Assembly: GCF_013032455.1 (NCBI RefSeq)
Contig: NZ_WQCF01000004.1
Location: forward strand, 1-64,000
From: Ruegeria atlantica
GTDB lineage: Bacteria; Pseudomonadota; Alphaproteobacteria; Rhodobacterales; Rhodobacteraceae
Direction of reading: 5' to 3'
Length of the DNA stretch: 64,000 nt
Below, piece after piece: positions 1 to 64,000 of the stretch. The notes below the pieces were generated by a model, which was given only the letters and a program-made list of their open reading frames with translations, was not told the DNA's origin and did no database searches. Both the position numbers and the translations under genes were made by a program. Positions within the stretch are counted from its first letter, which is position 1. Every line of letters begins with the position of its first letter.

Positions 1-1
1 C

Positions 2-54
2 GTACAGCCCGGCGGCCAGATCGACGCCAAGGACCTGCTGGTCGAACTGGAATA
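2..54 (+). CDS. 3' end of a biotin-carrier-type protein, probably pyruvate carboxylase (partial)
   Basis: Only the last 17 codons and the TAA stop are in the window. The peptide VQPGGQIDAKDLLVELE has the look of the C-terminal edge of a biotinyl/lipoyl carrier domain, where a final strand follows a 'G..I/V.AKDLLV' turn, as in pyruvate carboxylase. That family would make oxaloacetate from pyruvate in the cytoplasm. The biotin lysine lies upstream of the window, so identity rests on this tail alone. A strong terminator hairpin follows within 10 bases, consistent with the end of a transcription unit. Confidence 0.55.
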
Positions 55-60
55 AAATAG

Positions 61-86
61 AAAGGCGCGCAAACTGCGCGCCTTTT
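61..86 (+). terminator. Rho-independent terminator
   Basis: A perfect 10-bp stem, AAAGGCGCGC (61-70) against GCGCGCCTTT (76-85), with a 5-base loop. It ends in a short T run, directly after the upstream gene's stop codon. The A-rich 5' flank would also let it act on the minus strand for the convergent gene at 109-1104. Confidence 0.85.
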
Positions 87-108
87 CACTTTCGGACGGT
101 AGGCAGTA

Positions 109-1104
109 TCAGCCGTCGACGACCTCATCTTCTTCTGTCGTCTCAGTCCCTGCATCAGCCTCAGCCTCAGCCTCAGCCTCAGCCTCAGCCTCAGCCTCTT
201 CCGAGATTTCTTCGAGTTCCTCCGGATCGGGCAACCCCAGTAGATCATGCAACTCGTCCATTGCATCCGGCGACAATTCGCGACCACCTGTCAGTGCGTC
301 GAAAGTCTCCTGCGGGTCTGCCGCATTTGCCAGATCATTTTCGGCATCCTGAACAGCCTGTTCAGCGTCGGCCACCGCATCATTGTACTTGTCTTCAGTC
401 GTGATGCCCTGCTCAGCCTCTTCCTCGGTCGGCGCGAACTGTTCCTCGATTTGCTCGTCTGTCAAATCTTTCAGGTCGGATAGTTCTGTCTGTTTTTCTT
501 CCAAATCCGCAGTTGCGTCCGGGTAACCAAGTACACTTTGCTGATACGAATACAGCTTGCCGGGCATACTATTAGGCGCTGCATTTCTAAGCCCTGTCTG
601 GCTCGCATGCGCAGCATTGAGCGATTTCAACTCGGAAGCGATTTTTCCATGTTTGTTAGGTGGAACTGCTTCTTCGTCAAGCGCGACAACCTCTTTGGGC
701 TTTGCACGCGTCACAGCCTTGGCCTTATTTTTGTTGCCCTTAACAATGTTTTCCAGCTTGGTCATGAATGCCGGCTTGTTCTTGTTTGCAGAGCTGGATT
801 TCGTAGATTTTTTCTGGTCGGTTTTCTTTAGACCCAATCTGCCCAACAGCCCCTTGCCTGTACCAGCCGATGTCTTGCCTGAATTGCCCTTGGCTTTTGC
901 GCCTTGTTCGCCGGATTTGCCGCCGCTATTGCCTTTGTCGCCGCCGTTTCCTTTGCCGCCGCCATTGCCGCCGCCGTTTCCACCGCCATTGCCGTTCTTA
1001 GCGATGGCCACGTCCGGAGCAGCGACAACCGCAACAAAGCTGGCTGCCCCAAGCAGCATCAAGGAGGTCGCAAAAACGCGAGAGAACAACATAACTCGTT
1101 TCAT
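109..1104 (-). CDS. Secreted low-complexity protein, Gly/Asn-rich then Glu/Ala-rich; function unknown
   Basis: I do not recognise a family. The start chosen is ATG at 1104 (331 aa), preceded by GGGACAGGTGG with 5-6 bases spacing; an in-frame GTG three codons upstream lies inside that SD and is less likely. Residues 1 to about 36 form a signal peptide (KRVMLF... hydrophobic core ... IAIAK-like end). A Gly/Asn-rich block (GGGNGGGNGGG) follows, then a Lys/Ser-rich basic segment, a middle part with some predicted helix, and an acidic C-terminus with seven Glu-Ala dipeptides. The charge is therefore segregated: basic N-terminal half, acidic C-terminal half. There are no cysteines suggesting a fold and no sorting motif. 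It could be a surface or matrix protein, which is inference only. Confidence 0.7.
   Translation of the reverse strand: MKRVMLFSRVFATSLMLLGAASFVAVVAAPDVAIAKNGNGGGNGGGNGGGKGNGGDKGNSGGKSGEQGAKAKGNSGKTSAGTGKGLLGRLGLKKTDQKKSTKSSSANKNKPAFMTKLENIVKGNKNKAKAVTRAKPKEVVALDEEAVPPNKHGKIASELKSLNAAHASQTGLRNAAPNSMPGKLYSYQQSVLGYPDATADLEEKQTELSDLKDLTDEQIEEQFAPTEEEAEQGITTEDKYNDAVADAEQAVQDAENDLANAADPQETFDALTGGRELSPDAMDELHDLLGLPDPEELEEISEEAEAEAEAEAEAEADAGTETTEEDEVVDG
155..196. repeat. Hexanucleotide microsatellite TCAGCC x7
   Basis: Seven perfect tandem copies of TCAGCC fall inside the minus-strand gene at 109-1104, encoding alternating Glu and Ala. Because the unit is 6 bp, slippage would add or remove Glu-Ala pairs without shifting frame. 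Confidence 0.9.
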
Positions 1105-1355
1105 AATATCCACCTGTCCCTTTCATTGATGGCAGCGGGAGCCACGGTATTGCATGTTCAAAAAGCTATATTTGCATAGAATGGTCGTGGAATTTGACAA
1201 AATTGCGGCGGAAGTTTGACCAGCATCTGGGCAACTGGAACTTGCTAGAAAAAACTAACTTTTCCTCTCTAACTGGAACAGGCCACCAAACCGGCTAATG
1301 TTCAAGGCATCGCTCAAACGCCCGCGCAGCTTTTGATGATTAGAAAGAGACCTCA

Positions 1356-1739
1356 ATGCTGACCTTCACTCCAATCTATGCCGCGTTGTTGGCGATCCTG
1401 TATGTCCTGCTAAGCCTAAAGGTCATCAGCCAACGCCGTATCGGCAAGATCTCTTATGGTGACGGCGGGAATACAGACATGCTTAAGGCGATGCGGACGC
1501 ATTCGAATTTTATCGAATACACGCCTTTTGCCTTGCTGCTAATCTTGATGGTCGAACTGCAGGCAGGCAGCGGTCTGCTGGTGAATCTGCTGGGATTGAG
1601 CCTTCTGGTCGGCCGCGTGCTGCATGCCTATGGCTTCGGCCGCAGCCCGCAGATCATAATTCTGCGCCAGATCGGGATGTTGCTGACATTCACGGCCATT
1701 CTGGTGGCCGCCCTCGCGAATCTCGTACTGGTACTCTGA
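1356..1739 (+). CDS. MAPEG family membrane protein
   Basis: A 127-aa integral membrane protein with four predicted helices (about 5-25, 55-75, 78-95, 105-127). The MAPEG-type signature sits between helices 1 and 2: MRTHSNFIEYTPFALLL has the R.H.NF.E..P pattern used for glutathione binding in the eicosanoid/glutathione family. The length suits the short bacterial YecN-like branch. The ATG at 1356 has AAAGAG upstream. The gene stands alone and is followed by a long stem-loop. Family membership is clear, but the substrate is not, since bacterial YecN-type members are mostly uncharacterised. Confidence 0.85.
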   Translation: MLTFTPIYAALLAILYVLLSLKVISQRRIGKISYGDGGNTDMLKAMRTHSNFIEYTPFALLLILMVELQAGSGLLVNLLGLSLLVGRVLHAYGFGRSPQIIILRQIGMLLTFTAILVAALANLVLVL

Positions 1740-1776
1740 CTCAGTTGACGGGGCTTATCCCGTCAATGTCTGAGTC
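1738..1776. terminator. Long stem-loop between convergent genes
   Basis: GACTCAG TTGACGGG (1738-1752) pairs with CCCGTCAA (1759-1766) and, after a TGT bulge, CTGAGTC (1770-1776). There is no T run. It lies at the end of the MAPEG gene and covers the last codons of the small minus-strand gene at 1755-1907, so it could stop transcription from both sides. Confidence 0.55.
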
Positions 1777-1907
1777 TCTATCAGCGGCGCTTTCATGAGG
1801 ACCGGCTCGACCTCGACCAGCTTGTCCTCATCTTGTGCGCAAATCACGGCCGTCAAAGCGATCAGCGCGGCCAACAGTGCCATTTTCATATCTGCGATCC
1901 GTGTCAT
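1755..1907 (-). CDS. Small 50-aa exported peptide, hypothetical
   Basis: An ORF of 50 codons (MTRIADMKMALLAALIAL... ending in ETQTLTG) with a very strong ribosome site (GAGGAGAGG, 3-8 bases before ATG) and an A/T-rich TATAAA-like box about 20 bases further up. Residues 9-23 form a hydrophobic core ending ICAQDED, so the product looks like a short signal-peptide protein, with Cys23 possibly a lipid or secretion site. The tail is acidic and then mixed. I know no family. It is too short for ordinary ORF length cut-offs, but the SD, codon use and signal-like core support it. Confidence 0.6.
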   Translation of the reverse strand: MTRIADMKMALLAALIALTAVICAQDEDKLVEVEPVLMKAPLIETQTLTG

Positions 1908-2009
1908 TTCCTCTCCTCGAACCTTCTTGTTTTATAATGCTCTTTGTTTTGAACGTACGTTGGCGAGATTTCCGTCGAAAGATTTTTCCGCGTTTTTGTG
2001 TTTTTCCGC

Positions 2010-2036
2010 TTGCAGCCCCGCGTGGGAGTTTATACA
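2010..2036 (+). promoter_or_regulatory. Probable promoter of the tRNA-Gly pair
   Basis: TTGCAG (2010-2015) and TATACA (2031-2036) lie upstream of the first tRNA (2056). The 15-bp spacing is short, or 16 bp if CTTGCA is taken as the -35, so this is tentative. Confidence 0.4.
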
Positions 2037-2055
2037 TCCCTCCTCACTCAACGGC

Positions 2056-2130
2056 GCGGGCGTAGCTCAGGGGTAGAGCATAACCTTGCCAAGGTTAGGG
2101 TCGGGCGTTCGAATCGCCTCGCCCGCTCCA
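2056..2130 (+). tRNA. tRNA-Gly (anticodon GCC), copy 1
   Basis: A complete cloverleaf: acceptor GCGGGCG with CGCCCGC, D-arm with AGCTCAGGGG-TAGAGC, anticodon stem ACCTT-GCC-AAGGT, T-arm with GTTCGAATC, discriminator T and an encoded CCA. Anticodon GCC reads GGY glycine codons. Confidence 0.95.
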
Positions 2131-2163
2131 TTGAGAGGTCTACGGACCATATATGTATCTGAT

Positions 2164-2238
2164 GCGGGCGTAGCTCAGGGGTAGAGCATAACCTTGCCAA
2201 GGTTAGGGTCGGGCGTTCGAATCGCCTCGCCCGCTCCA
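2164..2238 (+). tRNA. tRNA-Gly (anticodon GCC), copy 2
   Basis: Identical in sequence over all 75 bases to the copy 33 bases upstream, including the encoded CCA. Without its own promoter in the short spacer, it is probably cotranscribed with copy 1. Confidence 0.95.
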
Positions 2239-2319
2239 GATACAAAACCTTTCGGACATTCTGGTTCTTTCGCGATCGTTGCGCCATTCTGGTTGCGGTA
2301 CGTAACACAGGATTCCTCC

Positions 2320-3180
2320 ATGTCCGACTATGTCATCCGCCCTCTCACCGCTGACGAGTTGCAACAGGCCGTGGATTGGGCGGGGCGCGAGGGGTGGAAC
2401 CCTGGCCATCATGATACCGCATGCTTCCATAACACCGATTCCGACGGATTCTGGGGAGGATTTCTGGATGGAGAGATGATCGCCTCAATCTCGGTTGTTC
2501 ACTACAACGATACCTTTGCCTTCCTTGGGTTCTACATCGTGCACCCTGAATTTCGCGGCGCTGGGCATGGGCTAAAGCTTTGGCAGCACGCATTGTCCAA
2601 CTGTTCTGCCCACAACGTCGGGCTGGATGGGGTCGTCGATCAACAGCACAATTATCGCAAGTCGGGGTTTGCCTTTGCGTATAACAACTATCGTTTCACC
2701 GGGACCATTGCGGATATTCAGCGGGCGTTGAAACCTTCAATTGGTGTTGAAACTCTCACTCAGGCCTCAGACGCCCTGGTTGCTTATGACCGACAGCTCT
2801 TTCCAACCCCGCGTGACACATTCCTGCAGGGCTGGATCAGCGCACCTACCCATGTCTCCCGCGTCTATTCCGAGGACGGCGAAATCAAGGGCTATGCAAC
2901 GTTGCGACCGTGTCAAACCGGTTACAAGGTCGGGCCGCTATTCGCGGACCGCGCCGATATTGCCGAAACCCTTCTGGCAAGTTTGCTGGAAGCTTTACCA
3001 GCGGATCATAGCGCGCAAGAGGTCTTCATCGACATACCCCAACCCAACCAGGCCGCATTTGATTTGGCAGCAAAGCTTGGGTTGGAAAAGGTTTTCGAAA
3101 CGGCTCGGATGTATTCCAGCCATCAGCCGGACATCGAACTGAACCGCATCTTCGGCGTCACCACGTTCGAGCTTGGTTAA
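2320..3180 (+). CDS. GNAT-family N-acetyltransferase with second C-terminal domain
   Basis: A 286-aa cytoplasmic protein. The ATG at 2320 was chosen because longer in-frame starts would begin inside the second tRNA-Gly gene. The N-terminal half is a GNAT fold: beta-bulge segment FAFLGFYIVHPEFRG, then the acetyl-CoA pyrophosphate loop RGAGHG (about residues 79-84). The C-terminal half (about 140-286) resembles the YitH/HolE-type second GNAT-like domain found in proteins of this length. The acceptor is unknown. Its TAA stop shares bases with the stop of the convergent Lrp-type gene. Confidence 0.85.
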   Translation: MSDYVIRPLTADELQQAVDWAGREGWNPGHHDTACFHNTDSDGFWGGFLDGEMIASISVVHYNDTFAFLGFYIVHPEFRGAGHGLKLWQHALSNCSAHNVGLDGVVDQQHNYRKSGFAFAYNNYRFTGTIADIQRALKPSIGVETLTQASDALVAYDRQLFPTPRDTFLQGWISAPTHVSRVYSEDGEIKGYATLRPCQTGYKVGPLFADRADIAETLLASLLEALPADHSAQEVFIDIPQPNQAAFDLAAKLGLEKVFETARMYSSHQPDIELNRIFGVTTFELG

Positions 3181-3416
3181 AACGCTTTGAACGTCATCGT
3201 GGTCAGAGACCGCTCGATATCGGGAATGACCAGCAGGTTTTCGTTGATGAAATGCCCCACATCCTCGGTTTCGGGGATGTAGAGTTTCAACAGCAGGTCA
3301 TATTCACCACTGGTCGAGTAGAGTTCGGAGTGGATTTCGCGCAGGGCGATTTCCTCTGCCACTTTGTAGGTGGTACCGGGTTTGCAGCGGATCTGGATGA
3401 AAACGCAGGTGGACAT
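3177..3416 (-). CDS. Stand-alone Lrp/AsnC ligand-binding (RAM) domain protein
   Basis: 79 aa starting MSTCVFIQIRCKPGTT. The whole protein is the alpha-beta RAM domain of the Lrp/AsnC family, with the characteristic 'S-G-E-Y-D-L-L-L-K' strand and a closing 'IPDIERSLTTMTF' segment. No helix-turn-helix is present, so it probably forms effector-sensing oligomers rather than binding DNA itself. Start 3416 was taken because residues upstream of it are low-complexity and AAGG lies about 9 bases before. It is divergent from hisB and may share its control region. Confidence 0.85.
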   Translation of the reverse strand: MSTCVFIQIRCKPGTTYKVAEEIALREIHSELYSTSGEYDLLLKLYIPETEDVGHFINENLLVIPDIERSLTTMTFKAF

Positions 3417-3570
3417 GGGCCGAGCCTTGTTGGTTGAGTTGCCCGCAGGCTGGCATGGGCCGCGCCCGGGTGCAATCCCCTGCAACAGTTTGCGGCGAAT
3501 GCCACGTGTGGTCTGGAAAAGCCCGCCCTTCCCCGTCTATAAGCGCGCCTGTAGCAAAAGGAATTGACCC

Positions 3571-4158
3571 ATGCGCAGCGCAAAGATCAGCCGTCAAACT
3601 GCCGAGACCGAGATCTCGGTCGAGGTAAATCTGGACGGCACCGGCACCTATGACAACCAGACCGGCGTTGGGTTCTTCGATCATATGCTGGACCAGCTGG
3701 CGCGGCATTCGCTGATCGACATGACGATCCGTGCGAAGGGCGATTATCACATCGACGATCACCACACCGTTGAGGATACCGGCATTGCGCTAGGTCAGGC
3801 GCTGACGCAAGCCCTGGGCGACAAGAAAGGTATCCGTCGCTATGGCGAATGCCACCTGCCTATGGACGACGCTCAGGTACGCTGTGCGCTGGATTTATCT
3901 GCTCGTCCCTTCCTGATCTGGAATGTGGAATTGCCGACTCAGAAGATCGGCACATTCGACACCGAACTGGTGCGCGAATTCTTTCAGGCGCTCAGCACTC
4001 ATGGCGGCATCACGCTGCATATCGACCAGTTGCACGGTTTCAACAGCCACCACATCGCCGAGGCTGCCTTTAAGGCTGTCGCCCGCGCCCTGCGTGACGC
4101 GGTTGAAACCGACCCGCGCAAGGCGGATGCGATTCCCTCGACCAAGGGTGCGCTGTAA
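3571..4158 (+). CDS. hisB: Imidazoleglycerol-phosphate dehydratase
   Basis: 195 aa, the normal length for a monofunctional HisB (EC 4.2.1.19), which dehydrates imidazole-glycerol phosphate to imidazole-acetol phosphate in histidine synthesis. The two manganese-binding motifs are present: [11 protein letters not shown] in the middle of the first half and [14 protein letters not shown] in the second. It also has FFDHML near residue 35. It starts the his run, and its TAA is followed directly by the hisH ATG (no gap), so the two are cotranscribed. Confidence 0.97.
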
Positions 4159-4797
4159 ATGCTAACTGCCATCATCGACTACGAGAGCGGCAACCTGCAC
4201 TCGGCCGAAAAGGCATTTCAACGCATGGCGCGCGAGGTGGATGCGGGTGAGGTCGTGGTGACCTCGGACGCGGATGTCGTGGCGCGTGCCGACCGGTTGG
4301 TACTGCCCGGAGACGGCGCGTTCCCCGCCTGCGCGGCCGAGCTGCGCGGGCACAAGGGCATCTACGACGCGATGGTCGAGGCCGTCGAACAGAAAGGCCG
4401 CCCCTTTCTTGGCATCTGTGTCGGCATGCAGCTGATGGCCTCCAAGGGTCACGAATACAGCGAAACCGAGGGGCTGGGCTGGGTGGCTGGCGACGTGGTT
4501 CGGATTGAACCATCCGACCGTACGCTAAAAGTGCCGCATATGGGTTGGAATGATCTGGTTCTGGAAAGCGATCACCCCGTTTTTAGCGGGATCAAATCAG
4601 GCGACCACGCTTATTTCGTCCACTCTTACCATTTTCGCGTTGCCGATCCGGCCCAGCGTTTGGCCTATGTGGACTATGGGCAAGAGGTCACGGCCGTAAT
4701 TGGCCGCGACACGATGATCGGAATGCAATTCCACCCAGAGAAAAGCCAGGATGTGGGCCTGCGCATGATCGGCAATTTCTTGACCTGGACCCCCTAA
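4159..4797 (+). CDS. hisH: Imidazole glycerol phosphate synthase, glutaminase subunit
   Basis: A 212-aa class I glutamine amidotransferase. The nucleophile is Cys87 in GICVGMQ, with His192 and Glu194 in FHPEKSQ completing the triad. The oxyanion strand LVLPGDGAF is at about 47-55. It supplies ammonia to HisF for closing the imidazole ring. It begins directly at the hisB stop (TAAATG), so translation is likely coupled. Its partner hisF lies about 1.8 kb downstream, beyond hisA and two antisense genes. Confidence 0.97.
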   Translation: MLTAIIDYESGNLHSAEKAFQRMAREVDAGEVVVTSDADVVARADRLVLPGDGAFPACAAELRGHKGIYDAMVEAVEQKGRPFLGICVGMQLMASKGHEYSETEGLGWVAGDVVRIEPSDRTLKVPHMGWNDLVLESDHPVFSGIKSGDHAYFVHSYHFRVADPAQRLAYVDYGQEVTAVIGRDTMIGMQFHPEKSQDVGLRMIGNFLTWTP

Positions 4798-4800
4798 GGA

Positions 4801-5202
4801 TTACTGAACCCGCGTCCAGGTTTGCCCACGGCAGACCAGCCCCCCAACCGCGCACCCTTTGACCGTTAGCTTGTTCTGACTGTCCAGCGTCATCTTGGAT
4901 TTGTAGGTTTTGTCACGGTCCGGCGCCCAGATCTTGCCGCTGTCGTACTGGCCATCACCTTCGGGCACCATGTCCCAGATGATTTGCTTGCCCAGATTTT
5001 CATATTCCAGTTGTTGGTTTCCATCGCCATCAAAGGCGCTGTCGATGATGCCGCAAATGGCACTTCCGCACTCGGAAATGGTCACGTGAAGATATCCGCC
5101 CGTGTCGCCCGGCTCTGTCTTCCACAGACCATCAACCGGATCGGCGGCAAAGGCTGTTGTCGCTATCCCGGCAATACCTGCTGCGAGTAGAAGTTTCTTC
5201 AT
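4801..5202 (-). CDS. DUF2147 exported protein
   Basis: 133 aa with a clear signal peptide (MKKLLLAAGIAGIATTAFA, cleavage about residue 19). The mature part begins with the family hallmark DPVDGLWKTEPG and contains ICGIIDSAF and DGNQQLEYENLGKQI, as in DUF2147 periplasmic proteins of alphaproteobacteria. Four cysteines (ECGSAICG and GCAVGGLVCRG) may pair as disulfides. An SD (GGGAGAG) precedes the ATG. The gene sits antisense between hisH and hisA. Function is unknown. Confidence 0.85.
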   Translation of the reverse strand: MKKLLLAAGIAGIATTAFAADPVDGLWKTEPGDTGGYLHVTISECGSAICGIIDSAFDGDGNQQLEYENLGKQIIWDMVPEGDGQYDSGKIWAPDRDKTYKSKMTLDSQNKLTVKGCAVGGLVCRGQTWTRVQ

Positions 5203-5336
5203 GATGCTCTCCCTGTTTTACAGTCACTCTGGCCCGGTGACCGGCTTCGGGCAAGAATGACTTTGCGTCGCGTTGCATCCCCTGCCCTGCTTGTGCGATA
5301 CGCCGCCCGTGTAACACTGATATAGGGCCGCCCGAC

Positions 5337-6056
5337 ATGATCCTCTACCCCGCCATCGACCTGAAAGACGGCAACGCTGTGCGCCTGCTGCGTGGTGAAA
5401 TGGACAAGGCCACTGTGTTTAACGAAGATCCCGCCGCACAGGCCCGCGCCTTTGTCGAGGCTGGCTGTGAATGGCTCCACCTTGTCGACCTGAACGGCGC
5501 TTTTGCCGGCGAGCCGGTCAACGCTGCCCCGGTCGAGGCAATTTTGAAGGCCTGCAAAGTGCCTGCTCAGCTGGGTGGCGGCATCCGCGATATGGCTACC
5601 ATCGAAACCTGGATCGAAAAAGGTCTGGCACGGGTCATTCTGGGTACTGTCGCGGTAGAAAACCCTGACCTGGTACGTGAGGCTGCCAAAGCCTTTCCCG
5701 GCAAGGTTGCCGTGGGAATCGACGCCCGTAACGGAATGGTTGCCACTAAAGGCTGGGCCGAGGAAACCAATGTGCAGGTCACCGATCTGGCCCGCAGCTT
5801 TGAGGACGCAGGCGTCGCGGCCATCATCTACACCGACATCAACCGCGACGGTGCCATGCAAGGCCCAAATATCGAAGCGACCGCAGATCTGGCCCGTGCT
5901 GTTTCGATTCCGGTAATCGCGTCCGGCGGCGTCAGCTCTCTGGACGACCTGATCGCCCTGCGCGACTGTGGCGTAGAGCTAAACGGCGCAATTTCTGGCC
6001 GCGCTCTCTATGATGGCGCGATTGACCTGAACGAAGCCATTCGCGCCCTGTCTTAA
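5337..6056 (+). CDS. hisA: Phosphoribosylformimino-AICAR-phosphate isomerase
   Basis: A 239-aa (beta/alpha)8 barrel, usual length. It catalyses the Amadori rearrangement of ProFAR to PRFAR (EC 5.3.1.16). The N-terminus [20 protein letters not shown] carries the catalytic Asp8. The second catalytic Asp lies in [12 protein letters not shown], and the phosphate loops [11 protein letters not shown] and [10 protein letters not shown] are both present. It has its own upstream region because the DUF2147 gene diverges from it. Confidence 0.97.
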
Positions 6057-6061
6057 ATCAC

Positions 6062-6508
6062 CTACTGCGCGGCAACCGAGGTCAGCTTGGCCAGCGCGCC
6101 GCGCATCTTTTCGATGACCGGAGAGCTCTCGACCCCATCAAGGTCATCCATGGTCTCTTTCGGGTCTTCATAGGCCAGCCAGACCTGCCCGTTTTCATCC
6201 TCATAGGCCTGAACCTTCAATGGCAAAAACAATCCCGCACGCGGGTCGATCTGCATGGCGGGTGTGCCCAGCGCCGGGTTGCCAAAGATCAGTACTTGGT
6301 TTGCCGGAATGGTCAAACCGACCTTTTCGGCACCGGCCGCGTGGTCGATGCGGGCAAAGACCGTTGCTCCGGCGTTGCCGATCGCAGCCTCTAGCGCATC
6401 CAGCGCTTCGGACACCGATTTATCTGTATTTACCTTGATGATATCATCTGCCATCGCCGCGACGGTTCCCCCTATGACAAAAGCAGTTGTTAAAAACAAT
6501 TTGCGCAT
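6062..6508 (-). CDS. DUF302 exported protein
   Basis: 148 aa with a signal peptide (MRKLFLTTAFVIGGTVAAMA, cleavage about residue 20). The mature part is a DUF302 fold: 'SVSEALDALEAAIGNAGATVFARIDHAAGAEKVGL', then ILIFGNP-type strand QVLIFGNPALGTPAMQIDPRAGLFLPLKVQAYED. The family is small, periplasmic and of unknown function. It lies antisense between hisA and hisF; AGGAG is about 10 bases before the ATG. Confidence 0.88.
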   Translation of the reverse strand: MRKLFLTTAFVIGGTVAAMADDIIKVNTDKSVSEALDALEAAIGNAGATVFARIDHAAGAEKVGLTIPANQVLIFGNPALGTPAMQIDPRAGLFLPLKVQAYEDENGQVWLAYEDPKETMDDLDGVESSPVIEKMRGALAKLTSVAAQ

Positions 6509-6626
6509 CTCATTGATCTCCTGATGAATTTAGGGGCAGTTTTCACAGGTTTGAGAGATGTGGCAATCACAAGTCTGGCATCGGCAAGGCTTTGCCGGTA
6601 GAGGTGCGCCAATAAAGGAATCCGAC

Positions 6627-7388
6627 ATGCTGAAAACCCGCATCATTCCCTGCCTGGATGTCGCTGATGGCCGTGTGGTCAAGGGCGTCAATTTCGTTGG
6701 CCTGCGCGATGCGGGTGACCCGGTGGAATCGGCCAAGGCTTATGACGCCGCCGGCGCGGATGAAATCTGTTTTCTGGATATTCACGCCACCCACGAAAAC
6801 CGCGGCACCATGTTCGACGTCGTACAGCGCACGGCTGAGCAGTGTTTTGTTCCTCTGACGGTGGGCGGAGGTGTCCGCACCAAGGACGACGTACGCGCCC
6901 TGCTGCTGGCGGGTGCGGATAAGGTCAGCTTCAATTCTGCCGCTGTGGCGAATCCGGATGTGATTGCCGAGGCAGCGGACCAGTTTGGCAGCCAATGCAT
7001 CGTCTGCGCCATAGACGCCAAGACCGTCAGCCCCGGCAAGTGGGAGATTTTCACCCATGGCGGACGCAAACCCACTGGCATCGACGCGGTTGAGTTTGCG
7101 AAAACCGTTGTGGCCAAAGGCGCCGGGGAAATCCTGCTAACGTCAATGGATCGCGACGGCACCAAAGCGGGCTTCAACCTGCCGCTGACCCGCGCAATCT
7201 CGGACGCGGTGGATGTGCCGGTTATCGCATCAGGCGGTGTAGGAAACCTGGACCATCTCGTCGAAGGTGTAACCGAAGGCGGGGCCAGCGCAGTACTGGC
7301 CGCCTCAATCTTCCATTTCGGCGAGTACACTATCCGCGAGGCCAAGGAACATATGGCCGCCGCCGGCATACCGATGAGGCTGACATAG
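6627..7388 (+). CDS. hisF: Imidazole glycerol phosphate synthase, cyclase subunit
   Basis: A 253-aa (beta/alpha)8 barrel, starting at [20 protein letters not shown] with the catalytic Asp11; AAAGGA precedes this ATG. The second catalytic Asp is in [11 protein letters not shown], and phosphate-binding GGG/SGG loops ([20 protein letters not shown]) are intact. With HisH it makes IGP and AICAR from PRFAR. The last base of its TAG is the first base of the GTG of the next gene. Confidence 0.97.
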
Positions 7389-7801
7389 TGCGCTGGGAAG
7401 ATATTTCTGTCATCGAGCAAGAAACCGAACGAACACCTTGCGATTGCTGCCGAAAAGTTACCACCTTTGGCGCAGGGGAACTCCTTTATACGGGCGAGTT
7501 CGTTGGGTGGTTCTCAGTAAAGTTTTCAGAAGACCCTGAGTCTCACTCAACGATTATCAAAGTATATGTTGGCGACTGGTCAGATGGTGCGCCGGTTGAT
7601 ACACGCTGGGGCATTAGTGTCTCTTGCCATTCAGAAGGTTGCACTTTGCTCGATTGGGGAGAAGAAGATCAGAAAAACAATGATCTGTTCACTTGTCTCA
7701 ATCGAGCCGACATACTTGGTTCAGATTTTGCAGCAGAACTCTGGGCTATGGTTGACGCAATCATAATGAAGGACAGCCGTCTTAAGGAACTGAACCTATG
7801 A
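7388..7801 (+). CDS. Uncharacterised protein inserted between hisF and hisE
   Basis: A 137-aa cytoplasmic protein that I do not recognise. It starts at a GTG overlapping the hisF stop by 1 base, and its TGA overlaps the hisE ATG (ATGA), so it is translationally coupled on both sides. A CDCC cluster near the N-terminus (about residues 18-21) and two later cysteines could bind metal. The rest is a mixed alpha/beta pattern with several Trp residues and ends [10 protein letters not shown]. Its base composition is visibly lower in GC than the his genes around it, suggesting later acquisition into the operon. Confidence 0.75.
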
Positions 7802-8115
7802 CGACACTCGAAGAACTTGAGCGGACTATTGTATCACGCAAAACGGCCGACCCGGACTCCAGCTGGACTGCTAAGCTGTTGGCCAAAGGCCCCGAGAAAT
7901 GCGCCGAGAAATTCGGAGAAGAGGCCGTTGAGGCGATTATCGAGGCCGTAAAGGGTGACAAAGGTGGGCTTACAGCTGAAGCTGCAGACGTGCTTTATCA
8001 TCTGCTGGTCATGCTGGCAGCGCGGGACGTGGCTCTGGATGACGTACTAGCGGAACTGGCCCGGCGTCAGGGCACCAGCGGTATTGCCGAAAAAGCCGCG
8101 CGCCCCAAAGGATAA
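7798..8115 (+). CDS. hisE: Phosphoribosyl-ATP pyrophosphatase
   Basis: 105 aa, normal for stand-alone HisE (EC 3.6.1.31), the second step of histidine synthesis. It is an all-alpha MazG-like fold with the conserved [25 protein letters not shown] stretch (metal-binding Glu residues) and [13 protein letters not shown]. Its ATG overlaps the stop of the preceding gene. Confidence 0.96.
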
Positions 8116-8188
8116 TCCGCAGGGTTCCGTCATCTTGAACCACCCTTTATGATCAGGTTTCACAGTCCCCGGATCAAAGGGCACAAGA

Positions 8189-8755
8189 ATGATCAGAGCC
8201 CTGGCCATTGTTCTGGCCTTTGTGACACTATCGGCCTGCGCAACCCCGCCCCCTTCGGCCGGGGATGAAGTGCAACGCTTGGCGAGTGAAATCCGCAGCC
8301 TTGGCCCTGACATTGACCCCAAAGAAGCGGACCGAGCAGCCCGTATCGCCTATTCCTACACCGCGCAGCTAGTGCAGGAGTATGAGATCACCGACCCTCC
8401 TCTGATCCACAACGCCAAGGTCAACAAAGGTCTGCGCCCGCGCGGCCTGTGCTGGCATTGGGCCGAGGACATTGAACGACGTCTGAAGCAAGAGAATTTC
8501 AAGACGCTGGATCTGCACCGCGCCATCGCCAATGCGGACAACCCATTTCGGATCGACCACAGCACCGCCATCATCAGCCGCAAGGGCGAGACGATGTATG
8601 ACGGCGTGGTGCTGGACCCATGGCGCTACGGCGGGGTGCTGTTCTGGTCGCCTTTGGAGGAAGATACCAAGTATGAATGGGTGCCGCGCGATATCGTATT
8701 GGATAAGCGCCGTCAGGAGCAATACGGTGAACTGCTGCCCTATGCTGGCGAATAG
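8189..8755 (+). CDS. Lipoprotein with a possible Cys-His-Asp (transglutaminase/papain-like) triad
   Basis: 188 aa. A lipobox LSAC with Cys17 follows a hydrophobic signal, so it is probably anchored in the outer membrane. The mature region has GLCWHWAEDI (Cys88), FRIDHSTAII (His124) and VVLDPWR (Asp143). These have the order and local patterns of a transglutaminase-like or papain-like Cys-His-Asp catalytic set: Cys at a helix start, His at a strand start, Asp before Pro-Trp. I infer a cell-envelope cysteine hydrolase or a catalytically retired relative; no family name is certain. It lies 73 bases after hisE, not obviously in that operon. Confidence 0.75.
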   Translation: MIRALAIVLAFVTLSACATPPPSAGDEVQRLASEIRSLGPDIDPKEADRAARIAYSYTAQLVQEYEITDPPLIHNAKVNKGLRPRGLCWHWAEDIERRLKQENFKTLDLHRAIANADNPFRIDHSTAIISRKGETMYDGVVLDPWRYGGVLFWSPLEEDTKYEWVPRDIVLDKRRQEQYGELLPYAGE

Positions 8756-8758
8756 CCG

Positions 8759-9229
8759 TCACAGCTTGGACGAGATCACTCCGGTGGCGAATCCACCCAT
8801 GCGCAGTTCGCCGAACAGACGCTGATATTCGATCTTTGGGCAACGGTTCATCACCACATCCAGACCGCGTGCCTGTGCGGTTGCGGCAGCATCTGAGTTT
8901 TGCACACCGATCTGCATCCAGATTGTGCGCAGGTTGGGGATTGTGGCCAAAGCCTCGTCGACAATTGGCGGCACAGCTTCAGAACGACGGAAGATATCGA
9001 CCATGTCCACCGGCTCGGAAATTTCGGCCAATGACGCCCTAACGGTCCGACCAAACAATTCTTTCCCAGCGTGGCCAGGGTTGACCGGGATAACCCTATA
9101 CCCCTTAAGCGACAGATATCGCGCCACGTAATAGCTGGGCCGCACCGGGTTCATCGACACACCAACCACGGCGATCACCTTGGTGCGCTGCAAGATCTCT
9201 TTCAGATAAACATCAGAGTATTCAGCCAT
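8759..9229 (-). CDS. CoA-binding domain protein (YccU-like)
   Basis: 156 aa, essentially one Rossmann-type CoA_binding domain (as in succinyl-CoA ligase alpha and YccU). Hallmarks seen: KVIAVVGVSMNPVRPSYYVARYL nucleotide loop, GYRVIPVNPGHAGKELFG, VDMVDIFRRSEAVPPIVDEAL and TIWMQIGVQN. It ends near NRCPKIEYQRLFGEL, typical of the YccU branch. It probably binds CoA or acyl-CoA; the partner is not evident from the neighbours. Confidence 0.9.
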   Translation of the reverse strand: MAEYSDVYLKEILQRTKVIAVVGVSMNPVRPSYYVARYLSLKGYRVIPVNPGHAGKELFGRTVRASLAEISEPVDMVDIFRRSEAVPPIVDEALATIPNLRTIWMQIGVQNSDAAATAQARGLDVVMNRCPKIEYQRLFGELRMGGFATGVISSKL

Positions 9230-9255
9230 GCGGGCACCCTAGTCGGTGTGTGCAA

Positions 9256-9287
9256 AAGAAAAAAGCGCCCAGGTCGAACCTGAGCGC
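9256..9287 (-). terminator. Rho-independent terminator downstream of the YHS gene
   Basis: On the minus strand GCGCTCAGGT pairs with ACCTGGGCGC around a 3-base loop (plus-strand 9265-9287, one G.T pair). A run of T follows (plus-strand A-rich 9256-9264). It lies between the YHS gene and the CoA-binding gene. Confidence 0.8.
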
Positions 9288-9427
9288 CAGTTGTTGGAAC
9301 GAGGGACAGTGAAATGACCCGCGGCAGTTCCGTTCCGCGGTCACTGTGACATTTAGGCATAATTTAGAAGAAAAAAAGAGGCAGCGCGCATTTTTGTGAT
9401 GACAGCTCACGAATGGCGATAACTGGC

Positions 9428-9880
9428 CTATTGCTCGTAGAGAATTCCGGGCCAATACATCTCGGCCATGGAGATATATTCGGCAGTGGCTTCGCGCCAC
9501 ATCTCTTCGACCTCGGGGGAATGTGTCAGGTACAAACGGCCATCCACAACACCCCAGAGCGTCGGCTCCGTGCTTTTCAGCTTACCGTGCGCCATAGCAT
9601 AGGCACAATATCCGCCGAATTGTGGTGCAAAGGCGTGCGGGTTGCGTTCAAATGCATCCCGGTTCTCAGCCGAGGCAAATTGCCACTCGGCCCCCTTCCA
9701 TACGACCGCGTATTCCGGCCGCCCCAGAACAGGCGCATTTCCACTGAAATAGGATACCACGTCATACCCGGCCACCGCGGCACCATCGGTCGCGTAAAAT
9801 ACGGGCATATCCTGCGCTTTTACGGCAGGAGCAAACAGAACGGCGGTCAGTGCGCCCAGAAGGAAACGTCGAGTCAGCAT
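9428..9880 (-). CDS. YHS-domain exported protein
   Basis: 150 aa from ATG 9880 (an in-frame GTG one codon earlier is possible). It has a twin-arginine-like or Sec signal MLTRRFLLGALTAVLFAPAVKA, then a YHS-type core: AVAGYDVVSYFSGNAPVLGRPEYAVVWKGAEWQFASAENRDAFERNPHAFAPQFGGYCAYA. YHS domains are proposed metal or heme-associated modules. The RR followed by hydrophobic FLLG suggests Tat or Sec export. Function is unknown. A canonical terminator follows. Confidence 0.88.
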   Translation of the reverse strand: MLTRRFLLGALTAVLFAPAVKAQDMPVFYATDGAAVAGYDVVSYFSGNAPVLGRPEYAVVWKGAEWQFASAENRDAFERNPHAFAPQFGGYCAYAMAHGKLKSTEPTLWGVVDGRLYLTHSPEVEEMWREATAEYISMAEMYWPGILYEQ

Positions 9881-9986
9881 CACAGAATTCGATTCAAAAA
9901 CTTCAGGGTCTCAAAATGCAATATTTTCGGCCCAGTTGAACCCCATTTAACGAGGTTGTGATCGCAATTGTCATCCAGAGACTTTG

Positions 9987-10268
9987 TCAGTCAAAGATAT
10001 CTTCGATAACATCCCACGCCTCATCCAACACGCGCGAAAGAACACTCTTCTTCTTTTTCTGCTTCTTTTTTCTTTGACCAACAGTCGATTTGGATACGTC
10101 GCGCCTTGGCTTGCCCTCAGCTAGCTTGCGCTTGGGCAGCATCTTGAGATCATGCAGTGGTGCCCCACAACTGGAACAACTCAATTCATGTCGTTGCTTG
10201 CCTTTCAGAACCAACGCGGCGCGGGTCCCGCAATAACAGCAGGTAGCAATCTTGGATGGGCTGGGAAT
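9987..10268 (-). CDS. Small zinc-ribbon protein with basic tail (probable ATT start)
   Basis: 93 aa if started at ATT 10268, which has AGGAG 6 bases upstream (ACAGGAGAGCCCC-ATT). An in-frame TAG closes the frame a little further up, and no ATG, GTG or TTG lies between them. This start gives ...KIATCCYCGTRAALVLKGK...ELSCSSCGAP, with two paired CxxC knuckles 21 residues apart, a complete zinc ribbon. The first ATG/GTG-type start (GTG at 10214) would delete the first knuckle. A Lys/Arg-rich stretch (KKKQKKKK) and an acidic end (DEAWDVIEDIFD) follow. I know it as a conserved small protein of this clade without a function; nucleic-acid binding is inferred from the basic tail. Confidence 0.7.
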   Translation of the reverse strand: MPSPSKIATCCYCGTRAALVLKGKQRHELSCSSCGAPLHDLKMLPKRKLAEGKPRRDVSKSTVGQRKKKQKKKKSVLSRVLDEAWDVIEDIFD

Positions 10269-10288
10269 GGGGCTCTCCTGTCTATCTT

Positions 10289-11062
10289 CTATCTGTGCCT
10301 AGAAGCATATAAGGCAATTGCAGCGGCATTTGAGACATTGAGCGAGCCAAACCCGCCCGCAGCGTCGATTTTCACCAGATGGTCAACGGTTTCCTTAGTT
10401 TTCTGCCGCAATCCGGGCCCTTCAGCCCCCAGCACCAGCGCCACGGGCTGATCCAACTTGCCACCCAAGGCCGTCTCAATGGTCTCTTCAGCCTCACCAT
10501 CCAGCCCCAGAACCAAGAATCCCATATTCTGCAATTCAACGATGGCGTCAGCCAGATTTCGAACCCGCAGATAGGGCTGGCGCTCTAACGCGCCACTTGC
10601 TGTTTTGGCCAGCGCACCGGTTTCCGGCGCCGAGTGATGCCGCGTACCGATAACTGCGCTGGCGCCCAAAACCTCGGCCGAGCGTAGAATCGCCCCGACG
10701 TTATGCGGGTCAGTCACGCGATCCAGCAGAATCACACGAGGATGTTCGCGCCCGATGCAGTTTTCAGCCAACCCGCCCCAATCCAGCGGCTTGACTTCAA
10801 GAGCTGCGCCTTGATGGACAGAGCCCGGATCAATTGGCGCAGTGAATTTGCGAGGGTCGACCATTTCGGCATCAATCCCTGCAAATTCAATCGCTTCAGC
10901 CAGTTTGTCTCGCGCGTTACGTGTCACGATCAGGTGCAGTTTTTGTCGGTTCGGGTTCATCAAAGCGTCCCGCACGGCGTGCAGGCCAAACAGCCAGACG
11001 GTTTCTGCAGAGGCCGCTTTACGGGCCTGCTCCTTTTCAACGACCCACTTGGGTTTCTTCAT
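10289..11062 (-). CDS. rlmB: 23S rRNA (guanosine-2'-O-)-methyltransferase, RlmB/TrmH family
   Basis: A 257-aa SpoU-type knotted methyltransferase. The N-terminal substrate domain (VWLFGLHAVRDALMNPNRQKLHL) is followed by the SPOUT core: motif 1 VILLDRVTDPHNVGAILRSAEVLGA, motif 2 VALVLGAEGPGLR and motif 3 GFGSLNVSNAAAIALY, together the SAM-binding knot. Members methylate G2251 of 23S rRNA. GGAGG lies 8 bases before the ATG. The N-terminal KKPKWVVEKEQARKAA extension is short and basic. Confidence 0.92.
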   Translation of the reverse strand: MKKPKWVVEKEQARKAASAETVWLFGLHAVRDALMNPNRQKLHLIVTRNARDKLAEAIEFAGIDAEMVDPRKFTAPIDPGSVHQGAALEVKPLDWGGLAENCIGREHPRVILLDRVTDPHNVGAILRSAEVLGASAVIGTRHHSAPETGALAKTASGALERQPYLRVRNLADAIVELQNMGFLVLGLDGEAEETIETALGGKLDQPVALVLGAEGPGLRQKTKETVDHLVKIDAAGGFGSLNVSNAAAIALYASRHR

Positions 11063-11118
11063 TTCTTGGGCCTCCGGGCCGGGAATTCGGTTTCATGCGT
11101 CAAAGCGGAATTTTCCTG

Positions 11119-11147
11119 TTGACGCTCCTTTAAGGCGCTAGTAATCA
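11119..11147 (+). promoter_or_regulatory. Promoter of tRNA-Tyr
   Basis: TTGACG (11119-11124) and TAATCA (11142-11147) with a 17-bp spacer, 31 bases before the tRNA. A small hairpin (GTCAGG/CCTGAC, 11157-11175) lies in the leader. Confidence 0.65.
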
Positions 11148-11178
11148 CGCCTCCACGTCAGGTGCAACGCCTGACAGT

Positions 11179-11262
11179 GGGCGACAGGCCGCAAGGTGTG
11201 GCAGGGGACTGTAACTCCCTCGCGGAGACGCACGCCTGGTTCGATTCCAGGGTCGCCCACCA
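11179..11262 (+). tRNA. tRNA-Tyr (anticodon GTA)
   Basis: A class II cloverleaf with acceptor GGGCGAC/GTCGCCC, anticodon loop CTGTAAC, a long variable arm (about 13 bases), T-arm CCTGG-TTCGATT-CCAGG and an encoded ACCA end; 84 bases. Confidence 0.95.
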
Positions 11263-11278
11263 TCTTCCTTAGATGGTG
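11258..11278 (+). terminator. Hairpin after tRNA-Tyr
   Basis: CACCATCT (11258-11265) pairs perfectly with AGATGGTG (11271-11278). It includes the tRNA's CCA end and lacks a T run, so it may act as a processing or weak termination structure. Confidence 0.45.
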
Positions 11279-11296
11279 ACAAAGTTCAACTGGCCG

Positions 11297-12415
11297 TTAA
11301 TTCGGCAGAACATCCCATTCTTCCACAACCTTCCCACCCCGCACCGCCAGCACGATTCCGAACTGGTTCAGTACCGCCTCGCTTTGGTTTGGGTGCAGCA
11401 ATGCAATATCTCCAGGCGCGACCGAAGCAGAGCGCGGGCCGGTCCACATCTCTTGATTGGTTGAACGTCCAAAGACCGACGAATAACCGAACCGCTCGGG
11501 GAAAATGGGAGCGGCCTGATAATACCCACCGAAAATGGCAAGGTCAGTCTTCTGACGGGGCAGAAAATCCAAACCAGGCAGAGAATTACCCGGCATTGTC
11601 TTCAAAATTGGCGTGGCTATGTAGGCCGCGGGCTGAAAGTTTTGCGTCGTGGTGTGGTCGAAATCTCCGGGTTTTACCAGCACCGAGCCAAAGGCAATCT
11701 CGGTAGCGGTTCCACCAGAACTGTAGGACTGAAAGGTCAGGCTACCCCCTGTGTTCAGGCACAACCCGTGTGCATCATTCGGCAGTTGCGATACCGCATG
11801 ACTAAAGTTACCTGAACAAGCCCGTATCGCGCGCTTGCGCAGCAATCCGGGCAGCTTGGCCAAATGCGCCTCATACCCCATGACGCCAGACAGACGAGCA
11901 AAGGGGTTAGATTCTATCTCTTGCGCAATCGACGCAATCTGGTCAGGTCGAAACCCACCCCGATGCAGCCCGATATCAACTTCAAGCGACAGGCGAAGGA
12001 CGAATTGCCGCTCTGCCGCCAAATTCAAATACTCCTGCAACCTTTCCGGGGAATCGATCAGCCATTGAACACGCGCTGCGGCGTCTGGGCATGCACAAAG
12101 AACCCGCGCCGCGGAAGTGACGGGCAGCGGCTTGCCGATCAGGTGATCGGTTTCGCCCTCAACCTGCAACAATACCTGCAGCATAGGCTCGGAAAAGGTC
12201 ATCAAGCCACTGGTCGGGATCTGCCTGCGTATGTGATCCAGTAAAGGCAGGCACGGCAACGACTTGGCAACCAAACGGTAATCCAGTCCTTCATCCGCAG
12301 CCTGCACCGCCAAGGAACAATTCGCATCCAAGCGGTCCAAATCGACCACTGCAACCGGTTTATCGACGCCATAAACCCGAAGGACTGTAGAAAGGGATTG
12401 CAGGTATGCTGTCAT
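11297..12415 (-). CDS. PLP-dependent alanine racemase-like / D-threonine aldolase-like (DSD1-type) protein
   Basis: A 372-aa fold-type III PLP enzyme. The N-terminal barrel strand PVAVVDLDRLDANC is followed by YRLVAKSLPC, where Lys51 is the expected PLP lysine. VLRLSLEVDIGLHRGGF and GVMGYEAHL are barrel strands, and the C-terminal part (DLAIFGGYYQA..., VAPGDIALLHPNQSEAVLNQF) is the beta-barrel/metal domain seen in D-serine dehydratase and D-threonine aldolase relatives. The substrate is not known. The ATG overlaps the stop of the FAD-lactone-oxidase-like gene upstream (ATGA), so the two are coupled and probably act on related hydroxy-amino or sugar-like compounds. Confidence 0.8.
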   Translation of the reverse strand: MTAYLQSLSTVLRVYGVDKPVAVVDLDRLDANCSLAVQAADEGLDYRLVAKSLPCLPLLDHIRRQIPTSGLMTFSEPMLQVLLQVEGETDHLIGKPLPVTSAARVLCACPDAAARVQWLIDSPERLQEYLNLAAERQFVLRLSLEVDIGLHRGGFRPDQIASIAQEIESNPFARLSGVMGYEAHLAKLPGLLRKRAIRACSGNFSHAVSQLPNDAHGLCLNTGGSLTFQSYSSGGTATEIAFGSVLVKPGDFDHTTTQNFQPAAYIATPILKTMPGNSLPGLDFLPRQKTDLAIFGGYYQAAPIFPERFGYSSVFGRSTNQEMWTGPRSASVAPGDIALLHPNQSEAVLNQFGIVLAVRGGKVVEEWDVLPN

Positions 12416-13659
12416 GGTCGAAACAGCTTTGCCAATGCGGGCGTAAGGAACTTTCCCGTGGGGTCCAGTTGCTCCCGCAGCGCGCAGAACCGGTCAAAAT
12501 CCGGGTAAAGGGTGGCCAGGACTTTGTAGGTCAGGCTGTGCATCTTGCCCCAATGGGGGCGCCCACCGGCTTCGACAAATAGCGGTTCTATCGCATCGAA
12601 ATATCGGCGGTGATCCTCGTTCGCGTCGGTGTGGATGGCAATTGAAATCCGAGGCCCGCCCTGAAACGGGGAAAGACAGGCGGTGTCACCCGCAGTCTGG
12701 CGCACCTCGATCGGAAAATAGATGTCCTTGTGGTCGCGATGCAGGCGGGCGATGACCTCTTGCAGCACGTCGCCCGCGACATCGGGCGGCAGATGGTATT
12801 CCATCTCATTGAACCGGATGCGCCGGTCGCTGCACAGCACGCGCCAGCTTTCGCCCACATAGTCTTCGTCAGAGTGCGCCATGGTCAGCATTTTAAGCAG
12901 CGCACGGCGCAATCCGCCACTGACTCTGCCTTTATTGCGCGCCAGCTTCAGCACCTTGACGGCAATCATATCCAGATCACGCGGCACCTTACCCTCAGGC
13001 GCGTCAGACACCTCATGGCGCAGTTCAACAGCTTTGCCGCTGAAGGGGATATAAAAGAACTCGAAATTCCGGTTCTTACTCCAGTTCCGATGCATGTTTG
13101 CGATGCTGTCCTGCAGGTCGACCAATCGCACCTGACGGCGCAAATTGTATTTCGGCACCACCGAAATTTGCGCTTCGATCAGGATGCCCAGCATCCCCAA
13201 AGTGACTTGGGCCATCTCAAGTGGAATATCGTCAGTGGTCAGAATATCCCCCCTCGCGCTGACCAGCTTTGCCGCCGTGATTTCCGCCGCAAGGCAAGGC
13301 AGCGTCCGCCCTGTGCCATGCGTCGCGGTCGAGACCGCCCCGGCCAGAGATTGCGCATTGATATCCCCAAGATTTCGGAACGCTAGGCCGTGGTCTGCTA
13401 ACGCAGGTGATAAATCCCGCAGGTGCGCATTTGCATTGACCCAAACCCGACCGCCACTGACCTCGCCCACCTTTGGCAGGTTCAGGTTCGACAGGTCCAA
13501 AATCCGGTCGCCCCCGGCGACAATGGGCGTAAAGGAATGACCCGCCCCCACAACGCGCAGATTACCAGGCTGGGCCATGGCTCGCTGCAAATCAGTGACA
13601 GAGGTCAGGCGTGCAATGGCCGTGTTTGCCTGTTGGTTTCCTGCCCAATTGGTCCACAT
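12412..13659 (-). CDS. FAD-dependent D-arabinono-1,4-lactone oxidase-like protein
   Basis: 415 aa from ATG 13659, chosen for its GAGGAG SD 8 bases upstream and because it opens with WTNWAGNQ, the family start. The FAD_binding_4 (VAO) loop RVVGAGHSFTPIV (His41 is the usual covalent flavin site in ALO-type enzymes) comes next, then NLGDINAQSLAGAVSTATHGTG, which binds the cofactor. The C-terminal ALO domain includes HWGKMHSLT and LDPTGKFLTP. The family oxidises aldonolactones or alditols with O2. Its overlap with the PLP-enzyme gene suggests a two-step pathway; the substrate is unknown. Confidence 0.86.
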   Translation of the reverse strand: MWTNWAGNQQANTAIARLTSVTDLQRAMAQPGNLRVVGAGHSFTPIVAGGDRILDLSNLNLPKVGEVSGGRVWVNANAHLRDLSPALADHGLAFRNLGDINAQSLAGAVSTATHGTGRTLPCLAAEITAAKLVSARGDILTTDDIPLEMAQVTLGMLGILIEAQISVVPKYNLRRQVRLVDLQDSIANMHRNWSKNRNFEFFYIPFSGKAVELRHEVSDAPEGKVPRDLDMIAVKVLKLARNKGRVSGGLRRALLKMLTMAHSDEDYVGESWRVLCSDRRIRFNEMEYHLPPDVAGDVLQEVIARLHRDHKDIYFPIEVRQTAGDTACLSPFQGGPRISIAIHTDANEDHRRYFDAIEPLFVEAGGRPHWGKMHSLTYKVLATLYPDFDRFCALREQLDPTGKFLTPALAKLFRP

Positions 13660-13746
13660 CTGCTGTCTCCTCAGGGATCGAGGATTGCAGCACATGGGCA
13701 TTGAAACAAGACAGGATTACAGAGACTTACGCAACGGCAGGTTATT

Positions 13747-14268
13747 TCAAGCGGCTGCCGCACGCTGCGAATTGACCCGCTCAAACCAAACCGAGATTGC
13801 CTCGAGATTAGGGTCGATCTGCTCGGCTGCGCCATCCGTAAAGGCCTGGAACTTGTCGTTGTTCAGGCCATTCACACCAACAAGAACAGGGATGTCCTGC
13901 GCCAGTGCCTCGGCGATCACCGGGCGGAAACCCCGCCCATCGGATTCATGCTTACCAAACTTGTTGATGATCAAGAGTTGCGGGTCGTCTCCCAGAGAAC
14001 TGCTGACCAATCCCACGGCTTGCTCCAGAGCGGCAGGATCCAGACGGCAGCCCCGTGCATGTTCCCCCAGCGACTGTGAGATGCGAATGGTCTCTCCGTC
14101 CGGCAGGACGCGGACATCCATGTCGCATTTACTGCTGTCGACGCATTCGGTGTTGGTCTGCACCACACCGGCCAGACGGGCACCTTTGGACAACAAGAGA
14201 TCGGCAGCCGCGCTCAGCAAGCGATCAGTTGCGCCGCGGTCGGTTGTGGTGACATAGGCCAGATACAT
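13747..14268 (-). CDS. DUF2478 protein (putative NTPase-like)
   Basis: 173 aa from MYLAYVTTTDRGATDRLL (start 14268, GAGGG SD; longer ORF frames lack one). DUF2478 proteins occur beside molybdate transport and nitrogen-oxide genes and look like degenerate P-loop NTPases: here the first strand 'LAYVTTTDRGATDRLL' occupies the usual P-loop position without GKS/T, and 'QLLIINKFGKHESDGRGF' is the Walker B-like strand. CVDSSKCDMDVRVLPDG and GCRLD are also family features. It may handle molybdenum or purine-type cofactors; this is inference. A gene of the NnrU family lies immediately upstream in the same orientation. Confidence 0.82.
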   Translation of the reverse strand: MYLAYVTTTDRGATDRLLSAAADLLLSKGARLAGVVQTNTECVDSSKCDMDVRVLPDGETIRISQSLGEHARGCRLDPAALEQAVGLVSSSLGDDPQLLIINKFGKHESDGRGFRPVIAEALAQDIPVLVGVNGLNNDKFQAFTDGAAEQIDPNLEAISVWFERVNSQRAAAA

Positions 14269-14340
14269 TGAAAGACCCTCATAGTCTAAAGTGTGACAGT
14301 TCAGATAGCACGCGTGGCCCGGTCCGACCACTCCTGAGTG

Positions 14341-15006
14341 CTACGGCAGCGGCGAAAGGCCGATCACAGGTGCGTGCAGGTGAAGCAGGACAGCGAAGAC
14401 GGCAAGAGCAACCACCCCGATCCAGAAACCGGGCCAAGGTTGAGGAGCGCGCAGGGAAAACCGGGCGGTATTGCGGGACAGGCGCGTCCATTCGATACCC
14501 ATCTGTTGGGCCTTGCGGCGGTCTATCAACGCCATGCCCATCGCGGCAAAGCCCGCGAACAGACCAAACAGAATGACGTGAGACAGGCTGCCATTAGCCA
14601 ATAGGTGCGCGCAGGCCCAAAGCATGAGCGCGGCCAGAATCGGGTGACGTGTAGTGCGAAGGATGCCGGGGTTTTCCGGATCAAATGATCGATGTCCCAA
14701 TCCACCGAAGGAAAACGGATTATCGATAGACAACCCGGCCACAGCCAGCCAGCAAACCACCGGCATGACCAGCAGCGGAGCCCAACGAAATATGCTGAGC
14801 GGAGGGATGACTTCAACATATGGCGCCTGAGCAGCCGCGATGATCAGCCAGCCCAGCACCAGCAAGGATAATGCGGAATAAGCTGCAAAGTACCGTCTGC
14901 GCCCCATGGTTTCAATCAACCATCCACGCACTGCCGGACGCGCCGGGATAACGTGTGTCAGCAGAAAGGTGATCAGTGCTGCAAGGAAAAGGCCCCAGCC
15001 CATCAT
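14341..15006 (-). CDS. NnrU family integral membrane protein
   Basis: 221 aa with about six hydrophobic segments (roughly 3-22, 40-60, 75-95, 120-140, 145-162, 195-213). Family signatures: FLLTHVIPARPAVRG, RYFAAYSALSLLVLGWLI and GHRSFDPENPGILRTTRHPILAALMLWACAHL. NnrU was named from nitric-oxide-reductase gene regions, but many members occur without denitrification genes, as here. Its biochemical role is unsettled; it is related to isoprenylcysteine-methyltransferase-like membrane proteins. It is likely cotranscribed with the DUF2478 gene 72 bases downstream. Confidence 0.88.
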   Translation of the reverse strand: MMGWGLFLAALITFLLTHVIPARPAVRGWLIETMGRRRYFAAYSALSLLVLGWLIIAAAQAPYVEVIPPLSIFRWAPLLVMPVVCWLAVAGLSIDNPFSFGGLGHRSFDPENPGILRTTRHPILAALMLWACAHLLANGSLSHVILFGLFAGFAAMGMALIDRRKAQQMGIEWTRLSRNTARFSLRAPQPWPGFWIGVVALAVFAVLLHLHAPVIGLSPLP

Positions 15007-15096
15007 GGTAGTCTCCGAACATATTTCGCCCGGTTTAGGCCGCTGAACCGGGGCAGTCCTTGTCCGAAATCAAGTCGAATTCGGGGGCTCGAGCAA

Positions 15097-15117
15097 AGGG
15101 GCGAACGGGTCGCCCCT
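15097..15117 (-). terminator. Terminator of the ABC osmolyte operon
   Basis: A perfect 8-bp stem AGGGGCGA (15097-15104) with TCGCCCCT (15110-15117). On the minus strand it is followed by TTTGC, just 8 bases past the permease stop. A second stem (CCCGGTT/AACCGGG, 15029-15052) lies further down. Confidence 0.65.
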
Positions 15118-15125
15118 GCCCTTGT

Positions 15126-17192
15126 TTACAGGCCCAGCGCCTTGCGCCGTTCCTCGGCAAAACCCTGCACCATACGGTCCGCGATCAGCGCCAGAATAGC
15201 CATTGCAGCCCCTGCCGAGATACCAAGCCCGACATCCGCCTGCCCCAGCGCCAGATAGATCGACTGACCCAGACCGGTGGTCCCGATCAACGCCGCGATC
15301 ACCAGCATGGCGAAGGCGTAAAGGATGGTCTGGTTCAGCCCCAACAGGATGGTTGGCGCAGCATATGGTGCACGCACGTCGCGCATGATCTGCCACTCGG
15401 TCGCGCCACTGGAAATGGCGGCTTCCATCATTTCGTCCGGTGTGTTGACCAGCCCGTGCCGCGTATAGCGGATCATTGGGACGATGGCATAGGCGCAGAT
15501 CGCCAGAAAGGCCGAGAACTCACCGATCTGAAATACCATCAGAACCGGGATCAGGAACACGAACAGAGGGATCGTCTGCAGCATATCGCAGATCGGGCGA
15601 ACCACCTTCCACACTGGCTCCCACACAGCGCTGGCCAGACCGATCAGCCCGCCAACAACGGCACAAGAGAATACGGCCGCGCCGCTGAGGTATAGCGACA
15701 ATAGCGCCCTCTCCCACAGGCCCGAAACGAGGATGGTGCAAAGCAGCCCCACCGACAATGCCGCCAGACGCCAGCCGCCCGCGACCCAACCCAAAGCGGC
15801 CGCTCCGGTCAGGACAAACGGCCAAGGCAGGTTGGCGATACCGGTTTCCAGCATGCCGATCAGGATCAGGACCACCAGCCCACCGGTCAAATGCCCGCAC
15901 CATGCCATTAGCAGGGCAATCACCGCACCGACCGCGAAGAGCCCGTAGCTCATGACAGGTGTCCACTGGAAACCCCACGTGAATGGCAGTACCGCCTGAT
16001 CCAACCCGATGCGCAAAGGCAGAAGCACGTAGAACAGCGAGTTGTTCTTCAGCGCATCCAACCACGGACCGTTCGCCTGTGTGAACGCCGTCAAGCCACT
16101 GTCCACCGCCTCGGCCATCGGGTCCAGCAGTGTCAGCTCGGACGGGTTCGGAAGCCACGCCCAGAATGCGGCTGTAAACAGCACTGTAAAACCCAGAACC
16201 GCCCAGACGACACGCTGGTCGTAACGCTTGCGCTCGGTCGCTAAGGTGCCACTCATCCGGTCGATCACCACTGCGAAAACCACGATCACCAGACCAGCCA
16301 TCAGAGATTCACCAAACTGCGCCTTGCGCATGGTTAGCAGAACTTCCCAACCAATATCGTTGAACCCGCCGATAACAGCAGCGATGATCACCATCGACAG
16401 TGCTGCCATCAGGCATTGGTTTACGCCGACCATGATCTGGGTCGCAGCCGCCGGTATTTCGACCTGAAACAGTTGCTGAAACCGCGTGCCGCCGGACATG
16501 ATGGCCGCTTCTTTGATCTCGGGCTCTACCCGTTCCAGCCCCAACATCACATTGCGCGCCATCGGTGGCGCGGCGTAGATGGCCGAGGCAATCAAACCTA
16601 CGACAGGACCGAAACCAAATAACAACAGCAACGGGGTTAGATATGCAAAGGTCGGCACGGTCTGCATTACATCCAGAACCGCCTGCACAAAGGATTTCAC
16701 CCGCGGTACTTCATTTGCAAGGATGCCAATGGCCCCGCCTACGAACAGCGCAACAGGAACTGAAACAGCAACCAGCGCCAGCGTATTCATGCTCTCGGCC
16801 CAATAGCCCGAGGCCAGCACAAAGCTGAGACCAATGAACCCCAACAAAGCCATCGGCAATCCGCCCAGATACCAGCCCAGCGCGGTCACCAGACCGATCA
16901 GGATCGGCCACGGTGTATTACCCAGCACATAATTGGCTGCATCCATCGGATAGGTCATCAAATCGGAAAACAGACGCATTGCTGGTTTGATGCCGTTCAG
17001 AAACCAGTCCAGAAACGCTCCAACCCACTGAGTTGCAGGTAGTTCCCACGCGGCAGGCCATTTGACCAGCCATGGCGCGACACTTTCCAGTGCCAGGCAC
17101 ACTGCACCTACGATCACCGTGATCAGCGCGGCCTTAGCACCCGCTGTCAGTCGCGCCGCGTGCTGAGAGGGGATGTCTGTGACCGCCGTCAT
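15126..17192 (-). CDS. Quaternary-amine ABC transporter permease, fused double permease
   Basis: 688 aa, about twice a usual ProW. Two binding-protein-dependent permease domains are fused: the first has its EAA loop at about 226-250 (EIKEAAIMSGGTRFQQLF), the second at about 587-612 (EMMEAAISSGATEWQIMRDV). Each is followed by a G.NQ...A.....I.A.IG motif. An extra pair of membrane helices precedes each. One polypeptide can thus form the whole channel. The ATG overlaps the ATPase stop (ATGA). The same order (binding protein, ATPase, fused permease) is seen in marine TMAO and betaine importers of this clade; the sequence alone does not settle the substrate. Confidence 0.9.
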   Translation of the reverse strand: MTAVTDIPSQHAARLTAGAKAALITVIVGAVCLALESVAPWLVKWPAAWELPATQWVGAFLDWFLNGIKPAMRLFSDLMTYPMDAANYVLGNTPWPILIGLVTALGWYLGGLPMALLGFIGLSFVLASGYWAESMNTLALVAVSVPVALFVGGAIGILANEVPRVKSFVQAVLDVMQTVPTFAYLTPLLLLFGFGPVVGLIASAIYAAPPMARNVMLGLERVEPEIKEAAIMSGGTRFQQLFQVEIPAAATQIMVGVNQCLMAALSMVIIAAVIGGFNDIGWEVLLTMRKAQFGESLMAGLVIVVFAVVIDRMSGTLATERKRYDQRVVWAVLGFTVLFTAAFWAWLPNPSELTLLDPMAEAVDSGLTAFTQANGPWLDALKNNSLFYVLLPLRIGLDQAVLPFTWGFQWTPVMSYGLFAVGAVIALLMAWCGHLTGGLVVLILIGMLETGIANLPWPFVLTGAAALGWVAGGWRLAALSVGLLCTILVSGLWERALLSLYLSGAAVFSCAVVGGLIGLASAVWEPVWKVVRPICDMLQTIPLFVFLIPVLMVFQIGEFSAFLAICAYAIVPMIRYTRHGLVNTPDEMMEAAISSGATEWQIMRDVRAPYAAPTILLGLNQTILYAFAMLVIAALIGTTGLGQSIYLALGQADVGLGISAGAAMAILALIADRMVQGFAEERRKALGL

Positions 17193-18241
17193 GTCTCATC
17201 CACCTGCAACGCCGCGGCCAGATCGGACGGATGGACGTTGCCAACGATGTTGCCTGCCTCATCGCGGACCGGCACGGGCTCGTACAGTTCCATGCAATGT
17301 GCCAGCGCTGCGTCCAGTGTCATCGCGGTGGTCAGGCCCGGATCGTCGGGCCCACATTCGCTTTCATCGCCACGCATGACCGAAGCAACCTTGGCATGCT
17401 GCCCTTTGGCCACGTCCTTTGAGAACTCTCGCACGTAGTCGTCGACCGGGCGCAGCACGATATCGGTCGGCGTGCCGATCTGAACGATCTTGCCATCGCG
17501 CATGATTGCGATGCGGTCGGCCAGTTTCAGCGCCTCTTGAATGTCGTGCGTGATGAAAACAATGGATTTCTTCAACGTCGCCTGGATGCGCAGGAATTCG
17601 TCCTGCAACTGGCGGCGGATCAGTGGATCAAGGGCAGAAAACGGCTCATCCAGAAACCAGATATCTGGATTCACGGCCAAGGACCGCGCGATCCCCACAC
17701 GCTGACGCTGACCACCGGAAAGCTGGCGTGGGAAGCTATCTTCGCGACCTTCCAGTCCGACCAGCGAAATCACCTCTTGTGCGCGGGCCAACCGTTCTTT
17801 GCGGCCAACGCCCTGAACGCGCAGCGGGTAAGCCACGTTTTCAGCAACCGTCATATGGGGAAACAAGCCAAAATGCTGGAATACCATGCCCAGCTTTTTA
17901 CGCCGCAGTTCCGTTAGCGCCTTCTTCGACGCGCCGATGACGTTTTCACCGTCGACTCTGATTTCGCCGCCCGTTCCTGGCAGCAATTGAGAGATACAGC
18001 GGATCAGCGTGGACTTACCCGATCCCGAAAGCCCCATGATGACGAATAATTCGCCCTCTTTGACTTCGAAATTCGCGTCCTGAACGGCGGGGATGAACCC
18101 GCTTTCGCGCAAGTCGGCAGCGGCCGTGTCAGCATCATTCCCTGACCGAGACAACGCGTCGGTCAGGGCTTTGTCAGCACCGGGGCCAAAAACCTGCCAG
18201 AGATTCTGGCAGGCAATGGCTGGTGTAGTTGCATCAGTCAC
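17189..18241 (-). CDS. Quaternary-amine ABC transporter ATP-binding protein (ProV-like)
   Basis: 350 aa, GTG start. The ABC ATPase has Walker A GLSGSGKST, Q-loop VFQHFGLFPHMTV, signature LSGGQRQRVGIARSLA, Walker B IWFLDEPFSALDP and switch His in FITHDIQEA. An insertion ahead of the P-loop (residues about 25-55, ADKALTDALSRSGNDADTAA) and a C-terminal CBS-like segment (TTAMTLDAALAHCMELYEPVPVRDEAGNIVGNV) are typical of the ProV/OpuAA branch, where CBS domains sense ionic strength; only one CBS-like unit is visible here. No good SD precedes the GTG, which follows the binding-protein stop by 10 bases, so translation is probably coupled. Confidence 0.93.
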   Translation of the reverse strand: MTDATTPAIACQNLWQVFGPGADKALTDALSRSGNDADTAAADLRESGFIPAVQDANFEVKEGELFVIMGLSGSGKSTLIRCISQLLPGTGGEIRVDGENVIGASKKALTELRRKKLGMVFQHFGLFPHMTVAENVAYPLRVQGVGRKERLARAQEVISLVGLEGREDSFPRQLSGGQRQRVGIARSLAVNPDIWFLDEPFSALDPLIRRQLQDEFLRIQATLKKSIVFITHDIQEALKLADRIAIMRDGKIVQIGTPTDIVLRPVDDYVREFSKDVAKGQHAKVASVMRGDESECGPDDPGLTTAMTLDAALAHCMELYEPVPVRDEAGNIVGNVHPSDLAAALQVDET

Positions 18242-18251
18242 TTAAGCAGGC

Positions 18252-19202
18252 TCACTGAGTTGCCGCGTCAACGACCGGACGCCATTTGCCTTCGTTCTCG
18301 GCCATCCATGCGGCGACGACCTCTTCGACGGAGCCGCCATCAACGTCGATTGCGCCCATCATCGGCTGTTGGTCTTCGACCGCCAGTTGATAGTTGGTCA
18401 GGATCTCATAGGCGGCTGGCCATTTGTCCGCCATGCCGCTCCACCCTGCCTTGAAAATACGCGAGGGCGAGAAATCACAATCATTCACCGCATTCGGGTT
18501 CGGACCCCAAGCCGGATCGGTAAAGCAAGCCTCCTCGCCTGCGGGTAGGTCCACAAACTGCACGTCATAGGCGGACATCGCCCAATGCGGCTGCCAGAAT
18601 GTGATCAACAGGGGCGATTTCCGCTCGGTCGAAGCACGCAGTTCAGCGATCAGAGCGCCTTCGGAACCCGCAGGCACAGCTTTGAAGGGAAGTTCCAATC
18701 CGGTCATGCGATCCGCGCCGGGTGTGCCCCAATCCGCCGGATAATCGACAAGACGACCGCCCGGCAGCGTTTCAGCCGTAGCAAATACCTGCGCGCAGTC
18801 CTTCAACGCTTCCCACGCAGGCAGACCTGGGCACAGGTCGGCGACATGCGCCGGGTATGCAATACCCTCTTTGGCGTCCAGCCCCAGATCACCGATTTCG
18901 ACAACAGTGCCTTCTTCGATTTTCTTGGCGTATTCGTCGGATACGTTGGACGACCAGATTTCCAGCGTCGCGTCGATGTCACCATCGGCCAGGGCCTGGA
19001 ATTGGTTCATCATGCCTGCAGTGACGTACTCCACGTTGTAACCTGCGGCTTTCAGCATTTCGCCTGCAACATGGGTGGTGACGTGCTGACCGGTCCATTC
19101 GTTGATCGCCAGTTTGATCGGTTCATCCACGGCGCCCATATCAGCGGCATACGCGGAACTGGCAACGGCCATTGCCAACAGGCTTACACTAAGTTTTTTC
19201 AT
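18252..19202 (-). CDS. Quaternary-amine (glycine betaine/choline/TMAO-type) ABC transporter substrate-binding protein
   Basis: About 316 aa from ATG 19202, chosen because GGGAG is 8 bases before it; the ATG two codons upstream (19208) is too close to that SD. The signal peptide is MKKLSVSLLAMAVASSAYA. The mature OpuAC-type fold begins EPIKLAINEWTGQHVTTHVAGEMLKAAGY, with further aromatic candidates for an amine cage: EIWSSNVSDEY, DYPADWG, FWQPHWAMSAYDVQFVDLP and WGPNP. Four cysteines (DLCPG/KDCAQ, EEACF/NDCDF) may form disulfides. It closely resembles TMAO-binding TmoX and glycine-betaine binders of Roseobacters. Which substrate is preferred cannot be told here, though a BetI-like site upstream favours choline or betaine. 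Confidence 0.9.
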   Translation of the reverse strand: MKKLSVSLLAMAVASSAYAADMGAVDEPIKLAINEWTGQHVTTHVAGEMLKAAGYNVEYVTAGMMNQFQALADGDIDATLEIWSSNVSDEYAKKIEEGTVVEIGDLGLDAKEGIAYPAHVADLCPGLPAWEALKDCAQVFATAETLPGGRLVDYPADWGTPGADRMTGLELPFKAVPAGSEGALIAELRASTERKSPLLITFWQPHWAMSAYDVQFVDLPAGEEACFTDPAWGPNPNAVNDCDFSPSRIFKAGWSGMADKWPAAYEILTNYQLAVEDQQPMMGAIDVDGGSVEEVVAAWMAENEGKWRPVVDAATQ

Positions 19203-19436
19203 CGACATTTCTCCCTGTCATATTTTGTATTTGCCCACCCGGCGCGAAGTCTGGCACCGGAAAGCTTGTCTAACGACAATACCATGTCGCAACATGCACA
19301 AAATCAGCCGGAAAAGGGAAGTGAACTGTTCGAGCTAGAGCGGATTTATCGCCATATAGCCCAACAAAATTCCCCCCACCTGCTGCGTCGTGCAGAACGC
19401 TCAGCCCCCGGATTTCGTATTTTCTGCGGCTTGAGG

Positions 19437-19456
19437 TTGACTGACGAGTCAATCAG
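19437..19456. promoter_or_regulatory. Candidate BetI-type operator in the region between the ABC operon and tag
   Basis: TTGACTGACGAGTCAATCAG, containing the perfect inverted repeat TTGACT-GACG-AGTCAA. It agrees at 15 of 20 positions with the element upstream of betI at 52245-52264. It lies about 235 bases upstream of the binding-protein start and 164 upstream of the tag-like gene. The rest of the 417-bp gap (19203-19619) has a pyrimidine-rich stretch (19466-19520) and no gene that I can support. Confidence 0.5.
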
Positions 19457-19619
19457 AAACCCGATTCCCCCTTTTTGTCGAGCATTTCTTTTTCTTTTCC
19501 GCTGTTTTTTTCTGCCTTGTTTCAAACTTGGCAGGATCGGTTACGCGTAAAGCGATCAAGATTATGGGCCTTGAAACTGCGCGCCCAACACGCAAGCTTG
19601 CCAATGGAGGACCCTGCAG

Positions 19620-20282
19620 ATGCATCACTTCGACGAGATCTTCACCATGGCCGCGAACCGCCACGGCGGTCCGGGCGCTCTGAACGAAAAGCTGAGCAAA
19701 CCCAAAAGCATAACTGAGCTGGCTGAAATGCCGGATGATCGCTGGTTGTCTATTATCACCAAGACCATCTTTCAGGCAGGGTTCAACTGGAAGGTCATCG
19801 AAAACAAATGGGAGGGGTTCGAGACTGCCTTTGACGGGTTCGACGTTGGGCGCTGTGCATTCATGGATGATGAGAAATTCGATACCCTGCTGCAGGACAA
19901 GCGCATTGTACGAAACGGCACCAAGATCGCCGCTGTTCGGGACAATGCGGCTTTTCTGCTAGAGCTGCGTCAGGAAGGCGGAGTAGGACACATTCTGGGC
20001 GGGTGGCCTTCGACCGACTACATTGGCCTGCTCGCGATGCTGGGCAAGCGCGGCTCACGCCTTGGCGGAGCCTCGGCCCAATATGCGATGCGGTTTGCTG
20101 GGCGCGACAGTTTCATCCTGTCGCAGGATGTAACAGCTCGCCTGATTTCTGAAGGTATCGTCGACAAAGCGCCGAGTTCGAAAAAGGCAATGGCAGCCGT
20201 ACAAGACGCCTTCAACACATGGATGGATCAATCCGGGCGGTCGCTGACCGAAATCAGCCGCGTTTTGGCGATGAGCCTGTGA
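19620..20282 (+). CDS. DNA-3-methyladenine glycosylase I family protein (Tag-like)
   Basis: 220 aa, helix-hairpin-helix superfamily glycosylase by overall similarity. Recognisable blocks are KTIFQAGFNWKVIENKWEGFETAFDGFDV, corresponding to Tag's '...AGLSW..VL.KR..FR.AF..FD', then ALYVRNGTKIAAVRDNAAFLLEL-type 'RIVRNGTKIAAVRDNA'. The Cys/His residues that hold zinc at the termini of E. coli Tag are not apparent, so it belongs to a divergent branch. The role would be excision of alkylated bases. GGAGG precedes the ATG by 8. It is divergent from the osmolyte operon. Confidence 0.82.
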   Translation: MHHFDEIFTMAANRHGGPGALNEKLSKPKSITELAEMPDDRWLSIITKTIFQAGFNWKVIENKWEGFETAFDGFDVGRCAFMDDEKFDTLLQDKRIVRNGTKIAAVRDNAAFLLELRQEGGVGHILGGWPSTDYIGLLAMLGKRGSRLGGASAQYAMRFAGRDSFILSQDVTARLISEGIVDKAPSSKKAMAAVQDAFNTWMDQSGRSLTEISRVLAMSL

Positions 20283-20323
20283 AAACCTGTTGCAGAGCGG
20301 ATGCATCGGATTAGGCTTGGTTT

Positions 20324-21010
20324 ATGGCTTGGCGAATTTTTATGACGTTTTTGTTGATGCTGGCCTCCTGTGGTCGACCGCTAACTGATCAGGAGCGCGC
20401 GTTTGCGAGTGCCGTTCAAGGCGACACGCTGAATCTGGACCGAGTACGTCTGGTCGAAGGTGCACCAGTCGCACCGATTACCTACTATCGAAAATCCCGT
20501 CCCCGCCTTGCATGCCGCGAGCGTATTCTGCCGCCTCCGAAAGAGGGGGTTGTTACCGGCAAGCCCGCCGCTGTGGCTCTGTTCAACAAGGTCTATTTCA
20601 CGCAGGACTGGTATCTTGAGGACTACATGTCCGATTTCCCTGATCAGATGAACCTGATCGCCGCTATGTTGCTGGCCCATGAGCTTACCCATGTCTGGCA
20701 ATGGCAGAACCGAAAGACCACCGGTTACCACCCACTGCGGGCCGCAGCCGAACACGGTGGCAGCAAAGATCCCTATCTGTTCGATCTGGAAACGTCGCCC
20801 GATTTTCTGGCCTACGGGTTTGAGCAACAAGGCGCAATTGTCGAGGAATATGTCTGTTGCCGGGCGCTTGACCCGCAAGCCCCTCGTACGCAGCGCCTGC
20901 ACGACATGCTGGGTGAACATTTCGATCTGGCGCAACTGCCGGACCAGCCACGCGAACGCGCCGTGGTCATCCCCTGGAGCGGGGCCGAGATCGAAGGCAT
21001 TTGCCGCTAA
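20324..21010 (+). CDS. HExxH lipoprotein, putative zinc metalloprotease-like
   Basis: 228 aa. LASC at residues 13-16 (Cys16) is a lipobox, so it is a lipoprotein (starts at 20324 or at the in-frame ATG 20342 both keep it). The core has LLAHELTHVWQWQNR with His119-Glu120-x-x-His123, and a downstream EEYVCC (Glu174/175) could be the third zinc ligand. YFTQDWYLEDY and the 'HVWQWQN' signature occur in DUF4157/eCIS-core-like and Rhs-associated peptidase-like domains. It may cleave or bind envelope proteins; not established. It is 41 bases after the tag-like gene in the same direction. Confidence 0.78.
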   Translation: MAWRIFMTFLLMLASCGRPLTDQERAFASAVQGDTLNLDRVRLVEGAPVAPITYYRKSRPRLACRERILPPPKEGVVTGKPAAVALFNKVYFTQDWYLEDYMSDFPDQMNLIAAMLLAHELTHVWQWQNRKTTGYHPLRAAAEHGGSKDPYLFDLETSPDFLAYGFEQQGAIVEEYVCCRALDPQAPRTQRLHDMLGEHFDLAQLPDQPRERAVVIPWSGAEIEGICR

Positions 21011-21013
21011 GGA

Positions 21014-21418
21014 TTACTGCCCCTGCAACGTCTCAAGATAGGCGACCAGATCCACAATCGGCTGACTTGTCAGTATCGGTTGGCCTGCAGGGGTTTTCAT
21101 TGAAGTGTCCTGCCCGTCGAAATATGGCCCGTAGACCGGCATCGGACTGCCATGGCTAACCAGCGGGTCGCGCCCGTCAATCCGCGCAACGACACGGGCG
21201 GTTGGAAACACCCCATCCTCTCCGGCCAGTTTGGTGAGGTCTGGTGGCTGAATGACCAGCACGCCCGCCATCGGACCATGCCCGGTTGCATCAGTTCCGT
21301 GGCAGGTCGCGCAATAATGTTGATACAGTTCGGCCCCGGTTGCCACATCCTGCGCTGCGGTCTGCGAAGCCACCGCAAGCACTCCGATTGAAATTGCCGT
21401 CATTAGCGGTCTGGTCAT
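21014..21418 (-). CDS. Class I cytochrome c, periplasmic
   Basis: 134 aa with a signal peptide (MTRPLMTAISIGVLAVASQTAA). One heme c site, CATCH (Cys36, Cys39, His40), with Met93 in HGSPMPVYGPYF as the likely sixth ligand. It ends QPIVDLVAYLETLQGQ, the usual closing helix. It looks like a small electron carrier or the cytochrome partner of a periplasmic dehydrogenase; no such enzyme gene is adjacent. Its stop lies 3 bases from the convergent lipoprotein's stop. Confidence 0.92.
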   Translation of the reverse strand: MTRPLMTAISIGVLAVASQTAAQDVATGAELYQHYCATCHGTDATGHGPMAGVLVIQPPDLTKLAGEDGVFPTARVVARIDGRDPLVSHGSPMPVYGPYFDGQDTSMKTPAGQPILTSQPIVDLVAYLETLQGQ

Positions 21419-21510
21419 CGCATCCTCCTGTCACGATTGACATTTGCAGGCTTGCCCGGCGAGCGGCTTGGCGCAATGATCCAGATCAACGAAGCAGGAG
21501 GATACGGGCA

Positions 21511-21948
21511 ATGACACAATACGCAGCCATCATGCTGGCCGCTGGGATTGGCGTTCCGATCCTTGCAGCATTGAATGCCGCGCTTGGAAAACTGATCGGA
21601 TCCCCGACCACTGCCGCTGTCGTCCTGTTTGCCATCGCATTCGGTGCATCCGCACTTGTGATGCTGGTTTTTCCCGGAATGGGCGCGCTGGCCAAAGTCG
21701 CGCAAGCCCCCAAGCACCTTTTACTTGCGGGTGTTTTGATTGCCTTCTACGTGCTGTCGATTACCCATGTGGCACCGCATTTCGGCGTCGGCAACGCGGT
21801 GTTCTTTGTGTTGCTAGGTCAGCTGATCAGCACCGCAGCCATTGACCATTTCGGCCTGTTCGGCGCACAGGTCACACCCCTGACATGGGTGCGCGCGGGT
21901 GGTATTGCGGTCATGGCGGCGGGTGTCGCCATCACTCAACTGGCGTGA
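21511..21948 (+). CDS. Small DMT/YdcZ-like (DUF606) membrane protein
   Basis: 145 aa from ATG 21511, with AGGAGG upstream. There are five predicted helices and a repeated small-residue pattern. [37 protein letters not shown] is the YdcZ/DUF606 N-terminal signature, and [21 protein letters not shown] the C-terminal one. The family is half-size relatives of drug/metabolite transporters and works as dimers; substrate unknown. Its last 17 bases overlap the end of the convergent lolD gene. Confidence 0.85.
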
Positions 21949-22618
21949 GCACTCCGCCTTCAAGCCGCAGCTTGCGATCCATCCGCGCCGCCAGATCCAT
22001 GTTATGCGTGGCGATCAACGCCGACAGCCCTTCTTCGCGCACCAAAGCCATCAAGGCGTCAAACACCTGATCCGAGGTCTCGGGGTCCAGATTGCCTGTA
22101 GGCTCATCCGCCAGCAGAATACGCGGCTTGTTGGCCAGCGCCCGGCAAAACGCAACCCGCTGTTGTTCGCCCCCTGACAGTGCTGCTGGGCGGTGATCCG
22201 CGCGCGCGGCAACACCGACGCGATCCAGCAAAGACATCGCCCGCGCCTGCGCCGTCTTCTCGGACACCCCGTTGGCCAGTTGCGGCAAGGTGATATTTTC
22301 CAGTGCCGTGAATTCGGGCAACAAGTGATGGAACTGATAGACAAACCCCACGTCCTGTCGTCGCAGGGTGGTGCGGGTCCGATCGCCCTTGCCCTTGACA
22401 GCCTGGCCCGCGATTTCGACCGACCCGCCGTCAGGTGTGTCTAACAACCCCGCAATATGCAGAAGGGTCGATTTGCCCGCCCCTGAGGGCGCGACCAGTG
22501 CCACCGCTTCGCCCGCGCGAAGTTCAAGATCGGCACCGCGCAGCACCTGCACCTCGCCCGGCGTGCCTTTCAGATAGGTTTTGGTCAGACCGTTCAGCCG
22601 CATCGTCACATCATTCAT
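21932..22618 (-). CDS. lolD: Lipoprotein-releasing ABC transporter, ATP-binding protein LolD
   Basis: 228 aa from ATG 22618. Walker [11 protein letters not shown]-loop [22 protein letters not shown], signature [16 protein letters not shown] and Walker [17 protein letters not shown] are all intact; the FTALEN and [10 protein letters not shown] patterns match LolD. It powers release of outer-membrane lipoproteins from the inner membrane, with the LolC/E permease encoded directly upstream; the two reading frames overlap by 8 bases. Confidence 0.95.
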
Positions 22619-23906
22619 AGCGCAGCGCCTCAACCGGGTTCAGCCGCGCCGCGCGGCGGGCGGGGAAATAGGTGACAAAGAAAGACAAACCCAATGATAG
22701 TCCAATCGCCTTGAGCACATCCGACAAGTGCAACTCGGCCGGCAGAGCATAGATGCCGCGAATTGAGGGATCCCAAACACCGCCGCCCATGATGTAATTC
22801 ACGAACGAAAAGATCGGGTCGATATAGATTGCGAACAGGCAGCCCAGAACGACGCCCATCGCCGTTCCGATTATTCCCGTGAACGCACCGCAGATGAAGA
22901 AGACCCGCAGAACCGAACCTTCGCTCAGCCCGATTGTTCGCAGGATGCCGATATCACGGCCCTTGTTCTTTACCAACATGATCAAGCCCGAAACGATGTT
23001 CATTGCGGCGATCAGAACGAGGATCGACAGGATGATGAACATCACGTTGTCTTCGACCTCAAGCGCACGCAGAAACCCGCCCGAGGCGTCCTGCCAAGTC
23101 CAAATCTGGCTGCGCTCGCCTGCCGCCTCAAGGATGGGGATCAGGATCGGGGTCAGTTCCTCAGGTCTATCGACCATTACTTCGATTTCGTCGGCCACAC
23201 CTTCCCGATTAAAAAAGCTTTGCGCCTGTTCGAAGGGCATATAGACCCGCGTGCGGTCGATATCATAGCGTCCAGCTGAGAACACATAGACCACGCGATA
23301 GGCATTCACACGCGGCGAGGTACCAAACGCCGTTTTCACCCCGTTTGGCGAGGTCAATTTGACCGTATCCCCAACGGTCGCACCGATGCTGCGCGCTACG
23401 CCGGACCCGATGGCAATGACGTCTTCTCCATTCTGGAACTGAGACAGGTCTCCCGCGGCCTGCTCGCTTTCGGCCACACCGGGCAGGTCCAACAGGTCAT
23501 CGGGGTGGATGCCGAATACCTCAACACCGCTGCTACGCTCGCGGTTGGTGATCAGCACCTGCCCTTTGACCAGAGGTGCGGCCCGCTCAACCCCCGGCAC
23601 ATGAGCAATACGGCCAGCCACGTCGTTATAATCTTCAATGGTGCGATCCAGTTTGCCCTGCGCATCGAAATTGCCCGCAGAATAAACCGTGACATGCGCG
23701 TTGGCCCCCAGAATGGTGCCCACGAACTCTGATCGGAACCCGGACCGCACGGACAACGTCGCGATCAGGGCAAACACCGCCAGTGTTATCCCGATCAGCG
23801 ATATCCAAGTCATCACGCTGACGCCGCCCTCAGCCCGGCGCGCGCGCAGGTATCGCCAAGCGATCTTCCATTCAAATGCGGCAAAGGGCGGGGGCGTCTT
23901 GGCCAT
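22611..23906 (-). CDS. Lipoprotein-releasing ABC transporter permease (LolC/LolE family)
   Basis: 431 aa from ATG 23906 (GGAG 6 bases upstream). [38 protein letters not shown] is the family N-terminus with the first membrane helix and the sequence after it. A periplasmic MacB-like domain (about 55-280) follows, then three helices with [39 protein letters not shown]. Alphaproteobacteria usually have one such permease acting as a homodimer (LolF type) instead of LolC plus LolE; nothing else in the window encodes a second. Confidence 0.94.
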
Positions 23907-24284
23907 GTCTGCTCCGGGTATTTTAGTTTGGCGCGACCCTTTCGGCATTTCGCCAAATGGTCAAGCTGGTTATGCCCGCCCCGCATCACGATAGGCAACT
24001 CTGCGACTATTCAGAGGTGCAGTTCCACGCGAATCACTTCAAAAGCCAGAAAGGTCACTCTGGCAAAAGGAGACAAAGGGAATGATGGCTACCCCCTTGG
24101 TTGTGACTCATTTCACAGACATACCCCTAATGTTTCAGTTATGAAGTCAATTGGCACATTGCGTGAGCAACTGAACTGAATATGCCACATCAATTAAGCA
24201 ACTTTATTTCGCCTTTTGCTTATTTTGGGAAATTTTGTCACCATAGAGCTGAGGGGGACACCATTTTAAGAGCGGGAGTCGCTC
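23907..24284. other. Intergenic region without a supported gene
   Basis: 378 bases between divergent genes. It holds the SD of the LolC/E permease and, near 24200-24270, an A/T-rich stretch that probably contains the promoter of the gene at 24285. A 20-codon ORF at 24082-24144 has an SD-like AGGAGA but is too short to call. I see no repeat or RNA. Confidence 0.5.
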
Positions 24285-24647
24285 ATGTTTGTAAAGAGTA
24301 AGACGGAATTATTGGGCCCGATTTTAGTCCGAAATTCTTCAACAGAACTTGATTGTGAAACTGCGGCGCTTTTACGTGCAACCATTCGCCCCGTCTTTGA
24401 CACAGCGGCAAGCTGGGCGAGCCTGACAGACATCCTAAAAGACAAAGGGTACCGCCTTGTGTTTCGTCAGGGGCGGTTGTGCATTACGGATCGCGAAACT
24501 GATCAAAGGGTCTGCGGGATACGTTTTCTAGGGTTCGAACTAAGGGATCTGGTCAGACGTCTGGGGCGCCCGATCGTCGTGGCGCGCGGCAACAGTGCCG
24601 ATGGCGATATCTTGGCTGAACGCCCGGAGCCCAAACGGCCCCAATAG
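24285..24647 (+). CDS. Hypothetical protein of 120 aa
   Basis: I do not recognise a named domain. It is soluble, with a helical N-terminal half (CETAALLRATIRPVFDTAASWASLTDILKDKG) and a strand-rich core YRLVFRQGRLCITDRETDQRVCGIRFLGFELRDLVRRLGRP. The core reads like a compact beta-hairpin domain that also occurs at the end of some relaxase-like proteins of this group. It ends in a charged tail. The start ATG has GGGAG 6 bases upstream. Base composition is somewhat lower in GC than the neighbours. No operon partner; function unknown. Confidence 0.7.
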   Translation: MFVKSKTELLGPILVRNSSTELDCETAALLRATIRPVFDTAASWASLTDILKDKGYRLVFRQGRLCITDRETDQRVCGIRFLGFELRDLVRRLGRPIVVARGNSADGDILAERPEPKRPQ

Positions 24648-24772
24648 ATCCACCTGGACCGAACCTTGCAGCGCAGGGTTTTAGTCCGGCTAAAAAGCCG
24701 GTCCCGGACGATGGTTGCTGCACCGATCCACATGTATGACGGGCGATCCAAGTAAAACTAAATACAGTTTTG

Positions 24773-24796
24773 TGTGGCGAGGATGTTCTCGCCACA
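24773..24796 (-). terminator. Hairpin downstream of proS
   Basis: TGTGGCGAG (24773-24781) pairs perfectly with CTCGCCACA (24788-24796), 60 bases past the proS stop. On the minus strand it is followed by CAAAACTG, a weak U tract. A second small stem, CCGGCT/AGCCGG, is at 24687-24702. Confidence 0.55.
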
Positions 24797-24856
24797 CCGG
24801 GCTTAACCTGTTCCCGTTTTACTGCGTCCGCCGAAAGAAGCAGTGGAAGTCCCTGT

Positions 24857-26197
24857 TCAAACTGTTCGCTCGTAAATTTCAGCAACTTTCGTCACGGCGG
24901 CCTCGGGGCTCAGCTCTTCACTTTCGCCGGTGCGGCGGCAGGTCAGTTCGACCACACCGTTTTTCAGGCCGCGCGGCCCAACGGTGATGCGCCAGGGCAA
25001 GCCGATCAGGTCCATGGTAGCGAACTTGCCACCTGCCCGTTCGTTGCGGTCGTCATACAGCGGCTCAAGCCCCAGAGCCGTCAACGCGCCATAGATTTTG
25101 TCGCATGCGGCGTCGGCTTCATCATCACCTTGCTTGAGGTTGACGATGCCGCAATGGAACGGAGTCACTCCTTCGGGCCAGATGATGCCCTTGTCGTCGT
25201 GGCTGGCCTCGATGATCGCACCGATCAGGCGGCTGACGCCGATACCATGGCTGCCCATATGGACTGGAACCGGTTTGCCATCAGGGCCTTGCACCGTCGC
25301 GCCCATCGCTTCGGAATACTTGGTGCCGAAATAGAAGATCTGGCCGACCTCGATCCCGCGCGCCACGCGGCGCCGTTCTTCGGGGATTTCGTTGAAGAGT
25401 GCCTCGTCGTGGGTCTCGTCTGTGCGGGCGTATTTCGAGGTGAACTCTTCCAGGATGGCCTGACACTGTTCACGGTTGTCATAATCAATCTGACGGTCGC
25501 CAAAGGTCAGATCAGTAACAGCGCTGTCATAGAAGACCTCAGACTCACCGGTATCGGCCAATACCAGGAATTCATGCGTGTCATCGCCACCGATGGGGCC
25601 GGAATCGGCGCGCATTGGGATGGCCTGCAGGCCCATTCGTTCATAGGTGCGCAGATAGCTGACCAAGTGACGGTTGTAAGCGTGCAATGCGTCTTCTTTG
25701 TTCAGGTCAAAGTTATAGCCGTCCTTCATATAGAACTCGCGCCCGCGCATCACGCCGAAACGCGGACGGATCTCGTCGCGGAATTTCCACTGGATCTGGT
25801 ACAGGGTCAGCGGCAGGTCCTTGTAGCTGCTGACATGGCCGCGGAAGATATCGGTCACCAATTCCTCGGCGGTCGGCGTATACAGCATGTCGCGGCCGTG
25901 ACGGTCCTGCATCCGCAGCATTTCCTGACCGTAGTCGTCGTAACGGCCAGACTCGCGCCACAAGTCTGCCGATTGCAGGATTGGCATCTGAATCGCGATG
26001 TGACCAGCGCGCGCCTGCTCCTCGTGCACGATGTTTTCCAGCTTGCGCAGGACTTTGAAACCCAGCGGCAACCAGGAATAAATTCCGGCGGCAGCCTGCT
26101 TGATCATCCCGGCGCGCAGCATCAGCCGGTGGCTGACGATCTGAGCCTCGGACGGGTTTTCCTTGAGAACGGGCAGAAAGTAACGGCTGAGGCGCAT
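24857..26197 (-). CDS. proS: Prolyl-tRNA synthetase, short (alphaproteobacterial) type
   Basis: 446 aa, a class II aminoacyl-tRNA synthetase. Motif 1 ([23 protein letters not shown]), motif 2 ([29 protein letters not shown]) and motif 3 ([15 protein letters not shown]) are all present. The C-terminal anticodon-binding domain starts about residue 345. The editing insertion (INS) found in the 570-aa bacterial form is missing, as usual in alphaproteobacteria. It charges tRNA-Pro. Its start begins [27 protein letters not shown]. Confidence 0.97.
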
Positions 26198-26364
26198 TTT
26201 GAACCTTTAAAGGTGAATTTGGACTTCAAAGGTCATTATTCCAAAGCCCCGCCGGGGGCAATCGGCCATTGGTGATTTTGCGACCCGAAGCCGGTCGGTT
26301 TTCTGATTGACCCACCAGTTAGGGTTTTCGATGGTATCGACAGTGTAAAACCAATGAGGCACCA

Positions 26365-27729
26365 ATGCAGACCATTCAGGAACCCGCCCGTCAGATCCCT
26401 GTTGTCCATGAAACTGACGTTTTGGTCGTTGGTTCAGGCCCCGCTGGATTGTCCGCAGCGCTGGCCGCGGCACGTGCAGGGGCCGAAGTGTCTCTGGTCG
26501 ATCGGTTCGGCTGCATGGGCGGAAATATCACCGCTGTTGGCGTTGAGGGTTTCGCTTGGTACCGCCATGAGCAGACCGTCGAGGCCGGTGGCATCGGTCT
26601 GGAGTTCGAAACCCGCGCCAAAGAGATGGGTGCGGCGGTGCCGGAAAGCCAATCGCTCAGCTATGAGCTGGACAGCGAAGGTTTTAAGCTGGTGGCCGAC
26701 AAACTGGTTGAGGAGGCTGGCGTGCATCCGATGCTGCACCGGCAATTTGTTGCCCCGATCCTAGAGGGCGATCGGATCACCGGCATCATCACCGAATCCA
26801 AGGCCGGGCGCGAAGCAATTCTGGCCCGCGTTGTGATTGACGCCACGGGTGACGCCGACGTGGCCCATCGCGCGGGCGCGCCAACCTTCAAGACCGCGCC
26901 TGAGGAAATGATGGCGGCCTCGGTCATGTTCCATCTGGCGGGCGTCGACAAGCGCGCCTTCATGGAGGGCGTCAAGGCCGACCCGCAGACCTACAAGGAT
27001 TGGGGCGGCGGCGGTGAGTGGAACATCGAAACATCGGGCAAAGAGGACGACATGTTCTCGCCCTTCGTCAAGAAACCGTTCCAGCAGGCCATCGAACAAG
27101 GACTGATCCCGCCGCATCTGAACACTATCGCGGGCACATGGGGTGCGGTGCATGATACCGGTGAGCTGACTTACATGAACCTGATCCATATGGATGGGAT
27201 AGACGGCACCGATCCTGACAGCCTGACCCGTGGCGAAATCGAAGGCCGCCGCCAGTCGATGCTGGCTATCGAGGCGCTGCGCCGTTTTATGCCCGGCTGC
27301 GAAAACGCGCGTTTGCGGAATTTCGGCATGACCATCGGCATCCGCGACACCCGCAAGATCGATGCGGTCTACAATATGACCGAGGACGACGCCCGCCATC
27401 AGGGCCGGTTCGAGGACACGATTGGCATCTATCCCGAATTCATCGACGGGTACGGTATCCTGATATTGCCCACCACGGGACGGTATATGCAGATCCCCTA
27501 CCGTTCGATGCTGCCAAAAGGGATCAAGGGCCTATTGGTCGCGGGCCGGTCACACGGGGCAGACAGAGTTGCCCATGCCGCCACCCGCAACATGTCCTGC
27601 TGTGCAGTCATGGGCCAAGGTGCAGGTATTGCGGCTGCTCTGTCATTGAAAAGCAATCAGGGCCTGCATGAATTGAACCTTGCACCGGTCCATGCCGAGC
27701 TGAACCGGCAAGGCGTAAGGATCCATTGA
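26365..27729 (+). CDS. FAD-dependent oxidoreductase (FAD_oxidored family)
   Basis: 454 aa. The dinucleotide fold VLVVGSGPAGLSAALAAARAG (residues about 19-39) is followed by VDRFGCMGGNIT, the GC.GGN signature of the FAD_oxidored family. VVIDATGDADVAHRAGAP and GLLVAGRSHGADRVAHAATRNMSCCAVMGQGAGIAAAL, the C-terminal FAD contacts, are also present. The members oxidise varied small molecules and are mostly uncharacterised. Its stop overlaps the start of a 2-oxoglutarate oxygenase gene by one base (TGATG), so the two are coupled and probably act in one pathway. Confidence 0.88.
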   Translation: MQTIQEPARQIPVVHETDVLVVGSGPAGLSAALAAARAGAEVSLVDRFGCMGGNITAVGVEGFAWYRHEQTVEAGGIGLEFETRAKEMGAAVPESQSLSYELDSEGFKLVADKLVEEAGVHPMLHRQFVAPILEGDRITGIITESKAGREAILARVVIDATGDADVAHRAGAPTFKTAPEEMMAASVMFHLAGVDKRAFMEGVKADPQTYKDWGGGGEWNIETSGKEDDMFSPFVKKPFQQAIEQGLIPPHLNTIAGTWGAVHDTGELTYMNLIHMDGIDGTDPDSLTRGEIEGRRQSMLAIEALRRFMPGCENARLRNFGMTIGIRDTRKIDAVYNMTEDDARHQGRFEDTIGIYPEFIDGYGILILPTTGRYMQIPYRSMLPKGIKGLLVAGRSHGADRVAHAATRNMSCCAVMGQGAGIAAALSLKSNQGLHELNLAPVHAELNRQGVRIH

Positions 27730-28703
27730 TGGATCGTATCCCCACAATCGACATAACTCCGCTGCACGACAGAACGCATCCGGAATACGATCAGGCCGTT
27801 CAGGAGATGATGAAAGCTTGTACCCAGATCGGTTTCTTGTCGATCACTGGCACAGGTATTTCGCAAGAAACGGTCTCAGACGTACGGTCCAAGGTTCGTG
27901 CTATCTTTGCCGTTGACGAAAGCGCTAAATGGGATCAGGCGATAACCCGAGAGAACTATCGCGGGTTCATCCCCATGGGGTTCTTCACGCCGAACGACGG
28001 TTCAGGCAAGGCCGATAAATACGAAGGTTACAAGCTGCACTACGATGTGGCCGAAGAAGCGCCCATTCGCAAAGAATGTGCGCTTTACGGCCCAAATGTA
28101 TGGCCGCCGCAGGTGCCAGACGCGCGCGGCACCATTCTTGATTATTGGTCTCAACTGGATTACGTCGCCGACATGCTTTTGGGCGCGCTCGAAACCGGGT
28201 TGGGGTTGGAGCAGCGCCAATTGCGTGATGCCTTCCGGCATCCGATGACCAACATGACACTGCTGTACTATCCGCCTCAGAAACCGGATGAGGGTGGCTA
28301 TGGCATCCATCCCCACAAAGACACCGACGCCCTAACCATCATCGCCCCTGATCCCGTTGGCGGGCTTGAGGTACAGACCCGCGACGAAGGTTGGATCACG
28401 CCTGATTGCCCGCCGGACGGGTTTATCGTCAACATCGGCGACATGCTGGAACTGTGGTCGGGCGGGCGATTAAAGTCCACGCCTCATAGGGTGGTCAACC
28501 GCTCAGGCCAGGAACGCTATTCCTTCCCTTATTTTGCAGTGCCGCGCCACGATGTCGTGGTTGCCCCCCTCTTACCGCCCCTACCCGGCTTTGACCGCCC
28601 GTCCGTCCATTGCGGTCACTGGTCTGCGGAAATCTGGCGCACCAACTGGCCGGATGAAACCACGCATGACGACACGCCCGAACTGGGTACACTTCATGAC
28701 TGA
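27729..28703 (+). CDS. 2-oxoglutarate/Fe(II) oxygenase, isopenicillin-N-synthase-like
   Basis: 324 aa from ATG 27729 (an in-frame TTG one codon earlier is less likely). The N-terminal DIOX_N part (RIPTIDITPLH) is followed by the double-stranded beta-helix with iron triad His196-Lys-Asp198 (HPHKDTDALTII) and His253 (KSTPHRVVNR), and 2OG-binding R263-x-S265 (RYSFPYFAVPR). The length is typical of plant-type/IPNS-like dioxygenases. The substrate is unknown; the coupled flavoprotein upstream suggests stepwise oxidation of the same compound. Confidence 0.9.
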   Translation: MDRIPTIDITPLHDRTHPEYDQAVQEMMKACTQIGFLSITGTGISQETVSDVRSKVRAIFAVDESAKWDQAITRENYRGFIPMGFFTPNDGSGKADKYEGYKLHYDVAEEAPIRKECALYGPNVWPPQVPDARGTILDYWSQLDYVADMLLGALETGLGLEQRQLRDAFRHPMTNMTLLYYPPQKPDEGGYGIHPHKDTDALTIIAPDPVGGLEVQTRDEGWITPDCPPDGFIVNIGDMLELWSGGRLKSTPHRVVNRSGQERYSFPYFAVPRHDVVVAPLLPPLPGFDRPSVHCGHWSAEIWRTNWPDETTHDDTPELGTLHD

Positions 28704-28783
28704 CGCGCCGACCACGTAGCGCTTGCATCACAGGGCTGCATGCGCCAAGAACACCTGCAAGAGCCGACAACAAGAGGACAGCC

Positions 28784-29878
28784 ATGGCTTTGCCGGTGAA
28801 GGATCAGCTCAGATACTGGGGGATTGCTGCGGCGATATTTGTGCTGCTGCTGTGGGCACTTGGCGACGTTTTACTGCCCTTTGTGATCGGCGGGGCCATT
28901 GCCTATTTCCTTGACCCTATTGCCGACCGGTTGGAGGCGATGGGACTGTCTCGCGTCGCGGCGACGGGCGTTATCACGATTGTCGGGATTCTGGGCTTTG
29001 TCCTCGTCATCTTGATGATCGTACCTGCCCTTATCACGCAGCTGATTGATCTGGTCGAAGTGCTGCCAAGCCTCTTCAAAGAGCTGCGCGGTTTCATTGA
29101 AAGACAGTTCCCATCATTGCTGGACAGCGAATCCAGCACGCATCAGGCGCTGGTTTCCTTGGGTGAAACCTTGCAATCGAAAACCGGTGACGTTCTGCAA
29201 TCGGTCGTCGCCTCGCTAGGCTCCGCGATAAACGTGGTGGTTCTTCTGGTCATCGTTCCGGTGGTTGCCGTTTACCTACTGCTGGATTGGGACCGCATGA
29301 TCGCCCGGATCGGAGAGCTGCTGCCTCGCGATCACGCCCCTACAATCAAGCGCTTGGCGGGTGAGATTGACGACGTTCTGGCCTCGTTCGTGCGCGGCAT
29401 GGGAACCGTGTGCCTTATCCTGGGTACCTACTATGCAGTTGCGCTGATGATCGTCGGCCTGCAATTCGGCCTGATCGTGGGCTTCATTGCCGGGCTGGTC
29501 ACTTTCATCCCCTATCTTGGTGCCTTGATCGGTGGCACGCTTGCCATTGGTCTGGCGCTGTTTCAGTTTTGGGGTGACTGGGTTCATATTGGTCTGGTTG
29601 CTGGCATCTTTGCTTTGGGTCAGGTGACCGAAGGCAATTTCCTGACCCCAAAACTGGTTGGCCACTCAGTCGGGCTGCACCCGGTCTGGCTGTTGCTGGC
29701 CCTGTCTGTCTTTGGTGCCTTGTTCGGTTTTGTGGGCATGCTGGTCGCGGTACCCGTTGCCGCCGCGCTGGGTGTAGTGGCGCGGTTCCTGACCTCGATT
29801 TATCTGGAGAGCCGCCTCTTTACCGGTCTCGACGGACTGAATGGCGGCGTCGACATGCCGAAGCAGGAAGACGAATAA
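28784..29878 (+). CDS. AI-2E/PerM family transporter
   Basis: 364 aa with eight predicted membrane helices in the AI-2E (PerM) pattern: paired helices at the N-terminus, a long amphipathic stretch (about 85-140), then VPVVAVYLLLDWDRMIARIGELLP and the GFIAGLVTFIPYLGALIGGTLAIGLALFQF repeat; it ends with charged QEDE. Members export or import diverse solutes, and the AI-2 link holds only for some. The next gene, hda, follows without any gap (TAA ATG). Confidence 0.9.
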   Translation: MALPVKDQLRYWGIAAAIFVLLLWALGDVLLPFVIGGAIAYFLDPIADRLEAMGLSRVAATGVITIVGILGFVLVILMIVPALITQLIDLVEVLPSLFKELRGFIERQFPSLLDSESSTHQALVSLGETLQSKTGDVLQSVVASLGSAINVVVLLVIVPVVAVYLLLDWDRMIARIGELLPRDHAPTIKRLAGEIDDVLASFVRGMGTVCLILGTYYAVALMIVGLQFGLIVGFIAGLVTFIPYLGALIGGTLAIGLALFQFWGDWVHIGLVAGIFALGQVTEGNFLTPKLVGHSVGLHPVWLLLALSVFGALFGFVGMLVAVPVAAALGVVARFLTSIYLESRLFTGLDGLNGGVDMPKQEDE

Positions 29879-30568
29879 ATGCCCCAACAACTCAGCTTTG
29901 ATCTTCCGGCCATAACCGCTCTGGGCCGCGAGGATTTCTTTGTCTCGCCAGCCAATGCGCTGGCCGTTGCAATGATCTCGGCCAACTCATGGCCTGGAAA
30001 CAAGCTGGTGCTTAGCGGCCCTGCCGGGGCAGGCAAAACACATCTGGCTCATGTCTGGGCCGCTGAAACCGGCGGGCGGATCATTCAGGCCCGCGACGTA
30101 CAATACGAGGATGTACCCGACCTCGCCCGTACCCCAATTGCAATCGAAGATGTTCCGATGGTCGCGGATGACCCCGAACAGCAGAAAACATTGTTCCACC
30201 TTCATAATCTGGTGTTGGCGGAAGGCCATGCACTTTTGATGACCGGACGACTGGCGCCAAAGTTATGGGAACTCCCTCTTCCCGACCTGCAAAGCCGGAT
30301 AGAGGGTGCTCATCACGTGGCGCTCGACCCGCCTGATGATGCTCTTTTGGGGGCGGTTCTGGCCAAGCTGTTCGTCGATCGTCAGTTGAACCCTGGACCG
30401 GACGTGATCGCGTATCTGGTCAAACACATGGACCGCCGTTTTGAAACTGCAGCCGATGTCGTGGCGCGGCTGGATCACCTGGCCCTGTCGGAAAAGCGGG
30501 AAATCACTCGCGCTCTGGCCATCAGAGTTTTGAACGCGGACATGACAGATGTCGCATCCGACAATTGA
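29879..30568 (+). CDS. hda: DnaA-like regulatory ATPase (HdaA/Hda)
   Basis: 229 aa, a DnaA domain III-like AAA+ protein without the DNA-binding domain. Start MPQQLSFDLP matches the clamp-binding motif (QLSFDL, the beta-clamp peptide) used by Hda to bind DnaN. Walker A GPAGAGKTH is at 47-55, and the Walker B region AIEDVPM is atypical. It promotes hydrolysis of DnaA-ATP after initiation, limiting replication. It directly follows perM. Confidence 0.9.
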   Translation: MPQQLSFDLPAITALGREDFFVSPANALAVAMISANSWPGNKLVLSGPAGAGKTHLAHVWAAETGGRIIQARDVQYEDVPDLARTPIAIEDVPMVADDPEQQKTLFHLHNLVLAEGHALLMTGRLAPKLWELPLPDLQSRIEGAHHVALDPPDDALLGAVLAKLFVDRQLNPGPDVIAYLVKHMDRRFETAADVVARLDHLALSEKREITRALAIRVLNADMTDVASDN

Positions 30569-30617
30569 CCCACACCCGGCGATTTCGCATTCTGGCGCTG
30601 GAATATCTGGAAAAGAC

Positions 30618-32162
30618 ATGGATCAGATCGCAGCAACCGACATCCCGGACTGGGGGCCTTTCGGAAAACCGTTGTTCGACAACCCTGAGGCACGCGCCTT
30701 ATCGCGGGTGGGTGTGGTCGATGTCGGCTCAAACTCGGTCCGGATGGTGATCTTTGACGGGGCCGCGCGGTCTCCGGCCTATTTTTTCAATGAAAAAGTT
30801 ATGTGCGAGTTGGGCGCGGGGCTTTCGGAAACCGGGCGATTGAATCCGCGCGGACGTGTACGCGCGTTGGCCGCACTCCGACGGTTCCGGCGGCTGGCCG
30901 ATGATCTGGGGTTGCCGGGCCTGCATGTTGTTGCCACCGCAGCCGTGCGCGAAGCCAAGGACGGCCCGGATTTCTGTGCAGAGGTCAAATCGGAAACCGG
31001 CCTGATCGTTCAGATCATCGACGGCGGAGAAGAGGCGCGCCTTTCCGCACAGGGCGTATTGCTGGGCTGGCCAGGTGCCTATGGCCTGATCTGCGACATT
31101 GGCGGTTCGTCCATGGAACTGGCCGAAATCGGCGACGGCAATGTCGGACGCCGACTGACTTCGGCACTGGGTCCACTGAAGCTGCGTGACATCAAAGGCG
31201 GACGGCGCGCGCGCAAAGCCCATATCAAGGCGACGATGGAAGAATTGCGTGACCAGTTGGGGCCACAGCGCGATCGTCTGTTTCTTGTGGGCGGCAGCTG
31301 GCGGGCATTTGCCCGTCTGGACATGCTACGCCGGGGCTATCCCCTGAACGTACTGCATGAATACCGCATGACCACCAAGCAGGTGCATCAGACGATCAAG
31401 TTCATCGAAAAATCCAACCCTGACGATCTGCGCGGCCCTGCGGGCGTCTCAAGTTCGCGCATGGCTCTGATCCCTTATGCGATGGACGTATTGGCGCGGC
31501 TGATCCGCACGTTCAAACCCAAAGACATCGCGATTTCTAGCTATGGAATCCGTGAAGGGTTGCTGTATGAACAAATGTCGCAAAATCTGCGCGACTGCGA
31601 TCCGCTGATCGAGGCCAGCCGCTTTTCCGAAGCCAAGGATGCTCGCCTGCCCGGTTTTGGAAAACACCTGTACGACTTTGTCATGCCGCTGTTCAAATCG
31701 GCTCCTGAAACGCGCGTCCGCTTGATCAAAGCGGCCTGTTTGCTGCACGACGTCAGTTGGCGCGCGCATCCCGATTATCGCGCTGAGGTCTGTTTTGACT
31801 ACGTTACCCGCGCCAATCTGAGCGGGCTGAAACATTCCGAACGGGTCTTTATCGGCCTCGCCCTGCAGCACCGGTATCGCAACAAGCGTGAGGGTAACCG
31901 GTTCGAACCGCTGTATAAACTGCTGGATGAGAAAGAACAGAAACAGGCCGAGATTCTGGGCAAAGCCATGCGCTTCGGTGCCATGCTTTGGATGCAGAGC
32001 GACGCCACCATGGGCACCCTGCGGTTCTACCCGAAAAAGCGCAAGCTCGAGCTGTTGCTGCCCAAAGCCGGTAGTCCCTTGTTCAACGAAGTGGCAGAAT
32101 CGCGCCTCAACTCGCTGGCAAATGCCCTGAAATCCGAAACCCACGTGATCGTTCGGGACTGA
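30618..32162 (+). CDS. ppx: Exopolyphosphatase / pppGpp phosphatase family (Ppx/GppA)
   Basis: 514 aa from ATG 30618; an in-frame ATG at 30549 lies within hda and lacks an SD. RVGVVDVGSNSVRMVIFD is the phosphate-1 loop of the ASKHA fold, and GLICDIGGSSMELAEIGDG the second. The C-terminal half (about 330-514) is an HD-like helical domain with LLHDVSWRAHPDYR. Members hydrolyse polyphosphate or pppGpp. The polyphosphate kinase often found beside it is absent here. Confidence 0.9.
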   Translation: MDQIAATDIPDWGPFGKPLFDNPEARALSRVGVVDVGSNSVRMVIFDGAARSPAYFFNEKVMCELGAGLSETGRLNPRGRVRALAALRRFRRLADDLGLPGLHVVATAAVREAKDGPDFCAEVKSETGLIVQIIDGGEEARLSAQGVLLGWPGAYGLICDIGGSSMELAEIGDGNVGRRLTSALGPLKLRDIKGGRRARKAHIKATMEELRDQLGPQRDRLFLVGGSWRAFARLDMLRRGYPLNVLHEYRMTTKQVHQTIKFIEKSNPDDLRGPAGVSSSRMALIPYAMDVLARLIRTFKPKDIAISSYGIREGLLYEQMSQNLRDCDPLIEASRFSEAKDARLPGFGKHLYDFVMPLFKSAPETRVRLIKAACLLHDVSWRAHPDYRAEVCFDYVTRANLSGLKHSERVFIGLALQHRYRNKREGNRFEPLYKLLDEKEQKQAEILGKAMRFGAMLWMQSDATMGTLRFYPKKRKLELLLPKAGSPLFNEVAESRLNSLANALKSETHVIVRD

Positions 32163-32165
32163 CAG

Positions 32166-32537
32166 TCAGATTTCAGTCGCACCATCCTCATCTTCGGGTT
32201 GCTCTGGCGTTTCCAGCTGATCCTGAGGCGGCTTCTTGCGGATGATGATGTCGCCATTAGGCAGCATCTCGGGCACCTCATAAGCGCTCCAATCCTCGAT
32301 CTCACCAGCCATTTCAGCCAGAGCTGGCCCCATTTCTTCAAAAAACGACTGCATCGCCGGGCCGAATTGGCTGACCAGCCCTTGCAGATCCTCAAGCGCG
32401 GGCTCCATTTCCTGACGCAGACCTTCAAAAAACAGCTCGGCCCCCTGCTCCATCAGGGATTTGCCAGTGTCTTCTTCGGCATGAGCGGGCAGTGCCACTA
32501 AGATCGAAAGCGCACAAATCGGAAAAAGGTGTTTCAT
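32166..32537 (-). CDS. Exported acidic protein, hypothetical
   Basis: 123 aa with a signal peptide (MKHLFPICALSILVALPAHA, cleavage about 20). The mature part is mainly amphipathic helix (EQGAELFFEGLRQEMEPALEDLQGLVSQFGPAMQSFFEEMGPALAEMAGEIEDWSAYE), then MLPNGDIIIRKKP and a disordered acidic tail. This helix arrangement is common in small periplasmic proteins of this clade; no function is known. It is convergent with ppx, 3 bases apart. Confidence 0.78.
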   Translation of the reverse strand: MKHLFPICALSILVALPAHAEEDTGKSLMEQGAELFFEGLRQEMEPALEDLQGLVSQFGPAMQSFFEEMGPALAEMAGEIEDWSAYEVPEMLPNGDIIIRKKPPQDQLETPEQPEDEDGATEI

Positions 32538-32574
32538 GACCTGAATATAGGCAGTGTCACCTATTGATGAAAGG

Positions 32575-33552
32575 CTACAGGTCGATATCCAGTGTCACCG
32601 GAAAATGATCCGAGGCTGTCAACAGGGCTTGCTGCAGGTCCGGCGAAGCCAGACACCCTGAATCTTTGAACGGATGCCAGATTCTCCAGGCCGGGCGCCG
32701 TGCACGCAAGGTTTCACTCACCATGATATAATCTAGCAAAGCCTCAAGATACTGCCCGTCCGCGCGGGCAAACCGAGCCGTTGATGGCGCAGCGTCTGTC
32801 CTTGCGGCGTTTGGATCAAACAAGCCGGTCAGCAGAAGAATCTCAACTGAAGAGCGCCCAAACAGGTTTTCGAACTCATCCAGCCCCGGCCCGTCATTCA
32901 GGTCGCCCAGCAGGATAACCTTTTCATCGGCCTCGATATGCCCTTGCACACGCCGAGACAGCCATACCGCCTGAGCCAGTTGCTTGCGGCGGTTCGCAAT
33001 AGAAATGCGGATCGCCTCGTCCCGAGATCCTGCACCGTGCGGCGCCTTGGATTTCAGATGTGCGCCGATCAAACGAAAATGCGCCCCATCACGGGTCTCC
33101 ACTGCCAATTCCATTGGCGGCTTGGAAAACTGTACGCGATCTTCGGTCGCGTCGATATCGAGGTCGATATGAAACACTTCGTCAAAACGCGGGGCCGCCG
33201 CGTTACCTGCGATCGGATCATGCCGCACTTTCAGCGCATCGGGATCGTACAATAAAGCCAGTTCCTGATGGGTATCGTTGGCAAACCCCATAACCGCATG
33301 AGAGGTGCGAAGGGCAAATGCCTCGGCAAACTTCTGCAACGCGCGGATGGTGTTTTGCGTTTTCCCGGTATTCGGCGCCTCGACGATCAGGATCGCGTCC
33401 GCGTCGAGCGCTGTCAGAACCTTGGCGATAGCCTCAACCTGTTGTGCCTTGGTGACATTGTGGCGACCGGACCAGCTGTCGTCGACGACCAGATTATCTT
33501 TGCGGTCAAATAGGTTAGCGAACCATTCAATGTTATAGGTCGCCAGCCGCAT
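32575..33552 (-). CDS. Endonuclease/exonuclease/phosphatase family protein
   Basis: 325 aa, a full EEP fold: TYNIEWFANLF at the start (metal Asn8 and Glu10), ILIVEAPNTGKT (Glu), GAHLKSKAPHGAGSR, LLGDLNDGPGLDEFENLFG (Asp/Asn pair) and the final SDHFPVTLDID (catalytic Asp-His). No signal peptide is seen, so it acts in the cytoplasm. It could be a nuclease, sphingomyelinase-like or phosphodiesterase; members this divergent cannot be assigned. It is transcribed after the TerB-DnaJ gene, 5 bases upstream. Confidence 0.88.
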   Translation of the reverse strand: MRLATYNIEWFANLFDRKDNLVVDDSWSGRHNVTKAQQVEAIAKVLTALDADAILIVEAPNTGKTQNTIRALQKFAEAFALRTSHAVMGFANDTHQELALLYDPDALKVRHDPIAGNAAAPRFDEVFHIDLDIDATEDRVQFSKPPMELAVETRDGAHFRLIGAHLKSKAPHGAGSRDEAIRISIANRRKQLAQAVWLSRRVQGHIEADEKVILLGDLNDGPGLDEFENLFGRSSVEILLLTGLFDPNAARTDAAPSTARFARADGQYLEALLDYIMVSETLRARRPAWRIWHPFKDSGCLASPDLQQALLTASDHFPVTLDIDL

Positions 33553-33557
33553 GCAGA

Positions 33558-34238
33558 TTAAGCCCGCGCGCCGTTGATCTCATCCCAGGCGCGGTTGATG
33601 TCGATCATCTTCTTTTCGGCTAGACGGACGGCTTCCTCGGGCACACCGCGCGCCATCATAGCGTCGGGGTGCGTTTCGCGCACCAATTGACGCCAAACCT
33701 TGCGAATATCAGGCAGAGGCATGTCATGCGGCACACCCAGCACCGTATATGGATCTTTGGGCGCATCCGGAACGAAACGTTCGCGCAGGGCCATGAATTG
33801 CGCTTCGGTCTGGCCGAAAATGCGGCTGACCTCCTCCAGAAATTCATTCTCGTTCGGGTGATAGAACCCATCGGCCATGGCAATGTGGAACAACCCTTCC
33901 ATCAAATCGCACAAGGTTGTGCTGTCATCTTCAAACATGCGGGCGATCTTGCGGGCATAGTCCTGGTATCCTGCAACATCGGTCCGAGCCATATCGAAGA
34001 CGCGGGCCGCTCCGGCCTCATCGTCGCGCGCGATCTGGAAAACGTCGCGAAAGGCCGTGACCTCATCCCGCGTTACTTGTCCGTCGGCCTTGGCCATCTT
34101 TGCGCCCAACGCAATCACGGCAATTGCAAACGCGACCGAGCGTTCAGGCGGCGTACGCAGTTTCTCAAATACAGCCGTCAGGCTTTCACCTTGGGCCAGC
34201 GCGCTAAGCGCATCGGATATACGGGTCCAGATCGACAT
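33558..34238 (-). CDS. TerB-DnaJ domain protein (DjlA-like)
   Basis: 226 aa. The N-terminal TerB/DjlA domain (about 30-150: AIAVIALGAKMAKADGQVTRDEVTAFRDVF ... GLFHIAMADGFYHPNENEFLEEVSRIFG, with two acidic metal-like loops) is followed by a J-domain (about 160-226: DPYTVLGVPHDMPLPDIRKVWRQLVRETHPDAM) containing the HPD triad needed to stimulate DnaK. Unlike E. coli DjlA it has no N-terminal membrane helix. A DnaK co-chaperone function is likely. It is first of a two-gene unit with the EEP nuclease. Confidence 0.92.
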   Translation of the reverse strand: MSIWTRISDALSALAQGESLTAVFEKLRTPPERSVAFAIAVIALGAKMAKADGQVTRDEVTAFRDVFQIARDDEAGAARVFDMARTDVAGYQDYARKIARMFEDDSTTLCDLMEGLFHIAMADGFYHPNENEFLEEVSRIFGQTEAQFMALRERFVPDAPKDPYTVLGVPHDMPLPDIRKVWRQLVRETHPDAMMARGVPEEAVRLAEKKMIDINRAWDEINGARA

Positions 34239-34283
34239 GAGGGCACCCTAGCGCCCCAAATCGCAACTGTCAGGTGCGACAGA

Positions 34284-34772
34284 TCACTCCACAGAAAGAA
34301 TTTTTTGCATCAGCACAAGATCCAGCCTTTTACCCCATTTGAACCCGACTTCGGGCATGTGGCCAACCTGCACAAACCCAAGCGCGGAATGAAAGGCTAT
34401 TGCATCCGTATTGGCCGACGAAATCCCGGCCACCAAGACATGCACTCCGTCAGCACGCGCTGCCGTTTCGAGGGCAACCATCAAGGCGCGTCCAGCCCCC
34501 TGCCCTCGAACTTGAGGGGCCAGTTGGATCGTGTGCTCGCGGCACTGGGAATAGCCCGGGCCCGTACGAAACCGACCATAAGTGGCGAAGCCCATAACCT
34601 GCGCGGTATCTTCAACGACCACATAGGCAGGTCCGCGCGCCTCAATATCAGCGGCTATGCTTTCTATACTGCGCTCATCTGTGGTGAAAGTAACCTGCGT
34701 GTCGCGGATAATTGCATTGGTGATCGCTGCGATCGCCTCTGCGTCCTCGACCTGAGCCTGCCGGATGATCAT
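34284..34772 (-). CDS. GNAT acetyltransferase, phosphinothricin acetyltransferase-like
   Basis: 162 aa, one GNAT domain: IIRQAQVEDAEAIAAITNAIIRDTQVTF, then acetyl-CoA loop QVRGQGAGRALM and ISSANTDAIAFHSALGFVQVGHMPEVGFKWG, which matches the Pat/YwnH branch (N-acetylation of phosphinothricin or methionine sulfoximine/sulfone). The start ATG overlaps the stop of the VOC gene upstream (ATGA), so they are coupled. Confidence 0.9.
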   Translation of the reverse strand: MIIRQAQVEDAEAIAAITNAIIRDTQVTFTTDERSIESIAADIEARGPAYVVVEDTAQVMGFATYGRFRTGPGYSQCREHTIQLAPQVRGQGAGRALMVALETAARADGVHVLVAGISSANTDAIAFHSALGFVQVGHMPEVGFKWGKRLDLVLMQKILSVE

Positions 34773-35371
34773 TCCAGCACGCGCGGGCCATGGGGCGTTT
34801 CGAACTCAGCCCGCAGCGCGGCTGGCCCGGTGTCGAACACCACCTTCTCTAGATTACCCAGTAGCCGGGCCAGATCCAACGCTTCGGGGTGATAAACAAC
34901 CAAGCGTTGCAAGCGGCAACCACTATCCTGCAACATCTGCGCTGGGTGCAAATCACCATGCCATTGAATGAGCGCCGGAAACAGATTGTCAAACGGCAGC
35001 CTCCCATTCGGCGGGACCGCCATTTGCCACCTCAACGCGCCTCGAGTCAGTTCAATAGGCAGCCCCACACCATTGGGGAAGGCGGACAACGAAGTCTCGA
35101 TATCAGGGACCCGGCAGATCCAGTTGGTCAAACGAGGTGACCCGGCGAACTGGTCGAGGTCGAACCACCTTGTCCGTTCCACCATTGGAACCTGCGGATC
35201 AATTGCGATGGCCTCTAGGTACAGCCCGTCCCGCAGACCCAAAAGCCGGTTGTGTGTACCGAAAGCATCGTGTTTGCCGCCATCCTGCAGCGGCACTCCC
35301 AAGGCTTGTTCGATATGGGCGGAAGCTTCCTCCAATGTCTCGCCAGCAACGGCCAGATGATCCAGTAGCAC
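34769..35371 (-). CDS. VOC/Glyoxalase_3-like protein (GTG start)
   Basis: 200 aa starting at GTG 35371, chosen because GGGGAGGA is 5 bases upstream and the domain begins immediately (LLDHLAVAGETLEEASAHIEQALGV). The 42-codon upstream extension of the frame runs through two hairpins and is not coding. The domain is a glyoxalase-like dimeric fold (HDAFGTHNRLLGL, YLEAIAIDP). Members bind metal through His/Glu; His of the first strand and Glu of YLEA are plausible. Substrate unknown. It is coupled to the GNAT gene downstream. Confidence 0.83.
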   Translation of the reverse strand: MLLDHLAVAGETLEEASAHIEQALGVPLQDGGKHDAFGTHNRLLGLRDGLYLEAIAIDPQVPMVERTRWFDLDQFAGSPRLTNWICRVPDIETSLSAFPNGVGLPIELTRGALRWQMAVPPNGRLPFDNLFPALIQWHGDLHPAQMLQDSGCRLQRLVVYHPEALDLARLLGNLEKVVFDTGPAALRAEFETPHGPRVLE

Positions 35372-35445
35372 GCGCGTCCTCCCCAAAAAATTTGACCAGA
35401 CCCCGAAGGATCTGGTCGCATGTTTTCGCCAAAGGCACAAAACCA

Positions 35446-35470
35446 CAAGATTTTTCGTTGCAAAATCTTG
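35446..35470 (-). terminator. Stem-loop after mcm
   Basis: CAAGATTTT (35446-35454) pairs perfectly with AAAATCTTG (35462-35470), 8 bases past the mcm stop. A second stem GACCAGA/TCTGGTC (35394-35417) follows. Together they separate mcm from the VOC gene. Confidence 0.6.
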
Positions 35471-35477
35471 GCTGATT

Positions 35478-37604
35478 TCAGCTTTTGGCTTCGCCAATCA
35501 GACGCAGAATGTCCTGCGCCGCCTCGGGGATATTGGTGCCCGGACCGAAGATTGCCTTCACGCCGTGGTCATAGAGGAACTGGTAATCCTGCTGAGGAAT
35601 GACGCCACCACAGATCACGATGATGTCTTCGGCCCCGGCCTTCTTGAGTTCCTCAACCAGTTGCGGCGCCAGTGTCTTGTGCCCCGCGGCCTGGGACGAG
35701 ATGCCAACCACGTGCACATCGTTGTCCACTGCATCCTGTGCGGCCTCAGCCGGGGTCTGGAACAGCGGCCCGACATCCACGTCAAAACCGATATCCGCAA
35801 ATGCCGTGGCGATCACTTTCGCGCCCCGGTCGTGCCCGTCCTGCCCCATCTTGACGACCAGCAGACGCGGGCGGCGGCCCTCGGCTTCGGCGAAATCTTC
35901 GATGGACTTCTGAATCGCGGCAAAGCCTTCGTCACCTTCATAGGCGGCACCATAGACGCCAGCCAACGTTTTCACTTCGGCACGATGACGGCCGAATTCT
36001 TTCTCCATTGCCATGCTGATCTCTCCTACGGATGCGCGGGCACGGGCGGCTTCAACTGCAGCCGCCAGCAGGTTTCCGCCCTCTTTGGCGGTCTTGGTCA
36101 GAACATCAAGTGCAGCCTGACATGCAGCTTCGTCGCGGGTGGCGCGGATACGTTCCAGACGCGCGACCTGAGCCTCACGCACGGCGACGTTGTCGACGTC
36201 CAAAATGTCGATCGGGTCTTCCTGTTCCTTGCGGTATTTGTTGACGCCGACGATCACTTCATCGCCCCGGTCGATCATGGCCTGACGGCGGGCGGCGCTC
36301 TCTTCGATGCGCAGCTTAGGCATGCCCGAGGCGACGGCCTTGGTCATGCCGCCCATCTCTTCGACCTCTTCCATCAAGGCCCAGGCCTTTTCGACCAGCT
36401 CATTGGTCAGGCTTTCGACGTAGTAAGACCCGGCCAGCGGATCGACCACATCGGTCACGCCGGTCTCTTCCTGCAGCACCAGCTGCGTGTTCCGCGCAAT
36501 GCGGGCCGAGAAATCGGTGGGCAGCGCGATCGCTTCGTCCAAGGCATTGGTATGCAGCGACTGGGTGCCGCCCAGAACCGCGCTCATCGCTTCATAGGCG
36601 GTGCGGATCACGTTGTTATAGGGGTCCTGTTCCTGCAACGACACGCCCGACGTCTGGCAGTGGGTCCGCAGCATTTTCGACCGTTCGGATTTTGCCCCGA
36701 AGTCAGTCATGACCCGGTGCCACAGGGTGCGCGCAGCGCGCAGCTTGGCAATCTCCATGAAGAAGTTCATGCCAATGGCAAAGAAGAAGGACAAACGGCC
36801 CGCAAATTTGTCCACATCCATCCCGGCCTCGGTCGCGGCGCGCACGTATTCGCGGCCGTCGGCCAGCGTATAGGCCAGCTCTTGCACCAGGTTCGCGCCG
36901 GCCTCTTGCATGTGGTAGCCCGAGATCGAGATCGAGTTGAACTTGGGCATCTCGTTCGAGGTGTATTCGATGATATCCGAGATGATCTTCATCGAAGGTT
37001 CAGGCGGATAGATATAGGTGTTCCGAACCATGAACTCTTTCAGAATGTCGTTCTGAATGGTGCCCGACAGAACAGATTTGTCATGCCCCTGCTCTTCGCC
37101 CGCAACGATGAAGTTGGCCAGGATCGGGATCACTGCGCCGTTCATGGTCATCGAAACTGAAACTTTATCCAGCGGGATACCGTCGAACAGAATCTTCATG
37201 TCCTCGACACTGTCGATGGCAACACCAGCCTTGCCTACGTCACCGACAACACGCGGGTGGTCGCTGTCATAGCCGCGGTGTGTTGCCAGATCGAAGGCGA
37301 CCGAAACACCCTGCTGACCGGCAGCCAGATTGCGGCGGTAGAAGGCATTCGATTCCTCGGCGGTCGAGAAACCGGCATATTGGCGGATCGTCCACGGACG
37401 GCCCGCATACATTGTGGCCTTAACCCCACGCGTGAACGGCCCAAAGCCAGGCAGCGTACCCATATGGGGCAGATCGGCTGTGTCTTCCTGCGTGTAAAGC
37501 GGTTTGACGTCGATGCCTTCCAGAGTTTCCTTGGTAAGGTCGTCCAACGGACGTCCACGCAGCTCTTTCTCGGCCAGTGCCTGCCAGTCTTTCGTATCGG
37601 TCAT
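35478..37604 (-). CDS. mcm: Methylmalonyl-CoA mutase, single-chain
   Basis: 708 aa, one-chain homodimeric type (ScpA/McmA-like; EC 5.4.99.2). The N-terminal TIM-barrel substrate domain begins about residue 40 ([41 protein letters not shown], with the Tyr and Arg contacting the CoA ester). The C-terminal B12 domain carries the base-off motif [14 protein letters not shown] (DxHxxG), then [14 protein letters not shown] and [21 protein letters not shown]. It turns (R)-methylmalonyl-CoA into succinyl-CoA. AAGGAT precedes the ATG. It is about 2.7 kb from the start of pccA in the same direction; a DUF4174 gene on the other strand intervenes. Confidence 0.97.
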
Positions 37605-37772
37605 GGCGATATCCTTTTCTTAATTCCCGTCGCGCCGGGGCGTTGCCCGCGCGATGTGATGTTCAGAAGGGCCGTTTCAGACCCGGTCAAACGCAAGTTT
37701 TTGAACGTGCCGGGCAAATCGCCGGTCGCATTCATCGGCACAGGGGCTATATTCGAATGAACAGGAGGCCCT

Positions 37773-38219
37773 ATGACACGAACGCTTGCCTTTGTTTTCT
37801 CGGCACTATTCCCGTTGGCCGCATTGGCCGCCGACGGGTCCGCGCCTGCGGATGACGAATATGTTCGGCCCGTCGGCGACAGCGAACTCAGTGAGTTTTT
37901 ATGGGTCAAACGGCCCATCGTCGTCTTTGCCGACACATCCGCCGACCCGCGATTCCAGCAACAGATCGACATGCTGATCGAAGGCGAAGCAGCCATGCGT
38001 GACCGCGATGTGATCGTGCTGACCGACACCGACCCGTCGGCCCGATCCCCGATTCGATCGCAATTGCGTCCGCGCGGTTTCCAGATGGTGTTCGTCGATA
38101 AGGACGGAGTGGTGAAACTGCGCAAACCGTCCCCGTGGAGCGTGCGCGAGATTGGCCGCTCCATCGACAAGACGCCACTGCGCGAACGCGAGATTCGCGA
38201 TCGGCGCGAGGGCGGCTGA
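37773..38219 (+). CDS. DUF4174 exported protein
   Basis: 148 aa with a signal peptide (MTRTLAFVFSALFPLAALAA). The mature part is a DUF4174 thioredoxin-like fold: ELSEFLWVKRPIVVFADTSADPRFQQQIDMLIEGEAAMRDRDVIVLTDTDP and LRPRGFQMVFVDKDGVVKLRKPSPWSVREIGRSID, closely following the thioredoxin strand order but without a CxxC pair. It is periplasmic and probably not redox-active. It lies antisense between mcm and pccA; function unknown. Confidence 0.88.
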   Translation: MTRTLAFVFSALFPLAALAADGSAPADDEYVRPVGDSELSEFLWVKRPIVVFADTSADPRFQQQIDMLIEGEAAMRDRDVIVLTDTDPSARSPIRSQLRPRGFQMVFVDKDGVVKLRKPSPWSVREIGRSIDKTPLREREIRDRREGG

Positions 38220-38242
38220 GCGTTTCCGCCACGACCCAGATA

Positions 38243-38261
38243 CCCGGCGCAAGACGCCGGG
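38243..38261. terminator. Hairpin between convergent DUF4174 gene and pccA
   Basis: CCCGGCG (38243-38249) pairs perfectly with CGCCGGG (38255-38261); no T run. It sits in the 76-base gap between the two stops. Confidence 0.55.
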
Positions 38262-38295
38262 AATGTTGGGGTATATGGCGAAAACGCGGTCATTA

Positions 38296-40341
38296 TCACT
38301 CGAACTCGATGATCACATCATCCACAGCGAGGCTGTCGCCAGGGCCTGCGTTGATCTTGGCTACGGTGCCCTTCTTCTCGGCGCGCAGGATGTTTTCCAT
38401 CTTCATCGCCTCGACGGTGCACAGCGCCTGACCTTCCTGCACCTCCTGCCCCACTTCAACGTCGATCTTCACGATCAAACCCGGCATCGGGCAGAGCAGC
38501 ATTTTCGAGGTATCCGGTGGCAGTTTTTCCGGCATCAGACGGGCCAGTTCCGCCTGACGTGGGCGACGTACATGCACTTTCAGGTCGGCACCCCGGTTAC
38601 GAATACGGAACCCGCCCGAGATTTTGTCGACCTTCAGAACCAGCGGACTGTCATTCACATCCAAAACCGCCAATTGGTCACCTGGCGTCCATTCAGAAGC
38701 GACGCGCAGAGTTTCGCCATCCGCGAATTGGACGGTCGCACCCTCTTTGTCGGCCTCGATCGTTACGTCAAACTCCTGCCCCTGCAGCGCGACATTCCAG
38801 CGTTTGCCAACCTTGCGCTCGTGGTTGTCCATCCGGCCAGAGACACGAGTGCGGCGGATTTCGGCGACGCGGTACATGGCAGCACAGGACGCCGCGATGC
38901 GCCGCAGGTCGGTTTCGGGCAGCTCAACACCTTCGAACCCCTCAGGGTATTCCTCGGCAATGAATGCAGTGGTAATGTCGCCGCTGATGAATTTCGGATG
39001 ATCCATCACTGCCGACAGGAACGGCAGGTTGTGGCCAATGCCTTCGACCTCAAAGCTGTCCAGCGCCACGCGCATCGCCTCAATCGCCGCCTCACGGGTC
39101 GAAGCCCAAGTGCAAAGCTTGGCGATCATCGGGTCATAATACATGCTGATCTCGCCGCCTTCATAGACGCCGGTATCGTTGCGCACGGCAGCCTCACCTT
39201 CAGGCGCATCACCTTGCCATTTTTCGTTTACCAGCAACGGGCCAGCCGCTGTTTCCTGCGGTGGACGATAGCGAGACAAGCGACCGATCGACGGCAGGAA
39301 GCCGCGATACGGATCTTCGGCATAGAGACGATTTTCAATGGCCCAGCCGGTGAGCGTCACGTCATCCTGAGTGATCGAAAGTTTCTCACCAGCCGCGACA
39401 CGGATCATCTGTTCGACCAGGTCGACACCAGTGATCAGTTCGGTGACGGGGTGTTCCACCTGAAGACGGGTGTTCATTTCAAGGAAGTAGAAATTCTTTT
39501 CACCATCGACGATGAACTCGACCGTGCCCGCGCTGGCATATCCCACGGCCTTGGCCAGGGCCACTGCCTGCTCCCCCATCGCCTTGCGGGTTTCAGGATC
39601 AAGGAAAGGCGATGGCGCCTCTTCCACCACTTTCTGGTTCCGGCGCTGGATCGAGCATTCGCGCTCGCCCAGATAAATCCCGTTGCCGTGGCTGTCGCAC
39701 AAAACCTGAATCTCGATATGGCGCGGTTGGGTCACGAATTTCTCGATGAAAATCCGGTCATCGCCGAACGAGTTTGCCGCCTCATTCTTGGATGACTGGA
39801 AGCCCTCGCGTGCTTCATCGTCATTCCACGCAATCCGCATGCCTTTACCGCCGCCCCCGGCGCTGGCCTTGATCATGACGGGATAGCCGATCTCATTCGA
39901 GATTTTCACCGCCTCATCTGCGTCCTCGATCAACCCCATATAGCCGGGAACAGTCGATACGCCGGCTTCCTGAGCGATTTTCTTCGACGTGATCTTGTCG
40001 CCCATCGCTTCAATCGCGCCCTTCGGTGGGCCGACAAAGGCAACACCTTCGGCCTCTAGCGCCTCGGCAAATTTTGAATTCTCTGACAGAAAGCCGTAAC
40101 CAGGGTGCACAGCCTGCGCGCCGCTTTGGCGAATGGCGTCCATCACCTTATCGATTACGATATAAGATTGGTTCGCGGGCGGTGGGCCGATATGCACGGC
40201 CTCGTCTGCCATCGACACGTGCAACGCCTGTCGGTCTGCGTCCGAATAAATGGCAACCGTGCCGATACCCATCTTACGCGCAGTCTTGATAACCCGGCAG
40301 GCGATCTCGCCCCGGTTTGCGATCAGGATCTTGTTGAACAT
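38296..40341 (-). CDS. pccA: Propionyl-CoA carboxylase, alpha (biotin carboxylase/BCCP) subunit
   Basis: 681 aa. Biotin carboxylase (1 to about 450): FNKILIANRGEIACRVIKTARKMGIGTVAIYSDAD, ATP-grasp loop KASAGGGGKGMRIAW and EMNTRLQVEHPVTE. The middle part is the BT domain that contacts PccB (NHERKVGKRWNVAL...). The C-terminal biotinyl carrier domain has EAMKMEN with biotin Lys647. With PccB it makes (S)-methylmalonyl-CoA from propionyl-CoA. It is separated from pccB by the small lipoprotein, porin and DUF6497 genes. AAAGGACG precedes the ATG. Confidence 0.97.
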   Translation of the reverse strand: MFNKILIANRGEIACRVIKTARKMGIGTVAIYSDADRQALHVSMADEAVHIGPPPANQSYIVIDKVMDAIRQSGAQAVHPGYGFLSENSKFAEALEAEGVAFVGPPKGAIEAMGDKITSKKIAQEAGVSTVPGYMGLIEDADEAVKISNEIGYPVMIKASAGGGGKGMRIAWNDDEAREGFQSSKNEAANSFGDDRIFIEKFVTQPRHIEIQVLCDSHGNGIYLGERECSIQRRNQKVVEEAPSPFLDPETRKAMGEQAVALAKAVGYASAGTVEFIVDGEKNFYFLEMNTRLQVEHPVTELITGVDLVEQMIRVAAGEKLSITQDDVTLTGWAIENRLYAEDPYRGFLPSIGRLSRYRPPQETAAGPLLVNEKWQGDAPEGEAAVRNDTGVYEGGEISMYYDPMIAKLCTWASTREAAIEAMRVALDSFEVEGIGHNLPFLSAVMDHPKFISGDITTAFIAEEYPEGFEGVELPETDLRRIAASCAAMYRVAEIRRTRVSGRMDNHERKVGKRWNVALQGQEFDVTIEADKEGATVQFADGETLRVASEWTPGDQLAVLDVNDSPLVLKVDKISGGFRIRNRGADLKVHVRRPRQAELARLMPEKLPPDTSKMLLCPMPGLIVKIDVEVGQEVQEGQALCTVEAMKMENILRAEKKGTVAKINAGPGDSLAVDDVIIEFE

Positions 40342-40373
40342 GGAACGTCCTTTATCTTGGTATTCAGTAGAAA

Positions 40374-40415
40374 CGAAACGCTGTTACGGGGCCCAAGCCC
40401 TGTAACAGCGTTTCG
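40374..40415 (-). terminator. Strong terminator between the small lipoprotein and pccA
   Basis: An 18-bp stem CGAAACGCTGTTACGGGG with CCCTGTAACAGCGTTTCG (one G.T pair) and a 6-base loop, 40374-40415. On the minus strand it is followed by TTTCTA. It would end transcription of the 40456-40659 gene before pccA. Confidence 0.85.
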
Positions 40416-40455
40416 CACGATGACAGCAGGGGCGACGGGCGCCCCGGAATTTAGG

Positions 40456-40659
40456 TTAGTAGCAGTTCTGCTGGGTCTTGCAGTACAGCACGTTGCCTGC
40501 GGCACCGACCGCAGCCCCGACGAACGGGTCAGCGCTGAGCACCGCCGCACCCAAGGCCCCCGCGCCGCCGCCAAGCAACGCCTGTTCGCCCAAAGAGTCG
40601 CCGCAAGCGGCAAGGCCTGCGCAGGTTGCCGCGACCAGGAAGAATTTAGAGATTCGCAT
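40456..40659 (-). CDS. Small glycine-zipper lipoprotein
   Basis: 67 aa with a lipobox LAAC (Cys19) after a hydrophobic signal (MRISKFFLVAATCAGLAAC). The mature peptide is Gly/Ala-rich (LLGGGAGALGAAVLSADPFVGAAVGAAGN) in a glycine-zipper pattern, ending CKTQQNCY, where the two cysteines may form a disulfide. Such small lipoproteins (SlyB/YMGG-like) are common in the outer membrane. AAGGGG is 8 bases before the ATG. Confidence 0.85.
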   Translation of the reverse strand: MRISKFFLVAATCAGLAACGDSLGEQALLGGGAGALGAAVLSADPFVGAAVGAAGNVLYCKTQQNCY

Positions 40660-40782
40660 GATTTCTGCCCCTTCTGGAATTTTACCCGCAGAATTAGTCC
40701 AGAACGGCTGTTTTTCAACAACCGATAGTTCACATCCTCGTTGTGCGCAAATTTATGCCGCGAAACCCGAACCTTACGCGAA

Positions 40783-40960
40783 ACGAAAAACGCGGGCAGG
40801 ATTTTGTGTATGTCACAAACCTGCCCGCGGAAGGAAGGGGTACGGAATAGTAGGTGCTTGTGCGGCGCAGGCAAAGTAGAGCCGCACGGCCCGTTCACAT
40901 TGCCTTGTAGAACACGGGTCGCAAATGACTCTTTGCGTCCAATGAGATTTCCGGCTGAAA
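40783..40960 (-). ncRNA. Candidate small RNA with anti-Shine-Dalgarno stretch
   Basis: A minus-strand region ending in a classic terminator: CGCGGGCAGG (plus 40791-40800) pairs with CCTGCCCGCG (40820-40829) through an added TTTGTG/CACAAA inner stem, and the minus strand continues into GTTTTTCGTTT. No minus-strand gene ends there, so something else is being terminated. Upstream are stems GTGCGGC/GCCGCAC (40860-40887) and CGCAAA/TTTGCG (40920-40937). Between the last stem and the terminator is an unpaired CCCCTTCCTTCC (minus strand, about 40829-40840), complementary to AGGAAGG ribosome sites. The 5' end is not defined. The whole gap 40660-41300 has no other gene that I can support. Confidence 0.45.
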
Positions 40961-41175
40961 CCTGCCCATCTGACAAAATCTCGCGCAAATTGGTGCCGAT
41001 ATGGTTCTTGGATATCCCTGCTGATCTATCCGACCGGATCGTCACATTACTGTTAAAAATCGTGTCCACGCAGTGATTTTCTGCGCCGACGCCCTCACGC
41101 AAAGTATACGGGGCATGACAAGAATTTCTCCACCGGAACAGGGGCTTATTCCGTCCGGTCACGGACCTGTGATGT

Positions 41176-41189
41176 TGCAAGCGCTTACC
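41176..41189. promoter_or_regulatory. LacI-family-like operator upstream of the porin
   Basis: TGCAAGCGCTTACC has the AAGCGCTT core with a CG centre that LacI/GalR regulators use, about 112 bases upstream of the porin ATG. No LacI-family gene is in the window. Confidence 0.4.
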
Positions 41190-41300
41190 CACACATTTGC
41201 TTGAGAACTTACTCCGATTCTCTCTCAATTTGGTGATTTCCCTCGTGGCGACTTGCGTGAAAAGTTGGCGGCGCACACTCGCACACAAGGAACTAATCCC

Positions 41301-42455
41301 ATGAAAATAAAGGCTAAAACAGCCAGCCTGCTTGCTGCCAGCACGCTTTCCGTGACCGGCATGCAAGCCTTGGCGCAAGATGCACAAACACAAGCCGAGC
41401 TTGATGCTCTGCGCGCCCGAGTCGAAGCTCTGGAGTCCGTGGGGCCGGGCTCTACACCCGGAGAATTCAAAATCGGAAGTACCGCGCTGGACATCTATGG
41501 CTACGTCAAAGCCGACTTCTTCTATGATTTCGATTTTGAATTGGGCGACACGGCGGACACCTCGAATATTGGTGATCCCGACGCTGCCACCAGCGGTACT
41601 TTCGGATCGACCGTTCGTCAGTCGCGGATTGGCCTGCTTTCCAGCACGCAAACCGGAATTGGTGAAGTCGGCGGACAACTGGAATTCGACCTGTTTGGAA
41701 GCGGCGGCACTGCCGAACTGCGCGTTCGTCACGCCAACATCACAATCGGCGACAACTGGTTGATCGGTCAGTACTGGACCAACTTCCAGCCGCTGGACAG
41801 CTACCCGACCTCGGTTGAATTCGACGGCCCCGTAGGTATCCCCTTTGCCCGCGTTCCGCAGGTCCGCTACACCAACAGCTTCGGCATCGACAACACGGCA
41901 TTTGCCCTGTCGATCGAAGAAAATGTCGGCGGTTCGGACTCGCGCGATCCGGTTTTCGTCGGCTCGGCTGAATATAACGACGGCACATTCCTGGCCCGCG
42001 CTTCCGCACTGTACGGTAAAGCCGAGAGTGGCGGTGTAGAAGTCGATCAGACCGGCTTTACCCTGTCCGGCTCCGTTCGTCCGTGGGCAGGTGGCCTGTT
42101 CCAGGTCAACTATGTCGACGGCGAAGCGCTTGGCCCGTACCTGATCGGTGCCGGTGACGCCATCGTTAACGGTGAAGCTAACGATGTTGACGGGTTCACC
42201 GTCGAACTTCGTCAGGACATCGGCGAAAAATGGAACGTAGGTATCGCCTATGGTGAAGTTGACTATGATCTGCCGACGGCCGACGGTGCACTGGCCTTTA
42301 CTGATATCGAGACCGTTCACTTCAACGTATTCTACAAAGCGACGGACAACCTGACGTTCAGCGCCGAATACTTCTATGGTGAGCGCAACGATGTGAATTC
42401 GGGCACCACCTTCGACGCAGACCGAATTCAGCTGGCGGCGCAGCTGAACTTCTGA
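41301..42455 (+). CDS. Outer-membrane porin (trimeric, DcaP/coiled-coil type)
   Basis: 384 aa from ATG 41301 (AAGGA upstream). Signal peptide MKIKAKTASLLAASTLSVTGMQALA, then an N-terminal periplasmic coiled-coil segment (AQTQAELDALRARVEALE) followed by a 16-18 strand beta-barrel pattern rich in alternating aromatic residues (YGYVKADFFYDFDFE ... TVHFNVFYKATDNLTFSAEYFYGERND), closing on AAQLNF with a C-terminal Phe. The short coiled coil resembles DcaP-type porins that admit dicarboxylates and other small acids. It lies between pccA and pccB, but there is no evidence that it serves propionate uptake. Confidence 0.92.
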   Translation: MKIKAKTASLLAASTLSVTGMQALAQDAQTQAELDALRARVEALESVGPGSTPGEFKIGSTALDIYGYVKADFFYDFDFELGDTADTSNIGDPDAATSGTFGSTVRQSRIGLLSSTQTGIGEVGGQLEFDLFGSGGTAELRVRHANITIGDNWLIGQYWTNFQPLDSYPTSVEFDGPVGIPFARVPQVRYTNSFGIDNTAFALSIEENVGGSDSRDPVFVGSAEYNDGTFLARASALYGKAESGGVEVDQTGFTLSGSVRPWAGGLFQVNYVDGEALGPYLIGAGDAIVNGEANDVDGFTVELRQDIGEKWNVGIAYGEVDYDLPTADGALAFTDIETVHFNVFYKATDNLTFSAEYFYGERNDVNSGTTFDADRIQLAAQLNF

Positions 42456-42466
42456 GGTACGATACC

Positions 42467-42492
42467 GATCCCGCCCTTCATTGGGCGGGGTC
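42467..42492 (+). terminator. Terminator hairpin after the porin
   Basis: GATCCCGCCC (42467-42476) pairs with GGGCGGGGTC (42483-42492), one G.T pair, 11 bases after the stop; T run absent. Confidence 0.65.
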
Positions 42493-42541
42493 ACACCACT
42501 AAGAGGTGTCCGGCTCATATGTGCGCCCACACCGAACATTG

Positions 42542-42895
42542 TCAGCGCGCACCGTCAAATATATCGGGAAACGACTGACGCGCGATATCCAGGTTGATAA
42601 CCAGCAAAGCTTCATAGCTTTCGGGATCGAACGGATCTTCGACCGCAACGACTTCACGTTCGAACAACCAACTCAGGCGACCAGCGTCTAGATTGCCCCG
42701 TTCGAAAGGCTGATCCCCGAAATGTTGCCACAGTGCTTCCATAAAGGCAGCATCCGCGCGGCGATCAGCAGGCTTTCGATCCCGAAACCGCTCTCGGCGC
42801 GTGATGGGTGTGACGCCCTTGGGGTTGGCCCGACGAATAGTGAATTGAAAGTCAGTTCCGGGTAAGCGTCCGGGAAAGCCGCGGTGCTTCAGCAT
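42542..42895 (-). CDS. Hypothetical protein, last of a three-gene unit
   Basis: 117 aa, soluble. I do not recognise a family. It begins MLKHRGFPGRLPGTDFQFTIRR and has a helical C-terminal half (FMEALWQHFGDQPFERGNLDAGRLSWLFEREVVAVEDPFDPESYEALLVINLDIARQSFPDIF). Its ATG overlaps the stop of the 44-aa gene upstream (ATGCTGA), and that gene starts 2 bases after the DUF6497 stop, so all three are read together. The arrangement supports a real gene despite the lack of similarity. Confidence 0.65.
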   Translation of the reverse strand: MLKHRGFPGRLPGTDFQFTIRRANPKGVTPITRRERFRDRKPADRRADAAFMEALWQHFGDQPFERGNLDAGRLSWLFEREVVAVEDPFDPESYEALLVINLDIARQSFPDIFDGAR

Positions 42896-43023
42896 GCCGG
42901 CACCTCTTTCTTCGCCGTTTTCCGAAAAGATAATTCATTCCCAAGAGCAGACGGGATCATGTTGCGCACCTCCAAAGCCGCATTGGTTTTCAGAAATGCT
43001 CTGAGGTCGTGAATGTGTTTCAT
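42889..43023 (-). CDS. 44-aa small protein between DUF6497 and the hypothetical gene
   Basis: MKHIHDLRAFLKTNAALEVR... ending KKEVPAC. Its start is 2 bases past the DUF6497 stop (TGACAATG), with GGGAGGGG about 8 bases upstream inside that gene's last codons, and its TGA overlaps the next ATG. It is basic with no signal peptide. Too short for family assignment; the linkage on both sides is the evidence. Confidence 0.6.
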   Translation of the reverse strand: MKHIHDLRAFLKTNAALEVRNMIPSALGNELSFRKTAKKEVPAC

Positions 43024-43025
43024 TG

Positions 43026-43511
43026 TCAGAGCCCCTCCCAGATACACCGGGACTCTTCCAGCCGGTAGGCTTCAAAGAACTGAGTTGCGTCAGGCTTGGA
43101 TTGCCCGAATTCGGTGGGCCGATCCGACAATGAAATGACTACCCGCGCTGGCTTAAGTTCATATTTCGCCACATAAGCAACTGCGAGGGTCTGGCACAGG
43201 TGTTCCATATCCGCCGAGGCCACATCATATCCAATCCGACCGACGGTATATCCGATCTTGGGTGCGACGAAACGAAACCTGACCCACAATTCACCGGGAT
43301 TGTCGTCCAGCAAAACATCGCTCAGATGCACAGGCTGCCCCGATGGAACAGGCAGAAGGTTGTCAGATTGGGCAACTGCTGTTGACGACCATGCCAGAAA
43401 GGCCAGAAAAAAGACGCGACCCCAGACCTGCGAGACGCAGGCTCCTCTCTCTGGAATCGCGCGCGCATGGCTTTTGGCCCGCGCTTTTTTATATCTGGCA
43501 AGGCAAGTCAT
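43026..43511 (-). CDS. DUF6497 exported protein
   Basis: 161 aa. A signal-like stretch (VFFLAFLAWSSTAVAQ) ends near residue 48, preceded by an unusually long charged N-terminus (RYKKARAKSHARAIPERGACVSQVWGR); no later ATG, GTG or TTG was seen that would shorten it, so the true start is uncertain. The mature part matches DUF6497: LPVPSGQPVHLSDVLLDDNPGELWVRFRFVAPKIG..., AKYELKPARVVISLSDRPTEFG and QFFEAYRLEESRCIWEGL. It is a periplasmic protein of unknown function, common in Rhodobacteraceae. Confidence 0.8.
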   Translation of the reverse strand: MTCLARYKKARAKSHARAIPERGACVSQVWGRVFFLAFLAWSSTAVAQSDNLLPVPSGQPVHLSDVLLDDNPGELWVRFRFVAPKIGYTVGRIGYDVASADMEHLCQTLAVAYVAKYELKPARVVISLSDRPTEFGQSKPDATQFFEAYRLEESRCIWEGL

Positions 43512-43562
43512 TTATCAGCTTTGGTCTCAAAGTCAAACATACCGTCTGCCCCTCTTGCGTTA

Positions 43563-43589
43563 GCCGCCATCAGAAACTCTTCTGGCGGC
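43563..43589 (-). terminator. Hairpin downstream of pccB
   Basis: GCCGCCA (43563-43569) pairs with TGGCGGC (43583-43589), 21 bases past the pccB stop; no clear T run. Confidence 0.5.
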
Positions 43590-43609
43590 CACGTGGTTCA
43601 GTGCGTTCC

Positions 43610-45142
43610 TTACAGTGGGATATTGTCGTGCTTTTTCCACGGGTTCTTCAGCTTCTTGTTACGAAGGCTGGCGAACGCGCGGGACACGCGACGGCGGGTG
43701 GAGTGCGGCATGATCACCTCATCGATGAAGCCACGCTCGGCGGCGACAAACGGGTTGGCAAACCGGTCCTCATAATCCTGCGTGTGCTGCGCGATCTTTT
43801 CCGCATCGCCCAAATCCGCCCGATGAATAATCTCGGTCGCACCCTTGGCACCCATCACCGCGATCTCGGCGGTCGGCCACGCATAGTTGAAATCGCCGCG
43901 CAGGTGTTTCGACGCCATAACGTCATACGCACCACCATAGGCCTTGCGAGTGATCACGGTGACTTTTGGCACTGTCGCTTCACCATAGGCGAACAACAGC
44001 TTGGCACCGTGTTTGATAACTCCGCCATATTCCTGCGAAGTACCCGGCAGAAAGCCCGGCACGTCGACCAGCGTCAAGATTGGAATCTCGAAACAATCGC
44101 AGAACCGCACGAACCGTGCCGCCTTGCGTGAGCTGTCGATATCCAGACAGCCAGCCAGAACCATCGGCTGGTTGGCGACAACACCAACGGTCTGCCCCTC
44201 CAGACGGATGAAGCCGGTGATGATGTTCTTGGCGTAGTCTTCCTGAATCTCGTAGAAGTCGCCTTCATCCGCCACTTTTGTGATGAGTTCCTTCATGTCG
44301 TAAGGCGTGTTCGGGTTGTCAGGGATCAATGTATCCAGCGAAGCCTCGACCCGCTCGGGGCTGTCAAAGAACGGGCGCACCGGAGGTTTCTCGCGGTTGT
44401 TCAGCGGCAAGAAATCGACCAGACGACGCACTTCGGCCAGCGCCTCGACATCGTTTTCGAACGCTCCGTCGGCGACCGAGGATTTCTTGGTGTGGGTCGA
44501 CGCCCCGCCCAATTCTTCGGCGGTGACGACCTCGTTGGTGACGGTCTTCACAACGTCAGGGCCAGTCACGAACATGTACGAGGTGTCTTTGACCATGAAA
44601 ATAAAGTCAGTCATCGCAGGGCTATAAACCGCACCGCCCGCGCACGGCCCCATGATCACACTGATCTGCGGCACCACGCCCGAGGCCATGATGTTGCGCT
44701 GGAAAACTTCGGCATAGCCAGCCAGCGATGCAACACCTTCCTGGATTCGCGCCCCGCCCGAGTCGTTGATTCCGATCACCGGCGCGCCGTTCTGGATCGC
44801 CATATCCATGATCTTGCAGATCTTCTGTGCGTGGGTTTCGGACAGCGAGCCGCCAAACACGGTGAAATCCTGGCTAAACACATAAACCATCCGGCCGTTG
44901 ATCGTGCCCCAGCCGGTGACCACGCCGTCACCCGCAGGCTTTTGATTTTCCATCCCGAAATCGGTACAGCGGTGGCTGACGAACATGTCGAACTCTTCAA
45001 AGCTGCCTTCGTCCAGCAGCAGTTCGATCCGCTCGCGCGCGGTCAGCTTGCCGCGGCCGTGTTGTGCGTCGATACGCTTTTGCCCACCGCCAAGCCGGGC
45101 GTCGTTGCGGCGGTCTTCAAGCTCGGTCAGGATGTCTTTCAT
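43610..45142 (-). CDS. pccB: Propionyl-CoA carboxylase, beta (carboxyltransferase) subunit
   Basis: 510 aa from ATG 45142, chosen because [39 protein letters not shown] is the family start and AGGGG lies 9 bases before; the longer frame reads into the control region. The crotonase-fold carboxyltransferase has [27 protein letters not shown] and [16 protein letters not shown]oA/oxyanion segments, and the second domain [59 protein letters not shown]. It transfers the carboxyl from biotin to propionyl-CoA. The promoter region contains TTTGCAAA elements. Confidence 0.97.
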
Positions 45143-45173
45143 GGCGCTAATCCCCTGTGAAATTTCGCGCGAC

Positions 45174-45179
45174 ACTATA
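45174..45179 (-). promoter_or_regulatory. -10-like box of pccB
   Basis: TATAGT on the minus strand, 32 bases from the start codon. The matching -35 (GCTTTG at 17 bp) is weak, as expected for an activated promoter. Confidence 0.4.
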
Positions 45180-45215
45180 CGCAGATGCGCCGAGACCAAA
45201 GCATCTTTCGGCAAA

Positions 45216-45263
45216 TTTGCAAATCATTGGCAACAAAGTTGCGGAAAACTGTAAATTTGCTAA
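45216..45263. promoter_or_regulatory. PccR-type operator region upstream of pccB
   Basis: A perfect TTTGCAAA at 45216-45223, TTGGCAAC at 45227-45234 (6 of 8 matches) and TTTGCTAA at 45256-45263 (7 of 8). TTTGCAAA repeats are the element bound by the ScfR-family regulator PccR in Rhodobacter sphaeroides upstream of its pccB. They lie just upstream of the -35 region of pccB and also about 60-110 bases from the divergent MFS gene. Confidence 0.6.
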
Positions 45264-45325
45264 GTATCGGCTTGATAGACGTTCTTTGATAGCATTCCCT
45301 GAAGCTACGGCTATACATGTGAACC

Positions 45326-46531
45326 ATGCAGTTCAGTTCCCCCACGACGCGCCGGTCGCCACCCAATATTTCGACGCTAGTTTTGCTGTCCGGGCTGTCA
45401 GCCCTTAGCCTGAACCTCTTCCTGCCCAGCCTGCCAAATATGGCGCTGCATTTTCAGGCCGACTACAAAGTCATGCAGCTGTCAATCGCGCTGTATCTTC
45501 TGGTCAATGCCGTACTGCAAATCCTGATCGGCCCGGTTGCAGATAAGGCCGGGCGCCGCCCCGTTCTTCTATGGGGGTTGGCGCTGTTCCTGATCGCTAC
45601 GCTGGGCTGCATCTACGCCCCTACGATCGAAGTCTTTCTGGCCTTCCGCATGTGTCAGGCCATCGTGGTTGTGGGTATGGTGCTCAGCCGGGCCGCGGTG
45701 CGTGATATGTATGATCAGGATCAGGCAGCCTCGATGATCGGTTATGTCACGATGGGCATGGCCGTCGTTCCGATGATCGGTCCAGCCATCGGCGGCCTGC
45801 TGGAAGAGAACTTCGGCTGGAAAGCCAATTTCTGGCTGCCCTTCGCTCTAGGCGTCATGACGCTGGCCCTTACATTTACCGACTTTGGTGAAACCTCCTC
45901 CAAAAGCGGCAAGACGTTGGTGCAGCAATTTCGTGAATATCCGGAACTGATACGCTCGCCGCGGTTCTGGGGCTATTCACTGTCCTCTGCATTATCCTCG
46001 GGTGCATTCTTTGCCTACCTCGGTGGGGCACCCTTCATCGGCACTGAACTGTTCGGCCTCAGCGCGGCACAGGTTGGCATCTATTTTGGCGCGCCGGCAG
46101 TTGGATATTTCTGCGGCAACTTTCTGAGCGGCCGGTATTCGGTTCGCTTCGGCGTGAACCGAATGGTACTTTGGGGGTGCTGGCTGAATGCGGCTGGTGT
46201 CGCCTTGTCCGCCGCCCTCTTTCTGGCGGGCTTTGGAACTGCACTCAGCTTTTTCGGGCTTATGACGTTTGTGGGCCTCGGAAACGGCATGACAATTCCC
46301 AACGCCACCTCTGGCGCCCTGTCGGTTCGCCCACATTTGGCCGCCACCGCCTCTGGCCTGAGCGGCGCCATCATGTTGGGCGGCGGCGCAGGGCTCAGCG
46401 CCCTTGCCGGAACCCTACTGACCCATGAAACCGGCGCGATGCCTTTACTGTGGTTGATGCTGGCGACTTCGGCGTTGGCCATATGCGCCATCGCCTCAGT
46501 TATCCGGCGCGAAAGGCAACTCGGCCTATAA
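45326..46531 (+). CDS. MFS multidrug transporter (Bcr/CflA family)
   Basis: 401 aa, 12 predicted membrane helices. The motif A loop is GPVADKAGRRPVLLWGLALF, the Bcr/CflA motif; SRAAVRDMYDQDQAASMIGYVTMGMAVVPMIGPAIGG and the DFGETSSK segment match the Bcr/CflA subfamily (bicyclomycin, sulfonamide or amino-acid efflux). The gene is divergent from pccB and upstream of pccR on the same strand, 65 bases apart. The exported substrate is unknown. Confidence 0.9.
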   Translation: MQFSSPTTRRSPPNISTLVLLSGLSALSLNLFLPSLPNMALHFQADYKVMQLSIALYLLVNAVLQILIGPVADKAGRRPVLLWGLALFLIATLGCIYAPTIEVFLAFRMCQAIVVVGMVLSRAAVRDMYDQDQAASMIGYVTMGMAVVPMIGPAIGGLLEENFGWKANFWLPFALGVMTLALTFTDFGETSSKSGKTLVQQFREYPELIRSPRFWGYSLSSALSSGAFFAYLGGAPFIGTELFGLSAAQVGIYFGAPAVGYFCGNFLSGRYSVRFGVNRMVLWGCWLNAAGVALSAALFLAGFGTALSFFGLMTFVGLGNGMTIPNATSGALSVRPHLAATASGLSGAIMLGGGAGLSALAGTLLTHETGAMPLLWLMLATSALAICAIASVIRRERQLGL

Positions 46532-46550
46532 CACGGGTTGCGTCGAAAGG

Positions 46551-46558
46551 TTTGCAAA
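46551..46558. promoter_or_regulatory. TTTGCAAA element upstream of pccR
   Basis: A perfect 8-bp match to the PccR half-site, 39 bases before the pccR ATG and just after the MFS gene's stop. It suggests autoregulation. No second clean repeat is seen at 4 bp spacing. Confidence 0.5.
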
Positions 46559-46596
46559 GTTAGCCTTTAAAAATCGAATAATTGCAAAGGCGACCC

Positions 46597-47997
46597 ATGG
46601 CGACCCAAAAGCTCTATGCCGGTGCAAAACTGCGCGAAATGCGCACGCGCCTGGCCCTGACGCAAAAGGAATTTGCGACCAAGCTCGGCGTATCCTTACC
46701 CTACCTGAACCAAATGGAGAACAACAACCGGCCGATCTCCACCACGGTTATTCTGGCATTGGCGCAGGAATTCGGCATGGACGTGACCGAACTAAGCACC
46801 GGCGACAGCGAACGTTTGGTCTCGGATATGCGCGAGGCACTGGCCGATCCGGTTTTCGATGATGCCATTCCGCCCTTGGCGGACCTCCGCCTGACGGCAT
46901 CAAACGCGCCTGCGTTGGCCCGTGCCTTCATCGCACTGCACCGCACGTATCGGCAAACCCACGAACGGCTGGCCTCTTTGGACGAAGCGCTGGGCCGTGA
47001 AGACGCGCAGATACAAGCCAGCCCCTGGGAGGAAGTGCGCGACTTCTTCCACTATTGCGACAACTATATTGATGCAGTCGACCGCGCGGCCGAGCGGTTT
47101 TCGAGCCGAGCGGAAGAATCCGGCGGAATCCGAGCAGCAGCCATCGAAAGCCTTGGCGAACGAGAAATTCGGGTGCAATTCGCCGACATACCTGATACGC
47201 GAAAATACGCCCCCGACAGCAAAACATTGCAACTGTCGTCCCGCATTGCCCCTCAGACGCAAGTGTTCCAACTCCTGCTTCAACTGGCGCTCATCAGTCA
47301 GGACAAACTGCTCGAGGCCACTCTGGACTTCGCCAAATTCCAAAGCGAAGAGGCACGCGCCATCGCGAAGATCGGCCTAGCCAATTATTTCGCTGGCGCA
47401 TCTCTGATGCCCTACGATAAATTCTTGGCGGCAGCGCAAGACTATCGGCACGATCTGGAACTTCTCAGCAATCGGTTTGGAGCCTCCATCGAACAAATCG
47501 CGCACCGCCTGTCGACACTGCAACGTCCCGGTGCCAAAGGTATTCCTTTTTTCTTCGTTCGCGTCGATCAGGCCGGTACGATCACCAAGCGCCACTCGGC
47601 CACGCGCCTGCAATTCGCCAGGTTCGGCGGCGCCTGCCCCCTGTGGAACGTCCACCGAGCTTTTGAAACCCCCGGGCATTTCTTGCGGCAATTGGCGGAA
47701 ACACCGGACGGTGTCCGCTATATCTCACTGGCTCGGGATGTGTCTAAATCTGGTGGCTCATTTGGCGCGCCCGTGCGCCGCTATGCCATAGCCCTAGGTT
47801 GCGAGGTTCGCCATGCCGAGGCCCTAGTCTATGCCGACAACCTCGATATCAATAACGCCAGCGCCTACGAACCAATCGGCATTTCGTGCCGTATTTGCGA
47901 GAGGCAGACCTGCCACCAACGCTCGGTTCCGCCGCTGGAACGACGCCTGTCGATTGACGCCCATACCCGTGGCACCTTGCCTTACGAAGTCACCTGA
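46597..47997 (+). CDS. pccR: Short-chain fatty acyl-CoA regulator PccR (ScfR family)
   Basis: 466 aa from ATG 46597 (AAAGG 6 bases upstream; the TTG five codons earlier lies in that SD). The XRE-type helix-turn-helix is at about 8-65 (AKLREMRTRLALTQKEFATKLGVSLPYLNQMENNNRPIS). It is followed by a long IrrE/RamB-like middle (FQLLLQLALISQDKLLEATLDFAKFQSEEARAIAKIGLANYFAGASLMPYDKFLAAAQDYRHDLELLSNRFGASIEQIAHRLSTLQR) and a C-terminal acyl-CoA-sensing DUF2083-type part with CRICERQTCHQRSVPPLERRLSID cysteines. RamB, MccR and PccR are relatives; the position near pccB and the TTTGCAAA sites favour PccR. Confidence 0.88.
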   Translation: MATQKLYAGAKLREMRTRLALTQKEFATKLGVSLPYLNQMENNNRPISTTVILALAQEFGMDVTELSTGDSERLVSDMREALADPVFDDAIPPLADLRLTASNAPALARAFIALHRTYRQTHERLASLDEALGREDAQIQASPWEEVRDFFHYCDNYIDAVDRAAERFSSRAEESGGIRAAAIESLGEREIRVQFADIPDTRKYAPDSKTLQLSSRIAPQTQVFQLLLQLALISQDKLLEATLDFAKFQSEEARAIAKIGLANYFAGASLMPYDKFLAAAQDYRHDLELLSNRFGASIEQIAHRLSTLQRPGAKGIPFFFVRVDQAGTITKRHSATRLQFARFGGACPLWNVHRAFETPGHFLRQLAETPDGVRYISLARDVSKSGGSFGAPVRRYAIALGCEVRHAEALVYADNLDINNASAYEPIGISCRICERQTCHQRSVPPLERRLSIDAHTRGTLPYEVT

Positions 47998-48061
47998 TCT
48001 TCACCTGGCCTGAAAATATCCCGGGGGAGTCGCGGCCTGCCGCGACGGGGGCAGAGCCCCC
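47997..48061 (-). repeat. Roseobacter intergenic palindromic repeat, copy A
   Basis: Begins at the pccR stop and reads, on the minus strand, CCCCGGGATATTTTCAGGCC then AGGTGAAGAT. It is preceded by two hairpins (GTCGCGG/CCGCGAC at 48029-48046 and GGGGGC/GCCCCC at 48047-48061). The TATTTTCA...AGGTGAAGA core recurs at 50086-50120. The hairpins probably also terminate pccR and the convergent DUF465 gene. Confidence 0.65.
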
Positions 48062-48071
48062 GCCCTGAGTT

Positions 48072-48311
48072 TCATGCTTTCGTCAAGATCGCCCAGATCT
48101 CATCCTTGAGCGCTGCGCGTTTCTTGCGCAATTCTCCCTCGGCCAGATCTTCCATCGGTTCAATATTGGTTTCCGCCCGATGAACGACACGGTTGATCTC
48201 GTGATACTCATCAGCCAGCCGGGCGAAATGCGCATCTGATTGCTTGAGCTGGCTCATAAGTTCAACTTTTTCCGGAAACTCTTCGGCCAGTTCATGCGGG
48301 GTGTGGGACAT
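48072..48311 (-). CDS. DUF465 (YdcH-like) small protein
   Basis: 79 aa from MSHTPHELAEEFPEKVELMSQL (start 48311; codons further upstream are not supported by an SD). The whole protein is the DUF465 helical hairpin: HELAEEFPEKVELMSQLKQSDAHFARLADEYHEINRVVHRAETNIEPMEDLAEGELRKKRAALKDEIWAIL. Cytoplasmic and highly charged; function unknown. Confidence 0.92.
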   Translation of the reverse strand: MSHTPHELAEEFPEKVELMSQLKQSDAHFARLADEYHEINRVVHRAETNIEPMEDLAEGELRKKRAALKDEIWAILTKA

Positions 48312-48389
48312 TCCTGTTCGCTCCTCAAATATGTCGTTGCGATTCAGGTCTAAATGTATTTGCCACACCCCGCTTTGACGCGGATCAAA

Positions 48390-50048
48390 TCAACGCTGCG
48401 CTGTCGCCCATGCCGGGTGAATCCACGGGCGGTCATTGGCTTTCGGCAGGGATTCCTTGCCCAACAGGTGATCCGATATCTTCTCCCCTACCATGATCGA
48501 CGGCGCGTTGAGGTTGCCGTTGGTGATCTGAGGGAAAATCGAGCTGTCGGCGACGCGCAACCCGTCAACGCCGATCACACGGCCCTCCGGATCAACCACT
48601 GCATTTTTGTCATCGGCGCGGCCCATACGGCAGGTACCGCAGGGGTGGTAAGCACTCTCGGCATGTTCGGCGATGAACCCATTCAGTTCCTCGTCCGTCT
48701 GCACATCAGCACCCGGTTGGATTTCCTTGCCCGCATAGGGTTTGAACGCGTCTTGCCCGAAAATCTCGCGGGTCAGGCGGATACATTTGCGGAAATCCTC
48801 CCAATCCTTTTCGTGGCTCATATAGTTGAACCGGATCATAGGAGCATCCTCGGGCTGGTCCGAGCGCAGCTTGACCGCCCCGCGCGAGGGCGAGCGCATC
48901 GGCCCCACATGCGCCTGGAAGCCATGCCCTTCGGCCGCAGCCTGCCCATCGTAACGCACGGCGATCGGCAGGAAGTGATACTGGATATCCGGGTATTCCA
49001 CCCCCGGATTGGACCGAATGAATGCCGCGCTTTCGAACTGGTTCGATGCACCAAGCCCGGTTTTGGTAAACAACCATTGCGCCCCGATCAGGCCCTTGCT
49101 GAACAGATTCCAGTGCTTATACAGCGTGATCGGCTGCAGCGAAGCCTGCTGGATATACAGTTCCAGATGGTCCTGTAGGTTTGCACCCACGCCGGGGCGG
49201 TCAGCAACAACCTCAATTCCATGCTCTGCCAGATGAGCCGCCGGACCGATCCCCGACAACATCAGCAACTTGGGAGAGTTTATCGAGGACGCGGCAAGCA
49301 CCACCTCGCGTCGGGCGCGGATGATCTCCTTGTTGCCGCCGCGGATCAGCTCAACGCCGGTCGCACGGCCGTTTTCCATGACCACGCGCGACGCTAGACC
49401 ACGCACGATATCGCAATTGTCGCGCTTTAGCGCAGGCTTCAGGTAAGCATTCGCTGCAGACCAGCGCCGTCCTTTCCAGACGGTCTGCTCCATCGGGCCG
49501 AAACCTTCCTGTTTTTCGCCGTTGTAGTCGCCTGTAACTTCGTAACCCGCCTGCTGCCCAGCATCGACAAAGGCTTGGAACAGAGGATTCTCACGCGGGC
49601 CGCGCGACACATGCAGCGGTCCGTCTTTACCTCGCCACTCTGCATCACCGCCATGACCGCCATCGTGCCATGTTTCCATGCGTTTGAAATAGGGCAGCAC
49701 GTCCGAGTATGACCATCCATCGGCGCCCATCTCGGCCCAAGTATCAAAGTCACGCGCATGGCCGCGCACATAAACCATGCCGTTGATCGAGGACGACCCG
49801 CCAATCACTTTGCCGCGTGGGCAGGCCAGTTGGCGATTGTTCAGGTGTGGCTCGGGCTCGGACCGGTAACCCCAGTCATACATCGGCATGTTCATCGGAT
49901 AGCTCAGCGCCGCGGGCATCTGGATGAACGGCCCGGCGTCGGTGCCGCCATGTTCGATCACCACAACCGAAGCTCCGGCTTTGCTTAGGCGATAAGCCAT
50001 TGCACAACCGGCGGATCCGGCGCCAACAATGACGAAATCTGCTTCCAT
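48390..50048 (-). CDS. betA: Choline dehydrogenase
   Basis: 552 aa, GMC oxidoreductase. [31 protein letters not shown] is the FAD fold, and [51 protein letters not shown] the GMC signature 1. GREIFG... [12 protein letters not shown] holds the catalytic His, and [32 protein letters not shown] the FAD-contacting C-terminus. It oxidises choline to betaine aldehyde at the membrane. Start 50048 has GGAGA upstream. It follows betC in the bet unit. Confidence 0.95.
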
Positions 50049-50085
50049 TTTCAGGTCTCCATGACCCGCCGAGCCTGTTTAAGAC

Positions 50086-50120
50086 GCCTCCGGCGGGAGT
50101 ATTTTCAAAAAGGTGAAGAG
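50086..50120 (+). repeat. Roseobacter intergenic palindromic repeat, copy B
   Basis: GCCTCCGGCGGGAGTATTTT followed by CAAAAAGGTGAAGAG, in the gap between betC and betA. It has the GCCTCC-GGCGGG stem and the same TATTTTCA...AGGTGAAGA core as copy A (47997-48061), in opposite orientation. This type of element is common between genes in the clade. Confidence 0.65.
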
Positions 50121-50121
50121 G

Positions 50122-51630
50122 CTATTCGCCACGTGGAAAACGGGCGTTTTCCTCAACGACATTCAGATCCATGTGATTGCGCATGTACCGCTCGGACGCT
50201 TTTTGCAGCGGCTGGTAATCCCATGGGTAATAGCCACCCTGCCGTAGCGCCTCATAGACAACCCAACGACGAGCCTGACTGGCGCGCACATCCGCGTCGA
50301 ATTGATCCAAATCCCAACGCGCCTCGGATTTTGCGCGAAGGGTTTGCAGAGTTCCGGCATGAGCGGGATCACCAGCAAGGTTGATCTGTTCGTGTGGATC
50401 AGCCTCGAGATCGAACAGTTGATCCGGGTCCAAGGCGCAGCGGTTGTATTTCCATTTGCCATAGCGCAGCGAAACCAATGGGGCATAAGACGCTTCAGCC
50501 GCGTATTCCATGGCCACAGGCGCGGTACGCTCATCCCCCTTCGCCAAAGGCACAAGGTCTTCACCATCTGTCCAAGGTGCGATTTCGGCCATATCGACAC
50601 CCGCCAATGCGCCCAGTGTCGGGGTCACATCAATTGTCGAAACCGGAGTATCGATCCGGCCCGCAGGCAGATCCGGGGCCGAGATCATCAGCGGCACGCG
50701 CGCCGAGCCTTCATAAAAGTTCATTTTGAACCATAGACCCCGTTCGCCCAGCATATCTCCGTGATCCGAGACAAAGAGGATGATTGCCTCTTGTCGCGTG
50801 GTTTCCAGCACTTCGAGGATTTCACCGATCTTGTCATCCAGATACGAGATATTCGCGAAATAGGCGCGGCGAGATTTGTGGATATCTTCCTCGGTAATGT
50901 CAAAGCTGCGCCAGTCATTGGCGTCGAAGATACGCTTGGAATGTGGATCCTGATTGTCATAGCCAAGGTCTGCAACTTCGGGCAAAAGGTGCTCGCAGTC
51001 TTCGTACAAGTCCCAATATTTCCGACGTGCCACATAGGGGTCGTGCGGATGGGTGAAGCTGACGGTCACGCACCACGGTCGGTCGTCCTTGCCACGCGCC
51101 AGATCGTAAAGCTTGGCCTTCGCGTTGTAGGCGACCTCGTCATCATACTCCATCTGGTTGGAAATCTCGGCCGCACCCGCGCCCGTTACCGAGCCCATAT
51201 TGTGATACCACCAGTCGATACGTTCGCCCGGCTTGCGGTAATCCGGCGTCCAGCCGAAATCAGCGGGGTAGATGTCGGTGGTCAGGCGATCCTCGAACCC
51301 GTGCAGTTGATCGGGGCCGACAAAATGCATCTTACCGGACAGACATGTGTAATACCCGGCGCGACGCAGATGATGCGCATAGGTGGGAATGTCGCTGCGG
51401 AACTCGGCTGCGTTATCATAGACCCCGGTTCGCGAAGGCAGCTGGCCCGACATAAAGCTCGCCCGTCCCGGTGCACAGAGTGGCGAGGCTGTATAGGCGT
51501 TGGCAAACCGGGTCGACCGTTCCGCCAACTTTTTCAGGTTGGGTGCATGCAGCCAGTCTGCGGGACCGTCGGGAAAGAGGGTTCCGTTAAGCTGATCCAC
51601 CATCAGGATCAGAATGTTCGGCTTTGTCAT
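50122..51630 (-). CDS. betC: Choline-sulfatase
   Basis: 502 aa, a type I sulfatase. The formylglycine signature LCAPGRASFMSG has Cys52 to be oxidised to FGly, followed by Pro54 and Arg56. NILILMVDQLNGTLF supplies the first metal Asp; FVSDHGDMLGERGLW, with the second Asp/His, and the C-terminal choline-sulfatase extension (QARRWVVYEALRQGGYYPWDYQPLQKASERYMRNHMDLN) match BetC. It hydrolyses choline-O-sulfate to choline and sulfate, in the cytoplasm (no signal peptide). It overlaps betI by 4 bases. Confidence 0.95.
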   Translation of the reverse strand: MTKPNILILMVDQLNGTLFPDGPADWLHAPNLKKLAERSTRFANAYTASPLCAPGRASFMSGQLPSRTGVYDNAAEFRSDIPTYAHHLRRAGYYTCLSGKMHFVGPDQLHGFEDRLTTDIYPADFGWTPDYRKPGERIDWWYHNMGSVTGAGAAEISNQMEYDDEVAYNAKAKLYDLARGKDDRPWCVTVSFTHPHDPYVARRKYWDLYEDCEHLLPEVADLGYDNQDPHSKRIFDANDWRSFDITEEDIHKSRRAYFANISYLDDKIGEILEVLETTRQEAIILFVSDHGDMLGERGLWFKMNFYEGSARVPLMISAPDLPAGRIDTPVSTIDVTPTLGALAGVDMAEIAPWTDGEDLVPLAKGDERTAPVAMEYAAEASYAPLVSLRYGKWKYNRCALDPDQLFDLEADPHEQINLAGDPAHAGTLQTLRAKSEARWDLDQFDADVRASQARRWVVYEALRQGGYYPWDYQPLQKASERYMRNHMDLNVVEENARFPRGE

Positions 51631-52199
51631 TTTTCAGCCTCGAGCAGAGTGTTGAGGACACGCATTGCGTGGTTCACCGCCAGTTGCGGTTCTTCCGGGG
51701 CGCTCAGCGCGGCGCGGATATAAAGACCATCGATCAGAGCGATCATGTTCTCGGCAGCCTCAACCGGATCGCGCATCAAGGGGCGCAGGGCGTCGACCAG
51801 GTTGGATCGGATTCGCGCCTGATAAATCTGCCACAGACGCAAGGCGTCATCGTTGGTCTGGGCCAGGACATAAAACGTCATCCATGCCGCGATCACATCG
51901 GGCGTAAAACAGGACGGTGCAAAACAGGCCCGGATGACGGCCTGGGCCCTCTTGTTTGGGGCAGCGGCCCTCAGTTCTCCCCGCGCTTCATTCCCGAAAT
52001 CGGATAGGATGCGGCGCATAGCCGCCAGAAAGATCTGATCTTTGCCGCCGAAATAATGATGCGCCAATGCGCTGGACATTCCTGCCCGCTTGGCAATCTG
52101 GCTGACGGTCACATCGAGGGACTTTTTCGAGCCAAGCTCGGCAATCGTCGCCCTGACGATCGCGTCACGGCGGATTGGTTCCATTCCGAGTTTCGGCAT
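51627..52199 (-). CDS. betI: Transcriptional repressor BetI (TetR family)
   Basis: 190 aa. N-terminal HTH (about 8-55): RRDAIVRATIAELGSKKSLDVTVSQIAKRAGMSSALAHHYFGGKDQIFLAAMRR. The BetI-type core continues with TPDVIAAWMTFYVLAQTNDDALRLWQIYQARIRSNLVDALRPL. It represses choline-to-betaine genes until choline is present. It heads betI-betC-betA; a near-palindromic 20-bp site overlaps its promoter. Confidence 0.93.
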   Translation of the reverse strand: MPKLGMEPIRRDAIVRATIAELGSKKSLDVTVSQIAKRAGMSSALAHHYFGGKDQIFLAAMRRILSDFGNEARGELRAAAPNKRAQAVIRACFAPSCFTPDVIAAWMTFYVLAQTNDDALRLWQIYQARIRSNLVDALRPLMRDPVEAAENMIALIDGLYIRAALSAPEEPQLAVNHAMRVLNTLLEAEK

Positions 52200-52244
52200 A
52201 GCTGCCCCCTTCCTGCGGCTTGACAGAAAGAACGCTACGAAGAT

Positions 52245-52264
52245 TTTATTGACCCGTCAATCAA
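52245..52264. promoter_or_regulatory. Candidate BetI operator upstream of betI
   Basis: TTTATTGACCCGTCAATCAA differs at 2 of 20 positions from the perfect palindrome TTGATTGACCGGTCAATCAA. It lies 46-65 bases before the betI ATG and overlaps a minus-strand TTGACG that could be the -35 box. It resembles the site upstream of the ABC operon (19437-19456). Confidence 0.65.
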
Positions 52265-52290
52265 TAACCGTATGTACGCGCTGAAAGTCG

Positions 52291-53199
52291 CTAGAGCTTG
52301 GGCGCGATGCTTGGCGTTGTCAGGTTACTGCGATTTAGAACCGCCTCTCGCCAAGCGATAAAGCTTACAGCGGACAAGATCAGCGTACCCCCTGCAACGA
52401 CCCATATGTCAACACTTTCGTGGAAGACCAAAGCACCCAACAGCGTGGCCCAAATCAATTGCAAAAATGTTACCGGCTGCGTGACCGCCACCGGGGCTGC
52501 CTGCAACGCCAGCGTCATAAAGTAGTGACCAGCGGTGGCGAAGCTGGCGACCAGAAACAGCACTCCGATGTCGCGCCAACTGGGCGGCTCCCAAACTGCG
52601 ATAGCAAAGGGTATCAACCCCAGTGTTACCCAAATCGACAGATGCGCAACGACAACTGCGGGCGGGATATCACGCACCAGCAGTTTGGCCAGCAGGTAAG
52701 ACCCGCCCAGCATCAGTGCAGTACCCAGCATGGCCAGATGGCCAGTCGAAACCTCGCGAAAACCAGGCCGCAGGATGATCAGAACTCCGATCAGAGCCAC
52801 CAAAATCGCGGCGACCCGGCGAAAAGCCAGTTTTTCGCCGAGAAACAACGCCGCCCCCAGCGTGACATAGACCGGCGTCATGTAATTCATGGCCGTAACC
52901 TCGGCCAAGGGGATCTGCGTCATCGCGTAGAACCACAACATCACGGCGACCGCGTGAATAACCCCGCGCACGCCGAACAGGGTCACGAGCCGGGGCGTCA
53001 GGCGCGTTGTCAGGATTGCACGCAACGCTGGCAGCAGGAAAACGAGCCCTAGAACATATCGCAAAAATGCCGCCTGGATTGGATTCATGGTCGTTCCCAG
53101 TGATTTGACCAGGGCCGTCATCACCACAAAGGATATCCCGGCTGAGAACATCCAGAACATGCCCGCAAGGGGGCGGTAAGAGGCGGCAAGCTGTGTCAT
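52291..53199 (-). CDS. DMT superfamily (EamA) transporter
   Basis: 302 aa from ATG 53199, ten helices arranged as two EamA repeats: PLAGMFWMFSAGISFVVMTALVKSLGTTMNPIQAAFLRYVLGLVFLLPAL and LAMLGTALMLGGSYLLAKLLVRDIPPAVVVAHLSIWVTLGLIPFAIAVWEPPSWRDIGVLFLVASFATAGHYFMTLALQAAPVAVTQPVTFLQLIWATLLGALVFHE. These export small metabolites; the substrate is unknown. It is divergent from betI (92 bases between starts on opposite sides of the operator region). Confidence 0.9.
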   Translation of the reverse strand: MTQLAASYRPLAGMFWMFSAGISFVVMTALVKSLGTTMNPIQAAFLRYVLGLVFLLPALRAILTTRLTPRLVTLFGVRGVIHAVAVMLWFYAMTQIPLAEVTAMNYMTPVYVTLGAALFLGEKLAFRRVAAILVALIGVLIILRPGFREVSTGHLAMLGTALMLGGSYLLAKLLVRDIPPAVVVAHLSIWVTLGLIPFAIAVWEPPSWRDIGVLFLVASFATAGHYFMTLALQAAPVAVTQPVTFLQLIWATLLGALVFHESVDIWVVAGGTLILSAVSFIAWREAVLNRSNLTTPSIAPKL

Positions 53200-53239
53200 G
53201 CCGAAATCTGAACACTGAAATCCGGGCGGGAACAACCCT

Positions 53240-53839
53240 TCACATGGCAACAAGTTTTAAAGCAATACTCAGCATGACGACACCGATCACTACATCCAGA
53301 ACCTGCCAAGCGCGCGGTCGGGCAAAGACAGGGGACAAGACCCCTGCCCCGTAACCCAGTGAAAAGAAGAACACGAAACTGGACAGCATCGCACCCACGG
53401 CAAAAGCCATACGGTCGTCATACTGCGCCGATATCGACCCGATCAGGACAACCGTATCTAAATAAACGTGCGGATTCAGCCATGTAAAAGCCAACACGGT
53501 CAACAGAACCGACCGCAGGCTGGCACGCTGACCTTTGCCCACATCCATCGCAGCCCCTCCGCGCCAGGCCGATTGCAGGCTGCGCAGCCCGTACCACGTC
53601 AGAAAGATGGCTCCGCCGTAGCGCATTGCCGTTTCAAACCATGGCGCCGCCTCTGCCAAGGCACCGAACCCCGCGACACCCGCGGCGATCAGAATAGCGT
53701 CGGACACGGCACAGGTCAGGCACAGTGGAAACACATGCTCGCGCCGCACACCCTGCCGCAATACGAATGCGTTTTGCGCACCAATGGCAAGGATCAGGCT
53801 GAAGCCCAGAGCGAAGCCAGCGAAAAGAGATGGGGACAT
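53240..53839 (-). CDS. argO: LysE/ArgO-type amino-acid exporter
   Basis: 199 aa with five or six helices. GFALGFSLILAIGAQNAFVLRQGVRREHVFPLCLTCAVSDAILIAAGVAGFG is the LysE/ArgO N-terminus (QNAFVLRQG), and LRSVLLTVLAFTWLNPHVYLDTVVLIGS the conserved middle. It exports arginine or lysine. AGGAGG is 8 bases before the ATG. Its regulator argP is divergently transcribed with an 86-base gap, the usual pairing. Confidence 0.92.
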   Translation of the reverse strand: MSPSLFAGFALGFSLILAIGAQNAFVLRQGVRREHVFPLCLTCAVSDAILIAAGVAGFGALAEAAPWFETAMRYGGAIFLTWYGLRSLQSAWRGGAAMDVGKGQRASLRSVLLTVLAFTWLNPHVYLDTVVLIGSISAQYDDRMAFAVGAMLSSFVFFFSLGYGAGVLSPVFARPRAWQVLDVVIGVVMLSIALKLVAM

Positions 53840-53925
53840 GTGACCTCCTGCGTTCTGATGCGTTGACTACGGGCATTGGGTCCATCTATCAAATTAAAGA
53901 TGCTAACCGAGATTAAGTTCAACTA

Positions 53926-54843
53926 ATGCTGCTTGACCCCATTCATCTGTCGGCTTTGTCCTCGATCCTGCGCCACGGAAGCTTTGACGCCGCCGCTGAC
54001 GAGCTTGCAGTAACACCGTCTGCCATCTCGCAGCGGATCAAAGCGTTAGAGGACCGTGTCGGCGCGGCGCTGATCCACCGAGGGACACCTTGCACCGGCA
54101 CCCCGGCCGGATTGCGCATCGCGCAACATGCCGAAGACATTGGGCTGCTCGAATCCAGGCTGGTCCAGGAACTGACGCTGAAGCAGGCGACCGGTCCGGC
54201 ACGTGTTCGAATAGCCATACCCGCCGACGTTCTGGCCACCTGGTTCATAGACGCCATGGCTTTGGTTGATGGGCTGTTGTTCGACCTTGTTCTTGACGAT
54301 CAGGACCATTCGGCAGAATGGCTGAAGCGTGGTGAGGTTAGCGCCGCCATAACCGTGGGCGGCCAACCCGTTTCCGGCTGTGACAGCTTTGCCCTCGGCA
54401 ATCTGAGGTACATCGCGACTGCGAGTCCGGATTTCATACGACAGTGGTTTTCCCCCGGCGTAAACGAGCAAACGCTGGCCAGCGCGCCTTGCCTGACCTT
54501 CAATCGCAAAGACAGCCTGCAAAGATCGTGGATTGCCGCACAAACTGGCCGTCGGATCACACCGCCCTCACATTACCTGCCCTCGTCGCAAGGTTTTGTT
54601 GACGCGGCGATCGCCGGTTTGGGCTGGGGGATGAACCCTGTTGGATTGGTGCGGCCCGCGCTGGAAGACGGCCGGTTGTGTCCGCTAAAGCCGAACGCGC
54701 CGCTGGACGTTCCTTTGACATGGCAGGTCGGTCGCGTCCTTGCACCGGCGCTGGCTCCCCTAACTGCTGCGGTCCGGAAAGTGGCAAGGGATGCCCTTTT
54801 GCCAGAACAATCGCAACATCTTCCTTCGGGTCAGTGCCCGTGA
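53926..54843 (+). CDS. argP: LysR-type regulator ArgP/LysG
   Basis: 305 aa. Winged HTH at about 1-60 (HLSALSSILRHGSFDAAADELAVTPSAISQRIKALEDRVGAALIHRGTPCTGTPAG), typical of ArgP (IciA), then the effector domain with DDQDHSAEWLKRGEVSAAITVGGQPVSGCDSFALGNLRYIATASPDF. ArgP activates the exporter gene argO/lysE in response to arginine or lysine. It is divergent from argO, so it controls that promoter directly. Confidence 0.93.
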   Translation: MLLDPIHLSALSSILRHGSFDAAADELAVTPSAISQRIKALEDRVGAALIHRGTPCTGTPAGLRIAQHAEDIGLLESRLVQELTLKQATGPARVRIAIPADVLATWFIDAMALVDGLLFDLVLDDQDHSAEWLKRGEVSAAITVGGQPVSGCDSFALGNLRYIATASPDFIRQWFSPGVNEQTLASAPCLTFNRKDSLQRSWIAAQTGRRITPPSHYLPSSQGFVDAAIAGLGWGMNPVGLVRPALEDGRLCPLKPNAPLDVPLTWQVGRVLAPALAPLTAAVRKVARDALLPEQSQHLPSGQCP

Positions 54844-54936
54844 GACGGCCATGCCCCGCGCGTTCTTGCTATTGTCCCCCATACGCTAGTGACTATAGCA
54901 CTAACCCGGCAAGCGGCACATTTTCGGAGCAACCAC

Positions 54937-55626
54937 ATGTTTTCACGCGACTCTCTTAGTTACGACCCAATCCCCCTGCCCGACCGCAGCACATTCACCG
55001 ACGACGAGATGAAAGGCGCGGCATTCGCGTTTTACAATAAGATGCGTCAGCGACATACGGTAAGGGATTTTGTGGACCGACCGATTGCGCGAGAAGTGAT
55101 CGAAACCTGCATTCGCACTGCAGGTACCGCGCCTTCAGGCGCCAATCATCAGCCCTGGCATTTCGCAGCAATTTCGGATGCCGCGCTGAAGCTGCGAATT
55201 CGCGAAGAGGCCGAAGAGGAAGAGCGTCGTTTTTACGCCGGTGGTGCCGGAGATGAATGGATCAAGGCGCTGGAGCCCATCGGCACGGATGCGGTCAAGG
55301 AACATCTGACAGTGGCCCCCTGGCTGATCGTGGTCTTTGCCCAGCGCTGGGGGCAGTTCGAGGACGGAACGCGGTACAAAAACTACTACGTGCCGGAAAG
55401 CGTGAACATCGCCACGGGCTTTCTGCTGGCAGCGTTGCATCACGCCGGGCTTTGCACCCTGACTCACACGCCTAACCCTATGCGGTTTCTGAATGACGCG
55501 CTGGGGCGGCCCGCGTCTGAAAAACCGACAATGATTATTGCAGTTGGGCACCCGTCGGAAACTGCGACAGTTCCCAGTGTCGCCAAGCTGAAGAAACCGC
55601 TGGACGAGATTTCGTCTTTTTTCTGA
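54937..55626 (+). CDS. Nitroreductase family protein
   Basis: 229 aa from ATG 54937 (GGAG 8 bases upstream). FMN-binding nitroreductase fold: MRQRHTVRDFVDRPIAREVIETCIRTAGTAPSGANHQPWHFAAISD supplies the Arg and Ser-Gly-Ala-Asn FMN contacts, and GFLLAALHHAGLCTLTHTPNPMRFLNDALGRPASEKPTMIIAVGHP the C-terminal contacts. Resembles the iodotyrosine-deiodinase-like branch (NKMRQRHTVRDF). Reductive role; substrate not known. Nothing adjacent suggests a pathway. Confidence 0.9.
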   Translation: MFSRDSLSYDPIPLPDRSTFTDDEMKGAAFAFYNKMRQRHTVRDFVDRPIAREVIETCIRTAGTAPSGANHQPWHFAAISDAALKLRIREEAEEEERRFYAGGAGDEWIKALEPIGTDAVKEHLTVAPWLIVVFAQRWGQFEDGTRYKNYYVPESVNIATGFLLAALHHAGLCTLTHTPNPMRFLNDALGRPASEKPTMIIAVGHPSETATVPSVAKLKKPLDEISSFF

Positions 55627-55686
55627 TCTCAGCCCTACCCGCAAAATCATACTTTTGCCCAAAGGTGCGGCAACCGACGGCTGACA

Positions 55687-55715
55687 CGAAAAAACCCGGC
55701 CAGATGGCCGGGTTT
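55687..55715 (-). terminator. Bidirectional terminator between nitroreductase and yebC
   Basis: AAACCCGGCC (55692-55701) pairs perfectly with GGCCGGGTTT (55706-55715). On the minus strand it is followed by a T run (plus A-run at 55689-55694), right after yebC. Confidence 0.9.
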
Positions 55716-55737
55716 CAAAAGTCTGCCTTAGTCCAGC

Positions 55738-56478
55738 TTAAAGCTGCGCCATGACCTCATCCGTCGCTTCGAAATTGGTTGTGACGCGCTGCACGTCATC
55801 GTCATCTTCCAGCGCATCGACCAGCTTCATCAGCTTTTGCATGTCTTCCAGACCAAGTTCGGTCGTGGTGGTTGGCTTCCACACCAGCTTGGTCGATTCC
55901 GACTCACCCAGAGCGGTTTCCAGCGCGTTCGACACATCGTTCAAATCGGTATCCGCGCACCAGATGATGTGGCCGTCTTCCGAGCTTTCGACATCTTCGG
56001 CCCCGGCTTCGATCGCGGCTTCGAAAATGGTATCCGCGTCGCCGGCGTCCGCCTGATAGACGACCTCACCTTTGCGGTCGAACATGAACCCGACCGAGCC
56101 GGTCTCACCCAGATTGCCGCCATTCTTCGAAAACGTCGAGCGCACGGTGGATGCGGTCCGGTTGCGGTTGTCGGTCATCGTCTCGACGATCACCGCGACG
56201 CCGTTCGGGCCATAGCCCTCGTACCGGATTTCTTCGTAATCGTCGCCTTCGCCCGCAACCGATTTCTTGATCGCGCGGTCGATCACGTCCTTGGGGACCG
56301 AGTTCGACTTGGCCTCTTTCACCGCCAGACGCAGGCGCGGGTTCTTGTCGGGGTCGGGGTCGCCCATCTTAGCAGCGACAGTGATTTCTTTCGACAGCTT
56401 GGAAAACAGCTTGGACCGCGCGGCGTCCTGACGACCCTTGCGGTGCTGGATATTGGCCCATTTGGAATGGCCTGCCAT
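55738..56478 (-). CDS. yebC: YebC/PmpR (TACO1-like) family protein
   Basis: 246 aa, full-length Yeb[54 protein letters not shown] at the start, [55 protein letters not shown] in the middle, and a C-terminal [18 protein letters not shown] segment. Members are DNA-binding regulators (PmpR) or ribosome-associated translation factors relieving polyproline stalls, depending on the organism. It is divergent from the SLC13 permease gene. Confidence 0.96.
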
Positions 56479-56588
56479 GGTGCGTCCTCGTGATAGTGAT
56501 TGCGTATTCGGCGCTCATATAGACGTTTGCGGGGGACAGGATCAAGAGAGCGGCTTGCGAGACGCCCCCTTGTGGGTATGGTGACCCA

Positions 56589-58361
56589 ATGACGACAGAT
56601 CAGATTATTCTTTTTGCCCTTTTCGCCACTGTTTTCGGAATGCTTCTGTGGGGGCGATTTCGGTATGATCTTGTGGCGTTTTCCGCATTGCTGATCGGGG
56701 TTGTTTTGGGCGTGGTGCCCGTGGATGACGCTTTTGCAGGATTTGGCCACCCGGCCACCATCATTGTCGCGCTTGTTCTGGTGGTATCAGCCGGATTGGT
56801 CCGCTCGGGGGCGGTGTTCCTGATCACGCGCACCTTGGTCGACGCATCGCGCGGGTTGGGTGCCCATATCGCGCTGATGGGCGGAATCGGTGCTGTCCTG
56901 TCGGCATTCATGAACAATGTGGCCGCGCTGGCCCTGCTGATGCCGGTCGACATCCAGACCGCGCGCAAGGCCGGACGGTCAGTTGGCCTAACCCTGATGC
57001 CGCTGAGCTTTGCCACCATACTGGGAGGAATGGCCACACTGATCGGGACACCGCCTAACATCATTATCGCCTCGATCCGCCAGGAAACACTGGGGGAGCC
57101 GTTTCAAATGTTCGACTTCGCCCCTGTCGGAGGGGTGGCGGCCATTGCCGGACTGGCCTTTGTGTCGCTGATCGGCTGGCGGCTGATCCCGAACCGTGGC
57201 CCGCAGGAGGAAACGTCCGAGGCGCTGGCCGAATACATCGCTGAACTAACCATCCCTCCGGACTCCGCACATATAGGCAAGCGGGTCAGCCAACTATACG
57301 AAGCAGCCGAGAAATCCGACGTCGCCATCATCGGCCTGATCCGCGACGGCAAGCGGCGCTATGGCCGGTCGGCCCACGCAACGTTGAAAGAAGGCGACGC
57401 GCTGGTACTGGAGGCCCGCCCCGAGGCATTGGATGAATTCCGCGCGGCGCTGAACCTCGATTTCTCGGACACGCGACGTCAGGAGTTGCTGACCGCCGAG
57501 GGCGACGGTCTGGAGGTGATCGAAGTCGTCGCCACCGAAAGCGCGCGCATCACCGGACGCACCGCGCAGGGGCTAGGTCTGGCTTGGCGGCAGAGTACCG
57601 TGCTGATGGGCATCTCGCGTCAGGGCCGCCGGATCACTGAACAAGTCCGCAAAACCGAGGTCGAAGCGGGTGACATTCTGCTGCTGCTCTGCCCTCGCGA
57701 TCGCAGTGCCGATGTGACCGAATGGTTGGGCTGCCTGCCGTTGGCCGAGCGTGGGCTGAACGTCACCGCCAATGACAAAGCATGGCTGGCCATCGGCCTG
57801 TTCGCTGCCGCTGTGCTGGCGGCCAGCGTCGGGCTGATCTATCTGCCAATTGCGCTGGGGTTGGTTGTGGTGGCCTATGTGCTGACCAAGATCATGCCGA
57901 TTGCCGATCTCTACAATCATATCGAATGGCCTGTGGTCGTGCTTCTGGGCTCCATGATCCCTCTGGGCAGCGCCTTGGAGACTTCGGGCGGCACTGAACT
58001 GATCGCCAATGCGCTAGTGCAACTGACCGACGGCCTGCCCGCTTGGGCGATTCTGACCGTACTGATGATCGTTACCATGACCCTGTCGGACGTGCTGAAC
58101 AACACCGCCACGGCAATCGTTGCTGCCCCTGTCGGCATTCAGATGGCGCGCACGCTTGAGGTGTCGCCCGACCCGTTTCTGATGACGGTCGCCGTTGCGG
58201 CGTCCGCCGCGTTTCTCACCCCAATCGGGCACAAAAATAACACTCTGGTGCTTGGACCCGGCGGTTATCACTTTGGGGATTATTGGCGCATGGGGCTGCC
58301 TCTGGAAATCCTCATTGTCGCAGTTTCCGTCCCCGCCATCCTTGTCTTCTGGCCGCTTTGA
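56589..58361 (+). CDS. SLC13/DASS-type permease with RCK_C domains
   Basis: 590 aa. Helices 1-5 at the N-terminus (FALFATVFGMLLWGRFRYDLVAFSALLIGVVLGVVP), with the signature FMNNVAALALLMPVDIQTARKAGRS (first half) and SDVLNNTATAIVAAPVGIQMART (second half), the two Na/substrate loops. Between them two TrkA_C/RCK_C domains (about 208-290 and 300-395: IGKRVSQLYEAAEKSDVAIIGLIRDGKRRYGRSAHATLKEGD and ITGRTAQGLGLAWRQSTVLMGISRQGRR) may sense ligands. The substrate could be sulfate, phosphate or dicarboxylates. A related gene is at 62558. Confidence 0.9.
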   Translation: MTTDQIILFALFATVFGMLLWGRFRYDLVAFSALLIGVVLGVVPVDDAFAGFGHPATIIVALVLVVSAGLVRSGAVFLITRTLVDASRGLGAHIALMGGIGAVLSAFMNNVAALALLMPVDIQTARKAGRSVGLTLMPLSFATILGGMATLIGTPPNIIIASIRQETLGEPFQMFDFAPVGGVAAIAGLAFVSLIGWRLIPNRGPQEETSEALAEYIAELTIPPDSAHIGKRVSQLYEAAEKSDVAIIGLIRDGKRRYGRSAHATLKEGDALVLEARPEALDEFRAALNLDFSDTRRQELLTAEGDGLEVIEVVATESARITGRTAQGLGLAWRQSTVLMGISRQGRRITEQVRKTEVEAGDILLLLCPRDRSADVTEWLGCLPLAERGLNVTANDKAWLAIGLFAAAVLAASVGLIYLPIALGLVVVAYVLTKIMPIADLYNHIEWPVVVLLGSMIPLGSALETSGGTELIANALVQLTDGLPAWAILTVLMIVTMTLSDVLNNTATAIVAAPVGIQMARTLEVSPDPFLMTVAVAASAAFLTPIGHKNNTLVLGPGGYHFGDYWRMGLPLEILIVAVSVPAILVFWPL

Positions 58362-58377
58362 CGGGTAAGGGCAACGC

Positions 58378-59112
58378 ATGAAACGATTTCTTATCCTGCA
58401 ACTGCGCCCGGAAACCGAGGCATCGGACGCCGAATATGCCTCGATCCTAGATAAAACCGGTCTATCACCGGAACAGACGCACCGCATCCGACTGGATTGC
58501 GAGGATCTGCCCAACGGGCTGAACGTGACCGACTATGCCGGCGTTATCGTCGGTGGCGGCCCTGGCTGCGTCAGTGATGATCCGGCGACAAAATCCGAGG
58601 TCGACGCGCAGGTTGAAGCGTCCATCATGGGCCTGATGCCGCAAATCACCGCGAATGATCATCCATTTATGGGTTGCTGCTATGGCCTTGGCATTCTGGC
58701 CGCACATCTGGGCGGGGATGTCAGCAAAGACCAGTTCGGAGAACCCGTTGGCCCATCAACCTGTCACCTGACAGATGAGGGCGCGCGCGATCCACTGACT
58801 GCCGGGCTGGGCGACAGATTCGACGCATTTGTCGGCCATAAGGAGGCCGTTCAGGCCCTGCCCGATGGCTGCGTGCATCTGTTGGCCTCTGATCCCTGCC
58901 CGTTTCAGATGATCCGCTGGGGCCAGAACGTCTATGCCACGCAGTTCCACCCCGAGGCTGACGCACGGGATTTCGAACAGCGCATCAATATCTACAAGGA
59001 TTTTGGCTATTTCCCGCCCGAGGACGCCCAGCGCCTGATTGATATCTGCCACGCGGCGGATGTTACCAAGCCGGGCGAAATCCTGCGCCGCTTCGCCCAG
59101 CGCTATGGATGA
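58378..59112 (+). CDS. Class I glutamine amidotransferase (GMP-synthase-like)
   Basis: 244 aa, GATase fold. FLILQLRPETEASDAEYASIL, then the nucleophile elbow FMGCCYGLGILAAHLGG (second Cys of GCCYG) and TQFHPEADARDFEQRINIYKDFGYF with the catalytic His-Glu. Stand-alone proteins like this often act as glutamine or gamma-glutamyl hydrolases rather than GMP synthesis; there is no synthetase domain. It starts 16 bases after the SLC13 gene with an AAGGG SD, so it may be cotranscribed. Confidence 0.88.
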   Translation: MKRFLILQLRPETEASDAEYASILDKTGLSPEQTHRIRLDCEDLPNGLNVTDYAGVIVGGGPGCVSDDPATKSEVDAQVEASIMGLMPQITANDHPFMGCCYGLGILAAHLGGDVSKDQFGEPVGPSTCHLTDEGARDPLTAGLGDRFDAFVGHKEAVQALPDGCVHLLASDPCPFQMIRWGQNVYATQFHPEADARDFEQRINIYKDFGYFPPEDAQRLIDICHAADVTKPGEILRRFAQRYG

Positions 59113-59184
59113 CCCAACGGCGCTGTTGCCTGCGCCATGAACCCTCGCTTAGGCTGATCCGAATGGCTTTGGGAGGAGTTGTAC

Positions 59185-60042
59185 TTGGATTTGCTTATAA
59201 ATGTCGGCCTACCGCTTTCGCTGGCCATTATCATGCTGTCTCTGGGCGTCGGGCTGCACGTCGATGATTTCAAACGCGTACTAAGCCGAGGTTACCCCTT
59301 TGCTATTGGCGCGCTGAGCCAAGTTGTTCTGCTACCCATTGCGGCCTTTGTCATCGTCAAACTATTCGCATTGCCACCTGAAATCGCGGTAGGCTTCATG
59401 CTGCTCAGCTTTTGCCCCGGTGGTGTTACAAGCAACATCCTGTCAAAACTGGCGAAGGGTGATGTTGCCCTTTCCGTCAGCCTGACTGCCGTAATCAGCC
59501 TGCTGTCCATGATTACAGTCCCTGTGCTAGCGGCGTGGTCGATCGCCCATTTCATGGGTGAAGACGCCCCTGAGGTTTCAATCACCGGGCTGGCCATCGC
59601 CATGTTCCTTATCACCACCCTGCCCGTGGCCATTGGCGTCAGTCTCAGACACTTCGCAACGGGATTTGCGCGAAAGATTGAAGGTCCATTGTCGAAGGCT
59701 GCCACCGGTCTGTTTGTCCTGATCGTTCTGGCCGCCGTGGCTGGAAATTGGCAACTGCTTGTCGACAACCTTGGGATTATGGGGGCTGGGTTGATATCCC
59801 TATGCGTTTCCCTGTTGCTGATTGGGTTGGGCCTGGCTCGCTTAGCAAAATTGTCGTGGGATGAAAGCAAGACGATCTCAATCGAGACTGGAATCCAGAA
59901 CTCGACATTGGGGATCACACTGGCGGCCTTGATCACGGGCACTGAAAGCGGGTTCAGCCCACTGGCCCTGCCCTCGGCTGTTTACGGGATCATGATGTAT
60001 GTCGTGGCCCTGCCTTATATTGCTTGGCTTCGTAGCCGCTGA
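59185..60042 (+). CDS. Bile acid:sodium symporter family (BASS) transporter
   Basis: 285 aa from TTG 59185, chosen because GGAGG is 8 bases upstream; the TTG two codons earlier is too close to that SD. Ten helices in the BASS pattern: GLPLSLAIIMLSLGVGLHVDDFKRVL, FMLLSFCPGGVTSNILSKLAKGDVALSVSLTAVISLLSMI (the cross-over 'CPGG..SN' motif) and SIETGIQNSTLGITLA (the second 'E.G.QNS' motif), both Na-binding motifs. Substrate unknown: bile acids, pantoate or keto acids in relatives. It ends 11 bases before a KstD-like dehydrogenase gene. Confidence 0.9.
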   Translation: MDLLINVGLPLSLAIIMLSLGVGLHVDDFKRVLSRGYPFAIGALSQVVLLPIAAFVIVKLFALPPEIAVGFMLLSFCPGGVTSNILSKLAKGDVALSVSLTAVISLLSMITVPVLAAWSIAHFMGEDAPEVSITGLAIAMFLITTLPVAIGVSLRHFATGFARKIEGPLSKAATGLFVLIVLAAVAGNWQLLVDNLGIMGAGLISLCVSLLLIGLGLARLAKLSWDESKTISIETGIQNSTLGITLAALITGTESGFSPLALPSAVYGIMMYVVALPYIAWLRSR

Positions 60043-60053
60043 AAGGACAGGAC

Positions 60054-61715
60054 ATGGACAACAACACTGCTGATGCCATTGTTGTCGGGGCGGGTCTGGC
60101 CGGACTGGCGGCCGCAGCCGAGCTGGGCGATCGTGGCAAAAAGGTAATTGTGCTGGATCAGGAGCCCGAGCATTTTCTGGGCGGGCAAGCGCACTGGAGC
60201 CTTGGCGGCCTGTTCATGGTCGACACACCGGAACAACGGCGGATGGGGATCAAGGACAGCCACGAGCTGGCCTTGCGCGACTGGATGGGTAGCGCGCAGT
60301 TCGATCGTGACGAAGACGCTTGGCCCCGCAAATGGGCCGAGGCTTATGTAGAATTCGCCGCCGGTGAGATGCGTCCTTGGCTGCATGAGATGGGCTTACG
60401 TTGGTTCCCCATTGTTGGTTGGGCCGAGCGTGGCGGGTCTTATGCGGATGGTCATGGCAACTCTGTGCCTCGGTTTCACATCACCTGGGGCACGGGTCCG
60501 GGTGTTCTAAAGAACTTCGTTCGCCGGGTGCGCGAACACGTCAGCGCCGGGTTGATCGAGCTGAAGTTTCGCCATCAGGTCAGCCACATCATCATGCAGA
60601 ACGGCTGCGCCAAGGGTGTCTCGGGCGAGGTTCTGGCAGACGACAAAGCATCCCACGGCGCCAAGACCAATCGTGATGAGGTTGGCGAGTTCGAGGTCTA
60701 TGCCCCTTCGGTCATCGTCACCTCGGGCGGGATCGGCGGCAATTTCGAGATGGTGCGCAAGAACTGGCCGCGTGATCGGTTGGGCGAACCGCCCAAAGAC
60801 ATGGTGGCTGGCGTTCCTTTCCACGTCGATGGCCGCATGATCGGCATCAGTGAAAAGGCGGGCGGGCATGTGATCAACGGCGACCGGATGTGGCACTACA
60901 CCGAAGGCGTGCGCAACTGGAACCCGATTTGGCCATCGCATGGCATCCGTATCCTGCCCGGCCCCAGTTCAATGTGGTTCGACGCGCGCGGCAATCGGCT
61001 AAAGCCGCCCTGCATGCCGGGGTTCGACACGTTGGGAACGCTGCAGGAAATCCTGAAAACCGGCTATGAATACAGCTGGTTCGTGCTGACCCAGAAGGTG
61101 ATCAAGAAAGAATTCGCCCTGTCCGGCTCGGAACAGAACCCCGACATGACAGAGGGCGGCTGGCGCGAGGTGCTGTTTCAGCGCGTGCTAACCGGTTCAA
61201 AAGCCACTGCGCCGGTCGAAGCATTTAAGGAACATGGCGAAGATTTCATCGTCGCCAATACCCTGACCGAGCTGGTCAGCGGCATGAACCAGCTTGGCGG
61301 CGGGTTGATCGACGAGACCCATCTGCGCGCCCAGATCGAGGCGCGGGATTCACAGGTCGACAATCCATTTACCAAAGACGCCCAAATGGCAGCCATTCTG
61401 GCCGCGCGAAACTACCGGGGGGACAAGCTGATCCGAACCGCCAAACCGCATAAGTTCCTTGACCCGGCAAATGGCCCCTTGATCGCCGTGAAGCTGCATG
61501 TGCTGACGCGCAAGACCCTGGGTGGACTACAAACCAATCTGGACAGCCAGATGATCGGTGTGGATGGTCAAGTCGTCCCCGGCCTGTTCGCAGCCGGAGA
61601 GGTCGCCGGCTTCGGCGGCGGCGGCTACCACGGCTACAACGCGCTAGAAGGCTCGTTTTTAGGCGGCTGCATCTTCTCGGGCCGAAATGCCGGGCGATCA
61701 AGGGCCGTCGCGTGA
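60054..61715 (+). CDS. FAD-binding dehydrogenase (3-ketosteroid dehydrogenase-like)
   Basis: 553 aa. AIVVGAGLAGLAAAAELGDRGKKVIVLDQEPEHFLGGQAHWSLGGLFMVDTPEQRRMGI is the FAD fold with the characteristic flavin-binding GGLF. The middle holds SIVTSGGIGGNFEMVRKNWP-type sequence (VIVTSGGIGGNFE) and the C-terminus VDGQVVPGLFAAGEVAGFGGGGYHGYNALEGSFLGGCIFSGRNAGR. It belongs to a KstD-related group of FAD-binding dehydrogenases of unassigned substrate. It is adjacent to, and probably cotranscribed with, the BASS transporter, which suggests import and oxidation of one compound class (inference). Confidence 0.87.
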   Translation: MDNNTADAIVVGAGLAGLAAAAELGDRGKKVIVLDQEPEHFLGGQAHWSLGGLFMVDTPEQRRMGIKDSHELALRDWMGSAQFDRDEDAWPRKWAEAYVEFAAGEMRPWLHEMGLRWFPIVGWAERGGSYADGHGNSVPRFHITWGTGPGVLKNFVRRVREHVSAGLIELKFRHQVSHIIMQNGCAKGVSGEVLADDKASHGAKTNRDEVGEFEVYAPSVIVTSGGIGGNFEMVRKNWPRDRLGEPPKDMVAGVPFHVDGRMIGISEKAGGHVINGDRMWHYTEGVRNWNPIWPSHGIRILPGPSSMWFDARGNRLKPPCMPGFDTLGTLQEILKTGYEYSWFVLTQKVIKKEFALSGSEQNPDMTEGGWREVLFQRVLTGSKATAPVEAFKEHGEDFIVANTLTELVSGMNQLGGGLIDETHLRAQIEARDSQVDNPFTKDAQMAAILAARNYRGDKLIRTAKPHKFLDPANGPLIAVKLHVLTRKTLGGLQTNLDSQMIGVDGQVVPGLFAAGEVAGFGGGGYHGYNALEGSFLGGCIFSGRNAGRSRAVA

Positions 61716-61725
61716 CGGCCCCACC

Positions 61726-62466
61726 CTATTGAGTGCGGCCAAACTTGATGACCGGTTCACCCGCTGCATTGAGAAACGCCAATGCGTCGCCTTCCATCGC
61801 ATAGGTGGTAACGCCCTGCAGGGTCTTGAAGAACTGCCGTTCGACCTCCTCCAGCTCCGGAGGGCAGGCCATTAACGTGGCAGCAATATTGTCGGGAAAT
61901 GAGATAGACGCGCCTGAAATTTCGGCCTGACCGTTAAACCGGTTGCACCCACCGCTACCCGAAAAGGCACCGCCCTGTGCAAATGAAATCTCGGGGCGGC
62001 GTTCAGTCTCAATTGGTGCGCCATTCAGAACAGCGGCGGTCCATTTTGTATCCTCCAGCATAGCGCTCCCCTGAACCTGTACCAGCGTCAGATCGGCAGA
62101 GTTCCCCGCCCCATCAGTCAAAACCGGATAGGCCGTGTCCGTCGTAAACAACAGATCCTGCCCCTGATGGATCGTAGCGCGCACGACGTAGCGGTGGCCG
62201 TCCTTGATCAGAGCATCATCAAACGTCAACTCGAACTGCGCCGGAACACCCGTCATGGCAAAGCGTTTCGCGGCAAGTGGAACTGCAGGAGCGTCAGCCA
62301 GCGACACATCCTGAAGCTCAACATACAGCGTCGCGTCGGGTGGCACAGCGATCCGCTCGCGGTAAGTGGCGGTTCCAGACACCGTTCCGGCATGTCCTTG
62401 GCTGCCCAGAATAGTCAGCGCAAACGCACTGACGACAATAACCTGACCGAGCTTTGGAAATGGCAT
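61726..62466 (-). CDS. YbaY-META two-domain exported protein
   Basis: 246 aa with a signal peptide (MPFPKLGQVIVVSAFALTILGSQGHA). The first domain (about 27-130) is YbaY-like (VSGTATYRERIAVPPDATLYVELQDVSLADAPAVPLAAKRFAMTGVPAQFELTFDDALI). The second (about 137-246) is META/HslJ-like: MLEDTKWTAAVLNGAPI and GGAFSGSGGCNRFNGQAEISGASISFPDNIAATLMACPPELEEVERQFFKTLQGVTTYAMEGDALAFLN, with the two Cys of GGCNRF and MACP. Both domains bind hydrophobic or protein ligands in the envelope. The two-domain form recurs in proteobacteria; the role is unknown. Confidence 0.87.
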   Translation of the reverse strand: MPFPKLGQVIVVSAFALTILGSQGHAGTVSGTATYRERIAVPPDATLYVELQDVSLADAPAVPLAAKRFAMTGVPAQFELTFDDALIKDGHRYVVRATIHQGQDLLFTTDTAYPVLTDGAGNSADLTLVQVQGSAMLEDTKWTAAVLNGAPIETERRPEISFAQGGAFSGSGGCNRFNGQAEISGASISFPDNIAATLMACPPELEEVERQFFKTLQGVTTYAMEGDALAFLNAAGEPVIKFGRTQ

Positions 62467-62557
62467 GACACAATCCTTTTTTCGCTTACGTAAAAGATTG
62501 TGGCCGGGTCTTTATTTACAAGACCAACCAGTTCAGATCGGCAATTCCATGCCTGCT

Positions 62558-64000
62558 TTACAATGGCCAGATCAGCGGGATCAGCAGCGAGGCCAATAAG
62601 CCGACGGTTAAATTCAGCGGAACGCCGACCTTCAAAAAATCTACAAACCGATACCCACCCGGACCATACACCATCATGTTGGTCTGATAACCGATTGGCG
62701 TCGCAAACGACGCCGAAGCCGCCACCATTACGGCCACCACCAGCGGACGTGGATCGATGCCTACCGCCTGCGCCAACCCAATGGCGATCGGCGTCACAAC
62801 CACGGCCACGGCGTTGTTCGACACCAACTCGGTCAGTACCGAAGTCAGCAGGTAAACTGCCCAAATGATCAGGAAGGGCGGCAACGCGCTGAGACCGGGG
62901 GCGATCGCTTCGACAATCAACGATACGGCCCCGGATTTATCCAATGCTGCACCTATGGCGAGCATGGCAAAGATTAGCGCCAGCAGGCGGCCTTCGACGA
63001 ATGAGAACGCCTCATCCGCGTCGATGCAACGGGTCAGCAACACCACGGCTACCGCCAGAATCGACAAAAGCAGGATTGGCGCCACTCCCAAAGCGGCCAG
63101 CGCGACGATCCCTACAAGCGAACCAATCGCAATCGGCGCGTGGCTGCGCCGGAACGCACGCGCCGAGGGTTGCGTGACGTCGACCATATCCATGTCGGCG
63201 GCCAGTTTCTGAATATCTGCAGGGGCGCCTTCTAACAGCAGCGTATCGCCGACCCGCACCACCAGATCATCAAGCTGACGGCCGATATTCTGGTTCCGTC
63301 GATGCACGGCCAGAACGTATACACCATAGCGGCGACGCAGACGCAGCGTGCCCAGCGTACGCCCTACCATGCGGCAGCCCGGAGTAATCAGCACCTCAAC
63401 TGTCTTGGTCTCAACCGCGGAAACCTGATCGACGCGCTTTAGCTCCTTATTGCTTTGCAAGCTCAACAGTTCAGTCATCTCGGTTCGCAGGACAACGCGG
63501 TCGCCAACCTTTAGCTCAACGCCTTTCAGGTTGCGCCGCAACGAGTCGTCGCCACGCACAACGTCAATCAGGCGCACACCGGGTCGCTTGAACAGCTGGA
63601 CACCCGTCACTTCGCGCCCGATCAGGTTGCTATCAGGGGGAATGACCGCTTCGGTGAAAAACTTCATCTTGGAGCGGTCAGACAGAAGTGAGGCCATACT
63701 GTCCCGCTCTGGCAGCAGCCGTGGCGCGATGAAACGCAGATAGAGCATGCCGTAGATTACCAGCGCAATGCCCAGTGGCGTGACCTCAAATATCGTGAAC
63801 GCCGTCATGCCCTGCGACCGGGCCACACCATCCACAAGCAGGTTGGTCGAGGTGCCGATCAGGGTCAGCGTCCCTCCCAATATGGCCGCATAGCTGAGTG
63901 GAATGAGCAGTTTCGAGGCCGGAACGTTCAGCGTGCGTGCGATCTGCACGAACACGGGGATCATCACCACCACCACTGGCGTGTTCGATACCACGGCCGA
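62558..64000 (-). CDS. SLC13-type permease with RCK_C domains (5' end outside window)
   Basis: At least 480 codons, open to the window edge, so the N-terminal helices are missing. Visible parts: SNTPVVVVMIPVFVQIARTLNVPASKLLIPLSYAAILGGTLTLIGTSTNLLVDG (first Na/substrate signature) and two TrkA_C/RCK_C domains (about 118-200 and 205-280: IGREVTGVQLFKRPGVRLIDVVRGDDSLRRNLKGVELKVGDRVVLR). LTELVSNNAVAVVVTPIAIGLAQAVG and ATPIGYQTNMMVYGPGGYRFVDFLKVGVPLN form the second signature. It is a second member of the type found at 56589-58361. Substrate unknown. Confidence 0.92.
   Translation of the reverse strand, partial: SAVVSNTPVVVVMIPVFVQIARTLNVPASKLLIPLSYAAILGGTLTLIGTSTNLLVDGVARSQGMTAFTIFEVTPLGIALVIYGMLYLRFIAPRLLPERDSMASLLSDRSKMKFFTEAVIPPDSNLIGREVTGVQLFKRPGVRLIDVVRGDDSLRRNLKGVELKVGDRVVLRTEMTELLSLQSNKELKRVDQVSAVETKTVEVLITPGCRMVGRTLGTLRLRRRYGVYVLAVHRRNQNIGRQLDDLVVRVGDTLLLEGAPADIQKLAADMDMVDVTQPSARAFRRSHAPIAIGSLVGIVALAALGVAPILLLSILAVAVVLLTRCIDADEAFSFVEGRLLALIFAMLAIGAALDKSGAVSLIVEAIAPGLSALPPFLIIWAVYLLTSVLTELVSNNAVAVVVTPIAIGLAQAVGIDPRPLVVAVMVAASASFATPIGYQTNMMVYGPGGYRFVDFLKVGVPLNLTVGLLASLLIPLIWPL

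Follow-up and report, generated by a model that had tools for sequence, protein, structure and literature searches.

A predicted BetI1-type operator is conserved before an OpuAC-type ABC importer operon of Ruegeria and appears to be exchanged for a BetI2-type box in other roseobacters

The closest described counterpart of the locus studied here is the BetI1 regulon of Ruegeria pomeroyi DSS-3. According to the sections of the DSS-3 report that deal with BetI1, DNase I footprinting placed the repressor on the palindrome ATTGACG*CGTCAAT before betI1-betC, betB is also under BetI1 via a similar palindrome, choline is the effector, and choXWV adjoins some betI1 genes; these sections name betI1C and betB as targets and do not name the ABC operon described below (PMC12442346). 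Among open-licence papers, in the parts that treat BetI1, we found no report of this operon as a target. BetI controls betT genes in E. coli, Acinetobacter and Pseudomonas, and in the Vibrio betIBA-proXWV system it controls both choline oxidation and import, the importer being an ABC transporter, as outlined in passages of PMC7876524. In Bacillus subtilis, the regulatory sections of PMC7396694 describe one repressor, GbsR, that governs betaine synthesis together with a separate ABC choline importer, opuB.

The window, that is, the whole 64-kb stretch of DNA analysed here, shares the repressor type, the palindrome and, by prediction, the choline logic of R. pomeroyi DSS-3. It encodes on the minus strand a choline-responsive TetR repressor of the BetI1 type (betI, 51627–52199; above the cut-off of NCBIfam TIGR03384), choline sulfatase (betC, 50122–51630) and choline dehydrogenase (betA, 48390–50048). 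An ABC operon on the same strand consists of a periplasmic substrate-binding protein (SBP) of the OpuAC family PF04069 (18252–19208), an ATPase subunit of the betaine/proline/choline family (17189–18241; above the TIGR01186 cut-off) and a double permease subunit matched in two stretches (15126–17192). Whereas the Vibrio importer lies inside the bet operon, this one is located 33 kb away and has a box of its own; the BetI-controlled transporter of E. coli is a BCCT protein, whereas the candidate in the window is an ABC importer; and GbsR is a MarR-type regulator acting by roadblock (PMC7396694), unlike the TetR-type BetI of the window.

The box before the ABC operon occupies positions 19437–19456 and reads CTGATTGACTCGTCAGTCAA on the minus strand; its counterpart before betI-betC-betA, recognised by sequence match, lies at 52245–52264, also on the minus strand. 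The original prediction had proposed this pair, with 15 of 20 identical positions, as a link between the importer and the bet regulon, and both the coordinates and the identity were reproduced. The two 20-mers equal their own reverse complements at 14 and 16 of 20 positions. With a matrix made from betI boxes only, the betI site scored 30.8 and the ABC site 21.7 in the 64-kb window, and the third-best place, inside the permease gene, reached 14.4, in agreement with the earlier claim that the window holds no third good match. Thirty Markov-1 random windows of equal length gave a matrix maximum of 18.3 and a mean of 9.5. The ABC box matches TTGATTGACNNGTCAATCAA at 16/18 positions and the footprinted ATTGACG.CGTCAAT palindrome at 12/14. 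A weak box-like site was also noted at 26303–26322 of the window.

Searching the whole genome of the strain with up to two mismatches to TTGATTGACNNGTCAATCAA returned three places: betI, the ABC site and, outside the window, a box 66 bp before a betB-like gene. One fourth place appeared at three mismatches, where a reversed control pattern also found one. The betB-like gene was recognised by its translation; in two other loci with the same box placement (L117 and L119), the gene is above the betaine-aldehyde dehydrogenase cut-off. In R. pomeroyi SZCCDBG043, exactly three places were found at up to three mismatches (betI1, betB and the ABC operon; reversed control, 0), so that the orthologous ABC operon carries the third and last box there. 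The betB box of this strain lies 64 bp before the ATG, and the box upstream of R. pomeroyi betI1 contains ATTGACGCGTCAAT, the palindrome inside the published BetI1 footprint. Roseovarius nubinhibens has exactly two places, before betI and the ABC operon, with identical 20-mers (control, 0), and Ruegeria genome G241 likewise has boxes at betI and the ABC operon only. With up to three mismatches allowed, two further genomes, G247 and G240, contain five and six box-like places; all but two to four of these per genome were read in context.

We then analyzed the conservation of the box before orthologous ABC operons, on which the proposed link turned. Among 41 genomes of the genus, 32 encode a close SBP orthologue (at least 89% identity), and loci were read for 30 of these. 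The box was present in 30/30, with 15–17 of 18 matches, 238–273 bp before the start of the match, and also in one further genus locus (L063). In a wider set of named loci, the best 80 of 346, a box matching at least 15/18 positions was found in 44. These include all 38 loci of the Ruegeria block (L132–L168 and L208), three of which (L140, L155 and L164) bear neither a Ruegeria nor a Silicibacter name; the remainder belong to Tropicibacter, Falsiruegeria and Roseovarius. Three more loci (L172, L190 and L195) have the box at 14/18. In 2400 shuffled upstream regions, no match of 15 or more and a single match of 14 occurred. Together with the genome-wide rank of the site, this conservation supports the box as a likely link between the ABC importer and the bet regulon.

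In the genus alignment, from which two rows (L029 and L032) were left out, mean pairwise identity was 0.88 within the box versus 0.41 in the 20 bp on its ABC side. The 20 bp on its far side, within which a putative promoter spacer lies, showed 0.62; the far-side stretch containing TCGACA (0.62–0.67) equalled the tag coding stretch (0.67), and the rest of the spacer down to a second conserved element showed 0.35–0.45. When whole loci were scanned, the ABC upstream region ranked first in 53/80 loci with the betI1 matrix, in 50/80 with a matrix for BetI2-type boxes and in 67/80 with either, compared with a chance expectation of about 2% per matrix, although some of these first ranks are weak; in the other 13/80 it was first by neither. 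Two plasmid-borne relatives of the operon, in Roseovarius THAF8 (L306) and Shinella (L307), have neither box type, and BetI control is thus not universal. In L032 (genome G014), the SBP orthologue contains one internal TAG, and the box is kept at 16/18. In L180 and L193, the permease is matched in part, beginning about 1.1 kb and 0.35 kb, respectively, beyond where the ATPase match stops, which may reflect an insertion or divergence of the 5′ part.

The original prediction was troubled by the distance between the box and the SBP start and raised a role in controlling the divergent neighbour, a tag-like DNA-3-methyladenine glycosylase gene (19620–20282, plus strand; above the Pfam and below the NCBIfam cut-off). 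The distance is real but specific to one Ruegeria lineage: from box start to ABC start it is about 250 bp in most Ruegeria, 98–114 bp in R. pomeroyi and allied species and 35–42 bp in Roseovarius, so that the worry does not extend to the lineages where the interval is 35–114 bp. If the box served tag, or both genes, its proximity to the ABC operon would be incidental. In the window the box is indeed nearer to tag (163 bp) than to the SBP start (about 230–250 bp), and tag is the divergent neighbour in most long-leader Ruegeria loci. However, in R. pomeroyi and others tag begins 697–1357 bp away while the box stays near the ABC start (98–105 bp in R. pomeroyi and its allies), and the loci of Roseovarius, L148 and L161, in which tag was not found, keep the box. 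Since the box follows the ABC operon where tag is distant or was not found in the locus, we assign it to the ABC operon and regard control of tag as very improbable.

Comparison with relatives suggests a promoter at the box. A predicted −35 hexamer, TCGACA, lies 19 bp before the box (19476–19481, minus strand), and by analogy with relatives a predicted −10 hexamer, TCTGAT (4/6; 19452–19457, minus strand), overlaps the operator. Of the 44 named loci with a strong BetI1-type box, 31 have TCGACA at most 45 bp to the 5′ side of the box and 13 lack it; in a best-pair hexamer search, the relatives usually showed TGTGAT as the −10-like hexamer, one base upstream of the box start. A generic sigma-70 promoter scan of the window returned no site on either strand. 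Reading the TCGACA and TGTGAT-like hexamers as −35 and −10, we predict that a repressor bound to the box would cover the −10/start region.

All 41 genus genomes encode BetI1. The sequence SSALAHHYFGGK, which we take to be the recognition-helix region of BetI1, is identical in the BetI of the window, R. pomeroyi BetI1 and two further BetI1 proteins. In a sample of 32 genomes hand-picked from the 80 named loci, 17 encode a BetI1 relative (at least 51% identity) and 15 only distant ones (at most 37%). A box of at least 15/18 was found in 12/17 genomes with and 0/15 without a BetI1 relative (Fisher p = 2.9 × 10⁻⁵, kinship ignored), so that all 12 site-bearing genomes have BetI1; at 14/18 or better, the counts were 13/17 and 1/15 (p = 8.1 × 10⁻⁵, kinship ignored), the two additional genomes being G257, with a BetI1 relative, and G250, without BetI1. 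Four genomes (G254, G255, G265 and G266) have a BetI1 relative and no BetI1-type box.

These observations led us to what occupies the ABC upstream region where BetI1 is lacking. BetI2 and BetI1 are 33% identical in R. pomeroyi, and their helix regions differ (SAASINYYFGSK in BetI2 versus SSALAHHYFGGK in BetI1). A BetI2 matrix was built from 12 boxes chosen by eye before betI2-type genes of BetI1-lacking genomes and run over the ABC upstream regions, leaving out the tested genome's own box and shuffling each region 100 times. Among the BetI1-lacking genomes, a BetI2-type box beat all 100 shuffles in 11/15 (scores 12.6–27.7), was reached by two or three shuffles in 3/15 and was missing in 1/15. 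Among BetI1-bearing controls, the same matrix beat all shuffles in 6/17. Five of these scored 9.6–12.7, the matrix there picking up the BetI1 box, which is similar; the sixth, G254 (17.5), is a Leisingera that encodes both BetI types. Low scores therefore do not separate the two box types cleanly, and the claim rests on the strongest cases. In a Rhodobacteraceae MAG (L210) and a Shimia MAG (L211), TTAAATGACCATTTAA stands identically before betI2 and the ABC operon. The half-site AAACTTGAAC, shared by R. pomeroyi BetI2 boxes according to the section on that regulator (PMC12442346), precedes the ABC operon of Leisingera aquimarina (L199). BetI1-type boxes are found in Ruegeria, Tropicibacter, Falsiruegeria and Roseovarius; BetI2-type boxes are found, without BetI1, in Leisingera, Shimia, Pseudophaeobacter, Cognatishimia and Zongyanglinia. 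On the sequences compared, it is therefore plausible that BetI2 has taken the place of BetI1 as regulator of the ABC operon through a change of operator. If so, the operon would offer a clean example for studying how regulation persists after a regulator is lost.

Taken together, we consider it highly probable that 19437–19456 is a conserved BetI1-type operator before the OpuAC-type ABC operon, with BetI binding and release by choline as the predicted behaviour, and the operon is very likely a new member of the BetI1 regulon. BetI, encoded 33 kb away, would bind the box before the operon (15126–19208) and repress it by covering the −10/start region of the TCGACA-led promoter. Release of BetI by choline would then induce quaternary-amine uptake along with betI-betC-betA and betB. 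Where BetI1 is lacking, its paralogue BetI2 would probably take over this role at the ABC operon in most of the roseobacters examined. If this is true, an importer of abundant marine bacteria gains a regulator, an inducer and a short substrate list, and the BetI1 regulon of R. pomeroyi grows from two known targets to three, matching the count of boxes that the searched R. pomeroyi genome yields when up to three mismatches are allowed. Mutants in both betI1 and betI2 have already been made in the R. pomeroyi model strain.

Another regulator could nevertheless use the box, or BetI could bind it to little effect. Arms resembling TTGAC..GTCAA occur among the operators of other TetR-family proteins too and are not exclusive to BetI, and further box-like places recur, for instance before an FAD-dependent oxidoreductase gene, so that a different TetR-family regulator with a similar half-site might act here. 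Against this stand the best places in both the strain's own genome and R. pomeroyi, which are betI, betB and the ABC operon; the identical betI and ABC 20-mers of R. nubinhibens; the way in which the box tracks the presence of BetI1; and the betI2-like box at the ABC operon in most BetI1-lacking genomes examined. We judge such a regulator improbable.

A different question is whether BetI, once bound, matters. A second conserved element lies in the putative leader of the long-leader Ruegeria (19261–19319, minus strand), with its core TTGTGCATGTTGCGACATG at 19283–19301, and might dominate control in this lineage, for example as an alternative promoter or through a leader RNA that affects the ribosome-binding site, leaving choline control minor. 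Its mean pairwise identity in the genus alignment is 0.70, the core TGTGCATGTTGC is present in 25/30 genus loci, and the sole exact copy in the strain's own genome is at the ABC leader, with two places at three mismatches; moreover, base pairing is possible between its CTTTCC stretch and the AGGGAG preceding the start codon. The pairing, however, shows no two-sided changes in any sequence, 18900–19800 has no Rfam match up to E = 1, and the element was not found in the short-leader loci L064, L065, L070 and L072, which keep the box. Dominance of this element over BetI is thus possible but unlikely. As for its nature, a known riboswitch or RNA family was rejected on the Rfam result, and a sigma-54 promoter on the GG not being constant across relatives.

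Returning to the proposed BetI-controlled import, we asked what the operon is likely to carry. The SBP scores 188.9 bits against OpuAC PF04069 (gathering cut-off, 21.2); among the matches listed, its closest named relatives are Ruegeria, with a R. lacuscaerulensis record at 100%. Against the ChoX model it stays far below the threshold (TIGR03414, 56.9 bits; curated cut-off, 379.05). The best match among solved structures is TmoX (PDB 4xz6), the OpuAC-family binding protein of the TMAO importer TmoXWV, whose pocket comprises Trp55, Trp102, Phe106, Glu131, Trp177, Phe220 and Trp222 (PMC8918994). The SBP is 38% identical to the R. pomeroyi TmoX relative, recognised by eye against the 4xz6 alignment, and keeps the four pocket Trp residues and the Glu, whereas Phe106 is replaced by Val89 and Phe220 by Thr203. 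With both Phe residues replaced, TMAO is disfavoured as the substrate, as the original prediction had anticipated. DMSP is disfavoured as well: the essential Tyr200 of DmpX corresponds to Thr203, and the SBP shares 22% identity with the DmpX pair, identified as such from the 59% identity between its members and from their agreeing residue numbers.

Gene neighbourhoods point in the same direction as the pocket. A choline sulfatase gene scoring above its cut-off lies 171 bp from the ABC operon in a Silicimonas MAG (L174), which alone among the 80 loci gave a match to five bet queries, and in Roseovarius pelagicus an annotated choline dehydrogenase directly precedes a 55% relative. On the Roseovarius plasmid (L306), the neighbours include betC, which scores above its cut-off, a regulator and an oxygenase that resemble GbdR and GbcA but score below theirs, and further enzymes; Shinella (L307) has a similar cluster without betC, and two Silicimonas loci (L192 and L203) have parts of an L306-like cluster. 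The Trp box and these choline-gene neighbours together suggest a quaternary amine as the substrate, which may be choline, choline-O-sulfate, betaine or a carnitine-like compound; choline-O-sulfate and carnitine-like amines are no less possible than the choline or glycine betaine named in the original prediction. With its GlxA/GbdR-like regulator, Rieske-type oxygenase, beta-keto acid cleavage enzyme and aldehyde dehydrogenase, the L306/L307 cluster resembles a pathway for breaking down quaternary amines.

The R. pomeroyi orthologue of the SBP, 42 kb from betI1, is probably SPO1131. This assignment was made by elimination and position: four OpuAC proteins are listed for DSS-3, the TmoX and DmpX relatives recognised in R. 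pomeroyi SZCCDBG043 differ from the SBP, whose orthologue is a third SBP type in that species, and SPOA0231 should, judging from its name, lie on the megaplasmid. In the binding experiments described in PMC10030565, SPO1131 did not bind DMSP, and a passage of PMC9938194 calls it a betaine-choline-carnitine-family ABC transporter. Figures of 100.5 and 94.1 given for a R. pomeroyi betT mutant on choline (PMC10130141, mutant data) read as percent growth loss. On this reading the mutant barely grows with choline, so that the orthologue would be insufficient for choline import in R. pomeroyi, which counts against choline as the only substrate. Passages on the proteome of choline-grown R. pomeroyi name BetABC and OpuD, and "SPO1131" is absent from the main text of that report (PMC12478193).

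Across the 41 genus genomes, the ABC operon and a BetT homologue showed no association (16 with both, 16 with the ABC operon only, 6 with BetT only and 3 with neither; Fisher p = 0.47), and replacement of BetT by the ABC operon is therefore not supported. The BetT-like gene in question encodes a 402-aa BCCT-like protein that falls just below the Pfam cut-off and looks by eye like the R. pomeroyi ORF next to betI2, the position of betT. A BetI1-type box precedes it in 21 of the 22 genus genomes that encode it (loci L280–L301, also L116, L118, L123, L125, L127 and L128; in L116 it adjoins an EamA transporter). The 22nd locus (L301), from a Ruegeria genome, has a BetI2-type box instead, its betT upstream region scoring 26.8 with the betI2 matrix versus 5.4 with the betI1 matrix, which is an independent check. 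The strain's own genome has no such protein at E = 1e-40; other BCCT genes are present there, none of them at a box of up to two mismatches. Our broader proposal is that the operon is the choline- or choline-O-sulfate-induced importer of roseobacters, handed over from BetI1 to BetI2, and that in Ruegeria without BetT, including the strain of the window, it is the main choline-regulated uptake system, possibly for choline-O-sulfate. We offer this tentatively, as a reading with somewhat less than an even chance of being right.

Several further sites were observed. The 20-mer TTGACTCACGCGTCAATAAA, a three-mismatch site at G000:C31:94554-94573 (L126), starts 65 bp before the ORF of a family-5 solute-binding protein and also occurs in two other genomes (G002 and G015). 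In a relative, at L115:1994-2013, CTGACTGGCGGGTCAATCAA lies 42 bp upstream of an FAD-dependent oxidoreductase gene, whose divergent neighbour is proS; sites like it recur in other Ruegeria genomes. The window also contains a tRNA-Tyr gene with anticodon GTA at 11179–11262 on the plus strand.
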